A stretch of DNA of 64,000 nt from an uncultured bacterium (GCA_949300485.1 CASGEL010000008.1:1-64000), one strand, 5' to 3'; numbered from the stretch's first letter, positions 1-64,000 are shown. Notes: a model not told the origin generated them from the sequence alone. Program-made: numbers and translations.

Positions 1-1
1 A

Positions 2-268
2 ATTGAAGATTATAATAAAGCTATTGAGTTAAAGCACGATTTTGTAAATGCTTATAATAATAGAGGGGCAGCAAAAGCTGAACTAGGTAAGTTTCAAGAC
101 GCTATTGAAGATTATAATAAAGCCATTGAGTTAAAGCCTGATTGCGCAATAGTATATTTACTCAGAGGTGCTACAAATTTAGAGATGCACAACTATATCA
201 AAGCAATAAAAGATTTTTGGTTGTTTTTGATGTTTAAAATAGGTTTCAAAAGACAGCTCAAACACTAG
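2..268 (+). CDS. TPR-repeat protein, 3' end only
   Basis: The window opens inside this gene, so only the last 88 codons are visible. They encode two and a half tetratricopeptide repeats; the repeat core IEDYNKAIELK occurs twice, exactly 102 bp (34 codons) apart, and the two DNA copies are almost identical, which suggests recent tandem duplication. TPR proteins are protein-protein scaffolds; the partner cannot be inferred. The last 20 residues lose the TPR pattern and become aromatic and basic (KDFWLFLMFKIGFKRQLKH), so the natural 3' end may have been lost or replaced. Coding is certain; function beyond TPR scaffold is unknown. Confidence 0.8.
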   Translation: MEDYNKAIELKHDFVNAYNNRGAAKAELGKFQDAIEDYNKAIELKPDCAIVYLLRGATNLEMHNYIKAIKDFWLFLMFKIGFKRQLKH

Positions 269-354
269 CGTATACACTTTTTGCATTACAATAATAGAAG
301 ATACCAATGGGGGTTAAACAAAATGACACCTTGTGAATACAGAAAACACCTTGC

Positions 355-395
355 AATGTCCTACTGACCGATTACGTTTTTAGGGGGACATTTCA
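355..395. repeat. possible insertion-sequence end or remnant
   Basis: An imperfect inverted repeat begins AATGTCC and ends GGACATTTCA. A motif with the same edges and similar spacing lies at 34594-34629, beside a broken gene. Such paired GACATT/AATGTC edges resemble insertion-sequence termini, but no transposase is present. The rest of 269-465 holds nothing else I can recognise. Confidence 0.25.
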
Positions 396-465
396 TACCT
401 GCCCAACTGACTTTTTATTATTGTGGCAAGAAACTGGACTTTAAATGTAAACTACATATAATATT

Positions 466-497
466 AAAAGCCCGAAACCATAAGGTTTCGGGCTTTT
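466..497 (-). terminator. intrinsic terminator after tRNA-Ser(UGA)
   Basis: A perfect stem AAAAGCCCGAAACC / GGTTTCGGGCTTTT with a 4-nt loop lies 4 nt beyond the tRNA 3' end. It has a U-tract on the minus strand and an A/T-rich flank on both sides, so it may act in both directions. Confidence 0.85.
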
Positions 498-501
498 TAA
501 A

Positions 502-591
502 TGGAGGAGGAGGTGGGATTCGAACCCACGGTACGCTCGCACGTACGACGGTTTTCAAGACCGCTCCAATCAACCGCTCTGGCACTCCTCC
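502..591 (-). tRNA. tRNA-Ser, anticodon UGA
   Basis: Read on the minus strand, this is a 90-nt tRNA with acceptor GGAGGAG/CTCCTCC, anticodon loop CTTGAAA (anticodon UGA), a long class II variable arm, and T-arm GTGGG-TTCGAAT-CCCAC. CCA appears to be encoded (complement of 502-504). The discriminator base is then U, although bacterial tRNA-Ser normally carries G73. The other two tRNAs in the window do not encode CCA, so the CCA here could be coincidental. Confidence 0.93.
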
Positions 592-728
592 AGACAATTG
601 TTTGTCGTACTTATATTCTACCAACTCAATATCAATTGTCAAGTAGACATTTAGTTTTTACACTCACTATTTTAATTTTAAATTTAAATGATATTATTTA
701 TACTACAGTGGTACTTAAGGAGAATAAA

Positions 729-1622
729 ATGAGCGAAATTAATTTTCAGGTTGATAAAAACAAATGCATTCATTGCGGACTATGCGAAAAAGACTGCATT
801 GCACAAATTATACATCTAAATTCAGACAAACATCCATCAATATCACAAGAGGACGAATCTCGTTGTATAAAATGCCAGCATTGTTTAGCCATTTGCCCGG
901 CCGGAGCAATATCAATCCTTGGAAAAAATCCTGAAAATTCCGAAAATTGCAATAATTTCCCGGAATCTGATAAAATGCTAAATCTTATCAAATCTAGAAA
1001 AAGTTTCAGACACTACAAACACGAAAACTTATCACCTGAAATAATGCAAAAATTAAAAGATATGTTTAAATATTCTCCGACAGGCTGCAATTTCCATAAA
1101 CTTCATATATCTATTATTGATGACATTGAAGTTATGGACAGATTTAGAAACAGAACAAACAATAAAATAAAATCACTATTTCTCACTAGAACTTTTAATG
1201 CCATAACAAAAAAATTTGAAAAATACAAAAGCGCATTCTTAAACGGCGATGATGTTATCTTTAGAAAAGCACCACATATGATTGTAGTGTCGGTTCCTAT
1301 CAACGCACCTTGCGCAAATGAAGACCCCATAATTGCCCTAAGCTATTTTGAACTGTATGCTCAGAGCCTTGGTGTAGGTACTTTATGGTGCGGATTTGCT
1401 CAAATTTGTCTGAAAGTATTTCCGGATCTTTGTGCATTTTTAGAAATTCCGGACGGTTATAAGCCGGGATATGTTATGTTATTTGGACCTACTGACATCA
1501 AATACGTAAGAACAGCTCAACCTGAAGAAATTACAATAACATCTGTAAAAGGCAACAAAAACATTGATAATATGTCCGGATTTGATAAATTAAAACGATA
1601 CTTTTGGAATACTATAAGATAA
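729..1622 (+). CDS. ferredoxin-nitroreductase fusion protein
   Basis: A 297-residue protein with two domains. Residues 1-62 are a bacterial two-[4Fe-4S] ferredoxin: Cys13-16-19-23 and Cys46-49-52-56 in CxxCxxC patterns, the second followed by P. Residues 85-270 are a nitroreductase-family FMN domain beginning SRKSFRHYK (the family's arginine-rich FMN-phosphate loop). Such fusions probably pass ferredoxin electrons to FMN and then to a nitro compound, quinone or similar acceptor; the true substrate is unknown. The start at 729 is chosen because TAAGGAG lies 7 nt upstream, and the open frame farther upstream runs through the tRNA. It is convergent with the GtrA gene, separated by 2 nt. No signal peptide, so cytoplasmic. 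Confidence 0.88.
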   Translation: MSEINFQVDKNKCIHCGLCEKDCIAQIIHLNSDKHPSISQEDESRCIKCQHCLAICPAGAISILGKNPENSENCNNFPESDKMLNLIKSRKSFRHYKHENLSPEIMQKLKDMFKYSPTGCNFHKLHISIIDDIEVMDRFRNRTNNKIKSLFLTRTFNAITKKFEKYKSAFLNGDDVIFRKAPHMIVVSVPINAPCANEDPIIALSYFELYAQSLGVGTLWCGFAQICLKVFPDLCAFLEIPDGYKPGYVMLFGPTDIKYVRTAQPEEITITSVKGNKNIDNMSGFDKLKRYFWNTIR

Positions 1623-1624
1623 AT

Positions 1625-2047
1625 TTAATCACTTTTTTTAACTCTAAACGCAAAGTACTTAAATAAAACATAGGTAACAACCGATACCAAAAAGATTGAT
1701 ATGAATTGTGAAATATAAACATTCTTAATCGCAAACCTTACAAGCAGCTCCAAAATAATAACATTTATAAAGTAGCTTACAGCCCAGGTTGAACAACATT
1801 TCAAGTATTCCTTCAGATAGTTTCCCTTGGTACAGAATACAAAAAATTTTTGATTAAAATAAGAAAATACTGAAGATATTGTCCACTGCAAAATTACACA
1901 AATCTGATAATGCTCCTGTCCCAAGATATACACTGCAATAGCAAATATTACATATGATATTGCTGCATTTACACCGCCGATAAATAAAAATCTTATTTTA
2001 TCAGGTATTTTACACCAAAACTCATAGATATGTTTTAAAACTTCCAT
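1625..2047 (-). CDS. GtrA-family membrane protein
   Basis: A 140-residue integral membrane protein with four predicted hydrophobic helices (about residues 18-37, 45-63, 80-100, 108-128) and the GtrA-family opening FLFIGGVNAAISYVIF. GtrA-like proteins help flip or use polyprenyl-phosphate-linked sugars in cell-surface glycan synthesis; the E. coli phage-derived GtrA is a bactoprenol-glucose flippase. No glycosyltransferase partner is adjacent. It follows the tolC gene by 28 nt on the same strand and may be the last gene of that operon, although the functional link is not obvious. The family call is firm; the substrate is unknown. Confidence 0.8.
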   Translation of the reverse strand: MEVLKHIYEFWCKIPDKIRFLFIGGVNAAISYVIFAIAVYILGQEHYQICVILQWTISSVFSYFNQKFFVFCTKGNYLKEYLKCCSTWAVSYFINVIILELLVRFAIKNVYISQFISIFLVSVVTYVLFKYFAFRVKKSD

Positions 2048-2075
2048 AAATCAAGTCTATCACTAAAAACAAGTA

Positions 2076-3674
2076 TTACAATTCTTTATCAGTCTGCTTT
2101 ATAGGAGCACCTATTACACGCTCTAATTCAGCAGCATTTATATTATATTGTAATACTGTTGAATAATAACTTAACTGTGCATTTAAATATGTATTTTCTG
2201 AATCCTTTAAAACTATTGCGTCTTCAAGACCAACCTGATAACGTCTTGTCGCTTGATAATGCTGTTCTTTAGCCTGTTGAAGAGCAAGTTTTGCTACAGC
2301 AATACTGTCCTGTGAATTCATTAAATTTATATAAGCACTTTTAACTTCCAAGTAAACATTCTGTCTTGCCTGTTCATAATCTGCGACATACTTCTTATAT
2401 GTTGCAGTAGCTTCATCAACTTGTTTTTTCAATAGCATTAAATTTATAGCAGAATACTGTAATTGAACTCCAAACTGGTAGCCATAATCTGCATTTATCT
2501 TTCTTCCGCCATAATTATAAGATCCAAATGCACTAATATCAGGAGTAAATGCCCTTTTAGCGCTTCTGACATTTAACTCAGCAGCATCCATTAATTTTTT
2601 TGCAGATAATAATGATGGTCTTGTAGATTCTGCAACCTGAATTAAATCAGCAAAATTAACATCATATATCTTAGTATTTAAACTATCCTTCAAGATAACA
2701 TCAGCAAGCTCCGGAATACCTACAGCATTAGCAAGCTGAACAGATGCCAATTCCAATGTGTTTTTTGCCTTAATTAAATTCAAATTAGCATTACCCAAAT
2801 TATACTCAGCATACGTAACATCAATTTTTGCTTTTTTACCAATATCATAATAAGCTCTCGCTTGTTTTAACTGTAATTCAAAATCTTTAACTGTTTCCTC
2901 ATAAACAGATTTTTGGATTTTTGCAAAAACTAAATTGTAATACGCAACTTTCACATTATAAATTACGGTTTCTATACTTGTTTCTGCATCATATCTTGAA
3001 GATTCATAACTTTTTTTAGCAGAATCCGCATATGCTTTTGTTTTTCCAAAGTCAAACAATAGCATATTAGCAGAAAGCGTCGGAACATAATACATATCAT
3101 ACTTTGAAGCCATCATTCTTGAAAAATTAGACCCCATTGTATTAAACATGTCATTCCTTGAATAGCTAACGCCTGCTGATAATGTCGGAAAATAATTTGA
3201 CCAAGCCTGACCTATTCTTGATTTATATATTTCCGAATTACTAATAGCTGACATAATTGCAGGATGATGGGTAATAGCCAACTTTATACAATCCTCCAAT
3301 GTAACTTCACCATTCATATCAGCATATTCAATTTTACTGTTTATAACAGGGAATTTAGTTTCGTACATTCCTTCTGCTTCTTTTGAAGATTCAACTTTCG
3401 TTTTTTCATTTCTTATTCGTTTTTTTATTTCTTTTTTATGATTAACCTTAACTTCTTCAGGTTCTACAATATGAACCTTTTCATCCTTATTTTTTTTCGC
3501 AATACGATCTTGCTTTTCTGCAACTTTAGCTGCTTTTTTGGCTTCTTTTTTAGCCTCCTTCTGAGCAAGTCTATCTACATCAGGAGTTAAACTACCCTTA
3601 TCTTTTGCCATAGAAAAAGAGGTTCCTGCAATCAATACTGAAGCTATTAAAAATACATTAAAAATCTTTTTCAT
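2076..3674 (-). CDS. TolC-like outer membrane efflux protein
   Basis: A 532-residue outer-membrane channel of the TolC/OEP family, the exit duct of the RND pump encoded just upstream. Residues 1-23 form a signal peptide. Residues 24-105 are an unusual Lys/Glu-rich stretch (several KEAKKEAKK-type runs) not typical of TolC. Two OEP repeats of about 190 residues follow from about residue 120, with long amphipathic helices such as the one starting SARRYDAET-like at the first repeat and LKQARAYYDIGKKAKIDV. Its ATG overlaps the RND stop by one base (TAATG), so translation is probably coupled. It shows that this organism has an outer membrane. Confidence 0.9.
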   Translation of the reverse strand: MKKIFNVFLIASVLIAGTSFSMAKDKGSLTPDVDRLAQKEAKKEAKKAAKVAEKQDRIAKKNKDEKVHIVEPEEVKVNHKKEIKKRIRNEKTKVESSKEAEGMYETKFPVINSKIEYADMNGEVTLEDCIKLAITHHPAIMSAISNSEIYKSRIGQAWSNYFPTLSAGVSYSRNDMFNTMGSNFSRMMASKYDMYYVPTLSANMLLFDFGKTKAYADSAKKSYESSRYDAETSIETVIYNVKVAYYNLVFAKIQKSVYEETVKDFELQLKQARAYYDIGKKAKIDVTYAEYNLGNANLNLIKAKNTLELASVQLANAVGIPELADVILKDSLNTKIYDVNFADLIQVAESTRPSLLSAKKLMDAAELNVRSAKRAFTPDISAFGSYNYGGRKINADYGYQFGVQLQYSAINLMLLKKQVDEATATYKKYVADYEQARQNVYLEVKSAYINLMNSQDSIAVAKLALQQAKEQHYQATRRYQVGLEDAIVLKDSENTYLNAQLSYYSTVLQYNINAAELERVIGAPIKQTDKEL

Positions 3675-6600
3675 TATACTTCTATCTCCAAATCTTTATC
3701 AGTAATTTCTTTTTTAGGGAATTTATCAACAAATTCCTGAACAATAACATAAAATGCAGGTGTCATAACAGCACCTAATGTACAGGCAGCAACCATACCG
3801 CCAAATACAGTAGAACCAACAGAAATTCTTGAATTAGCACCTGCTCCTGATGCAAATATCATTGGTAAAACACCGATAATAAAAGCTAATTCAGTCATCA
3901 TAATTGCTCTGAACCTTAGTTTTGCAGCTTTTACAGCTGCCTCTTTTACTGATAAACCGTTCTTTTCATGTTCTTCTTTAGCAAACTCAACAATCAAAAT
4001 AGACTGTTTAGCTGCCAAACCTATCAATGTAATCATACCAACTTGAGAATATATATCAAAAGATTGGTTAATCATCATCTGGAATATTAGTGCACCTAAA
4101 GCTGCAATAGGAGAAACTAACAATACTGCAATAGGAATTGTATAACTTTCATATAATGCAACCAAAAATAGATATACAAAAACTAATGCCATAGATATAA
4201 TCATTGCGGTTTGCCCGGAAGCTTCTCTTTCCTGGGCTGATGTTCCTGACCAGTCAAATGTCATATCTGCTGGAAGAACTCTATTAGCAACAGCCTCCAT
4301 AGCATTCATCGCATCCCCGGAACTCTTCCCAGGAGCTTGTTGTCCTTGGATTTGTACAGATTCATATTGGTTATAACGAGTAATAGATGCCGTACCAACA
4401 GTTTGCCGTAATTTCATTATAGATAAAACCGGAACTTGAACGCCATTATTATTTTTTACATAAATACCTGACAAATCACTTGCCTTATCTCTAAATCTAC
4501 TTTCTGCCTGTAATTGAACTTTGAAAACTCTGCCATACTTATTAAAATCATTAACATAATAAGTCCCAAGCATTGAAGATAATGTTGAATAAAGTTCCTG
4601 TAAATCAACGTTTTGAGCCAATGCTTTTGCATAATCTATATCAACAATATATTGTGGAACATTTGCCTGAAAAGAAGTATACACATTAGACAGTGTTGGA
4701 TCTTGATTTGCCTCAGTTATTAATTTATTGGCCCAAGATTCTAAATTTTGAGCAGTATACTCACCTTTTGATAGCATTTGGAATTCAAAACCGCCCATCA
4801 TACTCATACCCATAATAGCAGGAGGTGAAAATGACTGAATTTGAGCTTCCTTTATACTTGATGCAATTGTTCTGATCTTTGATAAAATTGCGGTGTGAGA
4901 TAAATTCGTTTCTCTGCCTTGAATTTTTCTGATAACCCAATCCCAAGGTCTTACTTTTCTATCTTTATAATCATTTAATCTAATAATAGCAGTTGCAGAG
5001 TTTGTAGCACCATCTCCACCAAATACCATCAATCTTTCAGCATCAACACCTTCTAATACCTTTACCTGATCGACAAAACGTCTTGCAACTTCTTCAGTAC
5101 GAGATAATGAGGCTCCGTCTGGTAAAGTAATACTTGCAAGTAAAACACCTTGATCTTCATCAGGAATAAATCCTGTTGATATTGTTTTAAAACCTACAAA
5201 AGTTAAGAGAAGGATTACCACATAAAAAATTATAAGTAATTTCTTGTCATATACGAATTTTTCAACATATTCTATATAAAAATCTTCCAGTTTTGTAAAC
5301 ATTCCATTAAATTTTTCTACAATTCTAGAAGTCCTTTTACCAATTCTTTCTTTTATATGTTCAAGATGTACTACAAAAGAAGGTGCATTTTCATCAATCT
5401 TATTTTCTTTTTCATGCCCCAAGAAATGAGAACACATAGCAGGTGACAAAGTCAATGCACAAACTGCAGAAATCGCAATTGATACAGCAATACAAACAGC
5501 AAACTGCTTATACATAACACCGGTCATTCCACCCATAAAAACAATTGGTACAAATACTGCCATTAGTACCATTGCCATTGCTACAAGAGCAAAGCCGACT
5601 TCTTCCATTGTAATCTGTGTTGCCATAATTGCAGATTTACCTTCATCTATATGTCGTTTTACATTTTCTATAACAACAATAGCATCATCAACAACTACAC
5701 CTACTGCAAGAACTAATGCAAATAAAGATAACAGGTTTATAGACATATTTAGGGCTTTCAATGCAGCAAAAGTACCAACCAATGAAACAGGAATTGTTGC
5801 GCAAGGAACTAATGTTGCCATTCCATCGCCCAAAAATAAATAAATAATCAATACAACAATTATCGCCGTTAATAAAATGGTAAATTCAACTTCCTTCATT
5901 GATTCATGAATATAATCAGCATCATCCTTAAGAGTCAATATTTTAATACCGTTTGATAATCTTGAATTCAATTCATCAACTTTTTTATGAACAGCCTTTG
6001 ACAGGTTTATAACGTTAGCATCCGGTAGTTGAGAAACCATTATAACGGCAGCAGGCTTCCCATTTACCAAACCTAAACTTGAATATGATTGAGCTCCTAA
6101 TTCAACTCTTCCTATATCTTTTATTCTGACATTTGAACCATCCATATTAGAACGTATAATTATATTTTCAAATTCTTTAACATCAGATAATCTACCCTTT
6201 GTTTTAAGAGTTAATTGAAGCGCCTGAGCCTCATCCGTAGGTAATTGACCTAATGCACCAGCAGTTACCTGAGTATTTTGAGCGGATATTGCAGCTTTCA
6301 CTTCACTAGTTGAAATATTTAATCCGGCCATCTTCTGAGGATCAAGCCAAATTCTCATAGAATAGTCACCTGCACCATAAACATTTACATCGGCAACACC
6401 TTCTACACGTTTCAATTCATCTTTAATATATATAGACCCGTAATTGGTTAAATCTAACTGAGACCAGTTACCTGATTCTGGATATAAAGTCAAGATAACA
6501 GCACCAGAACCTGAAGATCGGCTGATTGCAGTAACCCCGGTTCTTTGAACATCTTCAGGTAGTTGGGATTGAACCTGTTGAATTCTGTTTTGTACATTCA

Positions 6601-6934
6601 TCAGATTTATGTTTTTATCTGTACCTACCTTAAAATATATTGTTAAAGAATAACTGCCATCATATGATGTAGATACCATATATGACATATCTTCAACACC
6701 ATTAAGTTTATTTTCCAATACAGTAGCAACAGATGATTCTATAACTTCAGCACTGGCACCTTGATATGAAGCTGATACTCTAACTTGAGGAGGAGTTACA
6801 TCAGGATAACTTTCCTGTTTCAATGTAACCATAGAGATCAAACCTACAATAACAATACATATTGATATTACAAGTGCAAACCTCGGTTTTCTTATAAAGA
6901 AGAATAATTTGTCTTTATCAAATATCTTTTTCAT
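3674..6934 (-). CDS. RND multidrug efflux transporter (HAE1 type, inner-membrane pump)
   Basis: A 1086-residue AcrB/MexB-like proton-driven pump. It has 12 membrane segments in two halves, each with a large periplasmic porter loop. Key residues of the proton relay are present: the TM4 Asp pair in [14 protein letters not shown] and the TM10 Lys in [16 protein letters not shown]. Length matches the HAE1 family (about 1030-1090). The gene sits between its adaptor (MFP, upstream) and TolC (downstream), both overlapping it by one base, so a complete tripartite pump is expressed from one transcript. Substrates are probably hydrophobic drugs, bile salts or similar compounds, inferred from family and the divergent MarR gene. 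Confidence 0.95.
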
Positions 6935-8106
6935 TATTTCTTACCTGCTGCTTCCAATCGTTTGTCATATGTTTTTGCATCAAGAATTTTAACTTTTTGA
7001 CCTTCGGTTGTAATATTTTGAATACCTGCGATGACAACACTATCAGACGGAGATAAACCACTATCTACAACCCAATTATTATCTATATTTTCAGATACTT
7101 TAATATCCTTTTTCACTGATTTATTATTTTCAACTGTCCAAACATAATAACCACTCATAGCATCTCCCTTTGTACAAGCCTGCGGAACAGTCATATATGT
7201 AACCTTTTTCGGGGCAGTTAAAGAAACTTTCATATAATCTCCAGGAACCAAATATCCTTTTGAATTATCAAACACTGCTCGCATTTGAACAGACCCTGAA
7301 TTTTGGTCAACCTTATTATCTACAAAATTAACCCTACCTATTTTATCGTACCAAACACCACTGTTAAACTGAACTTTTACCTCTACATCTTTAAATTTAT
7401 CACTTGCTTTTAACAGTTTCACAAAATCATCTGTTTTTAAACTAAATGAAACATATACTGGATCTGTACTGGATATATTAACCAAAGAGCCGGATGAAGC
7501 TGTTACATAATTGCCCTCAGTTATATTAACCTTTCCGATTCTTCCATTTATAGGAGATTTTATTGTTGTATAACTCAAATTAACTTTTGCTAATTCAAGC
7601 TGTTGTCTTGCAGCATCTAATAATGCACTGTTCTGGTTTCTTGTAGCTAAACTCTGATCAGCTTCAGAACGACTTATTAAATCTTCCTTTACTAAAGCGT
7701 TTGCTCTGTTTAATTCCTGTTGAGCATTTTTTAATAATGCACTATATTGATTTACTGAAGCTCTGGAATTATTAACTTCCAACTGAAATTCCTTTGGATC
7801 AATCTGGAATAAAACCTGACCTTCTTTAACAAAATCACCTTCATTAAAATATTTCTTTAATAAAAACCCTGAAACTCTTGCAATTACATCAACTGAATAC
7901 TTTGCCTCAACCCTGCCTGTAGCTTCAGCAGAAATATTAACCTTTTCTTTATGAGGATAATCTACAACAACTTCTTTTGGCAATAACATTGCCTGTCTTT
8001 GCAAAAAGCCTAAAATAGCTCCAGATACTTTATTATATATAATTGGCACAATAATTACTAATAGAACAACTATTGCCATTTGCTTTCTAGTCATTTTTAT
8101 CTTCAT
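6934..8106 (-). CDS. RND periplasmic adaptor (membrane fusion protein)
   Basis: A 390-residue MFP/HlyD-family adaptor linking pump and TolC. It has an N-terminal membrane anchor (about residues 10-30), split lipoyl halves ([31 protein letters not shown] and [22 protein letters not shown]), an intervening alpha hairpin, and beta-barrel and membrane-proximal domains. ATG at 8106 (MKIKMTRKQ) is preferred over the in-frame ATG at 8118, because GGAGAG immediately before it is the Shine-Dalgarno and contains that upstream ATG. First gene of the pump operon. The promoter is likely within 8107-8190, next to the divergent MarR promoter. Confidence 0.92.
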
Positions 8107-8191
8107 AGTTCTCTCCATATTACCTGCTATTCAAGGTAGAATTTTCTACAGTAATGATACCTTATAGAAAATAAAACTGTCAATGCTGATA

Positions 8192-8220
8192 TTGCAATAA
8201 TACTATATATGGAGTATAAT
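8192..8220 (+). promoter_or_regulatory. promoter of the MarR-family regulator
   Basis: TTGCAA at 8192-8197 and a consensus TATAAT at 8215-8220 are separated by 17 bp, 30 bp before the regulator start. The region is shared with the divergent efflux operon, so it probably also holds the regulator's operator; ATTGCAATAATACTATATAT is AT-rich with partial dyads, but no clean palindrome stands out. Confidence 0.75.
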
Positions 8221-8250
8221 AAATTTGTACTGGTTGAAAAGGATACGAGT

Positions 8251-8730
8251 ATGAAAAAGAACTTGCGCAGATTCGAGCATCTTGAGGAAAATTTAGCTTA
8301 CCAAATTGATTACACATCAAATTTTAATAAGTCATTTCGTAGGGAATACCAGTCTAAATATATTAATAATAAGATTACACCTGATGAATTTTCTATATTA
8401 TATTATATCTTTTTCATTCCAGATATATCTCAATCAGAACTTGCCAGTCTTTTATTTAAGGGAAAAGCTCATGTTGGGAAAATACTTAATGATATGGAAG
8501 AAATGGGCCTAATAAAAAGAACTGCGGAAACTAGAGGAAATATCATAATAAAACGAAATGAACTTACCAAGAAAGGAATTACAATCTTTAATCAGGGACA
8601 TAAAGAATTTGAAAAAATTAAAATCATTATGGATGAAAATTTTACAAAAGATGAACTTCTACAATTTATTAACTATTTAAAAAAATACAGAACCATACTT
8701 AACAGTTTAGTCGATGTAAAATTAAAATAG
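8251..8730 (+). CDS. MarR-family transcriptional regulator
   Basis: A 159-residue winged-helix regulator. The central region (about residues 45-115) reads SQSELASLLFKGKAHVGKILNDMEEMGLIKR, a MarR-type recognition helix and wing start, flanked by N- and C-terminal dimerisation helices. The start at 8251 is chosen over the upstream in-frame ATG at 8209 because 8209 lies between the -35 and -10 boxes, while AAAAGGA sits 7 nt before 8251. It is divergent from the RND operon and most likely represses that pump and itself, releasing DNA when a toxic ligand binds. The ligand is unknown. Confidence 0.87.
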   Translation: MKKNLRRFEHLEENLAYQIDYTSNFNKSFRREYQSKYINNKITPDEFSILYYIFFIPDISQSELASLLFKGKAHVGKILNDMEEMGLIKRTAETRGNIIIKRNELTKKGITIFNQGHKEFEKIKIIMDENFTKDELLQFINYLKKYRTILNSLVDVKLK

Positions 8731-8740
8731 CTGACAATAA

Positions 8741-8770
8741 AAAAGCCCTTGCTATAAATCAAGGGCTTTT
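8741..8770. terminator. bidirectional intrinsic terminator
   Basis: AAAAGCCCTTG / CAAGGGCTTTT with an 8-nt loop, between the convergent MarR gene and the large TPR gene. A/T tracts on both sides let it serve both strands. Confidence 0.88.
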
Positions 8771-8775
8771 TATTA

Positions 8776-11700
8776 TTATTCATCATTCTTTTGCAATTCT
8801 TTTATTACTTTCTTTTGTTTTACCGAAGCTTCCGGGTTTTTAGAAGACTTATTCTTCGAAAACCAATTCTTAAAACTGAATTTTGATTTTTCTTTTACCT
8901 TTTTAGGTTGATCCTTTTTATCTTTCTTCCACCACCAGGTGAACTTTTTCTTTTTCGGCTTATCTGAAACTTGGATGTCGTCTGCTTCTATATCAGCTTT
9001 TTCTGTTCGAATTATTGGAGCTACATCCAACATTTCATTAACTTTTTCTACTTTCTCTTCCTGATTAATATTATCATTATCATTTACAGATGGATCATTC
9101 TGTTCTTGCTTAAGGTTTATCTGATTTATATCATCTTCGGATATAGCCTTATCTGACTTAGCTTTTTTCGAAAAAATCTTTTTATACCAAGGAGTCTTTT
9201 TCTGTTCCTGCTGAGTATCTGTATCATCTTCCGGCTCAGACCCAGAAGCTTTAATTTCATTACTTTCAGTTTGAATATCTGAAGCTTCTGAATATTCAGT
9301 TTGCTGTTCTTCAGCAACAGAAGTTGAAGTTTCTATAGATTTAGATTTCTCTCCATCTTCTATTTCAATTTTGTCGTTTTGTTCAGATTCGCCCAAGAAT
9401 GTTGATTGTACTATTGAACTTATAGACTTTTCAGCATCAGACATTGATTTAGAATCTTCGGAAGATGATATTGAATTTTCATCCGATCTTTCAACTTTTT
9501 CTTTTACATTTTCAGATATTTCAGAGGTTGCTACAGAAGCCTTATTGACATTATCTTCTTTATTTAATGTTTTTTCCTTCTTGAATAATGAAGTGAACCA
9601 ATTACCTTTTTCTGTTTTAACACTCTCATCTTTTGTATCCTGGCCTGAAATAACCTCTTGAATCTCATTCTTATCCTGCTCAATCTGAATCTCAGGTTGT
9701 TCGACACCTTGCTGTTCAACTACAGCTTTACCATCTTCCTCTGATTTAATTAAATCATCCTTTATAATATCCGTTTTATCATTATCACATAATTGATTTT
9801 GCTGAACATTTTTATCATCTTCTACTGCAGCAACCGATATATCCTTTTGCGTGTTTTCTTTTGCCAGAGGTTTAAGGCTTTTCTCAGTAACTAATGACGG
9901 AGTTAAAACTTTTGCTTCAGAAACCTGTTTTTCATTTGAAGATTTTACCGTATTCTGTTCAGATAACATATTATTAGAACGCATCCTTGCAGATGCAAAA
10001 TTATCTGTTACCTTATTCGGATTTTGGAATGTTGTATTTGATGAACCAATTTTCTTTTCGGCTTCTGTTATAAAATTACCGGGTTCATATAATACAACTT
10101 CATCACCATCAGGTAGTTGTGTTATTGTTTTTGAATCAGTATCAAAATCTTTTAAATTCACTTTTGCATGCTTTTCGACAATATTAGTATCAGACTTATT
10201 ATTTTTAATGACATCCGGAAGTTCTTTTTCAGATTCGATAACATTATCCTCAGAAGATTTTTCTACAGGTTCAACAACCTCAGAAGAAATTACATCTTTT
10301 GACTCAGAATCTACAGCCTGCTTAGAAGCAGAGATATCTTTTAGATCTTCTGTATTTCTGATTACAGGAGGGGCATCCGTTTGTTCAGTTTTAATATGGA
10401 CCTGAGATTTTTTTGAAGTATCAACTTCTTCCTCTGATTTTGTCACCAAAGAAGGTGCATTTTCAATTTGTTTATCAGAAATATTTTCTTCTTGTTTACT
10501 GTTGATTGTTTCTTTAGTATTTACATCATTAGTTTGAACCTTAACAGGAAGATCTTTCTTCAGTGAAGATCCAGCATTATTAACAACAGGAGTGTGAACA
10601 ATTTCAAAAGATTCCACAGACTTCTGTACTGGAGCCTCAATTATTATCGGTTCGGATTTATCTTCAACCATTTTATCATCATCTGAATCAGAATTTGTGT
10701 TTGCAACAACTTCTGTACTCTCATGTTGCTCAGGATCTGTATGTTCAGTGACATCTTTAGCCTCCGGCCTTAATACAGGAAGCTCTGTTTGATTTTGGAC
10801 AAGCTTATCCAAGTTATTGTCTTCTGATACCTGATTTTTTTGCATTTCATCAGAGGTAGCATCAATTATATCAGAACTGTTTTGATTAGTTTCCTCATCA
10901 GCTTGGGAGTTCACAAGAGAATGGGATGCAAGCATCAATGCAATAGAACTCTTATCACCAGCTAAAGTTTCTGCAGGATCAGTAGATTTTTTTAAGGTTT
11001 GATTTTCTTCTTCATTAATATTATTTGATGACTCATTTGTTAAAGAAGAATTATTATCTTCCTTAAGTAATTTTGATCCGTATTTTTTATATGCATAATT
11101 ATCTATTGTTGTTAATTTATAATTTGGATCTGTATATTCGAAAGTTAACCCTAAACTATCAAATGTAGTTCTTATATAATCATATTGATTCTCAACATCC
11201 TCAGCTGATATAACTAAATTTTTATCAAGCATACTTTGGATTTGAGTATCGTAAAACTTCTTATACTTGTTATAATCATCCAAAGAAACTGAACTGTCAG
11301 CTAAATTTTTTGTATATTGAGCCACAGTTTTTTCAATTTTAGACAAATTAGCTATTATAGGATTTTGTAATGCTTTTTGGAAATCTGCCTTCGCCCCAAA
11401 ACCTTTTTGATTCATTATTTGAGATTTCAAATAATATAAATAATTGTCCAGAGTTTTTTCTTTGGTAGATACCTTTTTAACATCTGCATTATATATGTCA
11501 TTCATATTAATATGAATTTTTTCAATATCTTCTAATGCATCATCAAAATACCCCTGCTTATATTCTGCTAATGCACGCAAATATAATACAGAATTATAAT
11601 TTGAAACATGCCTGTATAATAACCTTGTTGCACCATCGATTACAGAAGAATAATCGCCTAAAATATATTGAGCTATCAACTTATAATATTTGCTGTTATA

Positions 11701-12786
11701 ATCATTAGGCTTATACTTTATTGCCGTATTAAAATTTTCTATAGCTAAATCATAATCTCCTAATTGAAGATAATTTAAACCTGTATAGTAATAGTATATA
11801 TAACAATTAGGATTATATTTTAAAGCCTGTTTAAAGTAATCTATAGATTTATTTGCAGATTCAGGAGAAAAAGTTTTCTCTGCCTCCTGATAATAAATTT
11901 GCCCTAAACTGGCCAAAGATTCAAAATCCTGAGGATTATATTTTAAAGCCGTATCGAACGCAGCTTCCGCTTCCGGAATTTTATCCATTCCGGCTAAAGA
12001 TATCCCGGAAAGATAATATCCCATATAATATTCGGGATAATTTGAAGTAACATATTGAGCCTTATAAATTGCTTCATTATAATGACCCTTTTCTATATCA
12101 TCAATAGCACCATATATATATTTATCAACCCCTTGAGGATCTAATGGTTTGCCGTACTTTTGCGGACAATTTATTTTAGCTATATCTTCCTTCTTAGGTT
12201 TAGGAAGATAAATATGCGAATTATACTCTACAGCCTTTTGATACGAAGATTCATATGTCATACTATTCAAAGCTTTTTGAGCATACATTAATCGTCCGTA
12301 CAAATTTCCAAGCTCTGGATTTTGGTACTGCTCATCTTTATCTGCACCTAAAACTAAAGCTCCCAGGACTTTTGTTCCGGTATAAAACTTATCATCTGAA
12401 GCTTTTAATTCAATCGCTTTTTGATAGTCTAATTTTGCATTCTTATACTGACGGAGAGCATAATAAGAATCACCACGCAGCTTATATGCTTCATATTTCT
12501 TAGGTTTAGAATTTATATACGCACTTAATACCGAAATAGCGGATTTATAATCTTTTTTAGACATCAGATCCGCAGCACTATCCAGAGTATCTTTATTAAC
12601 TTTTATTTCAGAATCCTCAGATACAACTTCTTGTTGACCACTTTGTTCAGATACCTTCTGAACAGGCTTAAGGTCTTTATCATTTTTGGTTTCATTTGCA
12701 ACCGCATTATTAATAGATATACTGCATACCCCTAATAGCATTAACATTATATACACGCATATTTTCTTCTTATTATTCATACTCAC
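8776..12786 (-). CDS. very large exported TPR protein with acidic low-complexity tail
   Basis: 1336 residues. Residues 1-31 form a signal peptide or N-terminal anchor (MSMNNKKKICVYIMLMLLG then small residues). Residues about 65-480 carry at least eight TPR units (e.g. YKAYKLRGDSYYALRQYKNA-like, LGDYDLAIENFNTAIKYKPN). Residues about 560-1200 are disordered, rich in Ser/Glu/Asp/Lys. The last 260 residues contain four short aromatic-basic motifs: NWFTSLFKKEK, TPWYKKIFSKK, FTWWWKKDKK and FKNWFSKNK. TPRs act as scaffolds; the tail motifs might bind membrane or peptidoglycan, but that is inference. Not recognised as a named protein. It is a single gene with its own convergent terminator. Confidence 0.85.
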   Translation of the reverse strand: MSMNNKKKICVYIMLMLLGVCSISINNAVANETKNDKDLKPVQKVSEQSGQQEVVSEDSEIKVNKDTLDSAADLMSKKDYKSAISVLSAYINSKPKKYEAYKLRGDSYYALRQYKNAKLDYQKAIELKASDDKFYTGTKVLGALVLGADKDEQYQNPELGNLYGRLMYAQKALNSMTYESSYQKAVEYNSHIYLPKPKKEDIAKINCPQKYGKPLDPQGVDKYIYGAIDDIEKGHYNEAIYKAQYVTSNYPEYYMGYYLSGISLAGMDKIPEAEAAFDTALKYNPQDFESLASLGQIYYQEAEKTFSPESANKSIDYFKQALKYNPNCYIYYYYTGLNYLQLGDYDLAIENFNTAIKYKPNDYNSKYYKLIAQYILGDYSSVIDGATRLLYRHVSNYNSVLYLRALAEYKQGYFDDALEDIEKIHINMNDIYNADVKKVSTKEKTLDNYLYYLKSQIMNQKGFGAKADFQKALQNPIIANLSKIEKTVAQYTKNLADSSVSLDDYNKYKKFYDTQIQSMLDKNLVISAEDVENQYDYIRTTFDSLGLTFEYTDPNYKLTTIDNYAYKKYGSKLLKEDNNSSLTNESSNNINEEENQTLKKSTDPAETLAGDKSSIALMLASHSLVNSQADEETNQNSSDIIDATSDEMQKNQVSEDNNLDKLVQNQTELPVLRPEAKDVTEHTDPEQHESTEVVANTNSDSDDDKMVEDKSEPIIIEAPVQKSVESFEIVHTPVVNNAGSSLKKDLPVKVQTNDVNTKETINSKQEENISDKQIENAPSLVTKSEEEVDTSKKSQVHIKTEQTDAPPVIRNTEDLKDISASKQAVDSESKDVISSEVVEPVEKSSEDNVIESEKELPDVIKNNKSDTNIVEKHAKVNLKDFDTDSKTITQLPDGDEVVLYEPGNFITEAEKKIGSSNTTFQNPNKVTDNFASARMRSNNMLSEQNTVKSSNEKQVSEAKVLTPSLVTEKSLKPLAKENTQKDISVAAVEDDKNVQQNQLCDNDKTDIIKDDLIKSEEDGKAVVEQQGVEQPEIQIEQDKNEIQEVISGQDTKDESVKTEKGNWFTSLFKKEKTLNKEDNVNKASVATSEISENVKEKVERSDENSISSSEDSKSMSDAEKSISSIVQSTFLGESEQNDKIEIEDGEKSKSIETSTSVAEEQQTEYSEASDIQTESNEIKASGSEPEDDTDTQQEQKKTPWYKKIFSKKAKSDKAISEDDINQINLKQEQNDPSVNDNDNINQEEKVEKVNEMLDVAPIIRTEKADIEADDIQVSDKPKKKKFTWWWKKDKKDQPKKVKEKSKFSFKNWFSKNKSSKNPEASVKQKKVIKELQKNDE

Positions 12787-12877
12787 CCCATAATCATACG
12801 TCCTTAATCAATCATACCAGTATTATACTATAGAAATCCAAATAAATGAAGACATTTGAAGAAATTTATATTTTAAA

Positions 12878-12883
12878 TATAAT
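12878..12883 (+). promoter_or_regulatory. -10 box of tag, leaderless start
   Basis: A perfect TATAAT lies exactly 6 nt before the tag ATG and there is no Shine-Dalgarno. Transcription starting 6-8 nt after the box would begin at the start codon, giving a leaderless mRNA. Confidence 0.55.
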
Positions 12884-12889
12884 ATAACT

Positions 12890-13432
12890 ATGAAAAGATG
12901 CTTTTGGGTTGATGAAAAATCTGAAATATATATAAAATATCATGACGAAGAATGGGGAGTTCCCAAACATGATGACCACGAACTTTTTGAACTGCTTATA
13001 CTTGAGTCCTTTCAAGCCGGATTATCATGGATTACAGTACTAAAAAAAAGAGAAGCGTTTAGAGTAGCTTTTGATAATTTCGATATAGATAAAATAATAA
13101 ATTATGATAATAAAAAAATTCACCAACTTATGCAAAACCCTGAAATAATACGGTGCAAAAATAAAATTTTAGCAGCAATTAATAACGCAAAAATATTTAA
13201 AGAAATACAAAAAGAATTTGGAAGTTTTTCAAAATATATATGGGGTTACACTGAAAATAAAGTTATAAAAAATACTTCAGGGATTATCCCGGCATCAACT
13301 CCATTATCTGATAAAATTTCTAAAGACCTTAAAAAGAGAGGTATGAAATATGTTGGCTCAGTTATAATATACTCTTACCTCCAAGCTATCGGAATTTTTG
13401 ATGACCACGATATACAATGTTTTAAATATTAA
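12890..13432 (+). CDS. tag: DNA-3-methyladenine glycosylase I
   Basis: 180 residues, the usual length of Tag. It removes 3-methyladenine from alkylated DNA in base-excision repair. Visible signatures: opening CFWVDEKSEIYIKYHDEEWGVP (Cys4 and the YHDEEWG block), FQAGLSWITVLKKREAFRVAFDNFD with the catalytic-site Glu and Trp, and the C-terminal DDHDIQCF, which with Cys4 and an N-terminal His supplies the structural zinc site. Probably translated from a leaderless message. Stand-alone gene between the TPR protein and two membrane-protein genes. Confidence 0.93.
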   Translation: MKRCFWVDEKSEIYIKYHDEEWGVPKHDDHELFELLILESFQAGLSWITVLKKREAFRVAFDNFDIDKIINYDNKKIHQLMQNPEIIRCKNKILAAINNAKIFKEIQKEFGSFSKYIWGYTENKVIKNTSGIIPASTPLSDKISKDLKKRGMKYVGSVIIYSYLQAIGIFDDHDIQCFKY

Positions 13433-13575
13433 AATTAAACGATTTATTAATTTAAAAAATTTTGTAAATTTTTATAATATTTATAGCAAATTATTTTTTC
13501 CTTTGATTTAAAATAAATGATGATAGAAAATACATTAGTAGTAAATATAAATTTTTAAATTCGGCGGATAAATAA

Positions 13576-14118
13576 ATGACATTAACCAATGTAATAAAAA
13601 AAGCTTGCGAATCTATCGGAAAAGATAACAATCCTGCTTACGTAGTTGTTGCAATAGCTACTGCCAAAGGGATTTTCAGACCTTTATTTACTATGATGGA
13701 CAAAAAAGAATCCCCGGAAACCAAAAAATATACAGCACTAAGAGAAGGCTTAACCGAAGTTATTGCAATCCCAACATATCTTGCATGTGGAGCTCTTGCA
13801 GGTAAAGGAGCCGCATTAATTAAAGATCCTGAAAAAGCAAAAATGGCAAAACACAATTTAAGATTTGTCGGGGTATGCGCAGCTGCCCTTATTGCCATTC
13901 CGGGATTATGCTCACTTGTAATAAAGCCATTTACTGATATGATATTTCACAAAAAAGATCAAAAAAATGAACCGGCAAGACTTGACGTAACCTCGAAGTC
14001 TCCTGAAATAGAAAAAACTACGCAAGTTGAAAATTTAAACCAAAAGCCGATGGTAAATACAAGTATATATACATACAACATTGCATCTTTTACAAATAAC
14101 AGAATGAGGGTAGGTTAA
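13576..14118 (+). CDS. unassigned membrane protein, RPxF family member A
   Basis: 180 residues, not matched to a named family. It has a segment FRPLFTMMDKKESPETKKYTALREGLTE (about residues 35-62), then two hydrophobic helices (about 65-85 and 98-120) and a polar tail ending NNRMRVG. The next gene shares the same plan and the R-P-x-F...D-K...T-K-K-x-x-A-x-x-E pattern, so the two are paralogues; a looser match is the protein at 61272. Weak ribosome site (GGCGGAT). Followed after 1 nt by its paralogue, so probably co-transcribed. Function unknown; inner-membrane location inferred. Confidence 0.75.
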   Translation: MTLTNVIKKACESIGKDNNPAYVVVAIATAKGIFRPLFTMMDKKESPETKKYTALREGLTEVIAIPTYLACGALAGKGAALIKDPEKAKMAKHNLRFVGVCAAALIAIPGLCSLVIKPFTDMIFHKKDQKNEPARLDVTSKSPEIEKTTQVENLNQKPMVNTSIYTYNIASFTNNRMRVG

Positions 14119-14119
14119 T

Positions 14120-14695
14120 ATGATAGGCGGAATTCAAAATTTAATATCAAATCCTACATTATACAATATGACCCAAAGTACTGTTACTCAGGTTACAACT
14201 GAAACTTGTTTAAAAGCTATCGGACGTCCTGCATTTATTTTAGGAGATAAACAGATAGATTCTCAGACTAAGAAATTCTCCGCAACAAAAGAACTTTTAT
14301 ACCAATTAACCTGCCTTGGTATATATCTTTCAATGATTCATCAATTTAAAAGAGCCTCTTTTTCTATAGGTAGAAAATTATTTAAAAATGAATCTGTATT
14401 CAAAGCATTTAAACATCCTGGAGAGTTCATGGAATACTACAAAATGGATGAAGTTGCAAAAGCTAAAAAACTGGATGAAATAAACAAAAATCTACAATCC
14501 GGTGATAAATTTGTCAAAGAAAATTTAAATATCAATTTGGGGAAAGGTATTATTGAAACAAGTTCAATTGTGGGAACTGTTCTAGGATTGGCTATATTAG
14601 CTCCGATTGTTTCTCATCCGCTTATCCACCCAATACTTAAAGTTATGGGACTTGATGAACATAAAGGAAATGAAAAGAAAGCGGACAAAGCTTAA
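14120..14695 (+). CDS. unassigned membrane protein, RPxF family member B
   Basis: 191 residues. The first half carries GRPAFILGDKQIDSQTKKFSATKELLYQLTCLGIYLSM (residues about 35-72), aligned with the preceding protein's RPLF...DKK...ETKKYTALREGLTEVIAIPTYL. A second hydrophobic stretch near the C-terminus (SSIVGTVLGLAILAPIVSHPLIHPI) ends in a charged tail. The start is 1 nt after the previous stop, with AGGGTAGG upstream as ribosome site. Its stop overlaps the convergent hydE stop. No enzymatic motif; function unknown. Confidence 0.75.
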   Translation: MIGGIQNLISNPTLYNMTQSTVTQVTTETCLKAIGRPAFILGDKQIDSQTKKFSATKELLYQLTCLGIYLSMIHQFKRASFSIGRKLFKNESVFKAFKHPGEFMEYYKMDEVAKAKKLDEINKNLQSGDKFVKENLNINLGKGIIETSSIVGTVLGLAILAPIVSHPLIHPILKVMGLDEHKGNEKKADKA

Positions 14696-15714
14696 TTCTT
14701 AAGATTTCGAAAACCTTTATTTGATGAAATTTCCCGACCTATACAATGAAGCTTTTCTTCAATTTCAGATATTATACCTGACTTTGAAGCATTAATCCCA
14801 GATTTTTCAGGATATATTTCATATTTTGAAGCATACTCTTCTCCCGATAAATTCGGCATAAAAACATTAGCACCGCTCTTAAGTGCGATTAACCGTCCAT
14901 TTGGACTTATAGTCTCCATAGCAGTAGTTGCAGGAATATTTATATCAGGTAATAATAACCTTGTTATCGCCATAACCTTCAGTGCTAAATCAAAGCTTCC
15001 ACTTTGACAATCCTTTAACGGTGTCTGCGAATGAGGTAAAAATGGTCCAACTCCAACCATATCCGAATCTAAGGATTTAAAAAATAAAATATCATCAGCT
15101 AATGATTCAATAGTCTGAGCTGGCAAGCCTATTAAACATCCTGTACCTGTCTCATAACCAAGACGTTTTAAATCATATAAACACCTCAATCTGTTATCAA
15201 AATCCATATTAGGATGAAGATTTTTATATAAAGATCTGTCAGTTGTTTCAATTCTCAAAAGATAACGATCAGCTCCGGCATCTTTAAAGGCTTTATAATC
15301 TTCAAAAGATCTTTCACCAATGCTCAAAGTCACAGCAACATCAAACTTCTTAATCTCCTTGATAATATTACACATTATATCTTTGGTATAAAAAGCATCC
15401 TCTCCGCCCTGCAAAACTATTGTTCTAAAACCTGATTTACTACCTTTTTTGGCCAGAGAAATAATCTCTTCCGGACTCATTCGATAGCGAGAAACTTCTT
15501 TATTTTCGACTCTTATACCACAATATTTACAAGTACATCTACAAATATTTGTAAATTCTATCAATCCTCTTAAATGCACTGCATTCCCAACATATTTTTG
15601 ACGAACTTTATCAGCCGCAGCAAATAATGATTGTCCGTCAGAATTTAGCAGAATAATAATCTCTTCTTTAGTTAAATTGTGAGTTTCTATTGCTTTGTTT
15701 AAAATATATTCCAT
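14692..15714 (-). CDS. hydE: [FeFe]-hydrogenase maturase HydE-like radical SAM enzyme
   Basis: 340 residues, the usual HydE length. HydE works with HydF and HydG to build the diiron subcluster of [FeFe] hydrogenase. The radical SAM motif is CRCTCKYC (CxxxCxxC with an additional Cys) in VHLRGLIEFTNICRCTCKYCGIR, which is typical of HydE. Other HydE hallmarks: IVLQGGEDAF, TGTGCLIGLPAQT and GVGPFLPHSQTPL, plus a BATS-like C-terminal part. BioB and PylB are relatives, but these blocks fit HydE better. No hydF, hydG or hydrogenase gene is nearby. Convergent, overlapping by 4 nt with the preceding gene. Confidence 0.85.
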   Translation of the reverse strand: MEYILNKAIETHNLTKEEIIILLNSDGQSLFAAADKVRQKYVGNAVHLRGLIEFTNICRCTCKYCGIRVENKEVSRYRMSPEEIISLAKKGSKSGFRTIVLQGGEDAFYTKDIMCNIIKEIKKFDVAVTLSIGERSFEDYKAFKDAGADRYLLRIETTDRSLYKNLHPNMDFDNRLRCLYDLKRLGYETGTGCLIGLPAQTIESLADDILFFKSLDSDMVGVGPFLPHSQTPLKDCQSGSFDLALKVMAITRLLLPDINIPATTAMETISPNGRLIALKSGANVFMPNLSGEEYASKYEIYPEKSGINASKSGIISEIEEKLHCIGREISSNKGFRNLKN

Positions 15715-15731
15715 AATTTACCTAAAATAAA

Positions 15732-15753
15732 GGCAAGGCTTTAAATCCTTGCC
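15732..15753 (-). terminator. intrinsic terminator after the acyl ligase gene
   Basis: GGCAAGG / CCTTGCC with an 8-nt loop, followed on the minus strand by TTTATTTT. It separates the ligase gene from hydE. Confidence 0.7.
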
Positions 15754-15776
15754 CTCATATTATATAATTTTAAAGA

Positions 15777-17450
15777 TTAATAACAAGCCATTGTTTCATC
15801 TTTTACAACATTACGTTTTACTTTACGTGTTGCAGTCCTTGGCAGAGGCTCTTTTCTGACAACAATATTAACAGGACGTTTGTATGGTGCCAACTGAACA
15901 GAAAGATTTTTAACTTCATGAACTATAAATGCCTGAAGCTCATCCTCATTTGGATATTTTTTCAAAACGTCTTCTGTTGGAACAATAACAGTCATTATCT
16001 CTTCTGTACCGTCTTTTGCTCCAGAAGTTCTAATTGCACCAAATACACAAATCTCTGCAAAATTAGGATTTTGCTCTAAAACTGCCTCAACTTCTTCCGG
16101 AAAGACTTTTTTACCACCTGATAGAACAATCATATTCTTAATACGCCCTGTAATATACAATCTGTTATCAGAACCAAATTCGGCTATATCACCAGTATGC
16201 AGCCACCCATCCGGCTCTAAAACTTCTGCCGTTTTTTCAGGATTATTATAATAGCCTTTCATAACTGATGGTCCTTTTACTAACAGTTCTCCGGTTTCAG
16301 AATCAATCTTCGCATCATAAGAATCTAAAACCAAACCTACTGATAATAATTTTCTGTCATCACCCCTGTCTACTGAAATAATAGGACTTGTTTCTGACAA
16401 ACCATAGCACTGGAAGACTTTTATACCAATTCTTTCAAAAAACTCGCCTACACTGGGATCCAATGGAGCACCACCTGAAATAAATCCATAGAAATTTCCG
16501 CCGAATTTAGCAAGAATACTTCTAAATAACTGACGTCTTATTGAATAATCAGTAATATATTCAGCTGCGGCATAGGATTTTTCAAACAACAATTTTTCTT
16601 CCGCAGGAAGTGCATTTATATCAGCTTCTATTGTATTTTTCAATAATTTCATAAATGCAGGTACAACAATCATAAAATCAATTTTCTTTTCTCTCATGTC
16701 ACCTAATACATCTTTAGGTTTCAAACTCTGAGGATAAAATATTGAAGAACCGCGATTTAAAAATGTTGAAAAACCAACGGTTAATTCAAATAAATGATTC
16801 ATAGGCAAAATAGAAAGTAAATTAACATTTTCATGCGGAAGTATATCAGGTAAAACCTTTGCCATCCCCCAAACCTGAGATGTCATATTACCAAAAGTTG
16901 TCTGAACACCTTTTGGAGCTCCGGTTGTCCCTGAAGTATAAATAATTAAAGCTGTATCTCTTAATGATCTGTGACGCCATTTGCATTCTCGACCTGAAGG
17001 TAAACTGTATAAACTAGGATACTTAGATTCGTATCTTGGTTCATCCATTATAATAATATGCTTAATAGATGGAATTCTTTTCTGCAGTTCTAAGGCTTTT
17101 TCCAGATTTGCCTGAGAAACAGCAAATACCGTAGGTTGGCAGCTTGTCAAAATAGATTCCAATTCGTATATAGTTAATTTATTATCCAGAGGAACAGTTA
17201 CCATTCCAGAAATGACTGCCGCAAAAAGACAAGCACCAATTTCAGGCATTGATTCAGATAATATTGCCATTTTTTCGCCTTTTTGTATCTGCAAATCTGT
17301 TATTAAATAACTTGCAAACTGTTTTGTTAATAGGCTTAAACCTTTATATGTAAGTTCTTTCCAGCCATATTTATTTCTTTTACCAAGAGCAATTCTTTCT
17401 CCATATAATTTTGTGTTTTTATCTAAAAGCGATAAAATATTCTCTTTCAT
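15777..17450 (-). CDS. AMP-forming long-chain acyl-CoA/acyl-ACP ligase
   Basis: About 557 residues of the ANL (AMP-binding) superfamily, which activates a fatty acid with ATP and transfers it to CoA or ACP. Motifs: LIIYTSGTTGAPKGVQ (P-loop), YGLSETSP (A5), GWLHTGDIAEFG (A7), YITGRIKNMIVLSGGKKVFPEEVE (A8 hinge), and the catalytic C-terminal Lys in PRTATRKVKR. The ATG at 17450 (MKENILS) is preferred: GGGGAG lies about 10 nt before it but too close to the ATG at 17459. It follows an acyl-ACP thioesterase by about 70 nt; together they can release and re-activate fatty acids, or recycle membrane-derived ones. Substrate chain length is unknown. Confidence 0.88.
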   Translation of the reverse strand: MKENILSLLDKNTKLYGERIALGKRNKYGWKELTYKGLSLLTKQFASYLITDLQIQKGEKMAILSESMPEIGACLFAAVISGMVTVPLDNKLTIYELESILTSCQPTVFAVSQANLEKALELQKRIPSIKHIIIMDEPRYESKYPSLYSLPSGRECKWRHRSLRDTALIIYTSGTTGAPKGVQTTFGNMTSQVWGMAKVLPDILPHENVNLLSILPMNHLFELTVGFSTFLNRGSSIFYPQSLKPKDVLGDMREKKIDFMIVVPAFMKLLKNTIEADINALPAEEKLLFEKSYAAAEYITDYSIRRQLFRSILAKFGGNFYGFISGGAPLDPSVGEFFERIGIKVFQCYGLSETSPIISVDRGDDRKLLSVGLVLDSYDAKIDSETGELLVKGPSVMKGYYNNPEKTAEVLEPDGWLHTGDIAEFGSDNRLYITGRIKNMIVLSGGKKVFPEEVEAVLEQNPNFAEICVFGAIRTSGAKDGTEEIMTVIVPTEDVLKKYPNEDELQAFIVHEVKNLSVQLAPYKRPVNIVVRKEPLPRTATRKVKRNVVKDETMACY

Positions 17451-17521
17451 ACAATTCATTCTCCCCTGATAGTAACATTTTACATCCTTGGTGCTATTGT
17501 ATCATAAATATCACCAATTGA

Positions 17522-18298
17522 CTAGAGGGTTGTATACTCAGCTTTAATCAAGCATAATTCCTCTCCTGAAGCTGCATTTTTAATTATATGCTCAGTAATT
17601 AAATTTTCTTTGTCATACCTGACCTGCGAAATGATATCGTCACCATATTTTACTTCATGCTTAAAATATATATCCATATTTTTCAACTTATGTGACACTC
17701 TAAAATCATAATCCAAAACTTCCATCGCCCAGGTTATATATACCGTATTATTTACATGATTATTAAAATCTAAATCATCATATCTTACATGAAACATCTT
17801 CTCTGCATCAACTGAATCTATAGATTTGAGTTTTCTTAATTGCAAATCGTCTTCCCTTGGGGTAAAACTAAAAAATTCCGAATATTCCTGTTTTAGATTT
17901 ATCACAGATTTTGAGTTCAAATCAACAATAAACCAAGAACTCGTAGCCCTCATTAAACGGTTTCCAGTTTTATCATCAAACAGTTCAAAATCACGATATG
18001 CATGCATCCTGTTACAGCCTCGATTTTCAGTTTGAATTTTAATTTTCTCAACATTAACAGGATATTCATCAAATTCAACCCTGTATCTAATCAAAAACCA
18101 ACCTCTACCCCTTTTATATAATTCATCCCAACAATACTGATGTCCAAGTCTATCAATAGATTTTGCAGCTATATCTTGCATATAATTAAATATTACTGCA
18201 GGTTTTATGGCATGAAGCCTATCCGTTTCAGATATTGAAACAGGATAAATTAATTCCATTGTATATTTTTCAGATGCTTTATCTACTGTTATTGACAT
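17522..18298 (-). CDS. acyl-ACP thioesterase (FatA/FatB-like)
   Basis: 258 residues with a double hot-dog fold. It hydrolyses acyl-ACP to free fatty acid, ending fatty-acid synthesis. The N-terminal hot dog starts at about residue 12 (YPVSISETDRLHAIKPAVIFNYMQDIAAKSIDRLG); the catalytic Asp/Asn/His region is in the second hot dog, YDDLDFNNHVNNTVYITWAMEVLD (about residues 173-196). Length and layout match bacterial acyl-ACP thioesterases. AGGAGA precedes the ATG. Upstream of, and probably co-transcribed with, the acyl ligase. Confidence 0.88.
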   Translation of the reverse strand: MSITVDKASEKYTMELIYPVSISETDRLHAIKPAVIFNYMQDIAAKSIDRLGHQYCWDELYKRGRGWFLIRYRVEFDEYPVNVEKIKIQTENRGCNRMHAYRDFELFDDKTGNRLMRATSSWFIVDLNSKSVINLKQEYSEFFSFTPREDDLQLRKLKSIDSVDAEKMFHVRYDDLDFNNHVNNTVYITWAMEVLDYDFRVSHKLKNMDIYFKHEVKYGDDIISQVRYDKENLITEHIIKNAASGEELCLIKAEYTTL

Positions 18299-18345
18299 AT
18301 AAAATATTCTCCTATATTTAAAAATTTATTATCCAAATATCCGGA

Positions 18346-21165
18346 CTATTTTATTTTTTTCAAAGAGGAAATAAAGTTATTACGTTCAACATCACCATCA
18401 ACTTTAGTTAAGAATATCTGGCAATCTTTTTCATCAGCATCTATAGGCGGAAGCTGAGAAATTTCTGAAGCATAGTAATTACTGTCATTTCTGCTGCTTA
18501 AAGGAATTCTGTTAGCTAAAGAATTTAATGAAATATTCCTCAAAAAGCCCAAAGCTCCGCGCCCCCTATTTGCAAATTTAGTATATATCCTTAATGATGC
18601 ATCTTTATTTTCTAAATCATAACGTCCTACAATAAAAGAACTTAATTCAGGGGCGGAAGATTTTATCATCATTCTCTGGACAACATTATCTTTTAATACA
18701 ATATGACCGTCAATTTTATCAAAACGACCCTCAGGAATATTTACCAGGTCTGAAATTACAGAAGGACTAATCATCGTAAGAGGATTTCTAAATAATGCAG
18801 CAACTTTCATTACATATTCAACAAGCCCAACCTTAGCAATTGTTCCATTATTAACAACAAATCCTATCTTCCCGTTTAATTTTAGTGAATCATCTGTGTT
18901 CAAATCAATGACTCCACTGGCCTTGCCATCAATCTCTTTTGGAAGATTTAATAAAGAAGTAGCCATAATATCAGAGTTAACATCTCTTGCGCCTAAAAGT
19001 ACAGAATACTTATGTTTTTTTAAATCACATTCTATTTTAGCCGAAGATGTACCCTCTGCAATATTAAATTTATTTGATGTAATTTTTAAGAAACTATTTT
19101 TATCAAGAGTCAACACTGCTGCAACATCGGAAAATTTAATATCTTTATAAAATCCATCTTTTGCTACCAGAACACATTTTTCAATAATTAAATTTGCTAA
19201 GTCAAAAGTTTGAACATCATCATCAGTATCCTCATCCCCACCAACAGATGCAGTTTCCGCAATCACCTGGTCTACATTTGTTGCGGCATGCTCACTTGGT
19301 TTTTGATTATTAAAAATTCTCAAATATTTTTCAACATCTATATTATCAACTACTAAATGAACATCTTTTACTACAATAGGAAACTTAATTTCATTTAAAA
19401 TAGCACCGCTAAAATCATAAGCTGAACGCCTGTATCTGCCATCTGCAGTAATATGCATAATATTTTTTACTGTCTTAAACTGACCTTTATTAATAAACAG
19501 TCTTTGGCTAGGTATTGCAACTTTATCAGCTCTCAAATCAGCATCTAAAACCGGGTATTTCCCTGTATTTACCAAATGTATTCTACCAGTAAAGTTACCT
19601 TTTTTAAAGAACCTTTGTCTCATCAATATATTAAGAAATCCGCTAGGCATAGGTTTTGGTAACTCTAATCCAAAATCTTTAACAAAAGTTTTACCATCAG
19701 CCAAATCTATATTTCCCTTCATACTAACAATCGGAATTCTTACATAATCCCTGTCCATAGAAGGGGTACCAACATAATAATTTATGGACTTGATATTGAG
19801 GAGCATATCTTCAAAATGAATATCAGCAGTTAGCGCCCGGCCTGTTTTTTCCGTCATCATAGAATCAGATTGACCATCTATAACAAAACCGCTTCCCTGT
19901 TTGAATATATACAACCACTTCAAATCAATTTTATTATATTTAGATTTTAGAGCAACCATTGTATCTGCTTTACCTCTTATCTCAATAGGATAAGAAAGCA
20001 TTTTAGATAAATATTTTTTAGCAAAATCATTTGTTACAACAGCCTTGCCCTTTAAATCAGTATCTATAGATTTCATATAATCTTTAACTGATCCGTCAAA
20101 ATTCATTGTATTGTAAGGTTTATTATCATAATAACCTTTAAAATCTTTCAATGTAACTTTATTCATATCAAGAGAAATTTTACCGCTGTTTAACATGATC
20201 GGTAAATCTGCAATAGGAACAAGTTTAAATGCCAATTTATTTAAGACAATATCTCCTTGTAAATCTTTATTTGAAACGTTAAAATTAAAATCAAAATTAC
20301 CGTCAATATCTTTAAAATATACAAGAAGCTCAGGCAAATTATTTTCAACAATCTGAGAATTTATCAAATACAAAACTTCAGATATAGGAAACTTTTTTGA
20401 ATGTACTGTTATATCGAAATTAGATTTTGCATCCGCAAGCCCATCAATAAATACATTTGATCGATTAACCGAAATATTTGCATTTTTAACAATTAACTTT
20501 TCTTGATTTTCTATATAAACATTATCATTGTCAGTAGTTACAATATGTAAATTTTCTTTTCCTTTGGTTATATCTACCACAACATCATAATTAACATGTT
20601 TTTGTTTAATATCACCATCTATACCCAAATTTTTAGCATCAATTTGAATCTTTGTATCTTTATCAAGACTATATACAACAACTGCATTTTTTACTGCCAT
20701 ATAGGAATGAAATATATCAACAATAAAATCACTTTTTTGAGATTTTTCCTGCTTTTCTTGATTTAGAACAGGTAATTCAAGAATTTTATTAACATCTGCA
20801 AACAAATAATCAAGTACAATTTTATTTATTATAAGCTTTTTATTAAAAATTTCATTAAAAGAAAAACTCGTATCTAAATTCACAATATCCAAAAGATTGG
20901 TCGTTTTATTTTTTAATGAAATTTTTGCAACCTTAAATTGAATTTCAGGCTTCAAATGAGTTATTAAAACAGGTTTTTCTATATCAAGCTCTGCTCCAGC
21001 CATATCTGAAACAGTATTTTCAACATAATTTATGAACTTTTCATTTGAAACTACATACGGCAGGCCTTTTAAATAAAGGCAAATAACCAAACCCGCCAAA
21101 ACTACAAAAACACCAATCACTGATGCGCTATATAAAATAAATTTTTTTGTTCCGCTTCTCAACAT
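18346..21165 (-). CDS. AsmA/YhdP-like envelope protein
   Basis: 939 residues with one N-terminal membrane helix (about 10-35) and a long beta-rich periplasmic part. The N-terminal block (AGAELDIEKPVLITHLKPEIQFKVAKISLKN) and the C-terminal block (GKASGVIDLNTDDSLKLNGKIGFVVNNGTIAKVGLVEYVMKVAALF) fit the AsmA superfamily, whose members (AsmA, TamB, YhdP) form hydrophobic grooves that move phospholipids between inner and outer membranes. This supports a diderm envelope. A low-complexity acidic insert (GGDEDTDDDVQT) sits near residue 650. It is divergent from the WG-repeat gene with about 55 nt between starts, so control may be shared. Confidence 0.82.
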   Translation of the reverse strand: MLRSGTKKFILYSASVIGVFVVLAGLVICLYLKGLPYVVSNEKFINYVENTVSDMAGAELDIEKPVLITHLKPEIQFKVAKISLKNKTTNLLDIVNLDTSFSFNEIFNKKLIINKIVLDYLFADVNKILELPVLNQEKQEKSQKSDFIVDIFHSYMAVKNAVVVYSLDKDTKIQIDAKNLGIDGDIKQKHVNYDVVVDITKGKENLHIVTTDNDNVYIENQEKLIVKNANISVNRSNVFIDGLADAKSNFDITVHSKKFPISEVLYLINSQIVENNLPELLVYFKDIDGNFDFNFNVSNKDLQGDIVLNKLAFKLVPIADLPIMLNSGKISLDMNKVTLKDFKGYYDNKPYNTMNFDGSVKDYMKSIDTDLKGKAVVTNDFAKKYLSKMLSYPIEIRGKADTMVALKSKYNKIDLKWLYIFKQGSGFVIDGQSDSMMTEKTGRALTADIHFEDMLLNIKSINYYVGTPSMDRDYVRIPIVSMKGNIDLADGKTFVKDFGLELPKPMPSGFLNILMRQRFFKKGNFTGRIHLVNTGKYPVLDADLRADKVAIPSQRLFINKGQFKTVKNIMHITADGRYRRSAYDFSGAILNEIKFPIVVKDVHLVVDNIDVEKYLRIFNNQKPSEHAATNVDQVIAETASVGGDEDTDDDVQTFDLANLIIEKCVLVAKDGFYKDIKFSDVAAVLTLDKNSFLKITSNKFNIAEGTSSAKIECDLKKHKYSVLLGARDVNSDIMATSLLNLPKEIDGKASGVIDLNTDDSLKLNGKIGFVVNNGTIAKVGLVEYVMKVAALFRNPLTMISPSVISDLVNIPEGRFDKIDGHIVLKDNVVQRMMIKSSAPELSSFIVGRYDLENKDASLRIYTKFANRGRGALGFLRNISLNSLANRIPLSSRNDSNYYASEISQLPPIDADEKDCQIFLTKVDGDVERNNFISSLKKIK

Positions 21166-21220
21166 AATAATTTCCCTTAATAAAATTATACCATAATAAA
21201 TTTTATGCTATCATAATGAT

Positions 21221-22135
21221 ATGAGAAAACTTTTTATAATATTAAGTTTACTATTACTAACGACTTCAATAACTTACGCTGCAGAAGAAGAAATCGCTTC
21301 TGAAACTGCAGCTCCGGTTGATGCTGTTACTTTTACACAAGATTCTTTATGGGGATTGAAAGATAAAAATAACGATACTGTACTTGTTGAACCGATATAT
21401 AAAAAATTAATTCCGGTAGGTTCCCATGCGTGGATTGTTCAAAACAAAAAAAATAAATTTGGATTAATAGACAATAACGGTGAAATTCTTGTTCCTATAA
21501 AATATAACCACACTGACCGCTTAGCTGGCAGATTTGCTAAATTTGGAAACAGTCATGACTTTGGAATTTATGATGAATACGGAAAAACAATTGTTCAACC
21601 TGAATATTCTAAAGTAGATATTTTATACGGAAAAATGTTCCTAACATATAAAAATTACAAATACGGCATAGTAGGTTATAATGGAGAAATAATTCTTGAA
21701 AATAAATACGAAGATATCTACATGCCAAAACCTAACATTATGAGAATAAAACATAATGGTGAATGGTATGAGCTAGAACAGGTAAATGCAGAAACTCTTA
21801 CTCTTCCTGAAGATGCTGCACATAAATACAAAGATGCAGAAGGCTTAAATGTATACAATATTGTTATGAATACAGGAGTAGGCGCAGGGTATTCTGTTTT
21901 AACATTTTCTGATTATCTAATAAAAATATTTTCATCTATTTCACCTGCTCACGAAGATACTATTGATGAACTTATGCTATCACAAGGTGCTGAAACAGTT
22001 TCAATCCTTATGAAACTAACTTGGATTCCAAAATATCCTGTAGTCTATGTAAAAAAATACTATGACAATTTCAGAAATCCTAATAACGGCCCGTTATCAG
22101 AAGTTAGAGAAGAATTAAGAAAACAAATTAAGTAA
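21221..22135 (+). CDS. exported WG-repeat protein
   Basis: 304 residues. Residues 1-20 are a signal peptide (MRKLFIILSLLLLTTSITYA). Residues about 45-185 hold at least four WG-type repeats of 25-35 residues (LWGLKDKNNDTVLVEPIY, KFGLIDNNGEILVPIKY, DFGIYDEYGKTIVQPEY, KYGIVGYNGEIILENKY), a fold usually found in secreted or surface binding proteins. The last 110 residues are helical and unassigned. There is no Shine-Dalgarno; TATCAT lies exactly 6 nt before the ATG, suggesting a leaderless start. It overlaps the convergent dmeF stop by 8 nt. Ligand unknown. Confidence 0.82.
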   Translation: MRKLFIILSLLLLTTSITYAAEEEIASETAAPVDAVTFTQDSLWGLKDKNNDTVLVEPIYKKLIPVGSHAWIVQNKKNKFGLIDNNGEILVPIKYNHTDRLAGRFAKFGNSHDFGIYDEYGKTIVQPEYSKVDILYGKMFLTYKNYKYGIVGYNGEIILENKYEDIYMPKPNIMRIKHNGEWYELEQVNAETLTLPEDAAHKYKDAEGLNVYNIVMNTGVGAGYSVLTFSDYLIKIFSSISPAHEDTIDELMLSQGAETVSILMKLTWIPKYPVVYVKKYYDNFRNPNNGPLSEVREELRKQIK

Positions 22136-22793
22136 AATCCAACAGTATTTTTGTTGATGATTTTATCAAGTCTATAGCCCATTTTGCAATAATTATACCG
22201 CCTAAAATACCAATTACAGGATCTAAAAATACCAATCCAAAATATTTACCAAGCAGCAAAGCTCCTATTGCAAGAATAGATGTAAACGCATCTGCTAAAA
22301 TGTGTAAATATGCAGCCTTATAATTCAAATTTTCATTCTTTTTATCATTATTGTCGTTATTCTCTACACATATTTCTGAATGTTCATGATTATGATGATG
22401 GTTATGAGAATTTCCCATAATCAACACGCAAACCATATTAACAATTAAGCCTATAACAGCAACTAATATAGCATCACCAAACGAAATAGCCAGTGGTTTA
22501 AAAAATCTTTCAATTGATTCATATATTATACCAAGAGACGTAAATCCCAACAATATTGCACTTGTATACCCACCAAGAGCATTGATTTTATCTGTTTTAT
22601 CCTGATATCTGAGCGCAAAAATACAAACAAAAAAGGTAATAGCTAATGCCAGAGCATGAGTTCCCATATGGAATCCGTCCGCAGTCAATGCCATTGAATG
22701 AGAAATTATCCCAAAATAAATTTCTGCAATCATTGTCAGAAGAGTAATAACAATAACAACTAATGTTTTTGTTTTTAACAACTTATTATCCAT
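22128..22793 (-). CDS. dmeF: CDF cation efflux transporter, DmeF-like, without C-terminal domain
   Basis: 221 residues. It has six membrane helices of the cation diffusion facilitator family, with a His-rich loop (SHNHHHNHEHSE) between helices 4 and 5. The TM2 motif ADGFHMGTHALAL and TM5 AAYLHILADAFTSILAIGAL match the Ni/Co exporter DmeF rather than Zn exporters. It ends at STKILLDFT, directly after helix 6, whereas most CDF proteins carry a further cytoplasmic dimerisation domain of about 80-90 residues. No continuation exists in other frames. It is co-transcribed with the regulator 13 nt upstream, the dmeR-dmeF arrangement. It would pump Ni/Co (or Zn) out of the cytoplasm. Confidence 0.83.
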   Translation of the reverse strand: MDNKLLKTKTLVVIVITLLTMIAEIYFGIISHSMALTADGFHMGTHALALAITFFVCIFALRYQDKTDKINALGGYTSAILLGFTSLGIIYESIERFFKPLAISFGDAILVAVIGLIVNMVCVLIMGNSHNHHHNHEHSEICVENNDNNDKKNENLNYKAAYLHILADAFTSILAIGALLLGKYFGLVFLDPVIGILGGIIIAKWAIDLIKSSTKILLDFT

Positions 22794-22806
22794 AATATAC
22801 CTATCC

Positions 22807-23082
22807 TTATCTTAGCTTATCAATGTGGTCGACTAAATCGTCAATAATTTGATCTCCATTTTTATTTTGTTTTAGAGCTTCTGAAACACAGTGCTGTAAA
22901 TGACCTCTTACAACCTGCTTCCAAACACCTCGCAAAGCAGCTTGAGTCGAAACTATCTGATTTAAAACCTCCATACATTCCCTATCTTCAGATATCATTC
23001 TGCTTAAACCGTTGACTTGTCCTGCTATTCTATTTAATCTAACAATAAGTTTTTTCTTATCTTCCTCTGTATAACACGTCAT
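22807..23082 (-). CDS. dmeR: CsoR/RcnR/FrmR-family metal-sensing repressor
   Basis: 91 residues, an all-helical DUF156 repressor. Candidate metal ligands: Cys36, His61, His64, Cys65, with a further Cys3. The Cys36-His61-Cys65 set is what CsoR uses for Cu(I). Adding His64 gives the spacing I recall for the cyanobacterial nickel sensor InrS (Cys53, His78, His81/Cys82). With DmeF next to it, Ni or Co is the more likely effector. AGGAG precedes the ATG. It should bind the GGGTATACCC dyad upstream and be released by metal. The metal assignment is inference; the family call is strong. Confidence 0.87.
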   Translation of the reverse strand: MTCYTEEDKKKLIVRLNRIAGQVNGLSRMISEDRECMEVLNQIVSTQAALRGVWKQVVRGHLQHCVSEALKQNKNGDQIIDDLVDHIDKLR

Positions 23083-23119
23083 TCGTTATCTCCTCAGGTT
23101 TATTCAATAATTCTATATA

Positions 23120-23129
23120 GGGTATACCC
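23120..23129. promoter_or_regulatory. operator of dmeR-dmeF (CsoR/RcnR type)
   Basis: A perfect palindrome GGGTATACCC, extended by TATA on the left and CCATA on the right, lies about 40 bp upstream of the repressor start. G-tract/C-tract dyads of this kind are the known operators of CsoR/RcnR/InrS proteins. It falls between plausible -35 and -10 sequences read on the minus strand, so binding would block the promoter. Confidence 0.78.
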
Positions 23130-23243
23130 CCATATACTATAATAAACTACATTTTTAATTTATTCAAGGGGCAGCTTAACATATTTAAATAATTTGCAAC
23201 ATAAAAAATAGGGTACTAATATATTGCATGGGAATTTTGAATA

Positions 23244-23858
23244 ATGATAGATAATTATGCAGCTTATCTAAATATGATAACTGAGAAGATTAACGGATTC
23301 TTTAAAAAACAACAGCCGTACATTTTTTGTAAAAAAGGCTGTGCAAAATGCTGTAAGAATGCCCAGTATCCATTTACAGAAATTGAATACAAATATTTGA
23401 TGACAGGATATAATACTCTTCCTTTTGATACTCAAAAAGAAATTTATAACAATATTCAAAATACAATTAAAGAAAAACAAAAATCAAAAGAGAAAAATTT
23501 CACATATAAATGTCCCTTTTTACTGAATGATAAATGCTCTGTATACAACTACAGAGGAATAATATGCAGAACATTCGGACTTTTAGTGGCAGATGACAAT
23601 GGTTCGGATATTCCTTTTTGCGCTTTAGAAGGACTTAATTATTCAAATGTATATGACCAGAATAAACATTTAATTTCCTCTGCAATGTACAGTAAATTAG
23701 GAGTAAATGAAGAACCTTTGGCATTTAATGTTCAATATGATTTTTTAACTTCTAAAGAATTTGCAAAGGGATACGGGTTTGAGTTTGGTAAAACAAAACC
23801 TCTTATTGAATGGTTTGAAAATAAAAAAAATTTTATGACTAATAATATTAAACAATAA
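23244..23858 (+). CDS. YkgJ-family cysteine cluster protein
   Basis: 204 residues with the cysteine arrangement of the YkgJ (Fe/Zn-chelating) family: CKKGCAKCCKN near residue 30, then CPFLLNDKCSVYNYRGIICRTFG at about 90-112. The family binds a metal through about eight Cys; the cellular role is not established. The second block (C-x5-7-C-x2-Y-x2-R-x2-x-CR) is diagnostic. No signal peptide. It is upstream of the GH13-like gene on the same strand with 54 nt between them; a link is not evident. Confidence 0.82.
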   Translation: MIDNYAAYLNMITEKINGFFKKQQPYIFCKKGCAKCCKNAQYPFTEIEYKYLMTGYNTLPFDTQKEIYNNIQNTIKEKQKSKEKNFTYKCPFLLNDKCSVYNYRGIICRTFGLLVADDNGSDIPFCALEGLNYSNVYDQNKHLISSAMYSKLGVNEEPLAFNVQYDFLTSKEFAKGYGFEFGKTKPLIEWFENKKNFMTNNIKQ

Positions 23859-23912
23859 GCTTTGCTCCATAAGGGAATTTTATAAAACTTAATAACCTGG
23901 TATTTAATAACT

Positions 23913-25226
23913 ATGAATTACATAAATAAATTATTGAATGCCTTGTGTGCAAATAGCCAACTTATCCCTGATCAATGGAGTATTGAACATCAATATATAT
24001 CAGGTAAAAAGAAATGGATAGCTAATATAGTCCCGTCTGAATTGCTGAAACGTTCAGTCAAACAAGCCGTTGAATCTCTGGTTACACTATGCGAATGCGA
24101 TGAATTTTATAAAACATTTCCCGATAACATCCAAACTCCCAATTACGGCGACAAATGGGGTGTCAGGGCAAATTATATAGAAATAAATAATCGTGCTATA
24201 GCGGAAATGAAAGGTAATCTTACAAGAAACGGGATTTTAAGCACAATTAAATTATTACCGGCTATACCGCCTTCAGCAAAAAGCTGGGCTAATTGCATTA
24301 TTTTATCCCAAATTTTTCCCAATATATATGGCGACGGATATAACAAAGGACCAAATGAAGAAAATTCAATCTATGGAATTCGGCTGAATGCAGGGTATAG
24401 TCAGAATATTATAGACATTGATATTACAGATAAAATATCTCCGGAAGAACAATTTATGGCATTTAATGATCTTGCACATTTTCATGGATTGAAAACGGGA
24501 TTTAGAACTGTTATATCAGCAGATCAAATAAAAGTAGCCAAACCTTATAAAGATGATGTAACATTTGACTGGAATAATTCAGAGCATCAGGAACTTTTTA
24601 TCAATGAACATGTAAAACTTATTAATTTAGGTTTTGAATCGATATTTATAGACTCTGCAAAGCATATCGGCGGATATGATATGGAAAATTACACAGGAGT
24701 AGGCGCTCTGCCAAGTTATGAACAAATGCAGTATATTTTATATGAAATACGCTCAAGATCAGGTAAAACAACATTAAGCTTTGTTGGAGAAAAAAGCAGC
24801 GGAGATTTCAAAAGATACGAAGAATTAGGTTTAACTTCCGGAACTGCATTTTTAGAACCCGACAACTTTGAAGAAGTTAAACACTGGTCAGAAAAATTAA
24901 AATACAAACAAGAATATACACCGGGCATTGAAATTTCAAACGACAATGATGAAGGGGGCAGAACATATGAAGATCGATTAAACCGCATTAACAACTCTCT
25001 GTTTGGCTATGAATATCCGAGCGATAAGCTGCCGAGTTTTATGCAGATGGAAGATTTATTTCCGCTAAGATATGACACAAGCACTCACCATCTTATGATG
25101 ACAAACCCGTCTTACTCAACAGACGGAACACCAGAAAGCCATTGGGAAAACTTATTTGCAAAAATAGACGGACAAGAATATAACAGAAAAGTTGCAAATC
25201 TATTTATTTATGCTCAAAATCTATAA
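23913..25226 (+). CDS. GH13-like (alpha-amylase superfamily) barrel protein
   Basis: 437 residues that read as a divergent alpha-amylase-type TIM barrel. Candidate conserved regions in order: region II GFESIFIDSAKHI (Asp247 as nucleophile, Lys250-His251), compare GFRxDAxKH; region III SFVGEKSSG (Glu293 as acid/base); region IV EISNDNDEGGR (Asp344 or Asp346 as transition-state stabiliser), compare NHD. FNDLAHFHGLKTGFRTVIS fits the strand before region I. No signal peptide, so a cytoplasmic glucan or maltodextrin role is possible. The N-terminal 120 residues are unlike standard GH13 enzymes. It overlaps convergent pflA by 6 nt. The fold assignment is by motif reading only. Confidence 0.6.
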   Translation: MNYINKLLNALCANSQLIPDQWSIEHQYISGKKKWIANIVPSELLKRSVKQAVESLVTLCECDEFYKTFPDNIQTPNYGDKWGVRANYIEINNRAIAEMKGNLTRNGILSTIKLLPAIPPSAKSWANCIILSQIFPNIYGDGYNKGPNEENSIYGIRLNAGYSQNIIDIDITDKISPEEQFMAFNDLAHFHGLKTGFRTVISADQIKVAKPYKDDVTFDWNNSEHQELFINEHVKLINLGFESIFIDSAKHIGGYDMENYTGVGALPSYEQMQYILYEIRSRSGKTTLSFVGEKSSGDFKRYEELGLTSGTAFLEPDNFEEVKHWSEKLKYKQEYTPGIEISNDNDEGGRTYEDRLNRINNSLFGYEYPSDKLPSFMQMEDLFPLRYDTSTHHLMMTNPSYSTDGTPESHWENLFAKIDGQEYNRKVANLFIYAQNL

Positions 25227-25973
25227 ATAATTAACAACTTCTTTTTTATAAGTTTTTATAATAATATCCCTGGCTTCTATTGCTTCTTCTTTTGTCAAAG
25301 GTTTAACTCCTTTTAGCGGATACTCCAACCCTAAATTCTCATATTTAGAAACTGCCATATCATGATATGGAAGAACATCTAACGCTTTTATATTTTTCAG
25401 TGAAGCTAAAAATTTTCCCAAAGCAGAAAGATATTTCTCATCAAAAGTAATCCCCGGAACTACAACATGACGTATCCAAACAGGAATATTTTTATCTGAA
25501 AGATATTTTGCAAATTCTAAAATATTTTTATTTGTATGTCCGGTCAAAATTTTATGCTCTTCATCATCTATATGTTTAATATCTAATAAAATAAGATCTG
25601 TATATTTTAACAATTCATCAATTTTATGAGTATTATCTTTATTAAAAGTCACACCTGACGTATCAAGAGCCGTATGAATAGTTTTGTTTTTTGCATCTTT
25701 AAACAGTTCTGTTACAAAATCTGTCTGCAACAAGGGTTCTCCGCCGGTCACAGTAATTCCGCCATTTTGAACAAACTCTTTAACCCCGTCATATTTAGCC
25801 ATAATTTCAGAAACAGTGTAATTTGTGCCCTCATTTACCCCCCAGCTGTCAGGATTGTGACAGTATTTGCAGCGCATAGGACAGCCCTGCATAAAAATAA
25901 CAAACCTTATACCTGGCCCGTCAACCGTCCCGCAGCTTTCTATTGAATGTATATTGCCTATAATTTCTCCCAT
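25221..25973 (-). CDS. pflA: pyruvate formate-lyase activating enzyme
   Basis: 250 residues, the usual length. This radical SAM enzyme uses SAM and a [4Fe-4S] cluster to make the glycyl radical on PFL. The CxxxCxxC motif is in FMQGCPMRCKYCHNPDSWG, and GGITVTGGEPLLQ is the GGE SAM-binding motif. The opening IHSIESCGTVDGPGIRFVIF is canonical. It lies about 1.3 kb downstream of the split PFL genes on the same strand, with an unrelated gene and two terminators between, so it is transcribed separately. There is no Shine-Dalgarno; TATAAT is 6 nt upstream of the ATG (leaderless candidate). Confidence 0.95.
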   Translation of the reverse strand: MGEIIGNIHSIESCGTVDGPGIRFVIFMQGCPMRCKYCHNPDSWGVNEGTNYTVSEIMAKYDGVKEFVQNGGITVTGGEPLLQTDFVTELFKDAKNKTIHTALDTSGVTFNKDNTHKIDELLKYTDLILLDIKHIDDEEHKILTGHTNKNILEFAKYLSDKNIPVWIRHVVVPGITFDEKYLSALGKFLASLKNIKALDVLPYHDMAVSKYENLGLEYPLKGVKPLTKEEAIEARDIIIKTYKKEVVNYL

Positions 25974-25979
25974 AAAAAT

Positions 25980-25985
25980 ATTATA
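25980..25985 (-). promoter_or_regulatory. -10 box of pflA, leaderless start
   Basis: On the minus strand a perfect TATAAT is followed by six T/A bases and then the pflA ATG. This is the same geometry as at tag and aroA. No convincing -35 is visible. Confidence 0.5.
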
Positions 25986-26020
25986 CGATTAATTATGAAA
26001 AATTAAATAACCTGAAAAGA

Positions 26021-26051
26021 AAAATCAGGAGCCATTATAACTCCTGATTTT
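26021..26051 (-). terminator. intrinsic terminator after the repeat-protein gene
   Basis: AAAATCAGGAG / CTCCTGATTTT with a 9-nt loop, located 11 nt past the stop codon of the gene at 26062-26913, with a U-tract on the minus strand. Confidence 0.85.
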
Positions 26052-26061
26052 ATAAGTAATT

Positions 26062-26913
26062 TTATCCTTCAAGAAATTGTAAAATTTTCAAAAGGTTCTC
26101 TTTAGTTATAGAATCTTTTGAGAGCTCATCAAGAAATGCAAACTTAGCAAATATTTCAGGAGTCATTAGACTGTGTTTAGTATAGTAATCTTTCAATTCC
26201 TGTGCAATCTTAGCATCTTCACTGCCTGGTTCAAACTTAGCATTCATCTTATTTTTAAATTTTGTGGCAGTTTGATTTATATAAGAATCTAACTTTTTAA
26301 CTTCATCAGCAGATAAATCCAAATTTTCTTTTAAACCTGCAACTACTTCATCATAAGTTTTATTAACAAGTCCAATAGATTTAGCATCATCCGCATTGAA
26401 AACAGAGGCAGCTATTGTAGATTTTCTATGTAGTGAAGAAAGAGGATTTGCTTTGCCGGCTGCTTGACCAGCTTTGCCTGCGGCCTCACCGGCTTTTTCT
26501 GCAGCTTCTTCTCCTGCTTTGCCTGCGCCTTCACCGGCTGCTTCTGCAACTTCTTCTCCTGCTTTACCTGCTGCTTCACCGGCTGCTTCTGCAACTTCTT
26601 CTGCTCCTTTTCCTGCTGCCTCGCCAGCTTTGCCAGCAGCTTCTGCAACTTCTTCTGCAGCTTTGCCTGCTGCCTCACCAGCCTTTTCTGCGGCTTCGCC
26701 TGCAGCTTTACTTGCAGCATTTGCTTTACCGCGCATACCATAATAAACAACTGTACCTAAAAGAGCAAGTGCAGCCAAACCTGTAACAACTTTTGTAGTT
26801 GTTGATAAACCTTTTTTCTCACCTTCGTTCATTGGCTGTTGAGAAACTTCTCCATTACCAAATGTAACACCTTTAGCTACTCCTAAATTAACTGAATTCA
26901 CACCTAATGACAT
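26062..26913 (-). CDS. membrane-anchored Ala/Gly/Glu/Lys-repeat protein
   Basis: 283 residues, not recognised. N-terminus MSLGVNSVNLGVAKGVTFGNG carries the [IVL]-[ST]-F-G-N motif shared with other proteins here. A membrane helix follows (about residues 38-60, TKVVTGLAALALLGTVVYYG). Residues about 70-155 are a degenerate repeat built from GKAGEEVAEAAGEAA-like units of 11 and 15 residues, predicted as a long amphipathic helix resembling LEA or apolipoprotein-type repeats. The last 125 residues are helical and globular. AAAGGT precedes the ATG. Possibly an envelope spacer or stress-type protein, but no function can be assigned. The repeat block is far richer in GC than its surroundings. Confidence 0.78.
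   Translation of the reverse strand: MSLGVNSVNLGVAKGVTFGNGEVSQQPMNEGEKKGLSTTTKVVTGLAALALLGTVVYYGMRGKANAASKAAGEAAEKAGEAAGKAAEEVAEAAGKAGEAAGKGAEEVAEAAGEAAGKAGEEVAEAAGEGAGKAGEEAAEKAGEAAGKAGQAAGKANPLSSLHRKSTIAASVFNADDAKSIGLVNKTYDEVVAGLKENLDLSADEVKKLDSYINQTATKFKNKMNAKFEPGSEDAKIAQELKDYYTKHSLMTPEIFAKFAFLDELSKDSITKENLLKILQFLEG
26450..26720 (-). repeat. degenerate in-gene tandem repeat
   Basis: About eight degenerate 33-45-bp units built on GCTTCTGCAACTTCTTC and GCTTTGCCTGCTGCCTC words, encoding the Ala/Gly/Glu/Lys helix. Repeats of this kind recombine easily, so unit number may vary between strains. All six frames are open here because of the repeat, but only the minus-strand frame belongs to a gene with start and ribosome site. 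Confidence 0.75.
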
Positions 26914-27298
26914 ATTTACACTACCTTTCTGAATATTTTGCCATATAATAAGTAAAACAAAAAAAATAGTAAATATTGCCTTAAAAATAAATTAATCCTT
27001 CACAATACTTAATAAAAAGTTCTAAAGATCCACATTATTTAGCATAAACGGAGCCTTAAAGCAGACCAAGTTTTATACCCTGATAACCTAAATATGTTCC
27101 TCCTACAACCTGTGCAGTACTAAAATATCTTGTTTATCCATAAATAATTTCTACCTACCATCTTTAAGGATACAAAAACTTCTCCAGATTAAAATTTTAC
27201 TCTGAGAAAACGCTACATTACAAAATTTTACAAAATATAAATATCCTGGGTTAAACTCAGGATATTTATATAAAATATTCAAATTTAACTATTATACT
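26914..27298. other. intergenic stretch with a terminator and a possible gene remnant
   Basis: 385 bp without a gene. At 27237-27269 a hairpin ATAAATATCCTG / CAGGATATTTAT terminates the small PFL subunit gene on the minus strand. At about 27056-27117 the minus strand encodes AQVVGGTYLGYQGIKLGLL followed by a stop, which reads like the end of a real protein but has no upstream continuation, so it may be a gene remnant. The start-proximal part holds the promoter of the repeat-protein gene, not clearly resolved. Confidence 0.4.
27237..27269 (-). terminator. intrinsic terminator after the PFL radical subunit
   Basis: A 12-bp stem with a 9-nt loop, 30 nt past the stop of the gene at 27299-27535. 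The stem is A/T rich with a CCTG/CAGG core. Confidence 0.7.
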
Positions 27299-27535
27299 TT
27301 ACATAGATTTATGAAAAGTTCTTGAAATAACATCATCCTGTTGTTCTTTTGTTAATTTTATAAAATTAACTGCATATCCAGAAACCCTAACAGTTAACTG
27401 AGGATATTTTTCAGGATGAGCCTGAGCATCAAGTAAGGTTTCTCTGTTAAAAACATTGACATTCAAATGATGTCCGCCTTTTTCCACATATCCGTCCAAT
27501 AAATTTATTAAATTTTCTTCCTGCATTGTAGCCAT
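27299..27535 (-). CDS. separate glycyl-radical subunit of pyruvate formate-lyase (GrcA-like)
   Basis: 78 residues, equal to the C-terminal domain of E. coli Pfl[19 protein letters not shown] lines up with NLAGLMDGYFHHEASIEGGQHLN, and [12 protein letters not shown] contains the radical Gly53 (equivalent to Gly734). In E. coli, GrcA/YfiD is a spare part that repairs an oxygen-cleaved full-length PFL. Here the only PFL gene, immediately upstream, stops before this domain, so this protein is probably an obligatory subunit. It has its own ribosome site (AAAGGA, 8 nt before ATG) and is 76 nt downstream of the core gene. PflA should install the radical. Confidence 0.93.
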
Positions 27536-27611
27536 AATTATTTCCTTTCACTTGTTTATTTTAATTTGCAATATAAATCCATTTGTAGAATAAATTCTGG
27601 TCAGGGATATA

Positions 27612-29696
27612 TTAATTAAGATTAGTTTCACAGCAACCCGGATCAAAACTTACAGTCAGATCACCGACAAAAATTTCATCTTTTCCCAATGCATTAGGAA
27701 TAATAGAGAAAGTATTTGAAATTCCGTCCTGAGCATCATCAAACGGAAGTTTTGCAACAGAAGCCAATGATGCTGCAGCACCGTTCATATCACGTCCATG
27801 CATTGGATTGGCTCCAGGTGCCAGTGGAATACCTGCCTTTCTACCGTCAGGGGTATTGCCTGTTTTCTTGCCGTAAACAACATTCGATGTAATTGTCAGA
27901 ATTGACATTGTAGGAATTGAATTTCTGTATGTATAATGTTTTCTGATTTTTGCCATAAAATTCTTAATTAAATCAACGGCAATTTGGTCAACCCTGTCAT
28001 CGTTGTTGCCATATTTAGGGAAATCACCTTCAACCTCATAATCAACAACAATTCCGTTTTCATCTCTTATTGTTTTAACTTTTGCATATTTTATTGCAGA
28101 CAATGAATCAGCAACAACTGATAATCCTGCAATACCTGTTGCAAAATACCTTTTTACATCTCTGTCATGAAGGGCCATTTGCGCTCTTTCATAACAATAT
28201 TTGTCATGCATATAATGAATAATATTCAAAGTATTAACATACAAACCGGCAAGCCATTCCATCATATCATCATAACGCTCCATAACTTCATCATAATTAA
28301 GATACTCAGAAGTTACCGGACGATATTTTGGACCTACTTGAAGTTTTGATTTTTCATCAATACCGCCGTTTATTGCATACAACAAACATTTTGCCAAATT
28401 TGCCCTTGCTCCGAAAAACTGCATTTCTTTTCCGACAACCATAGATGATACACAGCAGGCAATTGCATAATCATCTCCATGAGATACCCTCATCAAATCA
28501 TCATTTTCATATTGAACTGATGATGTCGTAATAGAAATATGAGCACAATATTCTTTAAATTTATGCGGCAATCTCTTTGACCACAGAACAGTCATATTAG
28601 GCTCAGGAGCTGTACCAAGATTTTCTAATGTATGTAAATACCTGAATGAATTTTTTGTAACAAGTGGTCTACCGTCAACTCCAACTCCGCCAATAGATTC
28701 TGTTACCCAGGTAGGATCGCCAGAAAACAGTTCATTATATTCAGGAGTTCTTGCAAATTTTACAAGCCTTAATTTCATTATAAAATGATCAATCATTTCT
28801 TGAGCTTGAGCTTCTGTTATTATACCTTCCCTCAAATCTCTTTCAATATAAATATCAAGAAATGTAGAAGTTCTACCCAGACTCATTGCTGCACCGTTTT
28901 GCTCTTTTATTGCCGCAAGATATCCGAAATAAAGCCATTGTATTGCTTCTTTTGCATTTCTTGCAGGTTTAGAAATATCAAAGCCGTAAATTTTGCCAAG
29001 TTCAATCATTTCGCCCAAAGCTCTTATTTGCTCTGAAATTTCTTCTCTTAATTGAATTCGTTCAGGTGTCATCTCGCCTTCTAAGGATTTAAACTGCTCT
29101 TTTTTATCCTCAATAAGCCTATCAATACCATACAGAGCTACTCTGCGGTAATCACCTATAATACGTCCTCTGCCGTATGCATCAGGAAGACCTGTAATAA
29201 TACCTGAATGTCTTGCAGCTTTCATTTCAGGAGTGTAAACATCAAATACGCCCTGATTATGAGTTTTTCTGTATTTTGTAAAAATTTCTGAAACTTCAGG
29301 GTCGACCTGATAACCATAAGATTTACAAGAGGCTTCAGCCATTCTAATTCCTCCAAACGGCTGCATAGAACGTTTTAACGGCTTGTCCGTTTGTAATCCT
29401 ACAATTGTCTCCAAATCTTTATCTATATAACCTGCACCATGAGAAGTTATTGACGATACAACTTTTGTATCCATATCAAGAACTCCACCGTTTTCACGCT
29501 CTTTTTTTAGTAAATCACAACACTCTTGCCATAAAATTTTAGTAGCTTCTGTAGGACCTTCAAGAAAACTTGAATCGCCCTCATATAATGTATAATTACG
29601 CTGAATGAAATCTCTTACATTTATTTCACTCTGCCATTTTCCCGGCACAAAAGCAGTCTCCGGGTAAAGTTTTTTATCCAGTAGTGTTTCTGCCAT
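27612..29696 (-). CDS. pflB: pyruvate formate-lyase catalytic core lacking the radical domain
   Basis: 694 residues; E. coli PflB is 760. It converts pyruvate + CoA to acetyl-CoA + formate. The active-site Cys pair is present ([13 protein letters not shown], Cys414-415), as are [30 protein letters not shown] and [17 protein letters not shown]. The normal sequence holds up to [12 protein letters not shown], then a novel tail of about 20 residues ([21 protein letters not shown]) replaces the Gly-radical domain, which is encoded by the next gene. The start at 29696 (MAETLLDKK) is preferred because GGGAGA lies before it; the in-frame ATG at 29711 is part of that ribosome site. Activity should need association with the 78-residue subunit. 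Confidence 0.93.
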
Positions 29697-29795
29697 AATT
29701 ATTTCTCCCATATTTTATTATTAATTGTATTTATTACACATAATTATTCCTAATCACAGAATATTATACAACATTAAATAAAAAAAACTACACTT

Positions 29796-29822
29796 GTAAC
29801 GAAAAACTTATTATTTCGTTAC
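29796..29822 (-). terminator. probable terminator after the GH77-like gene
   Basis: GTAACGAAA / TTTCGTTAC with a 9-nt loop. On the minus strand a run of eight T begins about 9 nt later, so it may be a weak intrinsic terminator. Confidence 0.5.
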
Positions 29823-29853
29823 TAATTTTCATTTTCAGGATATATTTCTTTAA

Positions 29854-31887
29854 CTATGCTGCTTTTGGCTTCTTTGAAAAATACTTATATGCTGAAAATA
29901 AAACAACAACTGCAGCACTTATAATCAGAGCCGGCTTCAAATATTTATTACTTTTAACAGCTTTTTCTACTGCTTCAGTTGCAGGTTTTTCAACTTCCGG
30001 TTCATTTATTTGATTTATTACCGGAGGCTCAGGAATGTCTGAAGAAATATTTTCAACAACTTTTGACGGATCAATTCCATATAATTTATTTTTGAATTCA
30101 ACAATTTTTGCAAATAATTCAGGATGTTGTTTATCATAACCTTTTGCTTTAAAAACTTTTTCAAATGCATCCATAAGATTATATGCATGACCTTCTTTTA
30201 CCGCATCATAATAAGCTTGTTCAGGATTAGCAGGAATTTTTACCCTAAAATTTTCAGAATTAGTTTTACTCAAATCATTAAATCTTCTTTCTGAGCCGAA
30301 AAATTCAGTAAAGAACATAAAATTGTTCTTTGCCAAAAGAGGTTCGGCATTTTTGGCTCTTATAAATTCATCTGTTGATTCTAATGCTGATGCATCCATA
30401 TGAAGAATACTTGATAATTCTTTAACCTGCTGTTCTTTACGCTGCTCATATATTCCATGCGTAGCTAATTCTCTTAATGGAGTTGTATCAACATTAGAAG
30501 CTCCGTATATGAATTCTGAAGGATTCATCTTAAATTTTTCGGGATATGCACGTGATGATCCCCAACCATCACTCATATAATCGGATGAGTATATTTTTAC
30601 CCTATCTTTTAATGGTTCTATCAATGTTCCATCATCATTAAATGCTCTGAAGTCTTTTTCCCCGGCTTCTATTTCATAGAACAAATCATTTTTATTAAAA
30701 TTATCACCTTTAACTTCTTTTACTGCATTTTCAATTAACTCTAAAACTTGAGAACCCATATATTTTTGTTCATGATATAAACCAGAAGAATTACTTAATA
30801 TAGGTGTAACATATCCCCACCCCATACCGACTCGCAGGGTATCATATCTTTGAGCGGCTAGACGGAACTTTTGGGAAAGCATTTTTGCTGCTGCACTGTT
30901 TGGATCAGATATCTGATAAAAATTCAATGCAGGAATTTTTAAATCAGCAGGTCCCATAAAGACATCATAAGAAAAAGCTTTAGGATTTGAAAATACATCA
31001 CTTAAAGAAAATTGATAAGCAACATCTCCGCCAAACTTTAAACCTTTTTCATGAGCTTTATCTTTTGCTAAGCCCAAGAATTTATCTGATAAAAACTTCT
31101 TAAAATTATAAAATTCAATATCTTCTGAATTCTCTTTTAAAATTTCTGCCTTACGTGCAGTTCTTGATTCTTCTGGAAATTCAGGATCATATAATCTCTT
31201 ATCAACTTCTTGCTCCCAATTATCAAATAACGGTGTTTTATATTTATTTGATAAGACATTATAAATAGCGTGAGGTTCTAACCATTCTGTATTTTTTACT
31301 TTATAATCATTAAATTCAGTTCGAAGAGCTTCCAGTTGTTCTCCTTCGCCTATTTTAAAGCGTTCATAAGCCTTTTTAAGCATATTTTCAAATGGACTGT
31401 CTGCTTCAACGACATTTTCAAAATTTGCTAAAATATTTTTACTTTCCCCATTGTTAGCATCAACAACAGCCTTTAATTCTTCAGGTGTAATAATTTTACC
31501 AAAACTTTCATCCATTAATAATTCAGGTTCTATCAAATGAGAACTTAATGCTTGAGATGAAGTTTCATAGGCTCCGTAATAACCATGGGCAGGTTTTGGC
31601 ATAAACTCTCCTGATGGAACATCCTGAATAGTATCTGCTGTAGTAAACGTTTTAACAACATCTAAAAATTCTTCACCTTGTTTAGATAAAAGAGTCCCTG
31701 TTCCGGTATTGTTTTCTGCAGACTGAGGAAGACAGGCACTTGAATATATAAAAACGGATTTTTCTGGACGCCCTATTACATCCAATGCTTCTTTTTTAGT
31801 TTGTTTGAATGCCTCTTTCTCTTCCTTAGACAAATTCCCAAAAGATAAATTACTATTTCTGTAATTTTGAACAATACCTACACGCAT
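29854..31887 (-). CDS. GH77 (4-alpha-glucanotransferase)-like membrane-anchored protein, probably inactive
   Basis: 677 residues. The body resembles MalQ: ACLPQSAENNTGTGTLLS and HGYYGAYETSSQALSSHLIEPELL match the MalQ N-terminal region (compare SLPSRFGIGDLG and SPYQSFSAFAGNP), and FLGLAKDKAHEKGLKFGGDVAYQFSLSDVF (about 270-299) matches the stretch before the nucleophile. At the nucleophile site MalQ has RIDHFRG; here it is RVGMGWG, so the Asp is Gly354. The later THDND region reads GASNVDT, also altered. It starts with the NLSFGN motif (residues 13-18) and ends in a membrane helix with KKPKAA. I infer a glucan-binding or structural role. Ribosome site GGGGGAT. Confidence 0.6.
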   Translation of the reverse strand: MRVGIVQNYRNSNLSFGNLSKEEKEAFKQTKKEALDVIGRPEKSVFIYSSACLPQSAENNTGTGTLLSKQGEEFLDVVKTFTTADTIQDVPSGEFMPKPAHGYYGAYETSSQALSSHLIEPELLMDESFGKIITPEELKAVVDANNGESKNILANFENVVEADSPFENMLKKAYERFKIGEGEQLEALRTEFNDYKVKNTEWLEPHAIYNVLSNKYKTPLFDNWEQEVDKRLYDPEFPEESRTARKAEILKENSEDIEFYNFKKFLSDKFLGLAKDKAHEKGLKFGGDVAYQFSLSDVFSNPKAFSYDVFMGPADLKIPALNFYQISDPNSAAAKMLSQKFRLAAQRYDTLRVGMGWGYVTPILSNSSGLYHEQKYMGSQVLELIENAVKEVKGDNFNKNDLFYEIEAGEKDFRAFNDDGTLIEPLKDRVKIYSSDYMSDGWGSSRAYPEKFKMNPSEFIYGASNVDTTPLRELATHGIYEQRKEQQVKELSSILHMDASALESTDEFIRAKNAEPLLAKNNFMFFTEFFGSERRFNDLSKTNSENFRVKIPANPEQAYYDAVKEGHAYNLMDAFEKVFKAKGYDKQHPELFAKIVEFKNKLYGIDPSKVVENISSDIPEPPVINQINEPEVEKPATEAVEKAVKSNKYLKPALIISAAVVVLFSAYKYFSKKPKAA

Positions 31888-32079
31888 GTCACATCCCCCA
31901 TTTTATTACTGATATTTATAAATCTCTGAATATTATTTTTTGCCAGATACATATAAAAAATTTCTAAATTCGTAACATAAATTTATAAAATATACTTAAC
32001 TCTTTATATAGAATATCACAAGATATTTTTGTGTAAATAGTTAGAAATAATAATTTTTATACAATAAATCATTTATACA

Positions 32080-32111
32080 AAAGGCCTTTGCTTTTAAAAG
32101 CAAAGGCCTTT
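32080..32111 (-). terminator. intrinsic terminator after the flavodoxin gene
   Basis: A perfect 32-bp palindrome with stem AAAGGCCTTTGCTTT and U-rich flank on the minus strand, 5 nt beyond the flavodoxin stop codon. A/T tracts on both sides. Confidence 0.88.
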
Positions 32112-32115
32112 ATTA

Positions 32116-32736
32116 CTATTTAATTAATTTATTTTTCTTTGCCCAACGCTCAATTTCAGAATCCGAAGAATCTAAATCTTTGTGAAAAACAGATAATTCA
32201 CTACCAAGTTTTGCCTTAGGGCAAATCTTGGCTATTTCAGAATTACTGTTTGCAGAACCTGAGCCGCCATGAGTATAAAACGGAATAATCTCCTTACCAT
32301 CAAAATTGTATTCATTCAAAAATGTTCTAACCGGAGGCGCCATTGTGTACCACCAAACAGGTGTACCTAAAACTATTTTATCATACTGAGAGATATTATC
32401 GATTTTGGTTTTAAGCTCAGGTTTATATTTTTTGTCAACTTCATCTTTTGCCAAGGTTACAACAGCTCGATAATTAACAGTATAAGGAATTTTAGTTTCA
32501 AGTTCAATAATATCTCCGCCAACTAAATTATGAATTTTATTTGCGATTTTTTTAGTATTACCTGTATACGAATAATATACAATTAAAACTTTACTCTGAT
32601 TCTCTGAATTTACAAGCTTCTGCACTGGTACAAGATTTTTCTTAACCGCAGGAAACATTTTATCCACATACACAAAAACCGTAGCTACAATTGCAACCAA
32701 TAAAATACTCAATAAAATAAGAATCCTCTTATTCAT
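32116..32736 (-). CDS. membrane-anchored flavodoxin
   Basis: 206 residues. One N-terminal membrane helix (about residues 5-27) and then a flavodoxin domain. The FMN-phosphate loop is YYSYTGNTKKIA (about 55-66). TPVWWYTMAPPVRTFL and PFYTHGGSGSANS are typical of the flavodoxin_4/WrbA-like NAD(P)H-quinone or AKR-associated group. It shares about half its residues with the flavodoxin at 56325. AAAGGAG precedes the ATG. The promoter at 32769-32799 has a 19-bp spacer with a dyad, so it is likely under MerR-family control. Possibly an electron carrier at the membrane; whether the domain faces the cytoplasm or periplasm is uncertain. Confidence 0.86.
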   Translation of the reverse strand: MNKRILILLSILLVAIVATVFVYVDKMFPAVKKNLVPVQKLVNSENQSKVLIVYYSYTGNTKKIANKIHNLVGGDIIELETKIPYTVNYRAVVTLAKDEVDKKYKPELKTKIDNISQYDKIVLGTPVWWYTMAPPVRTFLNEYNFDGKEIIPFYTHGGSGSANSNSEIAKICPKAKLGSELSVFHKDLDSSDSEIERWAKKNKLIK

Positions 32737-32768
32737 AACTCTCCTTTCTATTTATATATAATTAAAAT

Positions 32769-32799
32769 ATGTTACACCTTAGAGTCCACTCTCAGTCAA
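32769..32799 (-). promoter_or_regulatory. MerR-type promoter of the flavodoxin gene
   Basis: On the minus strand: -35 TTGACT (complement of 32794-32799), a 19-bp spacer containing the dyad AGAGTGGACTCT, and -10 TAACAT (complement of 32769-32774). The overlong spacer with a centred dyad is the hallmark of MerR-family activated promoters; the AGAGT-ACTCT arms resemble NmlR/AdhR-type operators. No MerR gene lies in the window. Confidence 0.75.
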
Positions 32800-32897
32800 T
32801 ACCTAAGTCTTAATAAAATTAAGAAATATTAAAATTTCAGCAAAAATACTGATAAACTCTTTATACAATAGAAATATTTAAATAATATCACATATTA

Positions 32898-33170
32898 TTA
32901 ATGAATTTGCAGTAAATTTTTCAAATTTTGCGGAAACTCACTGTTTTCAAACATCTCAAATTGAAAATATCCAATTTTTCTCAATTTTCTTATAAATCCC
33001 ATATCCTTTTTATCCTGAACAGAAACGAGAGCAAAAGAATCCTGCCCTTTTCCACAGATTTTGCCCGCATAAGAACTTACTAAAGATTTCAACTGTATTT
33101 TTTTTGTATTATTAATTCCCCATTGTGATACCGGGATTTTATAACTTGAGCCAAAAGATATTTCTGACAT
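32898..33170 (-). CDS. small unassigned protein with N-terminal SFG motif
   Basis: 90 residues, opening MSEISFGSSYKIPVSQWG, with the [ILV]-S-F-G-[NS] motif also seen at the start of the proteins at 26913 and 31887. The rest is predicted mixed alpha/beta, no membrane helix. AAGGAG lies 5 nt before the ATG, which supports a real gene. It is followed by the broken YD-repeat gene upstream on the same strand. Function unknown. Confidence 0.72.
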   Translation of the reverse strand: MSEISFGSSYKIPVSQWGINNTKKIQLKSLVSSYAGKICGKGQDSFALVSVQDKKDMGFIRKLRKIGYFQFEMFENSEFPQNLKNLLQIH

Positions 33171-33230
33171 AAATACTCCTTTTTTATCTTTGTCATTATT
33201 TCTTTGTTTCCATTGTAATCCAATTAAAGT

Positions 33231-34562
33231 CTAGAGATCTATAACTTCAGTAGGTTCAAAACCCCAATATGGATATATAGATTTTTTTATTGGTATTCCC
33301 TGTTCATTGTACTCTATTTTATATCCGCCACATTTACTTTTATCATAATGCATAACACTTTTTGGCTTACCTGTTTCAATATTATAGTCGATTATTTTAT
33401 CAATTTTACAACAACTTGATATGTTGTTTTCCATATCACAATATTTTTCAAAATCTGCAGAAGTGTCATCATATTTAAATTTCATAACTCTTCGAGGTTT
33501 ATTTGTAGCGGCATCAATTAATGATAGGTTTTTCAAAATATTTCCAAATTGATAATCCCAAGTTATATATGTTGGAGTTCCGTCAGGTAAATATATTATT
33601 GTTTTATTACTATCATAAGCTCCTATTTTTCTATTAAATGGAGTTTCTGTTTTTATTCCACTGGACATTTCAGAATCTAAAAGTATAGATGCATAGAACG
33701 TTATTACAGGAGAATCAGATACATCATTAAGATTTCCAGAGTGAACCTTTGATAATGGTGCTCCTGTCAATGGATCATATATAATTTTTGCTCTACCTTT
33801 ACCAAATCTTTCAATTTTGGTTATTTGGCTTGTCTCAGGGTCATAAATTATTTTTTCCATTTTTTTATTTATATGAGGATTTTCGTTATCCATATATAGG
33901 ATACTTTCAACAGGTTTTCCCTCACTGTTATATTTTGTTTCATACTCCTTATGATTTATATGTTGCGGCCACTGATAAAATGTGGTTCTTAATTTAAGTT
34001 TATTGGTTTTAGCATCATATCTGCTTATCTCTTGAGGATTCCAAGACTCATAAGAATCATATGTTGTTCTAACAATATCTCCTTTATCAACACTTATCTT
34101 AATAGGGTTTGGAGAGTCCCAGCTAGAAAAACCGTAGTTATTAGAAAAAAATTTTTTATTAAAATATTTTCCAGATTTAGAATTTACTTCTGCTATTGCA
34201 CTAAGTTCTCCTGTTTTTGGGTCAATAAATCTTACTTTTGTCTCTCTTCCTGTGTTTGGATCTATATCGGAAATGCTACACACATCTCCATTATCTGTAT
34301 ATGTCGTACGTATATTATTAACATAATCATTTATGTATTTTAAATGTATTCTATCTTTTGAATAATATTCTTTTATTATATTTCCGGAGTCATCTCTTTG
34401 AACTTTTCTATATGGATCTATATAGCCATATGGAAGGTTAGAAAATTTTTGCGTTCCTGTAGGATTTATTCGACGATTAACATAAACAGCTATAGAATCT
34501 GATAAAGTTTTAGCACCAATTAGGTCATCTATATTCTGAAATTCATTTGTTTCACTGATATT
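33231..34562 (-). pseudogene. broken YD-repeat-like gene, 5' end lost
   Basis: An open frame of 443 codons with clear protein character but no usable start: it is bounded upstream by a stop at 34563-34565, has no in-frame ATG after that, and the first GTG is at 34283. Codons upstream of that GTG still encode matching sequence (NISETNEFQNIDD, KVQRDDSGNIIKEYYSKDR, IRTTYTDNGDVC), so translation from the GTG would drop part of the domain. The protein is made of 20-25-residue repeats of the Y-D-x-x-T-G type (RYDAKTNKLK, IYDPETSQITK, IYDPLTGAPLSK, DYNIETGKPKS), similar in style to RHS/YD repeat wall proteins. A possible IS end lies just upstream. Most likely truncated. Confidence 0.7.
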
Positions 34563-34593
34563 TTAGCCAATAATCATTTTAACCGTACACGAT

Positions 34594-34629
34594 TGAAATG
34601 TCTGCTCAAATACAAACAAGTTGGACATT
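34594..34629. repeat. possible insertion-sequence end beside the broken gene
   Basis: TGAAATGTC at 34594-34602 and GGACATT at 34623-34629 form a small inverted repeat. The layout matches that at 355-395. It lies between tRNA-Ser(GGA) and the truncated YD-repeat frame and may mark an old insertion or deletion. Confidence 0.3.
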
Positions 34630-34681
34630 AAAGTACAATAAAGTTACATACAACAAGACAAAAGTTGCCAACAATAAAAAA

Positions 34682-34768
34682 CAGAGAGGATGGGATTCGA
34701 ACCCACGGTGAAGTTACCCTCACACAACCTTTCCAAGATTGCACCTTAAGCCACTCGGACACCTCTCT
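34682..34768 (-). tRNA. tRNA-Ser, anticodon GGA
   Basis: On the minus strand: acceptor AGAGAGG/CCTCTCT, D-arm TCCGAGTGGCTTAAGGTGC, anticodon loop CTTGGAA (anticodon GGA), long variable arm, T-arm GTGGG-TTCGAAT-CCCAT, discriminator G73. CCA is not encoded; a U-run follows directly and can terminate transcription. Confidence 0.93.
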
Positions 34769-34817
34769 ATGTATTCTAATTATCTGCGAAATGTTATTTT
34801 TCGTCAAGTACAGTTCG

Positions 34818-35027
34818 CTAAAGATTATAATTTCTTTCTGTAGCCTGCTCATCCAATGTTAAAACTTCTTGCTGATAATACTCTTCCGTCTTTTCCATAC
34901 TTGAAATCTTTGCATCTGCAAGACGCTCCAACACTTTGGCATAATCCATACATCTTTTACCCTTTATGCCTTCAGTTTCCATTTGTATTGTACCATCAGG
35001 ATACAGCCGTATTTTCATCTTGCCCAT
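34818..35027 (-). CDS. DUF2997 protein
   Basis: 69 residues. MKIRLYPDGTIQMETEGIKGKRCMDYAKVLERLADAKISSMEKTEEYY fits DUF2997, a short domain (beta hairpin, then helix starting with a conserved Cys that follows G-x-x-C) found next to DUF1257 genes. The function is unknown. It is the last gene of the six-gene minus-strand cluster, 8 nt after the DUF1257 gene, so it is very likely co-translated. The start could be M1 or M4. Confidence 0.8.
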   Translation of the reverse strand: MGKMKIRLYPDGTIQMETEGIKGKRCMDYAKVLERLADAKISSMEKTEEYYQQEVLTLDEQATERNYNL

Positions 35028-35035
35028 ATTTTTGC

Positions 35036-36295
35036 CTACACCTCTATTGTTAAAACTATTGAATTATCTTCCATTACGGTCTCACTTTCAAGACGCATAT
35101 TTTCCTGCTCTAGACGCTCTTTAATTTTATTATATGTAATTTCCTGAATATTTAATCCGTACTCATCATTTAAATCATCTATTAAATCCTGACAAACATT
35201 TTTATCCGAAATTTGCGTTATATCCAACGTGTAACCGTTCGAACCATTCTTTTTATAATAAACCATTTCCATTCCGAAAAGTTTGCAAGAAATCTCTCCG
35301 TCATTTTCTGAAATCTCTTCTGCGCCATGCTCTGTTAGAGTATTTAACAGGACTCCTTTATCCGTATAATTTGTTTGATACGTATACACTGCAGTCGAAA
35401 TATCATTTATAAATCTTAAATCTCTGCCTGCTGCTTTATTTAATTTTCTAAATAATATCTCGGCTTCCTTTGTAATTGCATTGTTATTACTGCCTGCAAA
35501 TTCTGCAGTATAATATCCGTCTTTTAACACCCAATTCAAAGTAGCATTACTATTTTTTAAAGGCGTTTGTGCATCTGCATCATAATATAAATAATTCGCT
35601 AATTTTAATAATCTTTTTAATTCGCCTATTTTTATATTCGTTTTAATCTTTAAATTTGTAAGGCCGTAAGAAACATTTGCACCCTCATAATCGCCGCTTA
35701 AACCTATATTTAAAATCGTAACCTTCTGTTCAACTTCTAACATAAAGTTCTTTTCATCAGGCTGTTTATAATATTTCACGTTTTGACCGTTTAAACTGGC
35801 TGAAACTTCATTATCAGAAGATGCATAAATTTGAACTGCACCTTCCTTTTTTAAATTTGCATATATTTCAGTAATTTTTGTATAACCTGTATCGTAAATA
35901 TAATAGAAAAATTCATTTGATTCGATCAACCTGACATTTCTTTGAGCAATCTTATCCAATTCGGCAAAAAACTGTTCGCCAAAAGCTTGCAACTCTTCAG
36001 GATTTGAACAACCATATAACTTTGCAATTTGATATTTTCCTCTTGTTATCCAATTTACTTTTAAACCATTTGTAAGAGTGCATATATTTCCTTCTTTAGA
36101 ACAATCTACATAACATAATATATTAGGCAATTCATCATAAGTAATATTTGTCAAAACTTTTATGGCACGTAATTTTTCTCGAGATACAGACATGTCAACA
36201 TCGATATCTCTTGAGGCTGGCTTTAATACTTCTTTTTTGGCCTCATTAGGATCAATCAAAAATGCCATAGGATATGCCATTAATGTAATAGACAT
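35036..36295 (-). CDS. DUF1257 (Ycf35-like) protein with duplicated N-terminal units
   Basis: 419 residues. The last 120 (LLNTLTEHGAEEIS ... DDLNDEYGLNIQEITYNKIKERLEQENMRLESETVMEDNSIVLTIEV) match DUF1257/Ycf35, a protein of about 120 residues in cyanobacteria and plastids. Upstream are two related units of about 180 residues: RNVRLIESNEFFYYIYDTGYTKI / RDLRFINDISTAVYTYQTNYTDK and LNGQNVKYYKQPDEKNFMLEV / LFGMEMVYYKKNGSNGYTLDI line up. So the gene probably grew by internal duplication. Function unknown; the position between the AAA ATPase and DUF2997 genes, with gaps of 20 and 8 nt, implies a shared complex. No membrane segments. Confidence 0.75.
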   Translation of the reverse strand: MSITLMAYPMAFLIDPNEAKKEVLKPASRDIDVDMSVSREKLRAIKVLTNITYDELPNILCYVDCSKEGNICTLTNGLKVNWITRGKYQIAKLYGCSNPEELQAFGEQFFAELDKIAQRNVRLIESNEFFYYIYDTGYTKITEIYANLKKEGAVQIYASSDNEVSASLNGQNVKYYKQPDEKNFMLEVEQKVTILNIGLSGDYEGANVSYGLTNLKIKTNIKIGELKRLLKLANYLYYDADAQTPLKNSNATLNWVLKDGYYTAEFAGSNNNAITKEAEILFRKLNKAAGRDLRFINDISTAVYTYQTNYTDKGVLLNTLTEHGAEEISENDGEISCKLFGMEMVYYKKNGSNGYTLDITQISDKNVCQDLIDDLNDEYGLNIQEITYNKIKERLEQENMRLESETVMEDNSIVLTIEV

Positions 36296-36315
36296 TTATA
36301 TCAAACCCTTTCGTT

Positions 36316-37938
36316 TTATACATCCAAAGCTCTTCCACCACGCGAATTATTAACATCACTATTTTCATCTGCATCAGATGAATATTGAGCCATATCATCA
36401 CGTTTTGTTGCTGCAACAGCCCTAATATTAGCCCACTGACGAAGAGCTAAAATTTGTTCTTTCTGAGTTACAGACAGCGGAACTACATTTTTTATAGTTG
36501 TTTCCAGATCAGAAAACTCCAATGGGCGTTTATTAAAGAAAGCCTCATACAACGCAGTTATAACAACTTGCTCAATTTCAGCACCGACAAAGCCCTCCGT
36601 CATATCTGCCAATTTTTCATACAGAGATTCATCCACAATCAACTTACTAGCAACTTCTTTATCTTTTAACCTTTTTGCCAAATGAAGTTTAAATATTTCT
36701 TTTCTTTCTCGATGAGTAGGCAAATCAACAAAGAATATTTCATCAAAACGACCTTTTCTTAAAAGTTCAGCAGGAAGATTACTAATATTATTAGCTGTTG
36801 CAATTACGAAAACAGGAGCGGTCTTCTCCTGCATCCATGTCAAAAAGGTACCAAAAATTCTTGAAGAAGTTCCACTGTCTCCGTTAGAATTCATACCGCT
36901 TAAACTTTTTTCGATTTCATCGACCCATAAAATAGAAGGAGAAACAGCTTCTGCAGTTTTAATTGCTCGACGCATATTCTCTTCAGAACTGCCGACAATT
37001 CCTGAAAATATTTTTCCAAAATCAAGCTTCAACAAAGGAAGCTGCCACGCAGCACTCATTGCTTTAGCAGTCAAACTTTTACCGCAACCTGGGACACCTG
37101 TTATTAAAACGCCCTTTGGAGCAGGAAGACAGTATTTTTTAGCAGATTCAGACCAGGAATTATTACGTTTATTCAGCCAATTTTTTAAATTTTCCAAACC
37201 TCCGACATCTGAAATTTTTATATCTGTATTTATAAACTCCAAAATTCCTGTTTTTTTAATTACCTGCATCTTTTCACTAAGGATTATTGATAAATCTTTT
37301 CCATCAATTTTTCCATCATTAACCATTGCAAGAGCAAAAGCATTTTCTGCCTCTTGCAGGGTTAAACCCAATGCAGCCTTACAAAGACGTTCTTTACCTT
37401 CATCATTTAAATCGGAGGTATCTATTTGATTGTTTTGCTTAACCATTTTTTCCAGTTTCGCTTTAATTTCATCTAAAGTCGGTAAAGGCATATCAACAAT
37501 AGTAATTTCTTTTTGCATTGTCTCAGGAATTATGAGTTCCGAAGCGATAAATATAACATTCTTCCTGAATTTACTCGTTTTTAATTCTCCGATAATATCT
37601 CTTAATCTTCTTACTACGTTATAATCAACCTGGCGACCTTTGACGCCAAAATATACATGAAAATCACACAAAATAAAAACTGCATTTTTATTACATTCTT
37701 TAATAAAAGTTATAGCTTTATCCGGACTTGTTGTACCATCAATTTTTTGCCCATTAAGAATAAATCCGTTTGTCTGAGTCCAAGTATAAACATCTCTTGT
37801 AACTCTTATCAATTTTTCTGCTTGTGCAAGTTTTTTTATAAGTGCAATGGCTCTTTCTTCTTCCCAAGTTGTTAAATATATATATGGAAACCTTGCTCGA
37901 AATAATCTTGACAGTTGAAGAATTATTTTATTATTCAT
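36316..37938 (-). CDS. Ycf46-type AAA+ ATPase
   Basis: 540 residues. The N-terminal part (1-235) resembles cyanobacterial/plastid Ycf46 (LFRARFPYIYLTTWEEERAIALIKKL; FILCDFHVYFG), lacking its own P-loop. The AAA module follows: Walker A ITGVPGCGKSLTAKA (near residue 275), Walker B ILWVDEIEKSL, sensor-1 VIATANN, arginine finger LLRKGRFDEIFFVDLP, then the lid. In Synechocystis, Ycf46 is linked to CO2 acclimation, but that cannot apply directly in a non-photosynthetic relative. The protein ends SRGGRALDV, a tail echoed in two other members of the cluster. It sits 20 nt from each neighbour. Likely remodels a partner encoded in this cluster. Confidence 0.85.
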   Translation of the reverse strand: MNNKIILQLSRLFRARFPYIYLTTWEEERAIALIKKLAQAEKLIRVTRDVYTWTQTNGFILNGQKIDGTTSPDKAITFIKECNKNAVFILCDFHVYFGVKGRQVDYNVVRRLRDIIGELKTSKFRKNVIFIASELIIPETMQKEITIVDMPLPTLDEIKAKLEKMVKQNNQIDTSDLNDEGKERLCKAALGLTLQEAENAFALAMVNDGKIDGKDLSIILSEKMQVIKKTGILEFINTDIKISDVGGLENLKNWLNKRNNSWSESAKKYCLPAPKGVLITGVPGCGKSLTAKAMSAAWQLPLLKLDFGKIFSGIVGSSEENMRRAIKTAEAVSPSILWVDEIEKSLSGMNSNGDSGTSSRIFGTFLTWMQEKTAPVFVIATANNISNLPAELLRKGRFDEIFFVDLPTHRERKEIFKLHLAKRLKDKEVASKLIVDESLYEKLADMTEGFVGAEIEQVVITALYEAFFNKRPLEFSDLETTIKNVVPLSVTQKEQILALRQWANIRAVAATKRDDMAQYSSDADENSDVNNSRGGRALDV

Positions 37939-37958
37939 CTTTGGATCCTCTTTTTTAC

Positions 37959-38567
37959 TTATTTTACTCTATTCTTGCCAAGTTGTAAATATAAACTTTC
38001 CTTTATCTTTTTAAAATCACCCATTCCGTTGATTTCTATACTTCCATCTGTTTTGATTTTAGCTTCAATTTTATTTTTATATTTGTCTATATCATCTTGA
38101 CTATAAAAATCACTCAGAAAAATATATCTTTGATTTGAAGACCCAACCCACGGTCGAGATAAATCAAAATTATCTTTTTCAAATCCTCCGTCTATTAACA
38201 AATCTATATATGATAAAAGACTATTTACAGACATATCGTTTTTAGTTCTTAATTCTTCTATCGTATAACCTGTAAAACAAACAATAGACAAGCCTTTTGA
38301 TTTCACTTTTTCAGCTAACAAAGACAAATCATAAGCCTGCTCAAAAGGTTCTCCGCCTAAGAAAGTCACACCATCTATATTATCAATCTGGATTAATATC
38401 TGATTAAATATGTCATCGACATTATACTTTTTACCGCAGCCAAAAGCCCAAGTATCCTTTGCCCAACAATCGGGACAATGCTTTTTACAACCTTGAGTCC
38501 ATATACAAAACCTATTTCCCGGACCTTCAACTGTCGTATTTACAATAATCTTATACACGTCAAGCAT
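37959..38567 (-). CDS. NrdG-like radical SAM protein
   Basis: 202 residues. The motif GNRFCIWTQGCKKHCPDCWAKDTW contains CKKHCPDC (CxxxCxxC) and the NrdG/activase-type prefix VEGPGNR; GVTFLGGEPFEQ is the GGE SAM-binding motif. NrdG activates anaerobic ribonucleotide reductase, but no nrdD is nearby, and short radical SAM proteins of this type also occur beside DUF1257/AAA genes. I therefore keep the function open: an activase or a peptide-modifying enzyme for a cluster member. Its ATG overlaps the stop of the HhH gene by one base (TAATG), implying coupled translation. Confidence 0.85.
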   Translation of the reverse strand: MLDVYKIIVNTTVEGPGNRFCIWTQGCKKHCPDCWAKDTWAFGCGKKYNVDDIFNQILIQIDNIDGVTFLGGEPFEQAYDLSLLAEKVKSKGLSIVCFTGYTIEELRTKNDMSVNSLLSYIDLLIDGGFEKDNFDLSRPWVGSSNQRYIFLSDFYSQDDIDKYKNKIEAKIKTDGSIEINGMGDFKKIKESLYLQLGKNRVK

Positions 38568-39499
38568 TAAAAATCAACAACCCGTCCTTCAAAGTTATCA
38601 TCATCCGGCTTATTATCCTGTGGTTGTCCTGCAACAATCATACTTTTAATTTTTGGAACAAAATGATCTTTTACATTTGCAGCTTTTATAAAGTCATCAA
38701 TATTTTTAAACAAGCCGTTTGTATCTCTATACTCTACAATCTTTTTTGCCATAATGATATTTATTCCAGGCAAAATAGACAATTCACTTGAAGTAGCAAC
38801 ATTGACATCAATCTTATTTGAAGAATTTGACAAAATTTCGCCCATCTCAACAAATTCCGGAGCTTTTTCTTCTCTTTGCTTAACTGGTTCTTGCTCTTTC
38901 ATTTTATCGATATCAACAAAATTTTCTTTAACTTCTCTTGGCTTTTCAGTTCCTTTCGAATATGAATCAGGATGAATTTCGTCCATAGCAACAAAAGAAG
39001 GACCTATCTTTGAAACATCTATATCTACCTGTTGTTTTTCTATATGTTTAACCTTAGCTTCGAGAGTAACAATCTCAATTTTAGTATCATAACTAAAAAA
39101 TGAAGCAAGAGAATCTAAAGTAATAAATCCGTCAAAGACTCGACAAAGCCTGTTCCATGATTTATTTATGTTAACTTTACCTTTATTAAGAGTAAACATC
39201 CTTTTTGCATGATTTCTATCCGCAACATTATCCATTACAACAATTTTTTCATCCGGAGTATACATAACAGTACAATGTTCATTATTTATTGCATTATTAC
39301 CGATTATAAAACGCTTTGGGACAATATAAATACTGTTACGATATATTTTATCAAGAAAAATATGCCTTAAAATCAAAAACGGAATCATTAAAACTACAAA
39401 TACAGCCAATGAAAAATTTGCAAGCTGCGGAGAAAAATACAACAGAACAAAATACCCTGCGGCAACTGATATAAAAAAATTTCTTAATCGTCTACTCAT
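38567..39499 (-). CDS. membrane helix-hairpin-helix protein 1 of the AAA cluster
   Basis: 310 residues from the ATG at 39499 (MSRRLRNFF); an in-frame ATG at 39526 is possible. Two N-terminal membrane helices (about 10-45), a beta-rich domain (IVPKRFIIGNNAINNEHCTVMYTP...VVMDNVADRNHAKRMFTL), a variable linker, and a C-terminal ComEA-like helix-hairpin-helix unit: VNVATSSELSILPGINIIMAKKIVEYRDTNGLFKNIDDFIKAANV (T-S-S-E-L...PGI...A.KIVEYR). It ends FEGRVVDF. HhH units usually bind DNA, but those with PGIxxxxAxxIVxYR next to membrane anchors can mediate protein contact. It is paralogous to the next gene. Function unknown. Confidence 0.8.
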   Translation of the reverse strand: MSRRLRNFFISVAAGYFVLLYFSPQLANFSLAVFVVLMIPFLILRHIFLDKIYRNSIYIVPKRFIIGNNAINNEHCTVMYTPDEKIVVMDNVADRNHAKRMFTLNKGKVNINKSWNRLCRVFDGFITLDSLASFFSYDTKIEIVTLEAKVKHIEKQQVDIDVSKIGPSFVAMDEIHPDSYSKGTEKPREVKENFVDIDKMKEQEPVKQREEKAPEFVEMGEILSNSSNKIDVNVATSSELSILPGINIIMAKKIVEYRDTNGLFKNIDDFIKAANVKDHFVPKIKSMIVAGQPQDNKPDDDNFEGRVVDF

Positions 39500-39566
39500 A
39501 CAATAATAAAATAACATATACATCAAATTATGAATGATATAAATAGAGGATTTTCAATATTATTGA

Positions 39567-40430
39567 TTATAAATCGACAATCCTTCCGTCACTATCATTA
39601 ATATTAGACTCCGGCAGATTTTCAGATTGACAAATCTCAATCATTGATTCTATTTCAGGAATAAAATGTTCTTTTACACCCGAGACCTTAATAAATTCTC
39701 CTACAGAATTAAATAATCCGTTGAGATTTCTATATTCTACAAGTTTTTTAGCACCGATTATATTTATACCTGGCAGCAGGGCTAACTCCTCTGCTGATGC
39801 AGAATTAACATTAATTTTATCTGTTACATCCACAGAAGAAGCAACCTCCTCTTCCTTCATATTTACAGATCCTGAAATATCCTTAGATTTATCATAAGTT
39901 TTTTGTACTGAATCTATTTTTGCATTTTGAATGATTTTGTCTTGCTCTGGTTTTACTTTTTTATCAAACGTAACAATATTTACATTCATATCAATACTAT
40001 AAAAAGCCGCCAGCATATCTAAATTAGTATCACTATTAAAGTTCTTACACAGTCTACACCACGTTTTATTAACTTTCATATCTTTCCTTGCAATACTAAA
40101 CATTCTTTTTGCATTATCAACATTGTAATCATTATCCATAATAACAATTTGTTTTCCTGGAGTTAAAATAATGGTACAAAAATCATTCCGCAAAGTATTT
40201 GTATTAATAACAAACTGTTTTTGAGCAAATTTAACTCCGTATTTCGCATAACAAAAATCTAATAAAAAAACTATAAAAATAACATAACCAACCAAAAGAA
40301 TTCCAACAGAAAGCAATAATAGCTTACCCATAGGTGTTGTTAAAAAACGTATTATAAAAAATACTAAAACCATCAAAGCAAAACAAACAAATGAAATTAT
40401 TTGAAATCTGATACGTTCTCTCCAAAACAT
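39567..40430 (-). CDS. membrane helix-hairpin-helix protein 2 of the AAA cluster
   Basis: 287 residues from the ATG at 40430 (MFWRERIRF), chosen because a TATATT box lies 6 nt before it and the start matches its paralogue. Two membrane helices (about 8-60), the same beta domain (KQFVINTNTLRNDFCTIILTPGKQIVIMDNDYNVDNAKRMFSI), then a ComEA-like HhH unit (INVNSASAEELALLPGINIIGAKKLVEYRNLNGLFNSVGEFI). It ends SDGRIVDL, matching GRVVDF and GRALDV in neighbours. It is the first gene of the six-gene cluster, divergent from aroA. The pair probably forms a membrane platform for the ATPase. Confidence 0.8.
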   Translation of the reverse strand: MFWRERIRFQIISFVCFALMVLVFFIIRFLTTPMGKLLLLSVGILLVGYVIFIVFLLDFCYAKYGVKFAQKQFVINTNTLRNDFCTIILTPGKQIVIMDNDYNVDNAKRMFSIARKDMKVNKTWCRLCKNFNSDTNLDMLAAFYSIDMNVNIVTFDKKVKPEQDKIIQNAKIDSVQKTYDKSKDISGSVNMKEEEVASSVDVTDKINVNSASAEELALLPGINIIGAKKLVEYRNLNGLFNSVGEFIKVSGVKEHFIPEIESMIEICQSENLPESNINDSDGRIVDL

Positions 40431-40480
40431 ATATATAATATACAATAAAATTACTTATTTATCTAATAAATAATTTATGT

Positions 40481-40486
40481 TAATAT
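40481..40486 (+). promoter_or_regulatory. -10 box of aroA, leaderless start
   Basis: TAATAT ends exactly 6 nt before the aroA ATG; no Shine-Dalgarno exists. The promoter is back-to-back with that of the AAA cluster (starts 63 bp apart). Confidence 0.5.
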
Positions 40487-40492
40487 CAATCT

Positions 40493-41773
40493 ATGATTAA
40501 AAAGGTAACTAAAGACTTCAAAAATTTGAATGGAGAAATAATAATTCCCCCTGATAAATCTATTTCTCACAGAGCTGTCATATTTGCATCTTTAGCTAAC
40601 GGTAAATCCATAATAAAAAATTTTTCAGACGGACAGGATCCAAAATCAACACTTAATATATTTAAACACTTAGGAGTTGATATTGAAATTCAAAAAAATG
40701 CAACCATCATAATAAATTCAAAAGCAAAATTACTTCCGCCTACACAAAATCTTGATTGCGGAAACTCCGGCACCAGCATGAGATTAATAGCAGGAGTACT
40801 TGCCAGACAAAAATTTAATTCTGTCCTGATCGGGGATCAAAGTCTTTCCAAGCGCCCTATGAAACGCATAATTGAACCACTAACTCTTATGGGAGCACAC
40901 ATAGAATCCCCAAATTATACAGCACCGCTCAAAATAAAAGGACAAAAACTACATGCAATACATTATAACTCACCTAAAGCCTCTGCTCAGGTAAAATCCT
41001 GCATTCTTCTTGCCGGATTAGGTGCAGAAGGTGGAAAAACAATTATCTCTGAACCGTTTTTATCAAGAAACCATACCGAAATTATGCTTAAATACATGGG
41101 GGCAAATATTGAAGTTTCAGAAAATACTGTTTCGATAGAAAAATCCGAACTTACTCCTATAGATATAGAGATTTGCGGCGATATATCTTCTGCAGCATAT
41201 TTTATAGCAGCAGCACTAATCGTTCCAAAATCTAACATAATATTAAAAAAAGTAGGACTAAACCCAACAAGAACCGGAATTCTTGATATTCTGAAGCAAA
41301 TGGGTGCTGATATAAAAATTATAGATGAATATGAAATTTGCGGCGAAAAAGTCGGAACATTACAAATAAAATACTCTCAACTAAACGGGTGTGAAATTTC
41401 CGGAGAGATTATACCAAGACTTATTGATGAAATACCTATACTTGCAGTAATTGCAACACAAGCAAACGGAAAAACATTGATTAAAGATGCATTAGAACTT
41501 AGAAACAAAGAATCCGATAGAATTACCAGTGTTGTAACAGAATTAAAAAAACTCGGCGCTAATATAGAAGAAACCCAAGATGGAATGATTATAGAAGGAA
41601 AAACTCCACTTATGGGAGATTGTGAGGTTAAAACATACCATGATCACAGACTTGCAATGAGTTTATATGTTGCAGGGTTAATTTGCAAAAAAGAAATCTT
41701 AATAAAGAACTTTCAATGGGTAAATATATCTTTTCCTACTTTTGAAAAACTCTTTGAATCACTAAAAAAATAG
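40493..41773 (+). CDS. aroA: 3-phosphoshikimate 1-carboxyvinyltransferase (EPSP synthase)
   Basis: 426 residues, the normal length. It joins PEP to shikimate-3-phosphate in the shikimate pathway. Motifs: PPDKSISHRAVIFASLANGKS (substrate lysine/serine/arginine), DCGNSGTSMRLIAGVLA (active-site NSGT), QSLSKRPMKRI, DISSAAYFIAAAL, and KESDRITSVVTELKKLGANIEE. It is a cytoplasmic class II-type enzyme judging by the LSKRPM sequence. Stand-alone gene; it ends 4 nt before the convergent ABC permease stop. Likely leaderless. The presence of the shikimate pathway suggests that it makes aromatic amino acids. Confidence 0.95.
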   Translation: MIKKVTKDFKNLNGEIIIPPDKSISHRAVIFASLANGKSIIKNFSDGQDPKSTLNIFKHLGVDIEIQKNATIIINSKAKLLPPTQNLDCGNSGTSMRLIAGVLARQKFNSVLIGDQSLSKRPMKRIIEPLTLMGAHIESPNYTAPLKIKGQKLHAIHYNSPKASAQVKSCILLAGLGAEGGKTIISEPFLSRNHTEIMLKYMGANIEVSENTVSIEKSELTPIDIEICGDISSAAYFIAAALIVPKSNIILKKVGLNPTRTGILDILKQMGADIKIIDEYEICGEKVGTLQIKYSQLNGCEISGEIIPRLIDEIPILAVIATQANGKTLIKDALELRNKESDRITSVVTELKKLGANIEETQDGMIIEGKTPLMGDCEVKTYHDHRLAMSLYVAGLICKKEILIKNFQWVNISFPTFEKLFESLKK

Positions 41774-41777
41774 GATA

Positions 41778-42605
41778 TCAGCTTTCTTTAACTCCGCCCT
41801 GCAAGATATCATTTATAAAATATTTTCTACCAAACAAAAACACACCAACTACCGGAATAGTACAAATAACAGAACAGGCCAGTAAATCTCCCCACAAAGT
41901 TAGTTCTCTGAAACTCCCTTTAAAAATCGCAAGTCCAACAGGCAGAGTCCGCATTGACTCTGTATTAGTAACTATCAACGGCCACATAAAGCTATTCCAG
42001 GTTGTAACAAATGTAAATATTGAAAGTGTTGCCACCGCAGGAACGGCAAGCGGCAAAGCAATCTTGAAAAAAGTTGTTATGATATTACAGCCATCAATTT
42101 TAGCAGATTCTTCAAGATCTTTAGGTAAAGTAAGAAAATACTGCCTCATCATAAATATTCCAAGCCCTCCAAACATTCCCGGTAAAATTAATGCCTGATA
42201 AGTATTTATCCAATGCAGTTGGCGCATTAAAAAAAATAAAGGAATAATATTTACCTGTGGAGGAACCAGCATAGTAATAAGAATTATCAAAAATAAAACA
42301 TCTCTTCCTCTAAATTTTAATCTAGCAAAAGCATATCCTGCCAAAGCCGAGATTATTACCTGTCCTATTGTTGTCACCACAGCCACAAAAAGACTATTTA
42401 TAAAATATTTCCACAATGGAATTTTTTCAAAAACACTCTTATAATTGTCCAATGTTAATGGAGAATATAATAACTTACCTCCTTGATTAAATATTTCACC
42501 ATTAGGAACCAAAGACAAATTCAACATGGCAAAAAACGGATATATCATACTGACAGCAGTTACAATTAAACAAAAATATCCAAAAATTTTACGCCAATCC
42601 TTCAT
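41778..42605 (-). CDS. ABC carbohydrate transporter permease (MalG/UgpE family)
   Basis: 275 residues with six membrane helices. The EAA loop that docks the ATPase is ESAKIDGCNIITTFFKIALPLAVPAVATLSIF (about residues 160-192). The opening MKDWRKIFGYFCLIVTAVSMIYPFFAMLNLSL is typical of the second permease (MalG-like) of CUT1 sugar importers. No ATPase, binding protein or first permease is adjacent; the gene may be part of a dispersed system, or the rest may have been lost. Substrate unknown (oligosaccharide or glycerol-phosphate type). Confidence 0.88.
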   Translation of the reverse strand: MKDWRKIFGYFCLIVTAVSMIYPFFAMLNLSLVPNGEIFNQGGKLLYSPLTLDNYKSVFEKIPLWKYFINSLFVAVVTTIGQVIISALAGYAFARLKFRGRDVLFLIILITMLVPPQVNIIPLFFLMRQLHWINTYQALILPGMFGGLGIFMMRQYFLTLPKDLEESAKIDGCNIITTFFKIALPLAVPAVATLSIFTFVTTWNSFMWPLIVTNTESMRTLPVGLAIFKGSFRELTLWGDLLACSVICTIPVVGVFLFGRKYFINDILQGGVKES

Positions 42606-42654
42606 AAAATAATTATATCATAGCAAATAAAATCAATAGAAAAATTTAAAAAAG

Positions 42655-43424
42655 TTAAGACACACAATCTTTAAAATCTTTCCAATTTTTCTTATTCAAA
42701 TTTGAAAAAGTTGTTTTATATGAAACATTTAATTTTTTAGCAGCCTTCTTCATTGCAATGTGAACCGCATAAATACCTATTTTGGTAGCAAAATCTTCCT
42801 TTGTGTTTTCGCTAGATAACCCTTTAACAAATTTATCAAAGAGGGTATTATCGGCAGATAAATTTTCAAAAATACGAGTTCCGATATTAAAAAATTCATT
42901 TGATGTTTGTCTATAACTTTAAGAGCTTTCTCATTTTTTGAACGAATAACATTTAAGCTTTCATCAGAAAATCCCATTGTTCTAGTAATAGAAGCTCCTA
43001 ACTTTTTCATAATAGAAACTTCGCCTACTGAATTATAAACCTTAATAGTTCTAAACATATCATACGGATTTAAAAATAATGTTCGCACATCATTATCACT
43101 AAATGAACTTGCTATACCTTTACCAAGCAAATCAGGATGACCATGCACAATGGTATCACAGAGAATTGTAGCTTGATCTAATTTTGTTCTAACTTCCTTA
43201 CCATTACCATCAATTTGTTTTATTACACGTCTACCTTGAAGCATAACTAATCGTTCAAAAGGGTTTTCTTGATTTAGAGCTTTAACAACAACTGATTTAG
43301 CATATTGATGAGCACTTTTCACATTTTAAAAATTTATTGATCCGTCTTGGCAAACATAGCCGAGTTTTTTAACATGAATTTTCTTTGGTAGAACTTGAGG
43401 TTTTAGAATTAAGGATGATATCAT
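42655..43424 (-). pseudogene. unassigned gene broken by a stop codon and a frameshift
   Basis: Reading from ATG 43424 (ribosome site AGGAAG), codons encode MISSLILKPQVLPKKIHVKKL...GSINF, then TAA at 43326-43328, then the same frame continues NVKSAHQYAKSVVVKALNQENPFERLVMLQG... A second lesion near the GACAAACATC stretch (about 42915) shifts frame by -1; the correct frame then reads SNEFFNIGTRIFENLSADNTLF...KNWKDFKDCVS and stops at 42655. Total length 770 nt fits one lost base. The encoded protein (about 255 residues) is not recognised. A separate 181-residue frame from GTG 43322 exists but ends in noise after the shift. Confidence 0.75.
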
Positions 43425-43602
43425 ATTCCACTTCCTATAATATTCTACTACTAAGTACTCATATAAAAAACTAACAAAAAAAATTTGCTAACCAAAAATT
43501 TTTCATTCCAAAATAATTAAATAAAAATTAATTTACAATGACTTTATTCAAAATAACGTTAAAATAAAAATATAGAAAATTATTTGAATGGAGTTGATGT
43601 AT

Positions 43603-46203
43603 ATGTTAGATTTTGACAAATTTACCAATTACTCCCAGGAAATTTTATCAAGCGCAAGCTCTTTAATGAATTCCTATCAAAATTCCCAGATGGAACCAGA
43701 GCATATAATGCTTGCAATGATAAAAGATGACGGGATCATAAAAGATTACCTTACCGAGTTGAAATTACTGAACCAAAATTTTATAAATAAAATTGTTTCA
43801 ACTATAGAAGGGTTTCCAAAAGTTTCAGGCCCGATAAATCCGCAGAGTTTGTATCTGTCAAATAATACAAACAGATTGCTGACTATTGCAATAGAAGAAG
43901 CAAAAACACTTAAAGATGAATTTGTAGGAATAGAATCAATTTTGTTAGCAATGACAAAACTTGAAAACAGTAATATTAAAACATTATTAGAGAATAACAA
44001 CGTAACAACAAATTCAATACTTAATGTAATGAAAAAAATAAGAGGTAATAAAAAAGTGGATACTAAAAATGCCGAAGAAAATATGAAAGCTCTTGAAAAA
44101 TACTCTACAGACCTTACAGAGCTTGCAAGAAAAGGAAAACTTGATCCTGTCATCGGAAGAGATGAAGAAGTCAGAAGAATAATTCAAGTTTTAAACAGAC
44201 GTACAAAAAACAACCCTGTATTAATAGGTGAACCGGGTGTGGGTAAAACAGCAATTATAGAAGGATTAGCTCAACGTATCGTAAGAGGTGATGTTCCTGA
44301 AAGTTTGAAAGATGTTAAACTGATTTCACTTGATTTGGGGGCATTGGTTGCAGGTGCAAAATTCAGAGGGGAATTTGAAGAACGTTTAAAAGCTGTCTTA
44401 AAAGAAGTCGAAGATTCTAACGGTGAAATTGTAATGTTCATTGATGAATTGCATACGGTAGTTGGTGCAGGGGCAACAGAAGGCTCTATGGATGCAGGTA
44501 ATTTATTAAAACCAATGCTTGCAAGAGGCGTTTTAAGAACTATAGGAGCAACAACAATAAATGAATACCGAAAGTATATAGAAAAAGACCCGGCTTTAGA
44601 AAGAAGATTTCAGCCTGTTATGGTTAATGAACCGTCAGTTGAAGATACAATCAGTATTTTAAGAGGTTTAAAGGAAAAATATGAAGTTCACCATGGTGTC
44701 AGAATATTAGACAGCGCCATAATTGAGGCTGCAAAATTATCTGACAGATATATAACTGACAGGTTTCTTCCTGATAAAGCTATTGACTTGATTGATGAAG
44801 CTGCAAGTTCACTTCGTATTGAAATAGATTCTATGCCTGAAGAAATAGATTCTATGATGCGTCAAAAAATTCAATTAGAAATTGAAAGAGAAGCTTTGAA
44901 AAAAGAAGACTCTGATGAAGCCAAAGAAAAATGCGAAGACATAACAAAACAAGTTAATGAATTAGAAGAAAAAATCAATGTAATGAAGGCCCAATGGGAA
45001 AAAGAAAAAGCATCAATTACATCCGAAGCCGACATTAAAGATGAAATCAATAATGTTAAAAATAAAATTGAAGAAGCGGAAAGAAATACCGATCTTCAAA
45101 CAGCTGCAGAATTAAAATACGGCAAACTTCTTGAATTGGAAAAGCAATTAAAGGCCTGCCAAAATAAAGAACACACCGAAAATAAACTTTTGAAAGAAGA
45201 AATCGATGGTTCTGATATAGCAGAAGTTGTTTCAAAGTGGACAGGTATTCCTGTTACTAAACTGGTTGAATCAGAAATGCAAAAATTGTTAAAAATGGAA
45301 GATATCTTACACAAAAGACTTGTTGGACAAGATGAAGCGGTTGATACCGTATCAGATGCCATAAGACGTGCAAGATCCGGATTAAAGGATCCTAAACGTC
45401 CTATTGGAACATTTTTATTCTTAGGACCTACAGGTGTAGGTAAAACAGAACTTGCAAAATCACTTGCTGAATTTATGTTCAATGATGAAGATGCTCTGAT
45501 TCGTATTGATATGTCTGAATATATGGAAAAACACAATGTTGCAAGACTTGTTGGTGCTCCTCCGGGATATGTCGGATACGAAGAAGGCGGTCAACTGACA
45601 GAAGCAGTAAGAAGAAAACCATATTCTGTTGTTTTGTTTGATGAAATTGAAAAAGCTCACCCTGATGTATTTAACATCATGCTGCAAATTTTTGATGACG
45701 GACGGCTTACCGATTCTAAAGGAAGAACAATTGATTTTAAGAATACACTTATTATTATGACAAGTAATATAGGAAGTGATATTATCCTTGAAAACACTCT
45801 TAATTCAATGGTTTCACCTGAACAATTTAATGATACAAAAGAAAAAGTCCTTGCAGTTTTAAGACAACACTTTAAACCTGAATTCTTAAACAGAATTGAT
45901 GAAACAATTTTCTTCAAAGCATTGAATTTACAACAATTGAGCAAAATTGTTGATATCCAGATGGATTATTTGAGAACTCTTTTAAAAGATCAGGAACTTG
46001 ATTTTGTTATCACTGATGATGCTAAAGAATTTCTAGCAACTCAGGGCTTTAATCCGGTATACGGAGCAAGACCATTAAAACGTGTAATTCGTCAAATGGT
46101 TGAAAATCCGTTATCAAAATTAATTCTTGCTCAGAAATTCAAAAAAGGTGATACGATTACAATTGACCTTGAAGATGATAAATTAAAATTTGAAAAAGTA
46201 TAA
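43603..46203 (+). CDS. clpB: ClpB disaggregase (Hsp100 chaperone)
   Basis: 866 residues, standard for ClpB. It uses ATP to pull proteins out of aggregates with DnaK. N-domain (1-140), NBD1 with Walker [14 protein letters not shown] (about 200-212) and Walker [14 protein letters not shown], the coiled-coil M domain (about 395-520, rich in Glu/Lys) that distinguishes ClpB from ClpA/ClpC, NBD2 with Walker [14 protein letters not shown] and Walker [17 protein letters not shown], and a C-terminal domain ending ...[18 protein letters not shown] 43603 is preferred: GGAG at 43590-43593 is 9 nt upstream, whereas the ATG at 43588 is part of it. Own terminator downstream. Confidence 0.96.
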
Positions 46204-46230
46204 TATAAATAACTCAAACTCTAAATATTG

Positions 46231-46260
46231 CGCTTCGGTAAAATTGACCGAAGCGTTTTT
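46231..46260 (+). terminator. intrinsic terminator of clpB
   Basis: CGCTTCGGT / ACCGAAGCG with a 7-nt loop and a T-run, about 28 nt after the stop codon. Confidence 0.92.
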
Positions 46261-46311
46261 ATATACCCGTTCCTAACATTAAACTAATATTATTCATATA
46301 TATTATAAAAT

Positions 46312-46944
46312 ATGAAAAAGTGGCTTATAAATATTACAAGTATACTATTACTCCTGAATTTCAATTGCAGTATAACATTTGCCCATATGATTAAATTCAT
46401 ACAGGTTACAGATATTCATCTAACCCAAAATAATAAAAAATACCTAGATGAATTTGTTTCAGAAATAAATTCAAAATACAACGATTTAGACTTTGTTGTA
46501 TTTACAGGTGACAATATTGATAAAGCTAATGTAAAAGATTTAGAAACATTTCTTCAGTCCGTAAAAAAATTAAAAGTAAAAAAATATATTTTAATAGGAA
46601 ACCACGATGTATTTAAAAGTCAGGGACTTGATAAAAATTTATATATGAAACTTGTCAGAAAAGAAATAGGCAGATATCACAGCGACAAAACAAATTATAC
46701 TTTCAAGGTAAAAGATGTTGTTTTCATTGTTATGGACGGAGTAAAAGAAGTTATCCCCGGCCAAGGCGGTTATTATAAAGATGAGGAGCTTCAATGGCTG
46801 GATAAACAGCTTTATAAATATAAGAACAACAAAGTTGTTCTACTGCAGCATTTTCCTCTGCTTGATACTCAATCAAGAGTTCACCATTTGTATAAAAAAG
46901 AAAGCTGCAGTTTCATTATACATATACCTGATAAAAACTCCTAA
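46312..46944 (+). CDS. exported metallophosphatase, truncated C-terminus
   Basis: 210 residues. Signal peptide or anchor (1-23), then calcineurin-like phosphoesterase motifs: VTDIHLT (D-x-H), VFTGDNID (G-D-N), LIGNHDVF (G-N-H-D), and QHFPL (His). The final G-H-x-H metal-binding motif and the closing beta sheet are missing: after HHLYKKES the sequence becomes SCSFIIHIPDKNS and stops. Family members are usually 250-280 residues. No continuation appears in other frames downstream, so the 3' end was deleted. Probably inactive or destabilised. TATTAT lies 5 nt before the ATG and no Shine-Dalgarno is seen. Confidence 0.7.
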   Translation: MKKWLINITSILLLLNFNCSITFAHMIKFIQVTDIHLTQNNKKYLDEFVSEINSKYNDLDFVVFTGDNIDKANVKDLETFLQSVKKLKVKKYILIGNHDVFKSQGLDKNLYMKLVRKEIGRYHSDKTNYTFKVKDVVFIVMDGVKEVIPGQGGYYKDEELQWLDKQLYKYKNNKVVLLQHFPLLDTQSRVHHLYKKESCSFIIHIPDKNS

Positions 46945-47023
46945 TAAATTTTTGAACATTTTAATTTTCAAATCGTTATATAAATGTAGGCAGAAAATTA
47001 AATGAGAAAAGGAGGGTATAATT

Positions 47024-47269
47024 ATGATGAAAAAAATTATGGCAACAATGCTGTGTTTAACAATAGCTACACCAAGTTTTGCATTTTGCAAACATCAAAG
47101 ACCAATGTACCATCGTACAGACAACCCTCATTATACATATGTTGTTTATAACAATACTCCTCATATCAGGCACTACAAACATCAAAGAATTTCTCAAAGA
47201 ACTAAAACTCTTGCTACAGTAGCAGGAATTGCAGGTGCCGCAGCAGTTATATCTGCAATCATAGACTAA
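47024..47269 (+). CDS. small secreted His/Arg-rich protein
   Basis: 81 residues with an N-terminal signal peptide (cleavage after SFAF, about residue 21), a His/Tyr/Arg-rich middle (KHQRPMYHRTDNPHYTYVVYN...RHYKHQR) and a Gly/Ala-rich hydrophobic tail that could anchor it (VAGIAGAAAVISAIID). AGGAGGG precedes the first ATG. The second ATG, 3 nt later, is equally possible. The His-rich part might bind metals. Not a named family. Confidence 0.72.
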   Translation: MMKKIMATMLCLTIATPSFAFCKHQRPMYHRTDNPHYTYVVYNNTPHIRHYKHQRISQRTKTLATVAGIAGAAAVISAIID

Positions 47270-47382
47270 GTTTCATCCTCGGGATACATACAACTTACAT
47301 CTTTTTACCTATAAACCAATCTAACTCTTAATCTAATCGTTTACCCCGTATTGCTCTTAATCTTAATCCCGAACTCCATAAA

Positions 47383-47416
47383 ATCACCTTGAATAGATTC
47401 AGGGTGATCCTTTTTT
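47383..47416 (+). terminator. intrinsic terminator
   Basis: ATCACCTTGAAT / ATTCAGGGTGAT stem followed by CC and T6, about 110 nt after the small secreted protein gene. Confidence 0.8.
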
Positions 47417-47502
47417 ATTTTTATATTGTAAACATAAATTCATATAACGGCAAAATAAATTGTGTTTAAACTTATAATAAAAGACAACAAGGAGAAACAT
47501 AT

Positions 47503-47922
47503 ATGGAACTTGAAATTACACCTATAGAAACATATCGAAATATAAGAAATAATGCAAAATGGGCCATTCAAGAAATGGATACAAGATTTTTTCCAGATGA
47601 TTACGGCGAATATTACTACGCGCAACACCTCAAAAATGCAATAGAAAAGCCGACAGTCGGAATGATGGCATTTCACGAAGCTAAAACCAAACCATTACTG
47701 GATTATCCTAATCACTTTGATTTAAATAAAAGAATTCTTGAAGAAAAAAGCAGTACTGTTAAAAAACTAAAACAAACATTTGATAATGTTTTATATCACT
47801 TATACCCAAAAACCAGTAAAATCCGAGAATTTATAATTGATGAGGACAGAATAGCGTTTGACACAATTAAAAAATCAAAAGGATATAACTGGTTCGATAA
47901 ATTAAAACTATTTTTAAAATAA
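47503..47922 (+). CDS. unassigned helical protein
   Basis: 139 residues, mostly helical and highly charged; no signal peptide or membrane segment. Opening MELEITPIETYRNIRNNAKWAIQEMDTRFFPDDYGEYYY; ends KLKLFLK. GGAGAAA lies 7 nt before the ATG and an intrinsic terminator follows, so it looks like a real single-gene unit. I do not recognise a family. Confidence 0.72.
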   Translation: MELEITPIETYRNIRNNAKWAIQEMDTRFFPDDYGEYYYAQHLKNAIEKPTVGMMAFHEAKTKPLLDYPNHFDLNKRILEEKSSTVKKLKQTFDNVLYHLYPKTSKIREFIIDEDRIAFDTIKKSKGYNWFDKLKLFLK

Positions 47923-47940
47923 TTTATTAAATTGTAAATA

Positions 47941-47970
47941 AAAAAAGACCTTATAAATCAGGTCTTTTTT
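47941..47970 (+). terminator. intrinsic terminator of the unassigned gene
   Basis: AAAAAAGACCT / AGGTCTTTTTT with an 8-nt loop, 18 nt past the stop of the gene at 47503-47922. Confidence 0.88.
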
Positions 47971-48102
47971 ATTATTTGTAAATATTTCTTAACAAAAGAA
48001 GTAAAAAATTAAAGTTTTGGTTCGAAAAGGTCGATTAGTAAAATGTAAATAAACAAAACTAATTTTCCTCCTTTTCCCTATTACGAAACTAACCTACTAA
48101 AC

Positions 48103-48126
48103 GGAACCCAATAAGGTTCCTTTTTT
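48103..48126 (+). terminator. orphan plus-strand terminator; possible small RNA end
   Basis: GGAACC / GGTTCC with a 6-nt loop and T6. The nearest plus-strand gene already ends at 47922 with its own terminator, so this hairpin may close a short transcript from 47971-48126. Alternatively it is a weak terminator read from the minus strand for the DUF2752 gene, whose stop overlaps it. Confidence 0.45.
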
Positions 48127-48451
48127 ATTGCTTAACATCAGCATCTACTTGAACAGACTCATCTTTTATTTCAGGTAAAAACGCATTCTTAAGATAGATG
48201 AGCCAAATACAAAATAATAAAGGAAGAACGATAACAATTAAATGATTATAATTATATGCCTGAACAAAGTCGCCTCTAAAAAATGCCGCAAAGGCTCTTG
48301 TCAGACCACATCCCCAGCATTCATGATGAAATATCAACTTTATCAGGCAAAAATTCTTAAAATGAGCGGCAACCGCTGCATTTGCCAGTATGATCGCTAG
48401 TAACGGCAAGCTGATAATAAATATTTTATAAACTAATTTTTTATCAATCAT
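48125..48451 (-). CDS. DUF2752 membrane protein
   Basis: 108 residues with about three membrane helices and the DUF2752 signature HHECWGCGLTRAFAAFFRGDF (C-x-G-C-G-x-T-R), near residues 42-62. This family is widespread in Bacteroidetes, Cyanobacteria relatives and others; function unknown, although it is often beside TM2-domain genes, as here. The last 20 residues are an acidic tail. A terminator hairpin lies between it and the TM2 genes, so it is transcribed on its own. Confidence 0.82.
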   Translation of the reverse strand: MIDKKLVYKIFIISLPLLAIILANAAVAAHFKNFCLIKLIFHHECWGCGLTRAFAAFFRGDFVQAYNYNHLIVIVLPLLFCIWLIYLKNAFLPEIKDESVQVDADVKQ

Positions 48452-48466
48452 AAATTTTTCTAGTCT

Positions 48467-48497
48467 AAAGCTGTATCGAAAATCGATACAGCTTTTT
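48467..48497. terminator. intrinsic terminator after the TM2 genes
   Basis: AAAGCTGTATCG / CGATACAGCTTTTT with a 5-nt loop, following the TM2 gene at 48514 on the minus strand. A/T tracts on both sides. Confidence 0.85.
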
Positions 48498-48513
48498 ATA
48501 TTTATCTAACCAT

Positions 48514-48918
48514 TTACGGAGCCGGTGTAACCGCAGCAGAACCAGCAGCACCAAGACCGCTATGAACCGCAGCAGCAAACCCAACAAAAATAAGTAACAT
48601 ATACAATAAAGATGATAGTATAATTAGTCCCATTACTATAAGATATGTATAACCAAACCAAGGAATACGTTCATACAGTTCATCTCCATCAGCATGTTTG
48701 AATTGACCTAACGCAATCACAACCCCGTCAACCAATGCCCAAATTGCACTAATAGGAGCCAGACAACAAGTAATAGTCATTGCAAGCATAGCCCAAGCTG
48801 ACTTGCTTTTCCCTGTATAGAATCTATGTCCGCCTATAGTTCCAAACATCCAGCATAGCACCATAGTTGCCATCCAGTTTTTACCTTTTAATTTTTCTAA
48901 ATCTGTTCCGTCAATCAT
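48514..48918 (-). CDS. TM2-domain protein 2
   Basis: 134 residues. A TM2 domain (residues about 12-75): MFGTIGGHRFYTGKSKSAWAMLAMTITCCLAPISAIWALVDGVVIALG, with the G-x-H-R-F-Y-x-G-K signature and two membrane helices; a third helix follows, and the C-terminus is Ala-rich (AAAVHSGLGAAGSAAVTPAP). TM2 proteins are thought to couple membrane insertion to folded extracytoplasmic loops; the role is unclear. It starts 1 nt after the stop of its paralogue. Confidence 0.82.
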   Translation of the reverse strand: MIDGTDLEKLKGKNWMATMVLCWMFGTIGGHRFYTGKSKSAWAMLAMTITCCLAPISAIWALVDGVVIALGQFKHADGDELYERIPWFGYTYLIVMGLIILSSLLYMLLIFVGFAAAVHSGLGAAGSAAVTPAP

Positions 48919-48919
48919 A

Positions 48920-49288
48920 TTACGCTCCTGCTCTTAATAACATTGTAAAATAAAAAATACAAACAATAATTGAGAGAATTAAAGATAATAATACTAAAAT
49001 TCCTGCAATAATTGCACAACCAGAATTATAAGGATCTAATTCATCGCCGTCAACATCAGTAAATTTATTTGTACATAAAGCAAACATATCAATAAAATAC
49101 CAAACTACGGATACTATTGATAAACACCCTGTAAGAGTACAAATAAGCATTGCTAAACCGGTTTTCCATTTCCCGACATAAAATCTATGAACACCAAAAC
49201 AACCTAATATTAAGCCTAAAGCAAGTGCAACCACATATGACTTAGGCTCCTTTTTAGGTGCAGCATTCAAACCATAATCATAACTCAT
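48920..49288 (-). CDS. TM2-domain protein 1
   Basis: 122 residues. TM2 signature GCFGVHRFYVGKWKTGLAMLICTLTGCLSIVSVVWYFIDMFAL and a final hydrophobic helix. The ATG at 49288 (MSYDYGLNAAPKK) is preferred because GGAGG lies 8 nt upstream; the longer frame from 49303 would start inside that ribosome site. Forms an operon with TM2 protein 2. Confidence 0.85.
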   Translation of the reverse strand: MSYDYGLNAAPKKEPKSYVVALALGLILGCFGVHRFYVGKWKTGLAMLICTLTGCLSIVSVVWYFIDMFALCTNKFTDVDGDELDPYNSGCAIIAGILVLLSLILSIIVCIFYFTMLLRAGA

Positions 49289-49440
49289 CTTTATAACCTC
49301 CATATTAATAAGCCATTCGAATTATATAAAAATTTTGAACTATTGTAATCATCTATTACTACGATTTAAAGAATTCAAAAAATAGAAACAGCCCTTAACA
49401 AAGAGTTAAAGCCTGCTTTTAAAGTACACAATGTTATGTA

Positions 49441-49878
49441 TTATTTACCGGTAGAACCAAAACCACCAACACCTCTTGCGGTTTCGGTTAATTCTGTAAC
49501 TACTTCCAGTTTAGCCTGTTCTACTCTTGCTATAATCATTTGAGCAATTCTTTCATCAGGTTGAATGGTATAAGTTTCATTTGAGATATTTACAACAGGG
49601 ACACATACTTCGCCCCTATAATCTTCATCAATAGTTCCAACACAGTTGATTAGTGTTATACCATGTTTAATAGATAAACCTGAACGAGGTCTTATCTGTG
49701 CCTCGTAGCCATGCTCTAACTCTATCTTTAAACCTGTAGGAATAAGTTTTCTTTCCAAAGGTTTCAATTCAACGGGTTCGGATATAGCCGCACACAAATC
49801 CATACCGGCTGCACCATCTGTTTTATACTCAGGTAATATTCTGTTATTTTCTAATCTTTTAATTTTTAATATGGTCAT
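49441..49878 (-). CDS. dut: dUTP diphosphatase (dUTPase)
   Basis: 145 residues, trimeric dUTPase. It hydrolyses dUTP to dUMP, supplying thymidylate precursor and preventing uracil misincorporation. All five motifs are present: [31 protein letters not shown] (with catalytic Asp), [10 protein letters not shown], and the C-terminal [18 protein letters not shown] precedes the ATG. Stand-alone gene. Confidence 0.95.
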
Positions 49879-49904
49879 TTCTCTCTCCTTAATATGATAA
49901 ATAA

Positions 49905-49943
49905 AACCTCTATGTATTTAATAATAAAATACACAGAGGTTTT
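49905..49943 (-). terminator. intrinsic terminator after the SFKVN gene
   Basis: AACCTCTATGTATTT / AAATACACAGAGGTT with T-tracts on the minus side. It lies between dut and the gene at 49966, which ends toward it. Confidence 0.8.
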
Positions 49944-49965
49944 TGTAAATCTATTAAGATTTAAT

Positions 49966-50211
49966 TTAAAAAATATCAGAAACTAAACTTCCGTCTTTAG
50001 ATACTTCAAAAGTATCAACAGTAGGAGTTTGTTCTAATTTTTTCATATTGAAAAACATATTATCAAAATGTTTATTTAAATCATCAATACTATCCATTTT
50101 CAAATTTGAAGAATGTAACATTTCTCCGGATTTTCTATTTGCCCAAGCTCGCATCGGTTTTCCGAAAAAAGCTTTATCAAAAGGGTATAAACTGTTTACT
50201 TTAAATGACAT
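49966..50211 (-). CDS. small unassigned protein
   Basis: 81 residues, MSFKVNSLYPFDKAFFGKPMRAWANRKSGEML..., with no membrane helix. GGAGAT lies 8 nt before the ATG and a terminator follows, which argues for a real gene. The opening is loosely similar to the SFG-start proteins (F-G at residues 16-17). Not recognised. Confidence 0.65.
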   Translation of the reverse strand: MSFKVNSLYPFDKAFFGKPMRAWANRKSGEMLHSSNLKMDSIDDLNKHFDNMFFNMKKLEQTPTVDTFEVSKDGSLVSDIF

Positions 50212-50286
50212 TATCTTATCTCCATTATTCTACAATAACACTAAAACCTAAACAAAATTATTTTTGCTATCAAATTTTTTATTCAA

Positions 50287-50311
50287 AGACCGGATAAAAT
50301 TATCCGGTCTT
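50287..50311 (-). terminator. intrinsic terminator of alaS
   Basis: AGACCGGATA / TATCCGGTCT with a 4-nt loop, 9 nt past the alaS stop codon on the minus strand. Confidence 0.88.
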
Positions 50312-50319
50312 TTTACATT

Positions 50320-52935
50320 TTAAACCTTTATTGATTTGAGTTCACTTTCAACTTTAACCAAAATTTCATCCAATTTTGAAGAATCTTTAACTCCGCCTTG
50401 AGCAAAATTAGGTTTTCCGCCTCCATTTGCACCTGTTGCTCTTGCAATTTCGCCAACAATTTTACCGGCATTTACACCCTGCTTGACAAAATTATCAGAA
50501 ACTTTCACAGCAACAGTAGTTTCCCCTGCCAATACAATGATGCTATCACCTAATTTTTGAGATAAAAATTCCAAACCGACCTTTATCGCAAGGGGTTTTA
50601 AAGCTGCAACTTTTGAAATAAACAACTTGCCGCCTTCAATATCTTGTGCTCTTGAAATAAATGTTGCAAATTTATTTCTTGTATTTTCTTCTTCAAGTTT
50701 CTCTACTTGCTTTTGCAACTCTCTATTTTCTTCAGATAATTTATCAACTCTTTCAACAACCTCATCAAAATGAGATTTAAACTTCATTGATAATTTATCA
50801 AGCTCGGCAGCTTTTGCATTCAAATAATTGATTGCAGACTTAGATGTCACAACTTCAATACGTCTTGTACCTGCTGCAATTGCACTTTCAGACACAATTT
50901 TAACAACACGCAAGTCTTTTAATTGTCTTGCATGAGTACCTGCACAGAATTCTTTTGAAATACATTCTCCGTCTTTTTCAATAGAAACAACTCTGACAGT
51001 GTCACCGTATTTTTCTCCGAATAATGCAGTCGCGCCGGTTAATTCAGCTTCCTTAATACCCATAACCTGAGTATTTATACAATAACCATCACCAATCCAC
51101 TTATTCATCAAATCTTCAACTTTTTTAATTTCATCATGAGTCATTGCCCTTGAAAAAGTAAAGTCAAATCTCATACGATTTTCTTCAACCTGAGATCCTG
51201 CCTGTTTAACTTCATCACCCAATACTTTTACCAACGCAGCCTGTAAAAGGTGGGCGGAGGTATGATGAACTCTGATTTCTTCTCTGCGAGGAACATCAAT
51301 ATAAGCCTTTACAACATCGCCTATAATAACATCACCATTTAACAATTTACATCTGTGAACATATAAATCATTAACCTTAAATGTTGTTAAAACTTCAGCC
51401 TTAATATTTTCACTTTCAATATATCCGCTGTCGCCGACCTGTCCACCGCATTCAGCATAGAAAGGAGTTTTATTTAAAACAATATCTACAAAGCCATCAC
51501 CTTCAACCTGAGCAAGAATTTTAGCATCAGAACATTCATTCTCGCTGTATCCGATAAACTCAGTTGAACCTACTTCTTTTTCAATTTTTGCATATTTCAT
51601 ATCACCGGTTACACTAATTTTAGCAGTAGCAGCTTTTGCACGATCTTTTTGTTCCTGCATTGCAACTTTAAAACCTGCTTCATCAACATTCAAGCCGTTT
51701 TCTTGAGCAATTTCTTTTGTCAATTCAAACGGGAAGCCAAATGTATCATAAAGTTTAAATGCACTTTCTCCGTCAATATCTTTTTTAGACTCAATAAACT
51801 CATCCAGCATTTTGTAGCCTCTGTCAAGAGTCTTTGCAAAACGTTCTTCTTCTTTTTTAATTGTATCAATAACTTTTTGCTTATTTTTAACCAATTCAGG
51901 ATAAGCTTCCCCGTACATATCAACAATGACATCAACCAATTTATACAAGAAAGGTAGTTCCATTCCCAGAATTTTCCCATGGCGCAACGCACGTCTTAAA
52001 ATCATACGAAGAACATAGCTTCTTCCTTCATTACCCGGAATTACCCCGTCCGAAATCAAGAACGTAACACATCTTGCGTGGTCTGTTATAATTCTTAAAG
52101 AAATATCTGTTTTTTCTGATTTTTTATAAGGAATTCCGCTCATTTCAGAAACTTTATCCATAATAGGCTTCAAAAGATCAGTTTCAAAAGTAGAAGCAAC
52201 TCCTTGGCAAACCATTGTAATACGTTCTAAGCCCATGCCGGTATCAACATTTTTCTTACCTAAAGGAGACTGGTTGCCTTCTTCATCCTGATATAATTCG
52301 GTAAATACGAGGTTCCAAATTTCAACCCATCTGTCGCATTCACAAGTGTCAATGCCACAGCCTCTGGGGTCATCACACTTGTATTGTTCACCTAAATCAT
52401 AGTGAATTTCAGAGCAAGGTCCGCAAGATCCTGAAGCACCCGGAGGCCCCCAGAAGTTATCTTTTTTACCTTTACGTTTAATACGTTCAGCAGGAACACC
52501 TACACTTCTCCAAATATCATAAGCTTCATCATCGGTTTCAAAAATTGTAATCCAAAGTCTGTCCTTATCTAATTTCAAAACTTCAGTAACAAACTCCCAA
52601 GCCCAAGGGATAATTTCTTTTTTATAATAATCGCCAAAGGAGAAATTACCGAGCATTTCAAAAAAAGTATGATGGCGTGGAGTTCTGCCTACATTTTCGA
52701 TATCAGAATCTTTACCGCCTGCTCTTGCGCATTTTTGACAGGAAGTAGCTCTTGCAGGCTCATACGGGCAATCCTGAATACCTAAAAATATAGGCAAAAA
52801 CTGTAACATACCTGCAGTTGTTAATAATACTGTAGGATTGTCAGGAACCAAACTTGAACTTTCAACAACAGTATGCTGTCTTTTATTTTTAAAATAATCT
52901 AAATATAATTTTCTAATCTCATTTCCGGTTAGCAT
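50320..52935 (-). CDS. alaS: alanyl-tRNA synthetase
   Basis: 871 residues, normal length. It charges tRNA-Ala. N-terminal class II core (MLTGNEIRKLYLDYFKNKRQHTVVESSSLVPDNPTVLLTTAGMLQF), with FFEMLGNFSFGDYYKKE; the editing domain has the HTSAHLL zinc motif and CAGTH; the C-terminal DHHA1-type domain has GGGKPNFAQGG. The start at 52935 is chosen because AGAGGGA lies about 10 nt upstream; the longer frame from 52968 begins beyond it. Cytoplasmic; single gene with its own terminator. Confidence 0.96.
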   Translation of the reverse strand: MLTGNEIRKLYLDYFKNKRQHTVVESSSLVPDNPTVLLTTAGMLQFLPIFLGIQDCPYEPARATSCQKCARAGGKDSDIENVGRTPRHHTFFEMLGNFSFGDYYKKEIIPWAWEFVTEVLKLDKDRLWITIFETDDEAYDIWRSVGVPAERIKRKGKKDNFWGPPGASGSCGPCSEIHYDLGEQYKCDDPRGCGIDTCECDRWVEIWNLVFTELYQDEEGNQSPLGKKNVDTGMGLERITMVCQGVASTFETDLLKPIMDKVSEMSGIPYKKSEKTDISLRIITDHARCVTFLISDGVIPGNEGRSYVLRMILRRALRHGKILGMELPFLYKLVDVIVDMYGEAYPELVKNKQKVIDTIKKEEERFAKTLDRGYKMLDEFIESKKDIDGESAFKLYDTFGFPFELTKEIAQENGLNVDEAGFKVAMQEQKDRAKAATAKISVTGDMKYAKIEKEVGSTEFIGYSENECSDAKILAQVEGDGFVDIVLNKTPFYAECGGQVGDSGYIESENIKAEVLTTFKVNDLYVHRCKLLNGDVIIGDVVKAYIDVPRREEIRVHHTSAHLLQAALVKVLGDEVKQAGSQVEENRMRFDFTFSRAMTHDEIKKVEDLMNKWIGDGYCINTQVMGIKEAELTGATALFGEKYGDTVRVVSIEKDGECISKEFCAGTHARQLKDLRVVKIVSESAIAAGTRRIEVVTSKSAINYLNAKAAELDKLSMKFKSHFDEVVERVDKLSEENRELQKQVEKLEEENTRNKFATFISRAQDIEGGKLFISKVAALKPLAIKVGLEFLSQKLGDSIIVLAGETTVAVKVSDNFVKQGVNAGKIVGEIARATGANGGGKPNFAQGGVKDSSKLDEILVKVESELKSIKV

Positions 52936-53033
52936 AATCTTATTCCCTCTATTATGAATTAATCTCAAATAAATTATATATTAAACAAAAAAAGTAAAAA
53001 AGGTAATATTTAAAATATATACAAATAAAACTC

Positions 53034-53061
53034 TTGCAAGAAAAATTTTTCGTGATAATAT
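53034..53061 (+). promoter_or_regulatory. promoter of tRNA-Arg
   Basis: TTGCAA (53034-53039) and TAATAT (53056-53061) separated by 16 bp, 11 bp before the mature tRNA start. Confidence 0.65.
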
Positions 53062-53072
53062 AAAAAACGTAA

Positions 53073-53146
<74 letters not shown>

Positions 53147-53188
53147 TTTTTTAATGCTATTTATACACCCCAACTGAAATTATATAAT

Positions 53189-54322
53189 TTATATAATCAA
53201 AAAAACTGATTTCACATCTGTTTTTTGAGCCAATGCATATTGTAAATTATCAATAAAAATCCAATACTGTTCATAAGAATAAGGGAAATAATCCCGTAAG
53301 ATAGCTAACGTTTTATCGTACAAATGTATTCTTGAATTATCTAATTTATACAATGCAACCAGAGCTAATAAAGACGATTCAATATTTTTATTAGCTCTTA
53401 TTGACTTTTCAAAAAGATCTATTGCATCTATTTTTGACTGTTCCTGATAATTTGTGAAAAAATCATACATCGCACAAGCACCGATAAGTGCATAAATAGA
53501 TGAAGGGAAATCCTTTAATATGGTATACGGTTTTATATATCTGTATATCAAGCCGTATTGATTTTCTTTTATTGCATATTCCGTATACAAGTTGAATTGT
53601 TCAACACTGGCATTACTTGCAACAAAATCTGTCCATTTTAAATTATATATATTTTTTATTGTTGTGTTATTTATTTGCTGTACATAAAACTTGTTTGGTA
53701 ATGCAAAATTTATATTCTGGGATTGTTTTAACAGAGAAGTTATAATTCCAATGAGATTGCCTTGAGCGTCCAATAAAGCTCCGCCGCTTGAGCCTGTAGA
53801 TATCGGGGCAGAAAATTGGATATAATTATCAGTATACTGGTTAACCATACCATCAGAAAATGAAAACTGCAAACCTTTCGGACTGGAAATTGTATAAACC
53901 TTTTCACCCACTTGAATATTATCTTTATCAATACTTATGGGTACAAACTTTGAAAAAGGAGCATCCAGAGTCAGGATAGCAACATCAGTTAACGGATTTA
54001 TATATTTGAACCCGTTAACAGTATATGTGGAACCGTCCTGAGTTTTCACATTTATATAGTCAGCATCTGCAATTACATAAAAGCAGGTAACAATAGTCCC
54101 TGCTTCATCTACAATAACACCGCTGCCCTGAGCGGATTGAGTTTTTATATAAACCATTGAATGAACATTTTTGTTATAGATTTGAGTTGCAGGTGCAGAA
54201 CTTGATTGCAAATTATATGTATCTGCGGGTACAGCCTCTGCCTGCACACTACAACTATAAACAAAATAAAAAGATAAAATAATACATAAACTTAAAATTA
54301 TTCTTTTTAATATCCTGCTCAT
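53189..54322 (-). CDS. exported trypsin-like (S1C/HtrA-type) protein, catalytic His replaced
   Basis: 377 residues. Signal peptide (1-29), then a chymotrypsin-fold domain. Catalytic Asp113 (NPLTDVAILTLD) and Ser179 (TGSSGGALLD) are conserved, but the His position reads VTCFYVIADAD, with Tyr82 where related proteins have VTNYHVIADAD. TAT versus CAT is one base. Without His the triad is broken, so it is probably a non-proteolytic relative. The C-terminal 150 residues are helical, TPR-like. It follows two small exported proteins, 16 nt apart. Confidence 0.83.
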   Translation of the reverse strand: MSRILKRIILSLCIILSFYFVYSCSVQAEAVPADTYNLQSSSAPATQIYNKNVHSMVYIKTQSAQGSGVIVDEAGTIVTCFYVIADADYINVKTQDGSTYTVNGFKYINPLTDVAILTLDAPFSKFVPISIDKDNIQVGEKVYTISSPKGLQFSFSDGMVNQYTDNYIQFSAPISTGSSGGALLDAQGNLIGIITSLLKQSQNINFALPNKFYVQQINNTTIKNIYNLKWTDFVASNASVEQFNLYTEYAIKENQYGLIYRYIKPYTILKDFPSSIYALIGACAMYDFFTNYQEQSKIDAIDLFEKSIRANKNIESSLLALVALYKLDNSRIHLYDKTLAILRDYFPYSYEQYWIFIDNLQYALAQKTDVKSVFLII

Positions 54323-54338
54323 ATTACTTATAACTTAC

Positions 54339-54863
54339 CTATCTGAAATTGTAATAATTTTGTTGATATCGCATATTTTTTAAACACTGATTAATTAGTT
54401 CCTGATAATTTTGCAGCTGCTGCATTCTTACCTGATACATAGCATTGTAATTCATCTGCTTCATTGCCATATAATCCTTGTATGGCATGCCATTAGCATT
54501 AGCTATTTGTGCTTCATAAGCCAATTGTCTATCTTGTAAATATTCATTTAGATTGGTGGGAGAACCACCAACACCTAATGCTGCATTAGTTCTAATGGTT
54601 CTATCTAAGTTACGCATTCTGGCTATCATATTTGGGTCTATACTATATCCAGTTGGGTTAGCTGCTTCATAAGCTTGGTTATAAGGGTTTGCAGACTCGA
54701 GTTCTTTTACTATTTTGTCATATTGATTTTGTAAATAATTAAGCCTTGCAGGAGTGCATGTTCCAAATGAATATGAATGATTCATTTGAGAGGGGTACTG
54801 AGCATGAGCTAAACCAGCTCCGAATATATAAACTACTATCAATAACAATACAACTCTTTTCAT
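54339..54863 (-). CDS. small exported Gln/Asn/Tyr-rich protein
   Basis: 174 residues. Signal peptide (about 1-21, MKRVVLLLIVVYIFGAGLAHA) and a polar, Gln/Asn/Tyr/Met-rich mature part, ending YQQNYYNFR. The ATG at 54863 follows AGGAGA by 9 nt; the frame upstream is longer, but its start lies before that ribosome site. It is between the small protein at 54884 and the trypsin-like gene, so all three are probably co-transcribed envelope proteins. Not recognised. Confidence 0.75.
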   Translation of the reverse strand: MKRVVLLLIVVYIFGAGLAHAQYPSQMNHSYSFGTCTPARLNYLQNQYDKIVKELESANPYNQAYEAANPTGYSIDPNMIARMRNLDRTIRTNAALGVGGSPTNLNEYLQDRQLAYEAQIANANGMPYKDYMAMKQMNYNAMYQVRMQQLQNYQELINQCLKNMRYQQNYYNFR

Positions 54864-54883
54864 AATAATTACTTCTCCTGTCA

Positions 54884-55111
54884 TTAACGACATTCAATCT
54901 CCAGAGCCTGACCGTAACTTACGATTTCGCAACTGTCCTCAACAACTATCCTGACTGCCTGTTTAAAATCATAATCATACTTAAGATCATAACTATTCAT
55001 GCCTGCAACTTCAGCCTTTGCAGGTTGGAAACCAAACTTTGGACTCAATATATTCGCAACAAAATAACCGGATAAGAATGCAAAAACTATATAAGTCACC
55101 ATCTTTTTCAT
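54884..55111 (-). CDS. small exported or membrane-anchored protein
   Basis: 75 residues with an N-terminal helix (MVTYIVFAFLSGYFVANILSP) and a polar C-terminal half with two Cys (DSCEIVSYGQALEIECR) that could form a disulfide outside the membrane. GAGGAAAT precedes the ATG. First gene of the trio ending in the trypsin-like protein. Not recognised. Confidence 0.72.
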   Translation of the reverse strand: MKKMVTYIVFAFLSGYFVANILSPKFGFQPAKAEVAGMNSYDLKYDYDFKQAVRIVVEDSCEIVSYGQALEIECR

Positions 55112-55286
55112 AAATATTTCCTCAATATTATTAAGTTATATATTTAGTTAACCTACCACATTAAATATATAACCATATTAAACTATTGACTACAATAGTC
55201 TTTTTAGATGATTTTAGGTGTATAAATACATATTTACTTTAAATACTTGGTGGAAAGTTTCAGCATGATAAATAATAATAAAAGTT

Positions 55287-55625
55287 ATGAATGAAAAAAC
55301 TTTCAAAAAACTAATCGGTGAAAGAATTAAATATTACAGAAAACAAGAAAACCTTACTCAGGAAAGACTTGCCGAAATTATGGATTTTAATACAAAGTCT
55401 ATTTCTCTGTTGGAAAACGGACATAATTATATTGCTCTAAACAAAGTGCCTAAACTTTGTTCAACCTTAAATATAGAACCTTACCAGCTGTTTGTTTTTG
55501 ATAAAAGAAACCTTCGCAGCGAAAATACAAAAAAAGATATTCTTGAATTAATCAATATTATGGATAATAAAAAACTAAACCTCGCCTACCGCCTGCTTTA
55601 CGAACTAAATGAATTCTCTATATAA
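55287..55625 (+). CDS. XRE-family helix-turn-helix regulator
   Basis: 112 residues. The Cro/C1-type HTH is at residues about 9-65: IGERIKYYRKQENLTQERLAEIMDFNTKSISLLENGHNYIALNKVPKLCSTLNI. The last 40 residues are charged helix, probably for dimerisation. No Shine-Dalgarno. Divergent from the exported-protein trio, with 175 bp between starts; it may control those genes. The target is unknown. Confidence 0.83.
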   Translation: MNEKTFKKLIGERIKYYRKQENLTQERLAEIMDFNTKSISLLENGHNYIALNKVPKLCSTLNIEPYQLFVFDKRNLRSENTKKDILELINIMDNKKLNLAYRLLYELNEFSI

Positions 55626-55771
55626 AACTATTATTCTATTCTATCAACGGCAACTGGTTTAACCTTATTGTTTTTTTTTACTTTCCTGCCCCTTTTATAT
55701 AAATACCTGTTTGTCCATTATTTACACTAAATAGCTAAAATTGTCACTTTAAACCTACAAAACAAAAAAAT

Positions 55772-55835
55772 TGTCATCCTGAACTTGTTTCAGGATCCCT
55801 ATTGAAATAGATTCCGAAACAAGTTCGGAATGACA
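55772..55835. repeat. palindromic intergenic repeat (REP/MITE-like)
   Basis: Two 25-nt arms (55772-55796 and 55811-55835) are inverted copies with a 14-nt centre, and each arm is itself a small palindrome (ATCCTGAA...TTTCAGGAT and ATTCCGAA...TTCGGAAT), so the element could fold as a double hairpin. GTCATCC at the left edge matches GGAATGAC at the right. It resembles mobile palindromic repeats common in many bacteria. Only one copy was seen in this window. The rest of 55626-55895 holds nothing else I recognise. Confidence 0.7.
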
Positions 55836-55895
55836 TTATGACTGTTTTTCAAAAAATACTGGGGGTAAACTGCGATATAAGTCCCCTTTTTAACA

Positions 55896-56210
55896 TTAAA
55901 TAATATTATTGCCAATCCAATCCAAATAAGCCTTAGAGCCGTCTGATATATCTAATACAACAACCTCCGGAACATCATAACTATGGAGTTCGATTATTCT
56001 GCTTTTAATCTTTTCTATCAGATGTTTACCTGTTTTTATAAGCATTAAAAACTCTTCATCTATTTCTATTTTATCTTCCCAACGATAAACCGAACAAACA
56101 TTCGGGATAATATTTACACAAGCGCATAATTTTTCTTCTACAAGACTTCGAGCTATTGATTTAGCACTATCTTGACTATTTATTGTACATAATATAATTA
56201 CTGCAGACAT
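55896..56210 (-). CDS. cutA: divalent-cation tolerance protein CutA
   Basis: 104 residues, normal for CutA. Signature: INSQDSAKSIARSLVEEKLCACVNIIPNVCSVYRWEDKIEIDEEFLMLIKTGKHLIEKIKSRIIELHSYDVPEVVVLDISDG. CutA is a trimeric ferredoxin-like protein; its exact function is debated (linked to Cu/metal tolerance and redox protein membrane localisation). The start at 56210 follows AGGAG. Cytoplasmic. Confidence 0.93.
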   Translation of the reverse strand: MSAVIILCTINSQDSAKSIARSLVEEKLCACVNIIPNVCSVYRWEDKIEIDEEFLMLIKTGKHLIEKIKSRIIELHSYDVPEVVVLDISDGSKAYLDWIGNNII

Positions 56211-56265
56211 AGAAACTCCTTTAAATAAATTATACAACAGATTTATAAAAAATTATAAATACCTA

Positions 56266-56296
56266 TTGACTGATAGTGACTATCAAGTTGTAAAAT
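56266..56296 (+). promoter_or_regulatory. MerR-type promoter of the flavodoxin-Tat operon
   Basis: -35 TTGACT (56266-56271), 19-bp spacer holding the perfect 15-bp dyad TGATAGTGACTATCA (56271-56285), and -10 TAAAAT (56291-56296). Same geometry as at 32769-32799 and 62322-62352. It drives the operon starting at 56325. Confidence 0.78.
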
Positions 56297-56324
56297 ATGA
56301 AATTACAGTTGTGAGGATAAAATT

Positions 56325-56897
56325 ATGAATAGAAAAATATGGATTATCTTAGGCTTAGCAATCATATTTTGTTCATTAGGAATATATAAAGTCTTTGCAA
56401 ACAATACAGGAAAGGAGATTAATATGAGCGATAAAAAAATTCTTATTGCCTACTATTCTTACTCAGGAAACACCAAAGCAGTTGCCGAAAAAATTCAAAA
56501 TATTACAGGCGGAGATTTATTTGAAATTCAAACAGTAAAAGAATATCCAAAAAACTATAATGATGTTGTAAATCAAGCAAAAATCGAAAAACAAAATGAT
56601 ATAAAACCGGAGCTTATTAATAACGGAAGCGTTGAAAACTATGATATAATATTTTTAGGAACTCCTGTTTGGTGGTATACAATGGCTCCTGCCGTTAAAA
56701 CATTCTTAGCTAATAATAATTTTGACGGCAAAGTAATTGTACCATTCTGCACACATGGAGGAGGCGGAGCTTCTGCTACATACGCAGATATACAAAAACT
56801 TGCACCAAATGCAAAAGTTACAGAAGGCTATACCTCATACGAAAATTCCGCAAATGATAAAGAAATCCAAAACTGGATAACTAATTTAAAACTATAA
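56325..56897 (+). CDS. flavodoxin with N-terminal anchor and alternative internal start
   Basis: 190 residues. Residues 1-27 form an N-terminal membrane helix (MNRKIWIILGLAIIFCSLG). The flavodoxin domain starts at about residue 37: ILIAYYSYSGNTKAVAEKI (FMN-phosphate loop), LGTPVWWYTMAPAVKTFL, PFCTHGGGG. Two start sites are plausible: ATG 56325 with GAGGAT upstream, and ATG 56424 (MSDKKILIA) with a stronger AAAGGAG 6 nt upstream. The second gives a soluble protein without the helix. First gene of the flavodoxin-AKR-polyferredoxin-Tat run. Confidence 0.85.
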   Translation: MNRKIWIILGLAIIFCSLGIYKVFANNTGKEINMSDKKILIAYYSYSGNTKAVAEKIQNITGGDLFEIQTVKEYPKNYNDVVNQAKIEKQNDIKPELINNGSVENYDIIFLGTPVWWYTMAPAVKTFLANNNFDGKVIVPFCTHGGGGASATYADIQKLAPNAKVTEGYTSYENSANDKEIQNWITNLKL

Positions 56898-56906
56898 GGA
56901 GAATAA

Positions 56907-58139
56907 ATGAAAAGAAGAGAATTTATAATAAATTCCGCACTTGCAATAGGCGGTACCGCATTACTTACAGGATGCGGCAAAAAAGAAGAACCTAAGACAA
57001 CTGAAAAACAAGTTGTAAAAAGAAAATTCGACAAATTGGAAATACCGCTTTTAGGATTTGGCTGTATGCGTCTGCCAATGCGCGACGGTAAAATAGATAT
57101 GGTTGAACTTGACAAAATGGTTGAATACGCTATGGCACATGGTGCAAATTATTTTGATACAGCCTATATGTATGTAGAAGGAAAATCTGAAAATGCTATC
57201 GGTGAAATTTTGAAAAAATACCCGAGAGAAAGCTTTTTCTTAACAGATAAAAACCCTGCATATCTTGTTAATTCACCATCAGATGTTCACAAAATCTTTA
57301 ATGAACAACTAAAAAAATGTCAGGTTGAATATTTCGATAATTATATGGTACATAATATCAACAAAAATACCATTAAAAATTACAGAGATAATGATATGTA
57401 CGGAGAACTTCTAAAGTTAAAAAAAGAAGGCAAAATTAAACATTTAGGTTTCTCATTCCATGGAGATCCTGATATGCTAAGAGAAGTAATAAAAGAACAT
57501 AAATGGGATTTCTGTCAGCTCCAAATAAATTATCTTGACTGGGAAGTTATAAATGGTAAAGAACTTTATGAAATAGCAGATGAAGCTAAAGTTCCGGTAA
57601 TTGTAATGGAACCGTTAAGAGGCGGAGCTTTATGCAATCTGCCGGAAAAAGCAGCTGCAAAACTTAAAGAAAAATGTCCTGAAGATACTCAGGCTTCTTT
57701 CGGCTTACGATGGGTTACAAGCAAGCCTAGAGTATTTACTATATTGAGCGGTATGAGCAACCTGCAGCAGATGAAAGAAAACATAGAAACTTTCACAAAC
57801 TTCAGAGAATTTACTCAAGAAGACGAAAAAACAGCAAAAGAAATTGCACAAATTATCCAATCACAAGGTGCTATTAACTGTACAGCCTGCAGATACTGTA
57901 TGGAGGTATGCCCGAGAGGGATAAACATCCCTGCAATTTTTGGATTGTATAACGTTTATAAATCTAACGGAAACGGATTTATGTTCGGGGTAAACTATAA
58001 TGCCTTAAAAGAAAGCGAACGTGCTGATAAATGTATCAACTGCCACCTGTGTTCAAAAAATTGTCCGCAAGGACTTGATATTCCGGCATTACTAAAGAAA
58101 GTTGATGCAACAGTTAAAGAAGTTGGAGATAAAAAGTAA
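56907..58139 (+). CDS. Tat-exported aldo/keto reductase lipoprotein with two [4Fe-4S] clusters
   Basis: 410 residues. The N-terminus MKRREFIINSALAIGG is a twin-arginine signal, and LLTGC (Cys23) is a lipobox, so the protein is probably folded before export through Tat and lipid-anchored. An AKR barrel follows (FGCMRLPM; YFDTAYMY; GKSENAIGEILKK; YMVHNINK with the catalytic His; IVMEPLRGGAL). The C-terminal part holds two [4Fe-4S] binding sets (CTACRYCMEVCPRG and CINCHLCSKNCPQG). Similar AKR-ferredoxin proteins use iron-sulfur electrons. Downstream are its probable electron donor (polyferredoxin) and TatA/TatC. Confidence 0.88.
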   Translation: MKRREFIINSALAIGGTALLTGCGKKEEPKTTEKQVVKRKFDKLEIPLLGFGCMRLPMRDGKIDMVELDKMVEYAMAHGANYFDTAYMYVEGKSENAIGEILKKYPRESFFLTDKNPAYLVNSPSDVHKIFNEQLKKCQVEYFDNYMVHNINKNTIKNYRDNDMYGELLKLKKEGKIKHLGFSFHGDPDMLREVIKEHKWDFCQLQINYLDWEVINGKELYEIADEAKVPVIVMEPLRGGALCNLPEKAAAKLKEKCPEDTQASFGLRWVTSKPRVFTILSGMSNLQQMKENIETFTNFREFTQEDEKTAKEIAQIIQSQGAINCTACRYCMEVCPRGINIPAIFGLYNVYKSNGNGFMFGVNYNALKESERADKCINCHLCSKNCPQGLDIPALLKKVDATVKEVGDKK

Positions 58140-58143
58140 AACA

Positions 58144-59436
58144 GTGAAATCTAAACAATTATATAAATTCAGACTAACGATGGCAGGGGTAATTTTTACC
58201 CTTGCGGTTCTTGGAATTTTAGGGATATTTTATCCGGTAAGAATCTACAATATACAATTTTTACCCATAATACAGAGAGTTATTACGGACTTTTCAATTA
58301 TAGCAGTTGTATTATTTGTATTTGTTATAGGATTAACTTTCTTATTCGGAAGAATATATTGTTCTGTTATTTGTCCGTTTGGAATAGTTCAGGAAATTGC
58401 AGGATTTATAAGAAATCAAATTTATAAATCAAAAGGTAAGCCAAAACGTGCAGGAAACTTTCCGTTAAAATATTTTATTGCTGCTATTGCATGGGGAGTA
58501 TTTTTCGGAGGAAGTACAGTAGTAATAAGATATATTGATCCGTATTCACTGTTTGGATCAGCTGCTACACTCTCAACAGTTGGAATTATTGCGGCAATAT
58601 TAATTGTAATTGCTGTTATACTGCAAGATAGGATATTTTGCACAAACTTTTGCCCTGTTGGAACTGTTTTGGGTTTAATTTCGAAAATTTCACCAAATAA
58701 AATTTATATGAATGAGGATTGTGTTTCCTGCGGAATGTGTGAAAAGAATTGTCCGTCAGGCTGTATAAATTCAAAAGAAAAAAATGTTGAGAACGAAACA
58801 TGTATAAAATGTTTAAAGTGTATAAACATTTGTCCGAAAAATAGTATGCAATATGGCATAAAACCAAAATCATCCACTAAATTCAGCCTGAAACGCAGAC
58901 AAATTATTATTGCCGGCGCGGCCCTTGTTTTATTCGGAGGAATGATTAAAGCCGGAATTGAATTAAAAGATAAAATTGTTGAAAAAATAAAAGATGTAAT
59001 ATTACCTCCTGGAGCCGGAGATAAAGAAAGATTTTTGAATAAATGCTTAAACTGTAACCTGTGTATAAACAACTGTCCGAACAAAATAATAAAAAAAGCG
59101 GATGCAGAATATCAAGCAGTACACTTGGATTACTCAAAAGGATTTTGCAAATTTGATTGCAATGAATGTTCAAAAGTATGTCCTTCAGGTGCAATCAAAA
59201 AAATATCACTTGATGAAAAACAAAAAACAAGAATTGCGATGGCTATGATAAAAGATGATGTATGTACAAACTGTGGAGAGTGTGCAAATATTTGTCCTGT
59301 ACATGCTATAATCAGAGAAAACGGAAAACCTCCGGTGTTGGATGCCTCAAAATGTATAGGCTGCGGAGCATGTAAAAATACTTGTCATTTTGGAGCTATA
59401 GATATTTTTGAAATAAAAGAACAAAAAATATTATAA
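58144..59436 (+). CDS. membrane polyferredoxin (NapH/CcoG-like)
   Basis: 430 residues from GTG 58144 (VKSKQLYKF), 5 nt after the AKR stop; the earlier in-frame ATG would lie inside the AKR gene. About four to five membrane helices (residues 12-170) carry NapH/CcoG-type C-x-x-x-C-P motifs (CSVICPFG, CTNFCPVG). There are six further ferredoxin Cys sets: CVSCGMCEKNCP, CIKCLKCINICP, CLNCNLCINNCP, CKFDCNECSKVCP, CTNCGECANICP, CIGCGACKNTCH. It probably moves electrons across or along the membrane to the AKR lipoprotein. The end is 22 nt before tatA. Confidence 0.87.
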   Translation: MKSKQLYKFRLTMAGVIFTLAVLGILGIFYPVRIYNIQFLPIIQRVITDFSIIAVVLFVFVIGLTFLFGRIYCSVICPFGIVQEIAGFIRNQIYKSKGKPKRAGNFPLKYFIAAIAWGVFFGGSTVVIRYIDPYSLFGSAATLSTVGIIAAILIVIAVILQDRIFCTNFCPVGTVLGLISKISPNKIYMNEDCVSCGMCEKNCPSGCINSKEKNVENETCIKCLKCINICPKNSMQYGIKPKSSTKFSLKRRQIIIAGAALVLFGGMIKAGIELKDKIVEKIKDVILPPGAGDKERFLNKCLNCNLCINNCPNKIIKKADAEYQAVHLDYSKGFCKFDCNECSKVCPSGAIKKISLDEKQKTRIAMAMIKDDVCTNCGECANICPVHAIIRENGKPPVLDASKCIGCGACKNTCHFGAIDIFEIKEQKIL

Positions 59437-59457
59437 AAATAAATAAGGAGAAATGAT

Positions 59458-59691
59458 ATGTCACTTGGAATAACAGAAATATTACTAATATTAGTAGTAA
59501 TTTTATTGCTTTTCGGAGGGAAAAGAATTCCCGAAATTGCAAGAGCATTAGGCAGAGCTTCATATGAATATAAAAAAGCAAAAAGCATTATAAAAGATGA
59601 AGCTAAAGAATTAAAAGATGCTATAGAAGATACTGTTGAAAAACCTGAAGAATTTGATCCGGCAAAAGATACTGAAAGACCGCAAAACTAG
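59458..59691 (+). CDS. tatA: Sec-independent translocase subunit TatA
   Basis: 77 residues: one membrane helix ([32 protein letters not shown]), the conserved FGGKRIPE hinge, and an amphipathic helix with an acidic tail. TatA oligomers form the passage for folded twin-arginine proteins. The GGAGAAAT ribosome site lies before the ATG. Encoded with tatC and with a Tat substrate in one operon. Confidence 0.92.
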
Positions 59692-59694
59692 CCT

Positions 59695-60435
59695 ATGGAA
59701 GAGAAACAAAAAGACGGAGAAAATTTAATTGAACATTTAGAAGCTCTCAGACAAATGTTATTAAAATGTTTGATTGCTTTGTGTATAATCCTTCCGGTAT
59801 CATTATTTATAGCTCCGGAATTTCTAAATTGGCTAATTAATGTTATTATAAAAGATTCAAATGTCACATTTAACTTTTTTTCACCGGCAGAAGTTTTTAT
59901 GATACAAATAAAAACAGCAATGGTTTTGGATGTAATAATATGCTTTCCGTATATTGCAAAAAAAATCTGGGACTTTATACTACCTGCACTTTATGAACAC
60001 GAAAAAAAACTTATAAAATCTGTTATACTGTCCTCAAGTCTATTATTTATTCTAGGTGTAGCTTTTTGTATATTTGCAATATTACCGCTTGTTATAAAAT
60101 TCGGATTAAGTTTTTCATCTGACAATATTCATCCGATATTTGGAATTTCAAACATTATTAATCTTACATTATGGATGTCTATTGCATTCGGAGTAATGTT
60201 TCAGATGCCGTTAATTACAATAGCATTAATTAAATCAGGAATAATCTCTTATGAATCAATAAGTGATAAACGGCCTTATATCATAGTTATAATACTTATA
60301 CTTGCTGCTATATTTACTCCGCCAGATGTAGTCAGCCAGCTTATGCTTGGAATCCCTACATATCTATTATTTGAAGCCGGATTATTATTTGCAAGAAAAT
60401 ATAAAAAAAAGGATGACACAAATGAAGGTGAATAA
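59695..60435 (+). CDS. tatC: Sec-independent translocase subunit TatC
   Basis: 246 residues with six membrane helices. The N-terminal ENLIEHLEALRQMLLKC matches the conserved EHL-x-E-L-R block that receives the twin-arginine signal; FFSPAEVFMIQIKTAM and FPYIAKKIWDFILPALYEHEKK (the F-x-P-x-L-x-x-x-E-x-K block) are present; TPPDVVSQ is in the fifth loop. It recognises the Tat signal of the AKR lipoprotein. 3 nt after tatA; its end overlaps the next gene start. Confidence 0.95.
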   Translation: MEEKQKDGENLIEHLEALRQMLLKCLIALCIILPVSLFIAPEFLNWLINVIIKDSNVTFNFFSPAEVFMIQIKTAMVLDVIICFPYIAKKIWDFILPALYEHEKKLIKSVILSSSLLFILGVAFCIFAILPLVIKFGLSFSSDNIHPIFGISNIINLTLWMSIAFGVMFQMPLITIALIKSGIISYESISDKRPYIIVIILILAAIFTPPDVVSQLMLGIPTYLLFEAGLLFARKYKKKDDTNEGE

Positions 60436-61266
60436 CAGAACTGAAGCTGCATATTCATTTACCTCTACCAGAATAAGCTGGGTAAAAAAAATAAAAGCTC
60501 CGGACAAGCTTGTTCAAAGCGAGGAATACCAAGAAGTATTTTATTGCAACTATACAAATTTGAACAGAAAAGACTATGACTGGGAAAAACTGCCTAAACT
60601 TTTACAAGACAGATTTGAAAAACAAGATAAAGTAAAAGTTAATATATTTGGATGTTCAGACGGGTCAGACTGTTATACCTTTATAATAAATATGATAAAT
60701 ATGCTTGGAAAAAAAGCAAAAAAATTCTTCCCTGTATTATCTTCGGATATATCTCCAGACATAATTACAGAATCTAAAAAAGGCAATATTTTACTGCATA
60801 AAAACGACCTGGATTATTTACAAAAAACTAATGCTTTAAAATATTTTGAAAGAAACAATAATAAAGAAGTGCAAATAATGCGCGGAATCGAATTTTTCCC
60901 ATTCAGGGTAAAATCCGAATTACTGGATAAAATAGATTTTTCTGTGAAAGATGTCAGAAAAGAAGTAATGGAAAATGATTTTTCCGACAGTGTTTTTTCT
61001 TCCGCAACGGCTGGGGCTTTAACACTCTAAAGGAGCAAAACGATATTGCAAAATCTTTATATGAAAATAGCAATTCAAAAACTCTTGTAGGTATCGGTCA
61101 GTCCGATTTATACAAAAGCGATGCTTCAGATGCTCTTCAAAGGAATAAGTTTAAAGGAATAGAAACAGATGTTTTTACATTTGCGGAAACGGATTATCCA
61201 GGAGCGTATATCGGCACGCCGCAAACAAAACCTATGTACAGACAATTTGGATTCTTTGAGAAATAG
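60422..61266 (+). pseudogene. CheR-like methyltransferase gene, frameshifted in a T tract
   Basis: The ATG at 60422 overlaps tatC. Codons to 60998 give MKVNNRTEAAYSFTSTRISW..., with KVNIFGCSDGSDCYTFIINMI (SAM-binding-like) and LSSDISPDIITESKKG, similar to CheR-type methyltransferases. At 60993-60998 a T tract has six Ts; seven would restore DSVFFFRNGWGFNTLKEQNDIAKSLYENSN... to the stop at 61264-61266. Without it, translation ends at 61030 with 202 residues. The intact product would be about 281 residues. The break may be real, a slippage or phase-variation site, or a sequencing error. Its own ribosome site lies in tatC. Confidence 0.78.
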
Positions 61267-61271
61267 TAAAA

Positions 61272-62354
61272 ATGTGTAGTTTATCAATAACAACAAATAT
61301 CTTAAAAAGTTTAGAAACAAGCTCTTCTATAGGAATGTTTGCAAGAGACACTGGAGGATGTCTTATTGCCCGACTTGGGTTATCCAGAAGTAAAGATGAA
61401 TCCCGAGAAATAAGTTTTGCTGAAATTTCAGAATCGGCAGTATTTTATTTTTCAGCACCAGCAGCGGCAAAAACAGCAGCAAAAATATTTGCCAAACACA
61501 ACAATATAACCAAAGAACAGTTGTCAACGCCTTTTAAAGAATTGAAAAACATACAAAATCCTGAACTACTAAAAGCCGTAAAAATAGGAAAATTCGGGCA
61601 AATAGCATCAACCTTCAGTCTTATTTTGCCTATAGTATTTGGAATAGCTCCAATAAGAAATCTTTTAACTTACTCGGAAACAGGCAAAGAAAAATTTGTT
61701 TCTGTTGTAAATCTTGAAAAGAAACAGAATACAAAACATAGAAATGAAGCAAAAGAAAAAGTCCTAAAAATGGTAAAAGCTCTTTCTCTTACTGCAATTG
61801 CAGGATTAGCAAGTGTTCTTACGGTAACAAAACTTCTAAAAAACGGCAAAATTTATAAAACAGTTGAACCTGCACTTAATAGTTTCATAAAACATCTTGA
61901 CTTTACAAAAAGCGGAGATTTAGAGCTTGCTCATTACGGAGCATTGATTTATCCTGTCAGTATTGCAAGTTACTTCTATGCAAGCCGAGATAAATACGAA
62001 AAAATGGAAAACGCAAGGAGATTTTCAATAACCGTTCCGTTACTATTCTTTGGAGAAAAATTAATACAAAATCCTATTTATAAAAAATTTGATAAAATAT
62101 TTAAAACAAATGTAATGGAAAACGGTAACATCAAATCCTATAAAGAAATCCTAAAATTACCGAAAGAACAACAGAAGGCTATGCTAAGAACTAAAAATAT
62201 GGCATACGGATTAACATTTACGATAAACACAATGGCAATAGCAGCTGCAGTTGCTTTGTTAAATCGTTTAGAAACAAAAAGAAAATTTGAAAAAGATAAA
62301 CACAATAATCAAGGTAGCCACTTGACTGATAGCAGCTATCAAGGAGTAAAATAA
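61272..62354 (+). CDS. unassigned membrane protein, loosely RPxF-like
   Basis: 360 residues with about six hydrophobic segments. The opening FARDTGGCLIARLGLSRSKDESREISFAEISESAVFYFSAPAAAK (about residues 23-68) loosely resembles the start of the paralogues at 13576 and 14120 in layout. It starts 5 nt after the frameshifted gene and ends just before larB, so it may belong to the operon that begins at 56325. Its last codons contain the promoter of larB. No function assigned. Confidence 0.75.
   Translation: MCSLSITTNILKSLETSSSIGMFARDTGGCLIARLGLSRSKDESREISFAEISESAVFYFSAPAAAKTAAKIFAKHNNITKEQLSTPFKELKNIQNPELLKAVKIGKFGQIASTFSLILPIVFGIAPIRNLLTYSETGKEKFVSVVNLEKKQNTKHRNEAKEKVLKMVKALSLTAIAGLASVLTVTKLLKNGKIYKTVEPALNSFIKHLDFTKSGDLELAHYGALIYPVSIASYFYASRDKYEKMENARRFSITVPLLFFGEKLIQNPIYKKFDKIFKTNVMENGNIKSYKEILKLPKEQQKAMLRTKNMAYGLTFTINTMAIAAAVALLNRLETKRKFEKDKHNNQGSHLTDSSYQGVK
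62322..62352 (+). promoter_or_regulatory. MerR-type promoter of larB inside the preceding gene
   Basis: -35 TTGACT (62322-62327), 19-bp spacer with the 15-bp dyad TGATAGCAGCTATCA (62327-62341), and -10 TAAAAT (62347-62352), which overlaps the stop of the preceding gene. The larB ATG follows 6 nt after the -10, suggesting a leaderless message when this promoter is used. The dyad differs from that at 56271 by paired T-A to C-G changes, so its symmetry is conserved. Confidence 0.75.
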
Positions 62355-62358
62355 AGGA

Positions 62359-63048
62359 ATGAACGATAAATATATTGATTTAGATTTTGCAAAGCTTGAT
62401 ATAGAACGACAAAAGCGCAGAGGATGCTCTGAAGCTGTTTTTTGTGAATGCAAAACCGATGATCAATTGATTAAAATTTTCACAGAGTTTGACAGAAATA
62501 ATCAAAATGTATTAGGTACAAGAGCTTCTCAACAACAGGCAGAATTATTAAAAGATAAATTTGAGAATATTCATTACAATGAAAAAGCCCGTATCATTAC
62601 TCTTATAAAAAAGCCTATTGATAAAATTGGAGAAATTGCAATCTGTACCGGCGGAACAGGTGATATTCCGATAGCGGAAGAAGCCGCAGAAACTGCAGAA
62701 TTTTTTGGCAGCAATGTAAAAAAATATTATGATATAGGTGTAGCAGGCATCCACAGACTTTTTGATAAAATTGATGATATAAGAAAAGCAAACGTTATCA
62801 TAGCTGTTGCAGGAATGGAAGGAGCCTTAGGAGGAATTATAACTGGACTGGTTGATATTCCGGTTATAGCAGTGCCTACCTCAGTTGGCTATGGAAGTTC
62901 TTTTAACGGATTATCTGCACTTTTGACAATGCTTAACTCCTGTGCTGAAGGGATGACTGTCGTGAATATAGATAACGGTTTTAATGCCGGTTACAGTGCC
63001 AATCAAATAAACAGACTAATTACAAAAGGAAAAAACAACAATGAGTAG
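62359..63048 (+). CDS. larB: nickel-pincer cofactor biosynthesis carboxylase LarB
   Basis: 229 residues. LarB carboxylates nicotinic acid adenine dinucleotide, the first step of the nickel-pincer nucleotide cofactor used by lactate racemase. The PurE-like core has EIAICTGGTGDIPIAEEAAETAEFFGSNV, YDIGVAGIHRLF, and AVAGMEGALGGIITGLVDIPVIAVPTSVGYG (the substrate and CO2 site). It lacks about 20-30 N-terminal residues found in many LarB proteins. It overlaps larC by 8 nt and is preceded by its own promoter. Confidence 0.92.
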   Translation: MNDKYIDLDFAKLDIERQKRRGCSEAVFCECKTDDQLIKIFTEFDRNNQNVLGTRASQQQAELLKDKFENIHYNEKARIITLIKKPIDKIGEIAICTGGTGDIPIAEEAAETAEFFGSNVKKYYDIGVAGIHRLFDKIDDIRKANVIIAVAGMEGALGGIITGLVDIPVIAVPTSVGYGSSFNGLSALLTMLNSCAEGMTVVNIDNGFNAGYSANQINRLITKGKNNNE

Positions 63049-63853
63049 TATATATTTTGAATGTAAATCAGGAATTTCAGGTGATATGTCAGTAGCAGCA
63101 CTGCTTGATTTGGGCGCTTCTCAAGAAAAACTTGAAAAAGCACTTAAATCAATGAACCTTGAAAATGAATTTAAATACGTAATTTCAAAAAAATCAATAA
63201 ATGCAATAATGGCAACTGATTTTGATGTTATTTTGCCTGAAGCCGAACATCATCATGATCACGAACACCACCACAAACATGATGACAGCGAGCATCACCA
63301 TCATCATAACAAGGAGAATACTTGCCCGCATATACACAGAAACCTTGAGGAAGTTAATAAAATTATTGATAAAGCAGACGCAACTGAAAATGCTAAAAAT
63401 CTTGCAAAAAAAATATTTAAAATTGTAGCGGAAGCAGAAGCAAAAGTTCATGGAAAAGACATTAAAGAAGTTCATTTTCATGAAGTAGGGGCAATCGATT
63501 CTATTGCAGATATCGTAAGTTTTGCAGTGCTTTATGATGATTTAAACCCTGAAAAAGTTTATATTTCAACGCTAACTGAAGGCCAGGGATTTGTAAACTG
63601 CCAGCATGGCAAACTGCCAGTGCCGGTACCAGCAGTTTGTGAAATATCTGCAAAATATCACCTGCCAATAAAATTTACAGATAATGACGGAGAAATGGTT
63701 ACTCCTACAGGAGCAGCTATTGCTGCGGCTCTTTATACCGGAGCAAAACTACCGGAAGAATTTGTTATAGAAAAAATCGGATACGGAGCAGGAAAAAGAC
63801 ACTATTCAAATCCGATTTTAAGAGTTATGAAAATTAATGAGAAAGGAGAATAA
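63041..63853 (+). CDS. larC: LarC N-terminal (LarC1-type) domain
   Basis: 270 residues. Matches the first part of LarC, the CTP-dependent nickel insertase: MSSIYFECKSGISGDMSVAALLDLGA, a His-rich Ni-binding loop (HHHDHEHHHKHDDSEHHHHHN), EVHFHEVGAIDSIADIVS, and TPTGAAIAAAL near the end, stopping after ILRVMKINEKGE. Full LarC is about 400 residues; the C-terminal LarC2 domain is absent here and the next gene is cbiM. In Lactiplantibacillus plantarum LarC1 and LarC2 are joined by programmed frameshifting. LarC2 could be encoded elsewhere or lost. Confidence 0.88.
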   Translation: MSSIYFECKSGISGDMSVAALLDLGASQEKLEKALKSMNLENEFKYVISKKSINAIMATDFDVILPEAEHHHDHEHHHKHDDSEHHHHHNKENTCPHIHRNLEEVNKIIDKADATENAKNLAKKIFKIVAEAEAKVHGKDIKEVHFHEVGAIDSIADIVSFAVLYDDLNPEKVYISTLTEGQGFVNCQHGKLPVPVPAVCEISAKYHLPIKFTDNDGEMVTPTGAAIAAALYTGAKLPEEFVIEKIGYGAGKRHYSNPILRVMKINEKGE

Positions 63854-63855
63854 TT

Positions 63856-64000
63856 ATGCATTTAGGAAATGGTATTATATGTCCTGTTACAGGAATTCCA
63901 ATGCTTGCGATAGCAGGAGTTACAGCTTTTTACGCATTAAAAAAAGCAAGAAAAGATTTTTCAAAGGATAAAATCCTTCCTGCAATAACAGTTACAGGTT
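63856..64000 (+). CDS. cbiM: ECF-type nickel/cobalt transporter permease CbiM, partial
   Basis: Only the first 48 codons are in the window: MHLGNGIICPVTGIPMLAIAGVTAFYALKKARKDF, the typical CbiM/NikM start. The N-terminal Met-His of these proteins takes part in metal binding. AGGAG lies 8 nt before the ATG, 2 nt after the larC stop, so it is part of the lar operon and would supply nickel for LarC. Confidence 0.88.
   Translation, partial: MHLGNGIICPVTGIPMLAIAGVTAFYALKKARKDFSKDKILPAITVTG

Follow-up and report, generated by a model that had tools for sequence, protein, structure and literature searches.

The AAA machine p97 carries a flexible C-terminal tail that is bound by cofactors. In cyanobacteria, the genes for DUF2997 and DUF1257 proteins adjoin the gene of an iron-sulphur protein in the cluster DUF2997-ycf35(DUF1257)-fed7, as given in the excerpted text of PMC4284462. 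Loss of ycf46 has been reported to lower carbonic anhydrase activity, according to an excerpt of PMC7496141 that cites Jiang et al. 2015.

Proteins related to these families are encoded side by side in a window of 64,000 nucleotides (the whole stretch of DNA analysed) from an uncultured bacterium (GCA_949300485.1 CASGEL010000008.1:1-64000). The initial annotation had pointed to six tightly packed minus-strand genes, and all six open reading frames were confirmed in place; in order of position, gaps of 8, 20 and 20 nt are followed by an overlap of 1 nt and a gap of 40 nt. Most of them have Pfam support, the scores being over or near the cut-offs for the AAA domain and its lid, for Fer4_12/radical SAM and for HHH_3 in both membrane proteins. 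The operon is flanked by aroA (40493-41773, plus strand) on one side and by tRNA-Ser (34681-34769, minus strand) on the other. It comprises the following features:

34818-35027, minus strand: DUF2997 small protein, 69 aa (Pfam PF11211, 45.6 bits against a cut-off of 24.1)
35036-36295, minus strand: DUF1257-like protein, 419 aa, with repeated alpha+beta domains and a hydrophobic N-terminus (hhalign, structure model, hydropathy)
36316-37938, minus strand: AAA protein, 540 aa, with a degenerate AAA module, an active AAA module and a disordered C-terminal tail (PF00004, 2.4e-29; structure model)
36319-36336, minus strand: codons of the AAA tail GRALDV, directly before the stop codon (genome-wide tail search, three matches in all)
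37959-38567, minus strand: radical-SAM protein, 202 aa, with an NrdG-like core, a C-terminal extension and CxxxCxxC (PF13353, 1.7e-35)
38567-39526, minus strand: client 1, with two membrane segments, a linker, an HHH_3 domain and a tail (PF12836, 2.1e-15), kept across the genus
38570-38587, minus strand: codons of the client 1 tail GRVVDF (genome-wide tail search)
39567-40445, minus strand: client 2, a paralogue of client 1, with its start codon at 40445 or 40430 (PF12836, 2.9e-14)
39570-39587, minus strand: codons of the client 2 tail GRIVDL (genome-wide tail search)

The most telling feature of the operon, a C-terminal tail common to the AAA and membrane proteins, was absent from the initial annotation. 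Three window proteins end in the pattern GRx[LIV]D[hydrophobic]-COOH: the AAA protein, in which it reads GGRALDV, and the two helix-hairpin-helix (HhH) membrane proteins. In the 2.05-Mb genome this pattern has exactly three matches, which are these three C-termini, and the reversed control pattern has one. Across 27 loci and part of the window, 42 of 522 genes carry the motif, all of them being AAA, HhH or partner genes of the system. A scan of 84,980 species genomes, of which the best 80 loci were kept, gave the tail on 81 of the 1179 non-AAA genes, whereas the reversed motif occurred on 4 and the scrambled motif on none; the counts at the GC-rich actinobacterial loci L070, L071, L087, L093 and L102 are lower bounds owing to poor ORF calling. 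When L148 is added, a host-derived contig of a viral collection carrying the cellular type of operon, the tails number 83, and they lie within 4 kb of the AAA gene in 79 cases and on its strand in 81. The tail marks membership of the system.

By position, the AAA tail consists of R (69/70), G (70), G (70), R (70), any residue, [LIV], D (67) or E (3), and [FVYLI]. The client tail consists of G (56) or E (22), R (83), any residue, mostly [VIL], D (80) or E (3), and [FLYIVW]. In a few cases the tail is longer by one or two residues or stops short of the last hydrophobic residue; in one subclade of the genus the tail is ERTVD or ERIVD, and the final hydrophobic residue is absent. Tail-like DNA matches unlinked to the operon were considered as further clients in 40 relatives, and among the stretches around nine of them that were checked, none was a real C-terminus.

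The proteins that carry the tail are not homologous to one another. They include proteins with two membrane segments followed by HhH, GYF_2 with HhH, TPR with an HhH-like C-terminus, Mrr nucleases with membrane segments and no HhH, and proteins with two membrane segments alone. Of 80 client proteins, 67 are predicted by a crude hydropathy scan to contain membrane segments, in agreement with the membrane association proposed earlier. Both membrane proteins of the window have HHH_3; of this paralogous pair, client 2 occurs in some relatives only. In client 1, basic residues flank the pair of membrane segments on either side, which suggests that both ends, and hence the tail, are probably cytosolic. 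One plasmid homologue of the Mrr nuclease (L247) ends without the tail, and its identity of only about 30% gives it little weight as a tail-less control. In phages, the search for the HhH protein gave one fragment only.

Motor and clients share the tail, which is specific to this system and is absent where there is no AAA gene. Of the 46 genomes of the genus, 33 have a close AAA homologue. Four others (G021, G024, G072 and G079) have an HhH gene beside aroA with no close AAA gene, and their HhH proteins all end without the tail. The downstream sequence is present in G021 and G024 and contains no radical-SAM or AAA gene; in G072 and G079 the contig ends nearby, and the absence of the AAA gene is that given by the genome search. 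In AAA-positive genomes, HhH paralogues unlinked to the operon keep the tail (RIVDF), one of these being a protein of 211 aa that matches only the N-terminal part of the query.

The genes form one conserved unit, as the loci of the genus and of the genome scan show. The neighbourhood search shows the HhH and radical-SAM genes conserved beside the AAA, DUF1257 and DUF2997 genes in relatives, and the opposite outcome named by the initial annotation is thus not what was found, because the same gene set recurs in the loci of relatives and in actinobacterial plasmids, where it is annotated by generic names only. The genus loci examined retain the order (HhH)-rSAM-AAA-DUF1257-DUF2997 next to aroA, except for cases split between contigs and for a second, paralogous operon type, which adjoins recombinase genes in G008 and G023. 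The best 80 loci of the scan belong to Actinomycetota, Bacillota including Clostridia, single Planctomycetota and Armatimonadota MAGs, the methanogenic archaeon Methanosphaera and Gastranaerophilales. Where the locus could be resolved, it has in most cases a radical-SAM gene and a DUF1257-like gene together with genes for one to five membrane or HhH proteins, and DUF2997 is often present as well.

The cellular proteins group as a single clade of the AAA tree (n = 76), in which GGR tails are near-universal and clients usual. The phage clade (n = 32) mostly has AAA tails of the form RxLD[LIV], with no client, radical-SAM or DUF1257 gene nearby; the simplest explanation of these tails is a role tied to the AAA protein itself. 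Among 15 whole virus records with tails or near-tails, which may be fragments, one (L164) has DUF1257 and a strong Fer4_12 match elsewhere in the record, two have weak Fer4_12 matches and 12 have neither. Since Pfam DUF1257 misses genuine DUF1257 genes in the control phages of this search, its absence in the phage records carries little weight. Other phages have all three partner genes (radical SAM, DUF1257 and DUF2997) and an AAA protein without the tail.

The AAA protein had been assigned to the Ycf46 type, and homology spans both the degenerate N-terminal module and the AAA module, with 44% identity over 92% of the query to an AAA protein encoded beside DUF1257 and DUF2997 on a cyanobacterial plasmid; the comparison was with this plasmid protein. 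The first module has no Walker A motif by sequence, and the second has GVPGCGKS and ILWVDEIEK. The structure model (pLDDT 89.5, last residues disordered) aligns with p97/Cdc48 over about 560 columns in Foldseek, that is, over both AAA tiers. Two tandem AAA modules are thereby found as in p97-like machines, as regards the fold in the model and the Foldseek alignment. On the basis of the model, the protein may be a compact p97/Cdc48-like double ring with a degenerated first tier. The pore loop of the second module has, to judge from its residues, an aliphatic pair in place of the aromatic, and unfolding is therefore not assured.

The small protein was correctly identified as DUF2997, its Pfam score being above the gathering score. 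Its gene holds the same place in most relatives, and its resemblance to the TsoC selenoprotein is weak (E 0.083). In two phages DUF1257 and DUF2997 are fused into one protein. The 419-aa protein had been called a duplicated DUF1257 protein. This holds for the distant homology and for the duplication, and fails for the Pfam assignment: the protein has no match to DUF1257/Ycf35 (PF06868), which 6 of the 46 members of its family match weakly. By profile-profile comparison, the C-terminal stretch of ~115 residues is related to DUF1257 (hhalign, 94.4% probability, E 8.8e-8), and query residues 212-361 also match a region in the first half of a relative. The model is a row of similar alpha+beta domains (pLDDT 82, pTM 0.46), and the fold search with it returned common alpha+beta domains only (beta2-adaptin appendage, Z 9.4, 83 aligned, rmsd 2.5; TBP, Z about 6), which do not point to a function; a search for solved relatives of DUF1257 gave none that was convincing. 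Mean N-terminal hydropathy is 1.72 in the cellular DUF1257-like proteins, where the N-terminus is hydrophobic, against 0.48 in the viral and plasmid ones.

The description of the 202-aa protein as an NrdG-like radical-SAM enzyme stands in respect of the core (PF13353), and CxxxCxxC is present in 68 of 69 relatives. Its score of 116.3 bits is below the cut-off of the curated NrdG equivalog (126.1), and it is unlikely to be the NrdG of this genome. That role was considered and rejected: the genome has its own NrdD at C23:955-2730 with an activase gene at C23:2775-3182, so that the operon enzyme is not needed as an RNR activase.

The reading preferred here, in which belief and doubt are about equally balanced, is that the operon encodes one membrane-associated protein-remodelling machine and that the client tails mimic the AAA tail in order to dock. 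The AAA protein would be a p97-like double-ring motor whose last residues, RGGRx-hydrophobic-D-hydrophobic-COOH, form a flexible tail. The clients, usually having two membrane segments followed by a predicted cytosolic HhH domain, would carry a copy of it, GRx-hydrophobic-D-hydrophobic, and would dock through this copy at a putative site that also recognizes the AAA tail. This site would most likely lie either on the AAA ring or on its DUF1257/DUF2997 adaptors. ATP hydrolysis might then remodel the clients or their partners, and the radical-SAM enzyme might supply a modification or activation step. The evidence points to the tail as an address that lets the machine locate its clients.

Docking is favoured because the AAA protein and the two membrane proteins are the only proteins of the genome with the tail, because the tails far outnumber the control motifs and sit on non-homologous carriers near the AAA gene, and because the tail is absent from HhH proteins of AAA-less genomes and kept by unlinked paralogues where the AAA gene is present. 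Its disorder in the AAA model is as expected of a short linear motif, and the phage AAA tails without a client or partner gene nearby likewise count in favour. Against docking are counted the extra or missing end residues of a few tails, by which a free C-terminus is not absolute, the tail-less AAA protein of some phage systems with all four core genes, and the lack of the aromatic in the second pore loop.

Alternatively, the radical-SAM enzyme could act on the tail as its substrate and modify the AAA protein and the clients post-translationally at GRx-hydrophobic-D; DUF1257/DUF2997 would then present the peptide, which the AAA protein would remodel. This is unlikely, if worth weighing. The GG before R is strict in the tail-bearing AAA proteins of the cellular clade (GGR in 70/70), where the radical-SAM gene is nearly always adjacent to the AAA gene, and it is mostly lacking in the phage tail clade without adjacent radical-SAM genes. 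However, the clients have no GG and often have E at that position, and in phages possessing radical SAM, DUF1257 and DUF2997 the AAA protein is tail-less. The idea of a strict radical-SAM mark is further weakened by the phage AAA tails that have no radical-SAM gene alongside and, in 12 of the 15 whole records, no Fer4_12 match at all. Since the AAA tail is broader than the radical-SAM association, the mechanism tilts towards docking. The wider claim is that of a new protein-modification code in bacteria and archaea: a p97-like AAA protein would drive, and DUF1257/DUF2997 would serve, a radical-SAM enzyme that chemically marks the C-terminus of the AAA protein itself and those of numerous unrelated membrane proteins. 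This is distinctly unlikely.

As to biological purpose, the HhH and Mrr clients and the carriage on plasmids suggest an action on DNA at the membrane. A conflict (defence) system, in which the AAA machine is recruited through the tail and switches HhH or Mrr proteins that are anchored in the membrane and detect or cleave incoming DNA, would use both kinds of client and would fit the plasmid carriage, the recombinase or integrase neighbours at some loci, the patchy presence in the genus and the conflict-like genes near the cyanobacterial plasmid relatives. This purpose is nevertheless doubtful, given the long-term residence beside aroA in the genus, the few PADLOC matches among flanking genes and the lack of any match to known complete defence systems. 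Among 100 flanking genes there are a few PADLOC and integrase matches, counts that stand without a background rate, and the link of the operon to defence is weak. The defence reading concerns purpose and is compatible with either docking or modification as the mechanism.

It is very improbable that the tail is an element of self-assembly or self-inhibition of the AAA ring only, the client tails being degrons for client removal. The phage AAA tails without clients and the degron-like position at the extreme C-terminus would suit it, but in the loci studied the client tail is strongly conserved while the AAA gene is present, and no protease gene was seen in the operon. That the likeness of the tails arose by chance, or was simply inherited with one module and serves no separate function, has a negligible chance of being right: most clients do have the same HhH module before the tail, but the idea is contradicted by the control motifs (0-4 matches against 81) and the AAA-less genomes, and the AAA, Mrr-membrane and two-segment carriers have no such module.

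If the preferred docking reading is true, the tail is a new address tag for an AAA machine, attached to a four-gene core of old families of unknown function that is common to several bacterial phyla and archaea and partly to cyanobacteria and plastids. It gives a testable rule, by which clients are recognizable from their last six residues, and makes the long-open function of Ycf46, DUF1257 and DUF2997 accessible to a simple experiment.

Compared with known systems, the operon resembles the cyanobacterial fed7 cluster, as far as the excerpted account describes it, in that DUF2997 and DUF1257 stand side by side with an iron-sulphur protein gene; that gene encodes a ferredoxin where the operon has the radical-SAM protein. 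On cyanobacterial plasmids the related AAA gene stands beside DUF1257 and DUF2997 as in the window, whereas the two plasmids examined have no tail-bearing clients and a tail-less AAA protein. The AAA core matches the IetA models of the anti-phage system IetAS, and no IetS serine-protease partner or protease domain was found among the genes of the cluster. The clients share a membrane anchor and the HHH_3 domain with the ComEA-type DNA receptor and differ from it by two N-terminal membrane segments, the C-terminal tail and the AAA operon setting, and they score 41.9 and 48.9 bits with the ComE model against the curated subfamily score of 152. The radical-SAM core is common to the activating enzymes of NrdG and pyruvate formate-lyase type, from which the operon protein differs by its lower score, its C-terminal extension and the absence of an adjacent glycyl-radical enzyme gene. 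A search of open-access full text, with subscription papers and bioRxiv outside its scope, found no description of the gene set or the tail, in keeping with the earlier statement that the combination had no described function; the fed7 cluster and the reported effect of ycf46 loss were the only related accounts that it yielded. The tandem AAA modules align with p97/Cdc48 along the full length of the operon protein, which differs in having no N-domain, a degenerate first module and another tail sequence, copied on its clients. On the basis of the open-access literature, the novelty lies in the gene set with its tail code; the folds of the proteins are known, and the principle of a tag-reading AAA machine is, in general terms, not new either.

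The C-terminal tail of the operon proteins (GRx[LIV]D[hydrophobic]-COOH) varies among the compared loci. On the Paenibacillus polymyxa plasmid pPPM1a (L252, 7907-9247), two membrane proteins are encoded downstream of AAA, DUF1257, DUF2997 and radical SAM genes; they end in SRVIHF and KRVIRL, possible variants of the tail, and the AAA protein has no tail. The DUF2997 protein encoded at L256 6431-6640 ends in IRRIDF, and DUF2997 itself can therefore carry the tail. The ERNYNL terminus of the window DUF2997 protein is a degenerate look-alike.

The phage clade of Ycf46-like AAA proteins (viral loci L171-L227) mostly bears RxLD[LIV] tails, and neither clients nor partner genes were found near these AAA genes. 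Related AAA-DUF1257-DUF2997 genes are present on two cyanobacterial plasmids (L053, L251) and adjoin either GrpE/Hsp70 genes or the genes for RloB, DUF4007 and a zeta toxin, neighbours of a conflict-like kind; the AAA proteins of both plasmids are tailless. A tail-bearing HhH paralogue also occurs away from the operon (L063 3814-8092, L064 1918-6266), beside genes for an [FeFe]-hydrogenase-like protein and a SpoIIE-type phosphatase.

Elsewhere in the window, pyruvate formate-lyase is encoded by two genes that divide its glycyl-radical domain, a pair also present in L035 and L037:
27612-29711 (-), enzyme body of 699 aa with the first half of the domain
27299-27535 (-), separate 78-aa gene with the second half, including RVSGYAV

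The Treponema succinifaciens plasmid pTRESU01 (L052, 7369-9524) holds radical SAM and AAA genes, the AAA protein ending in GVRKLEM. Both are embedded among genes whose annotations name VgrG/Pvc8 and baseplate V proteins, a cluster that resembles a contractile injection system.
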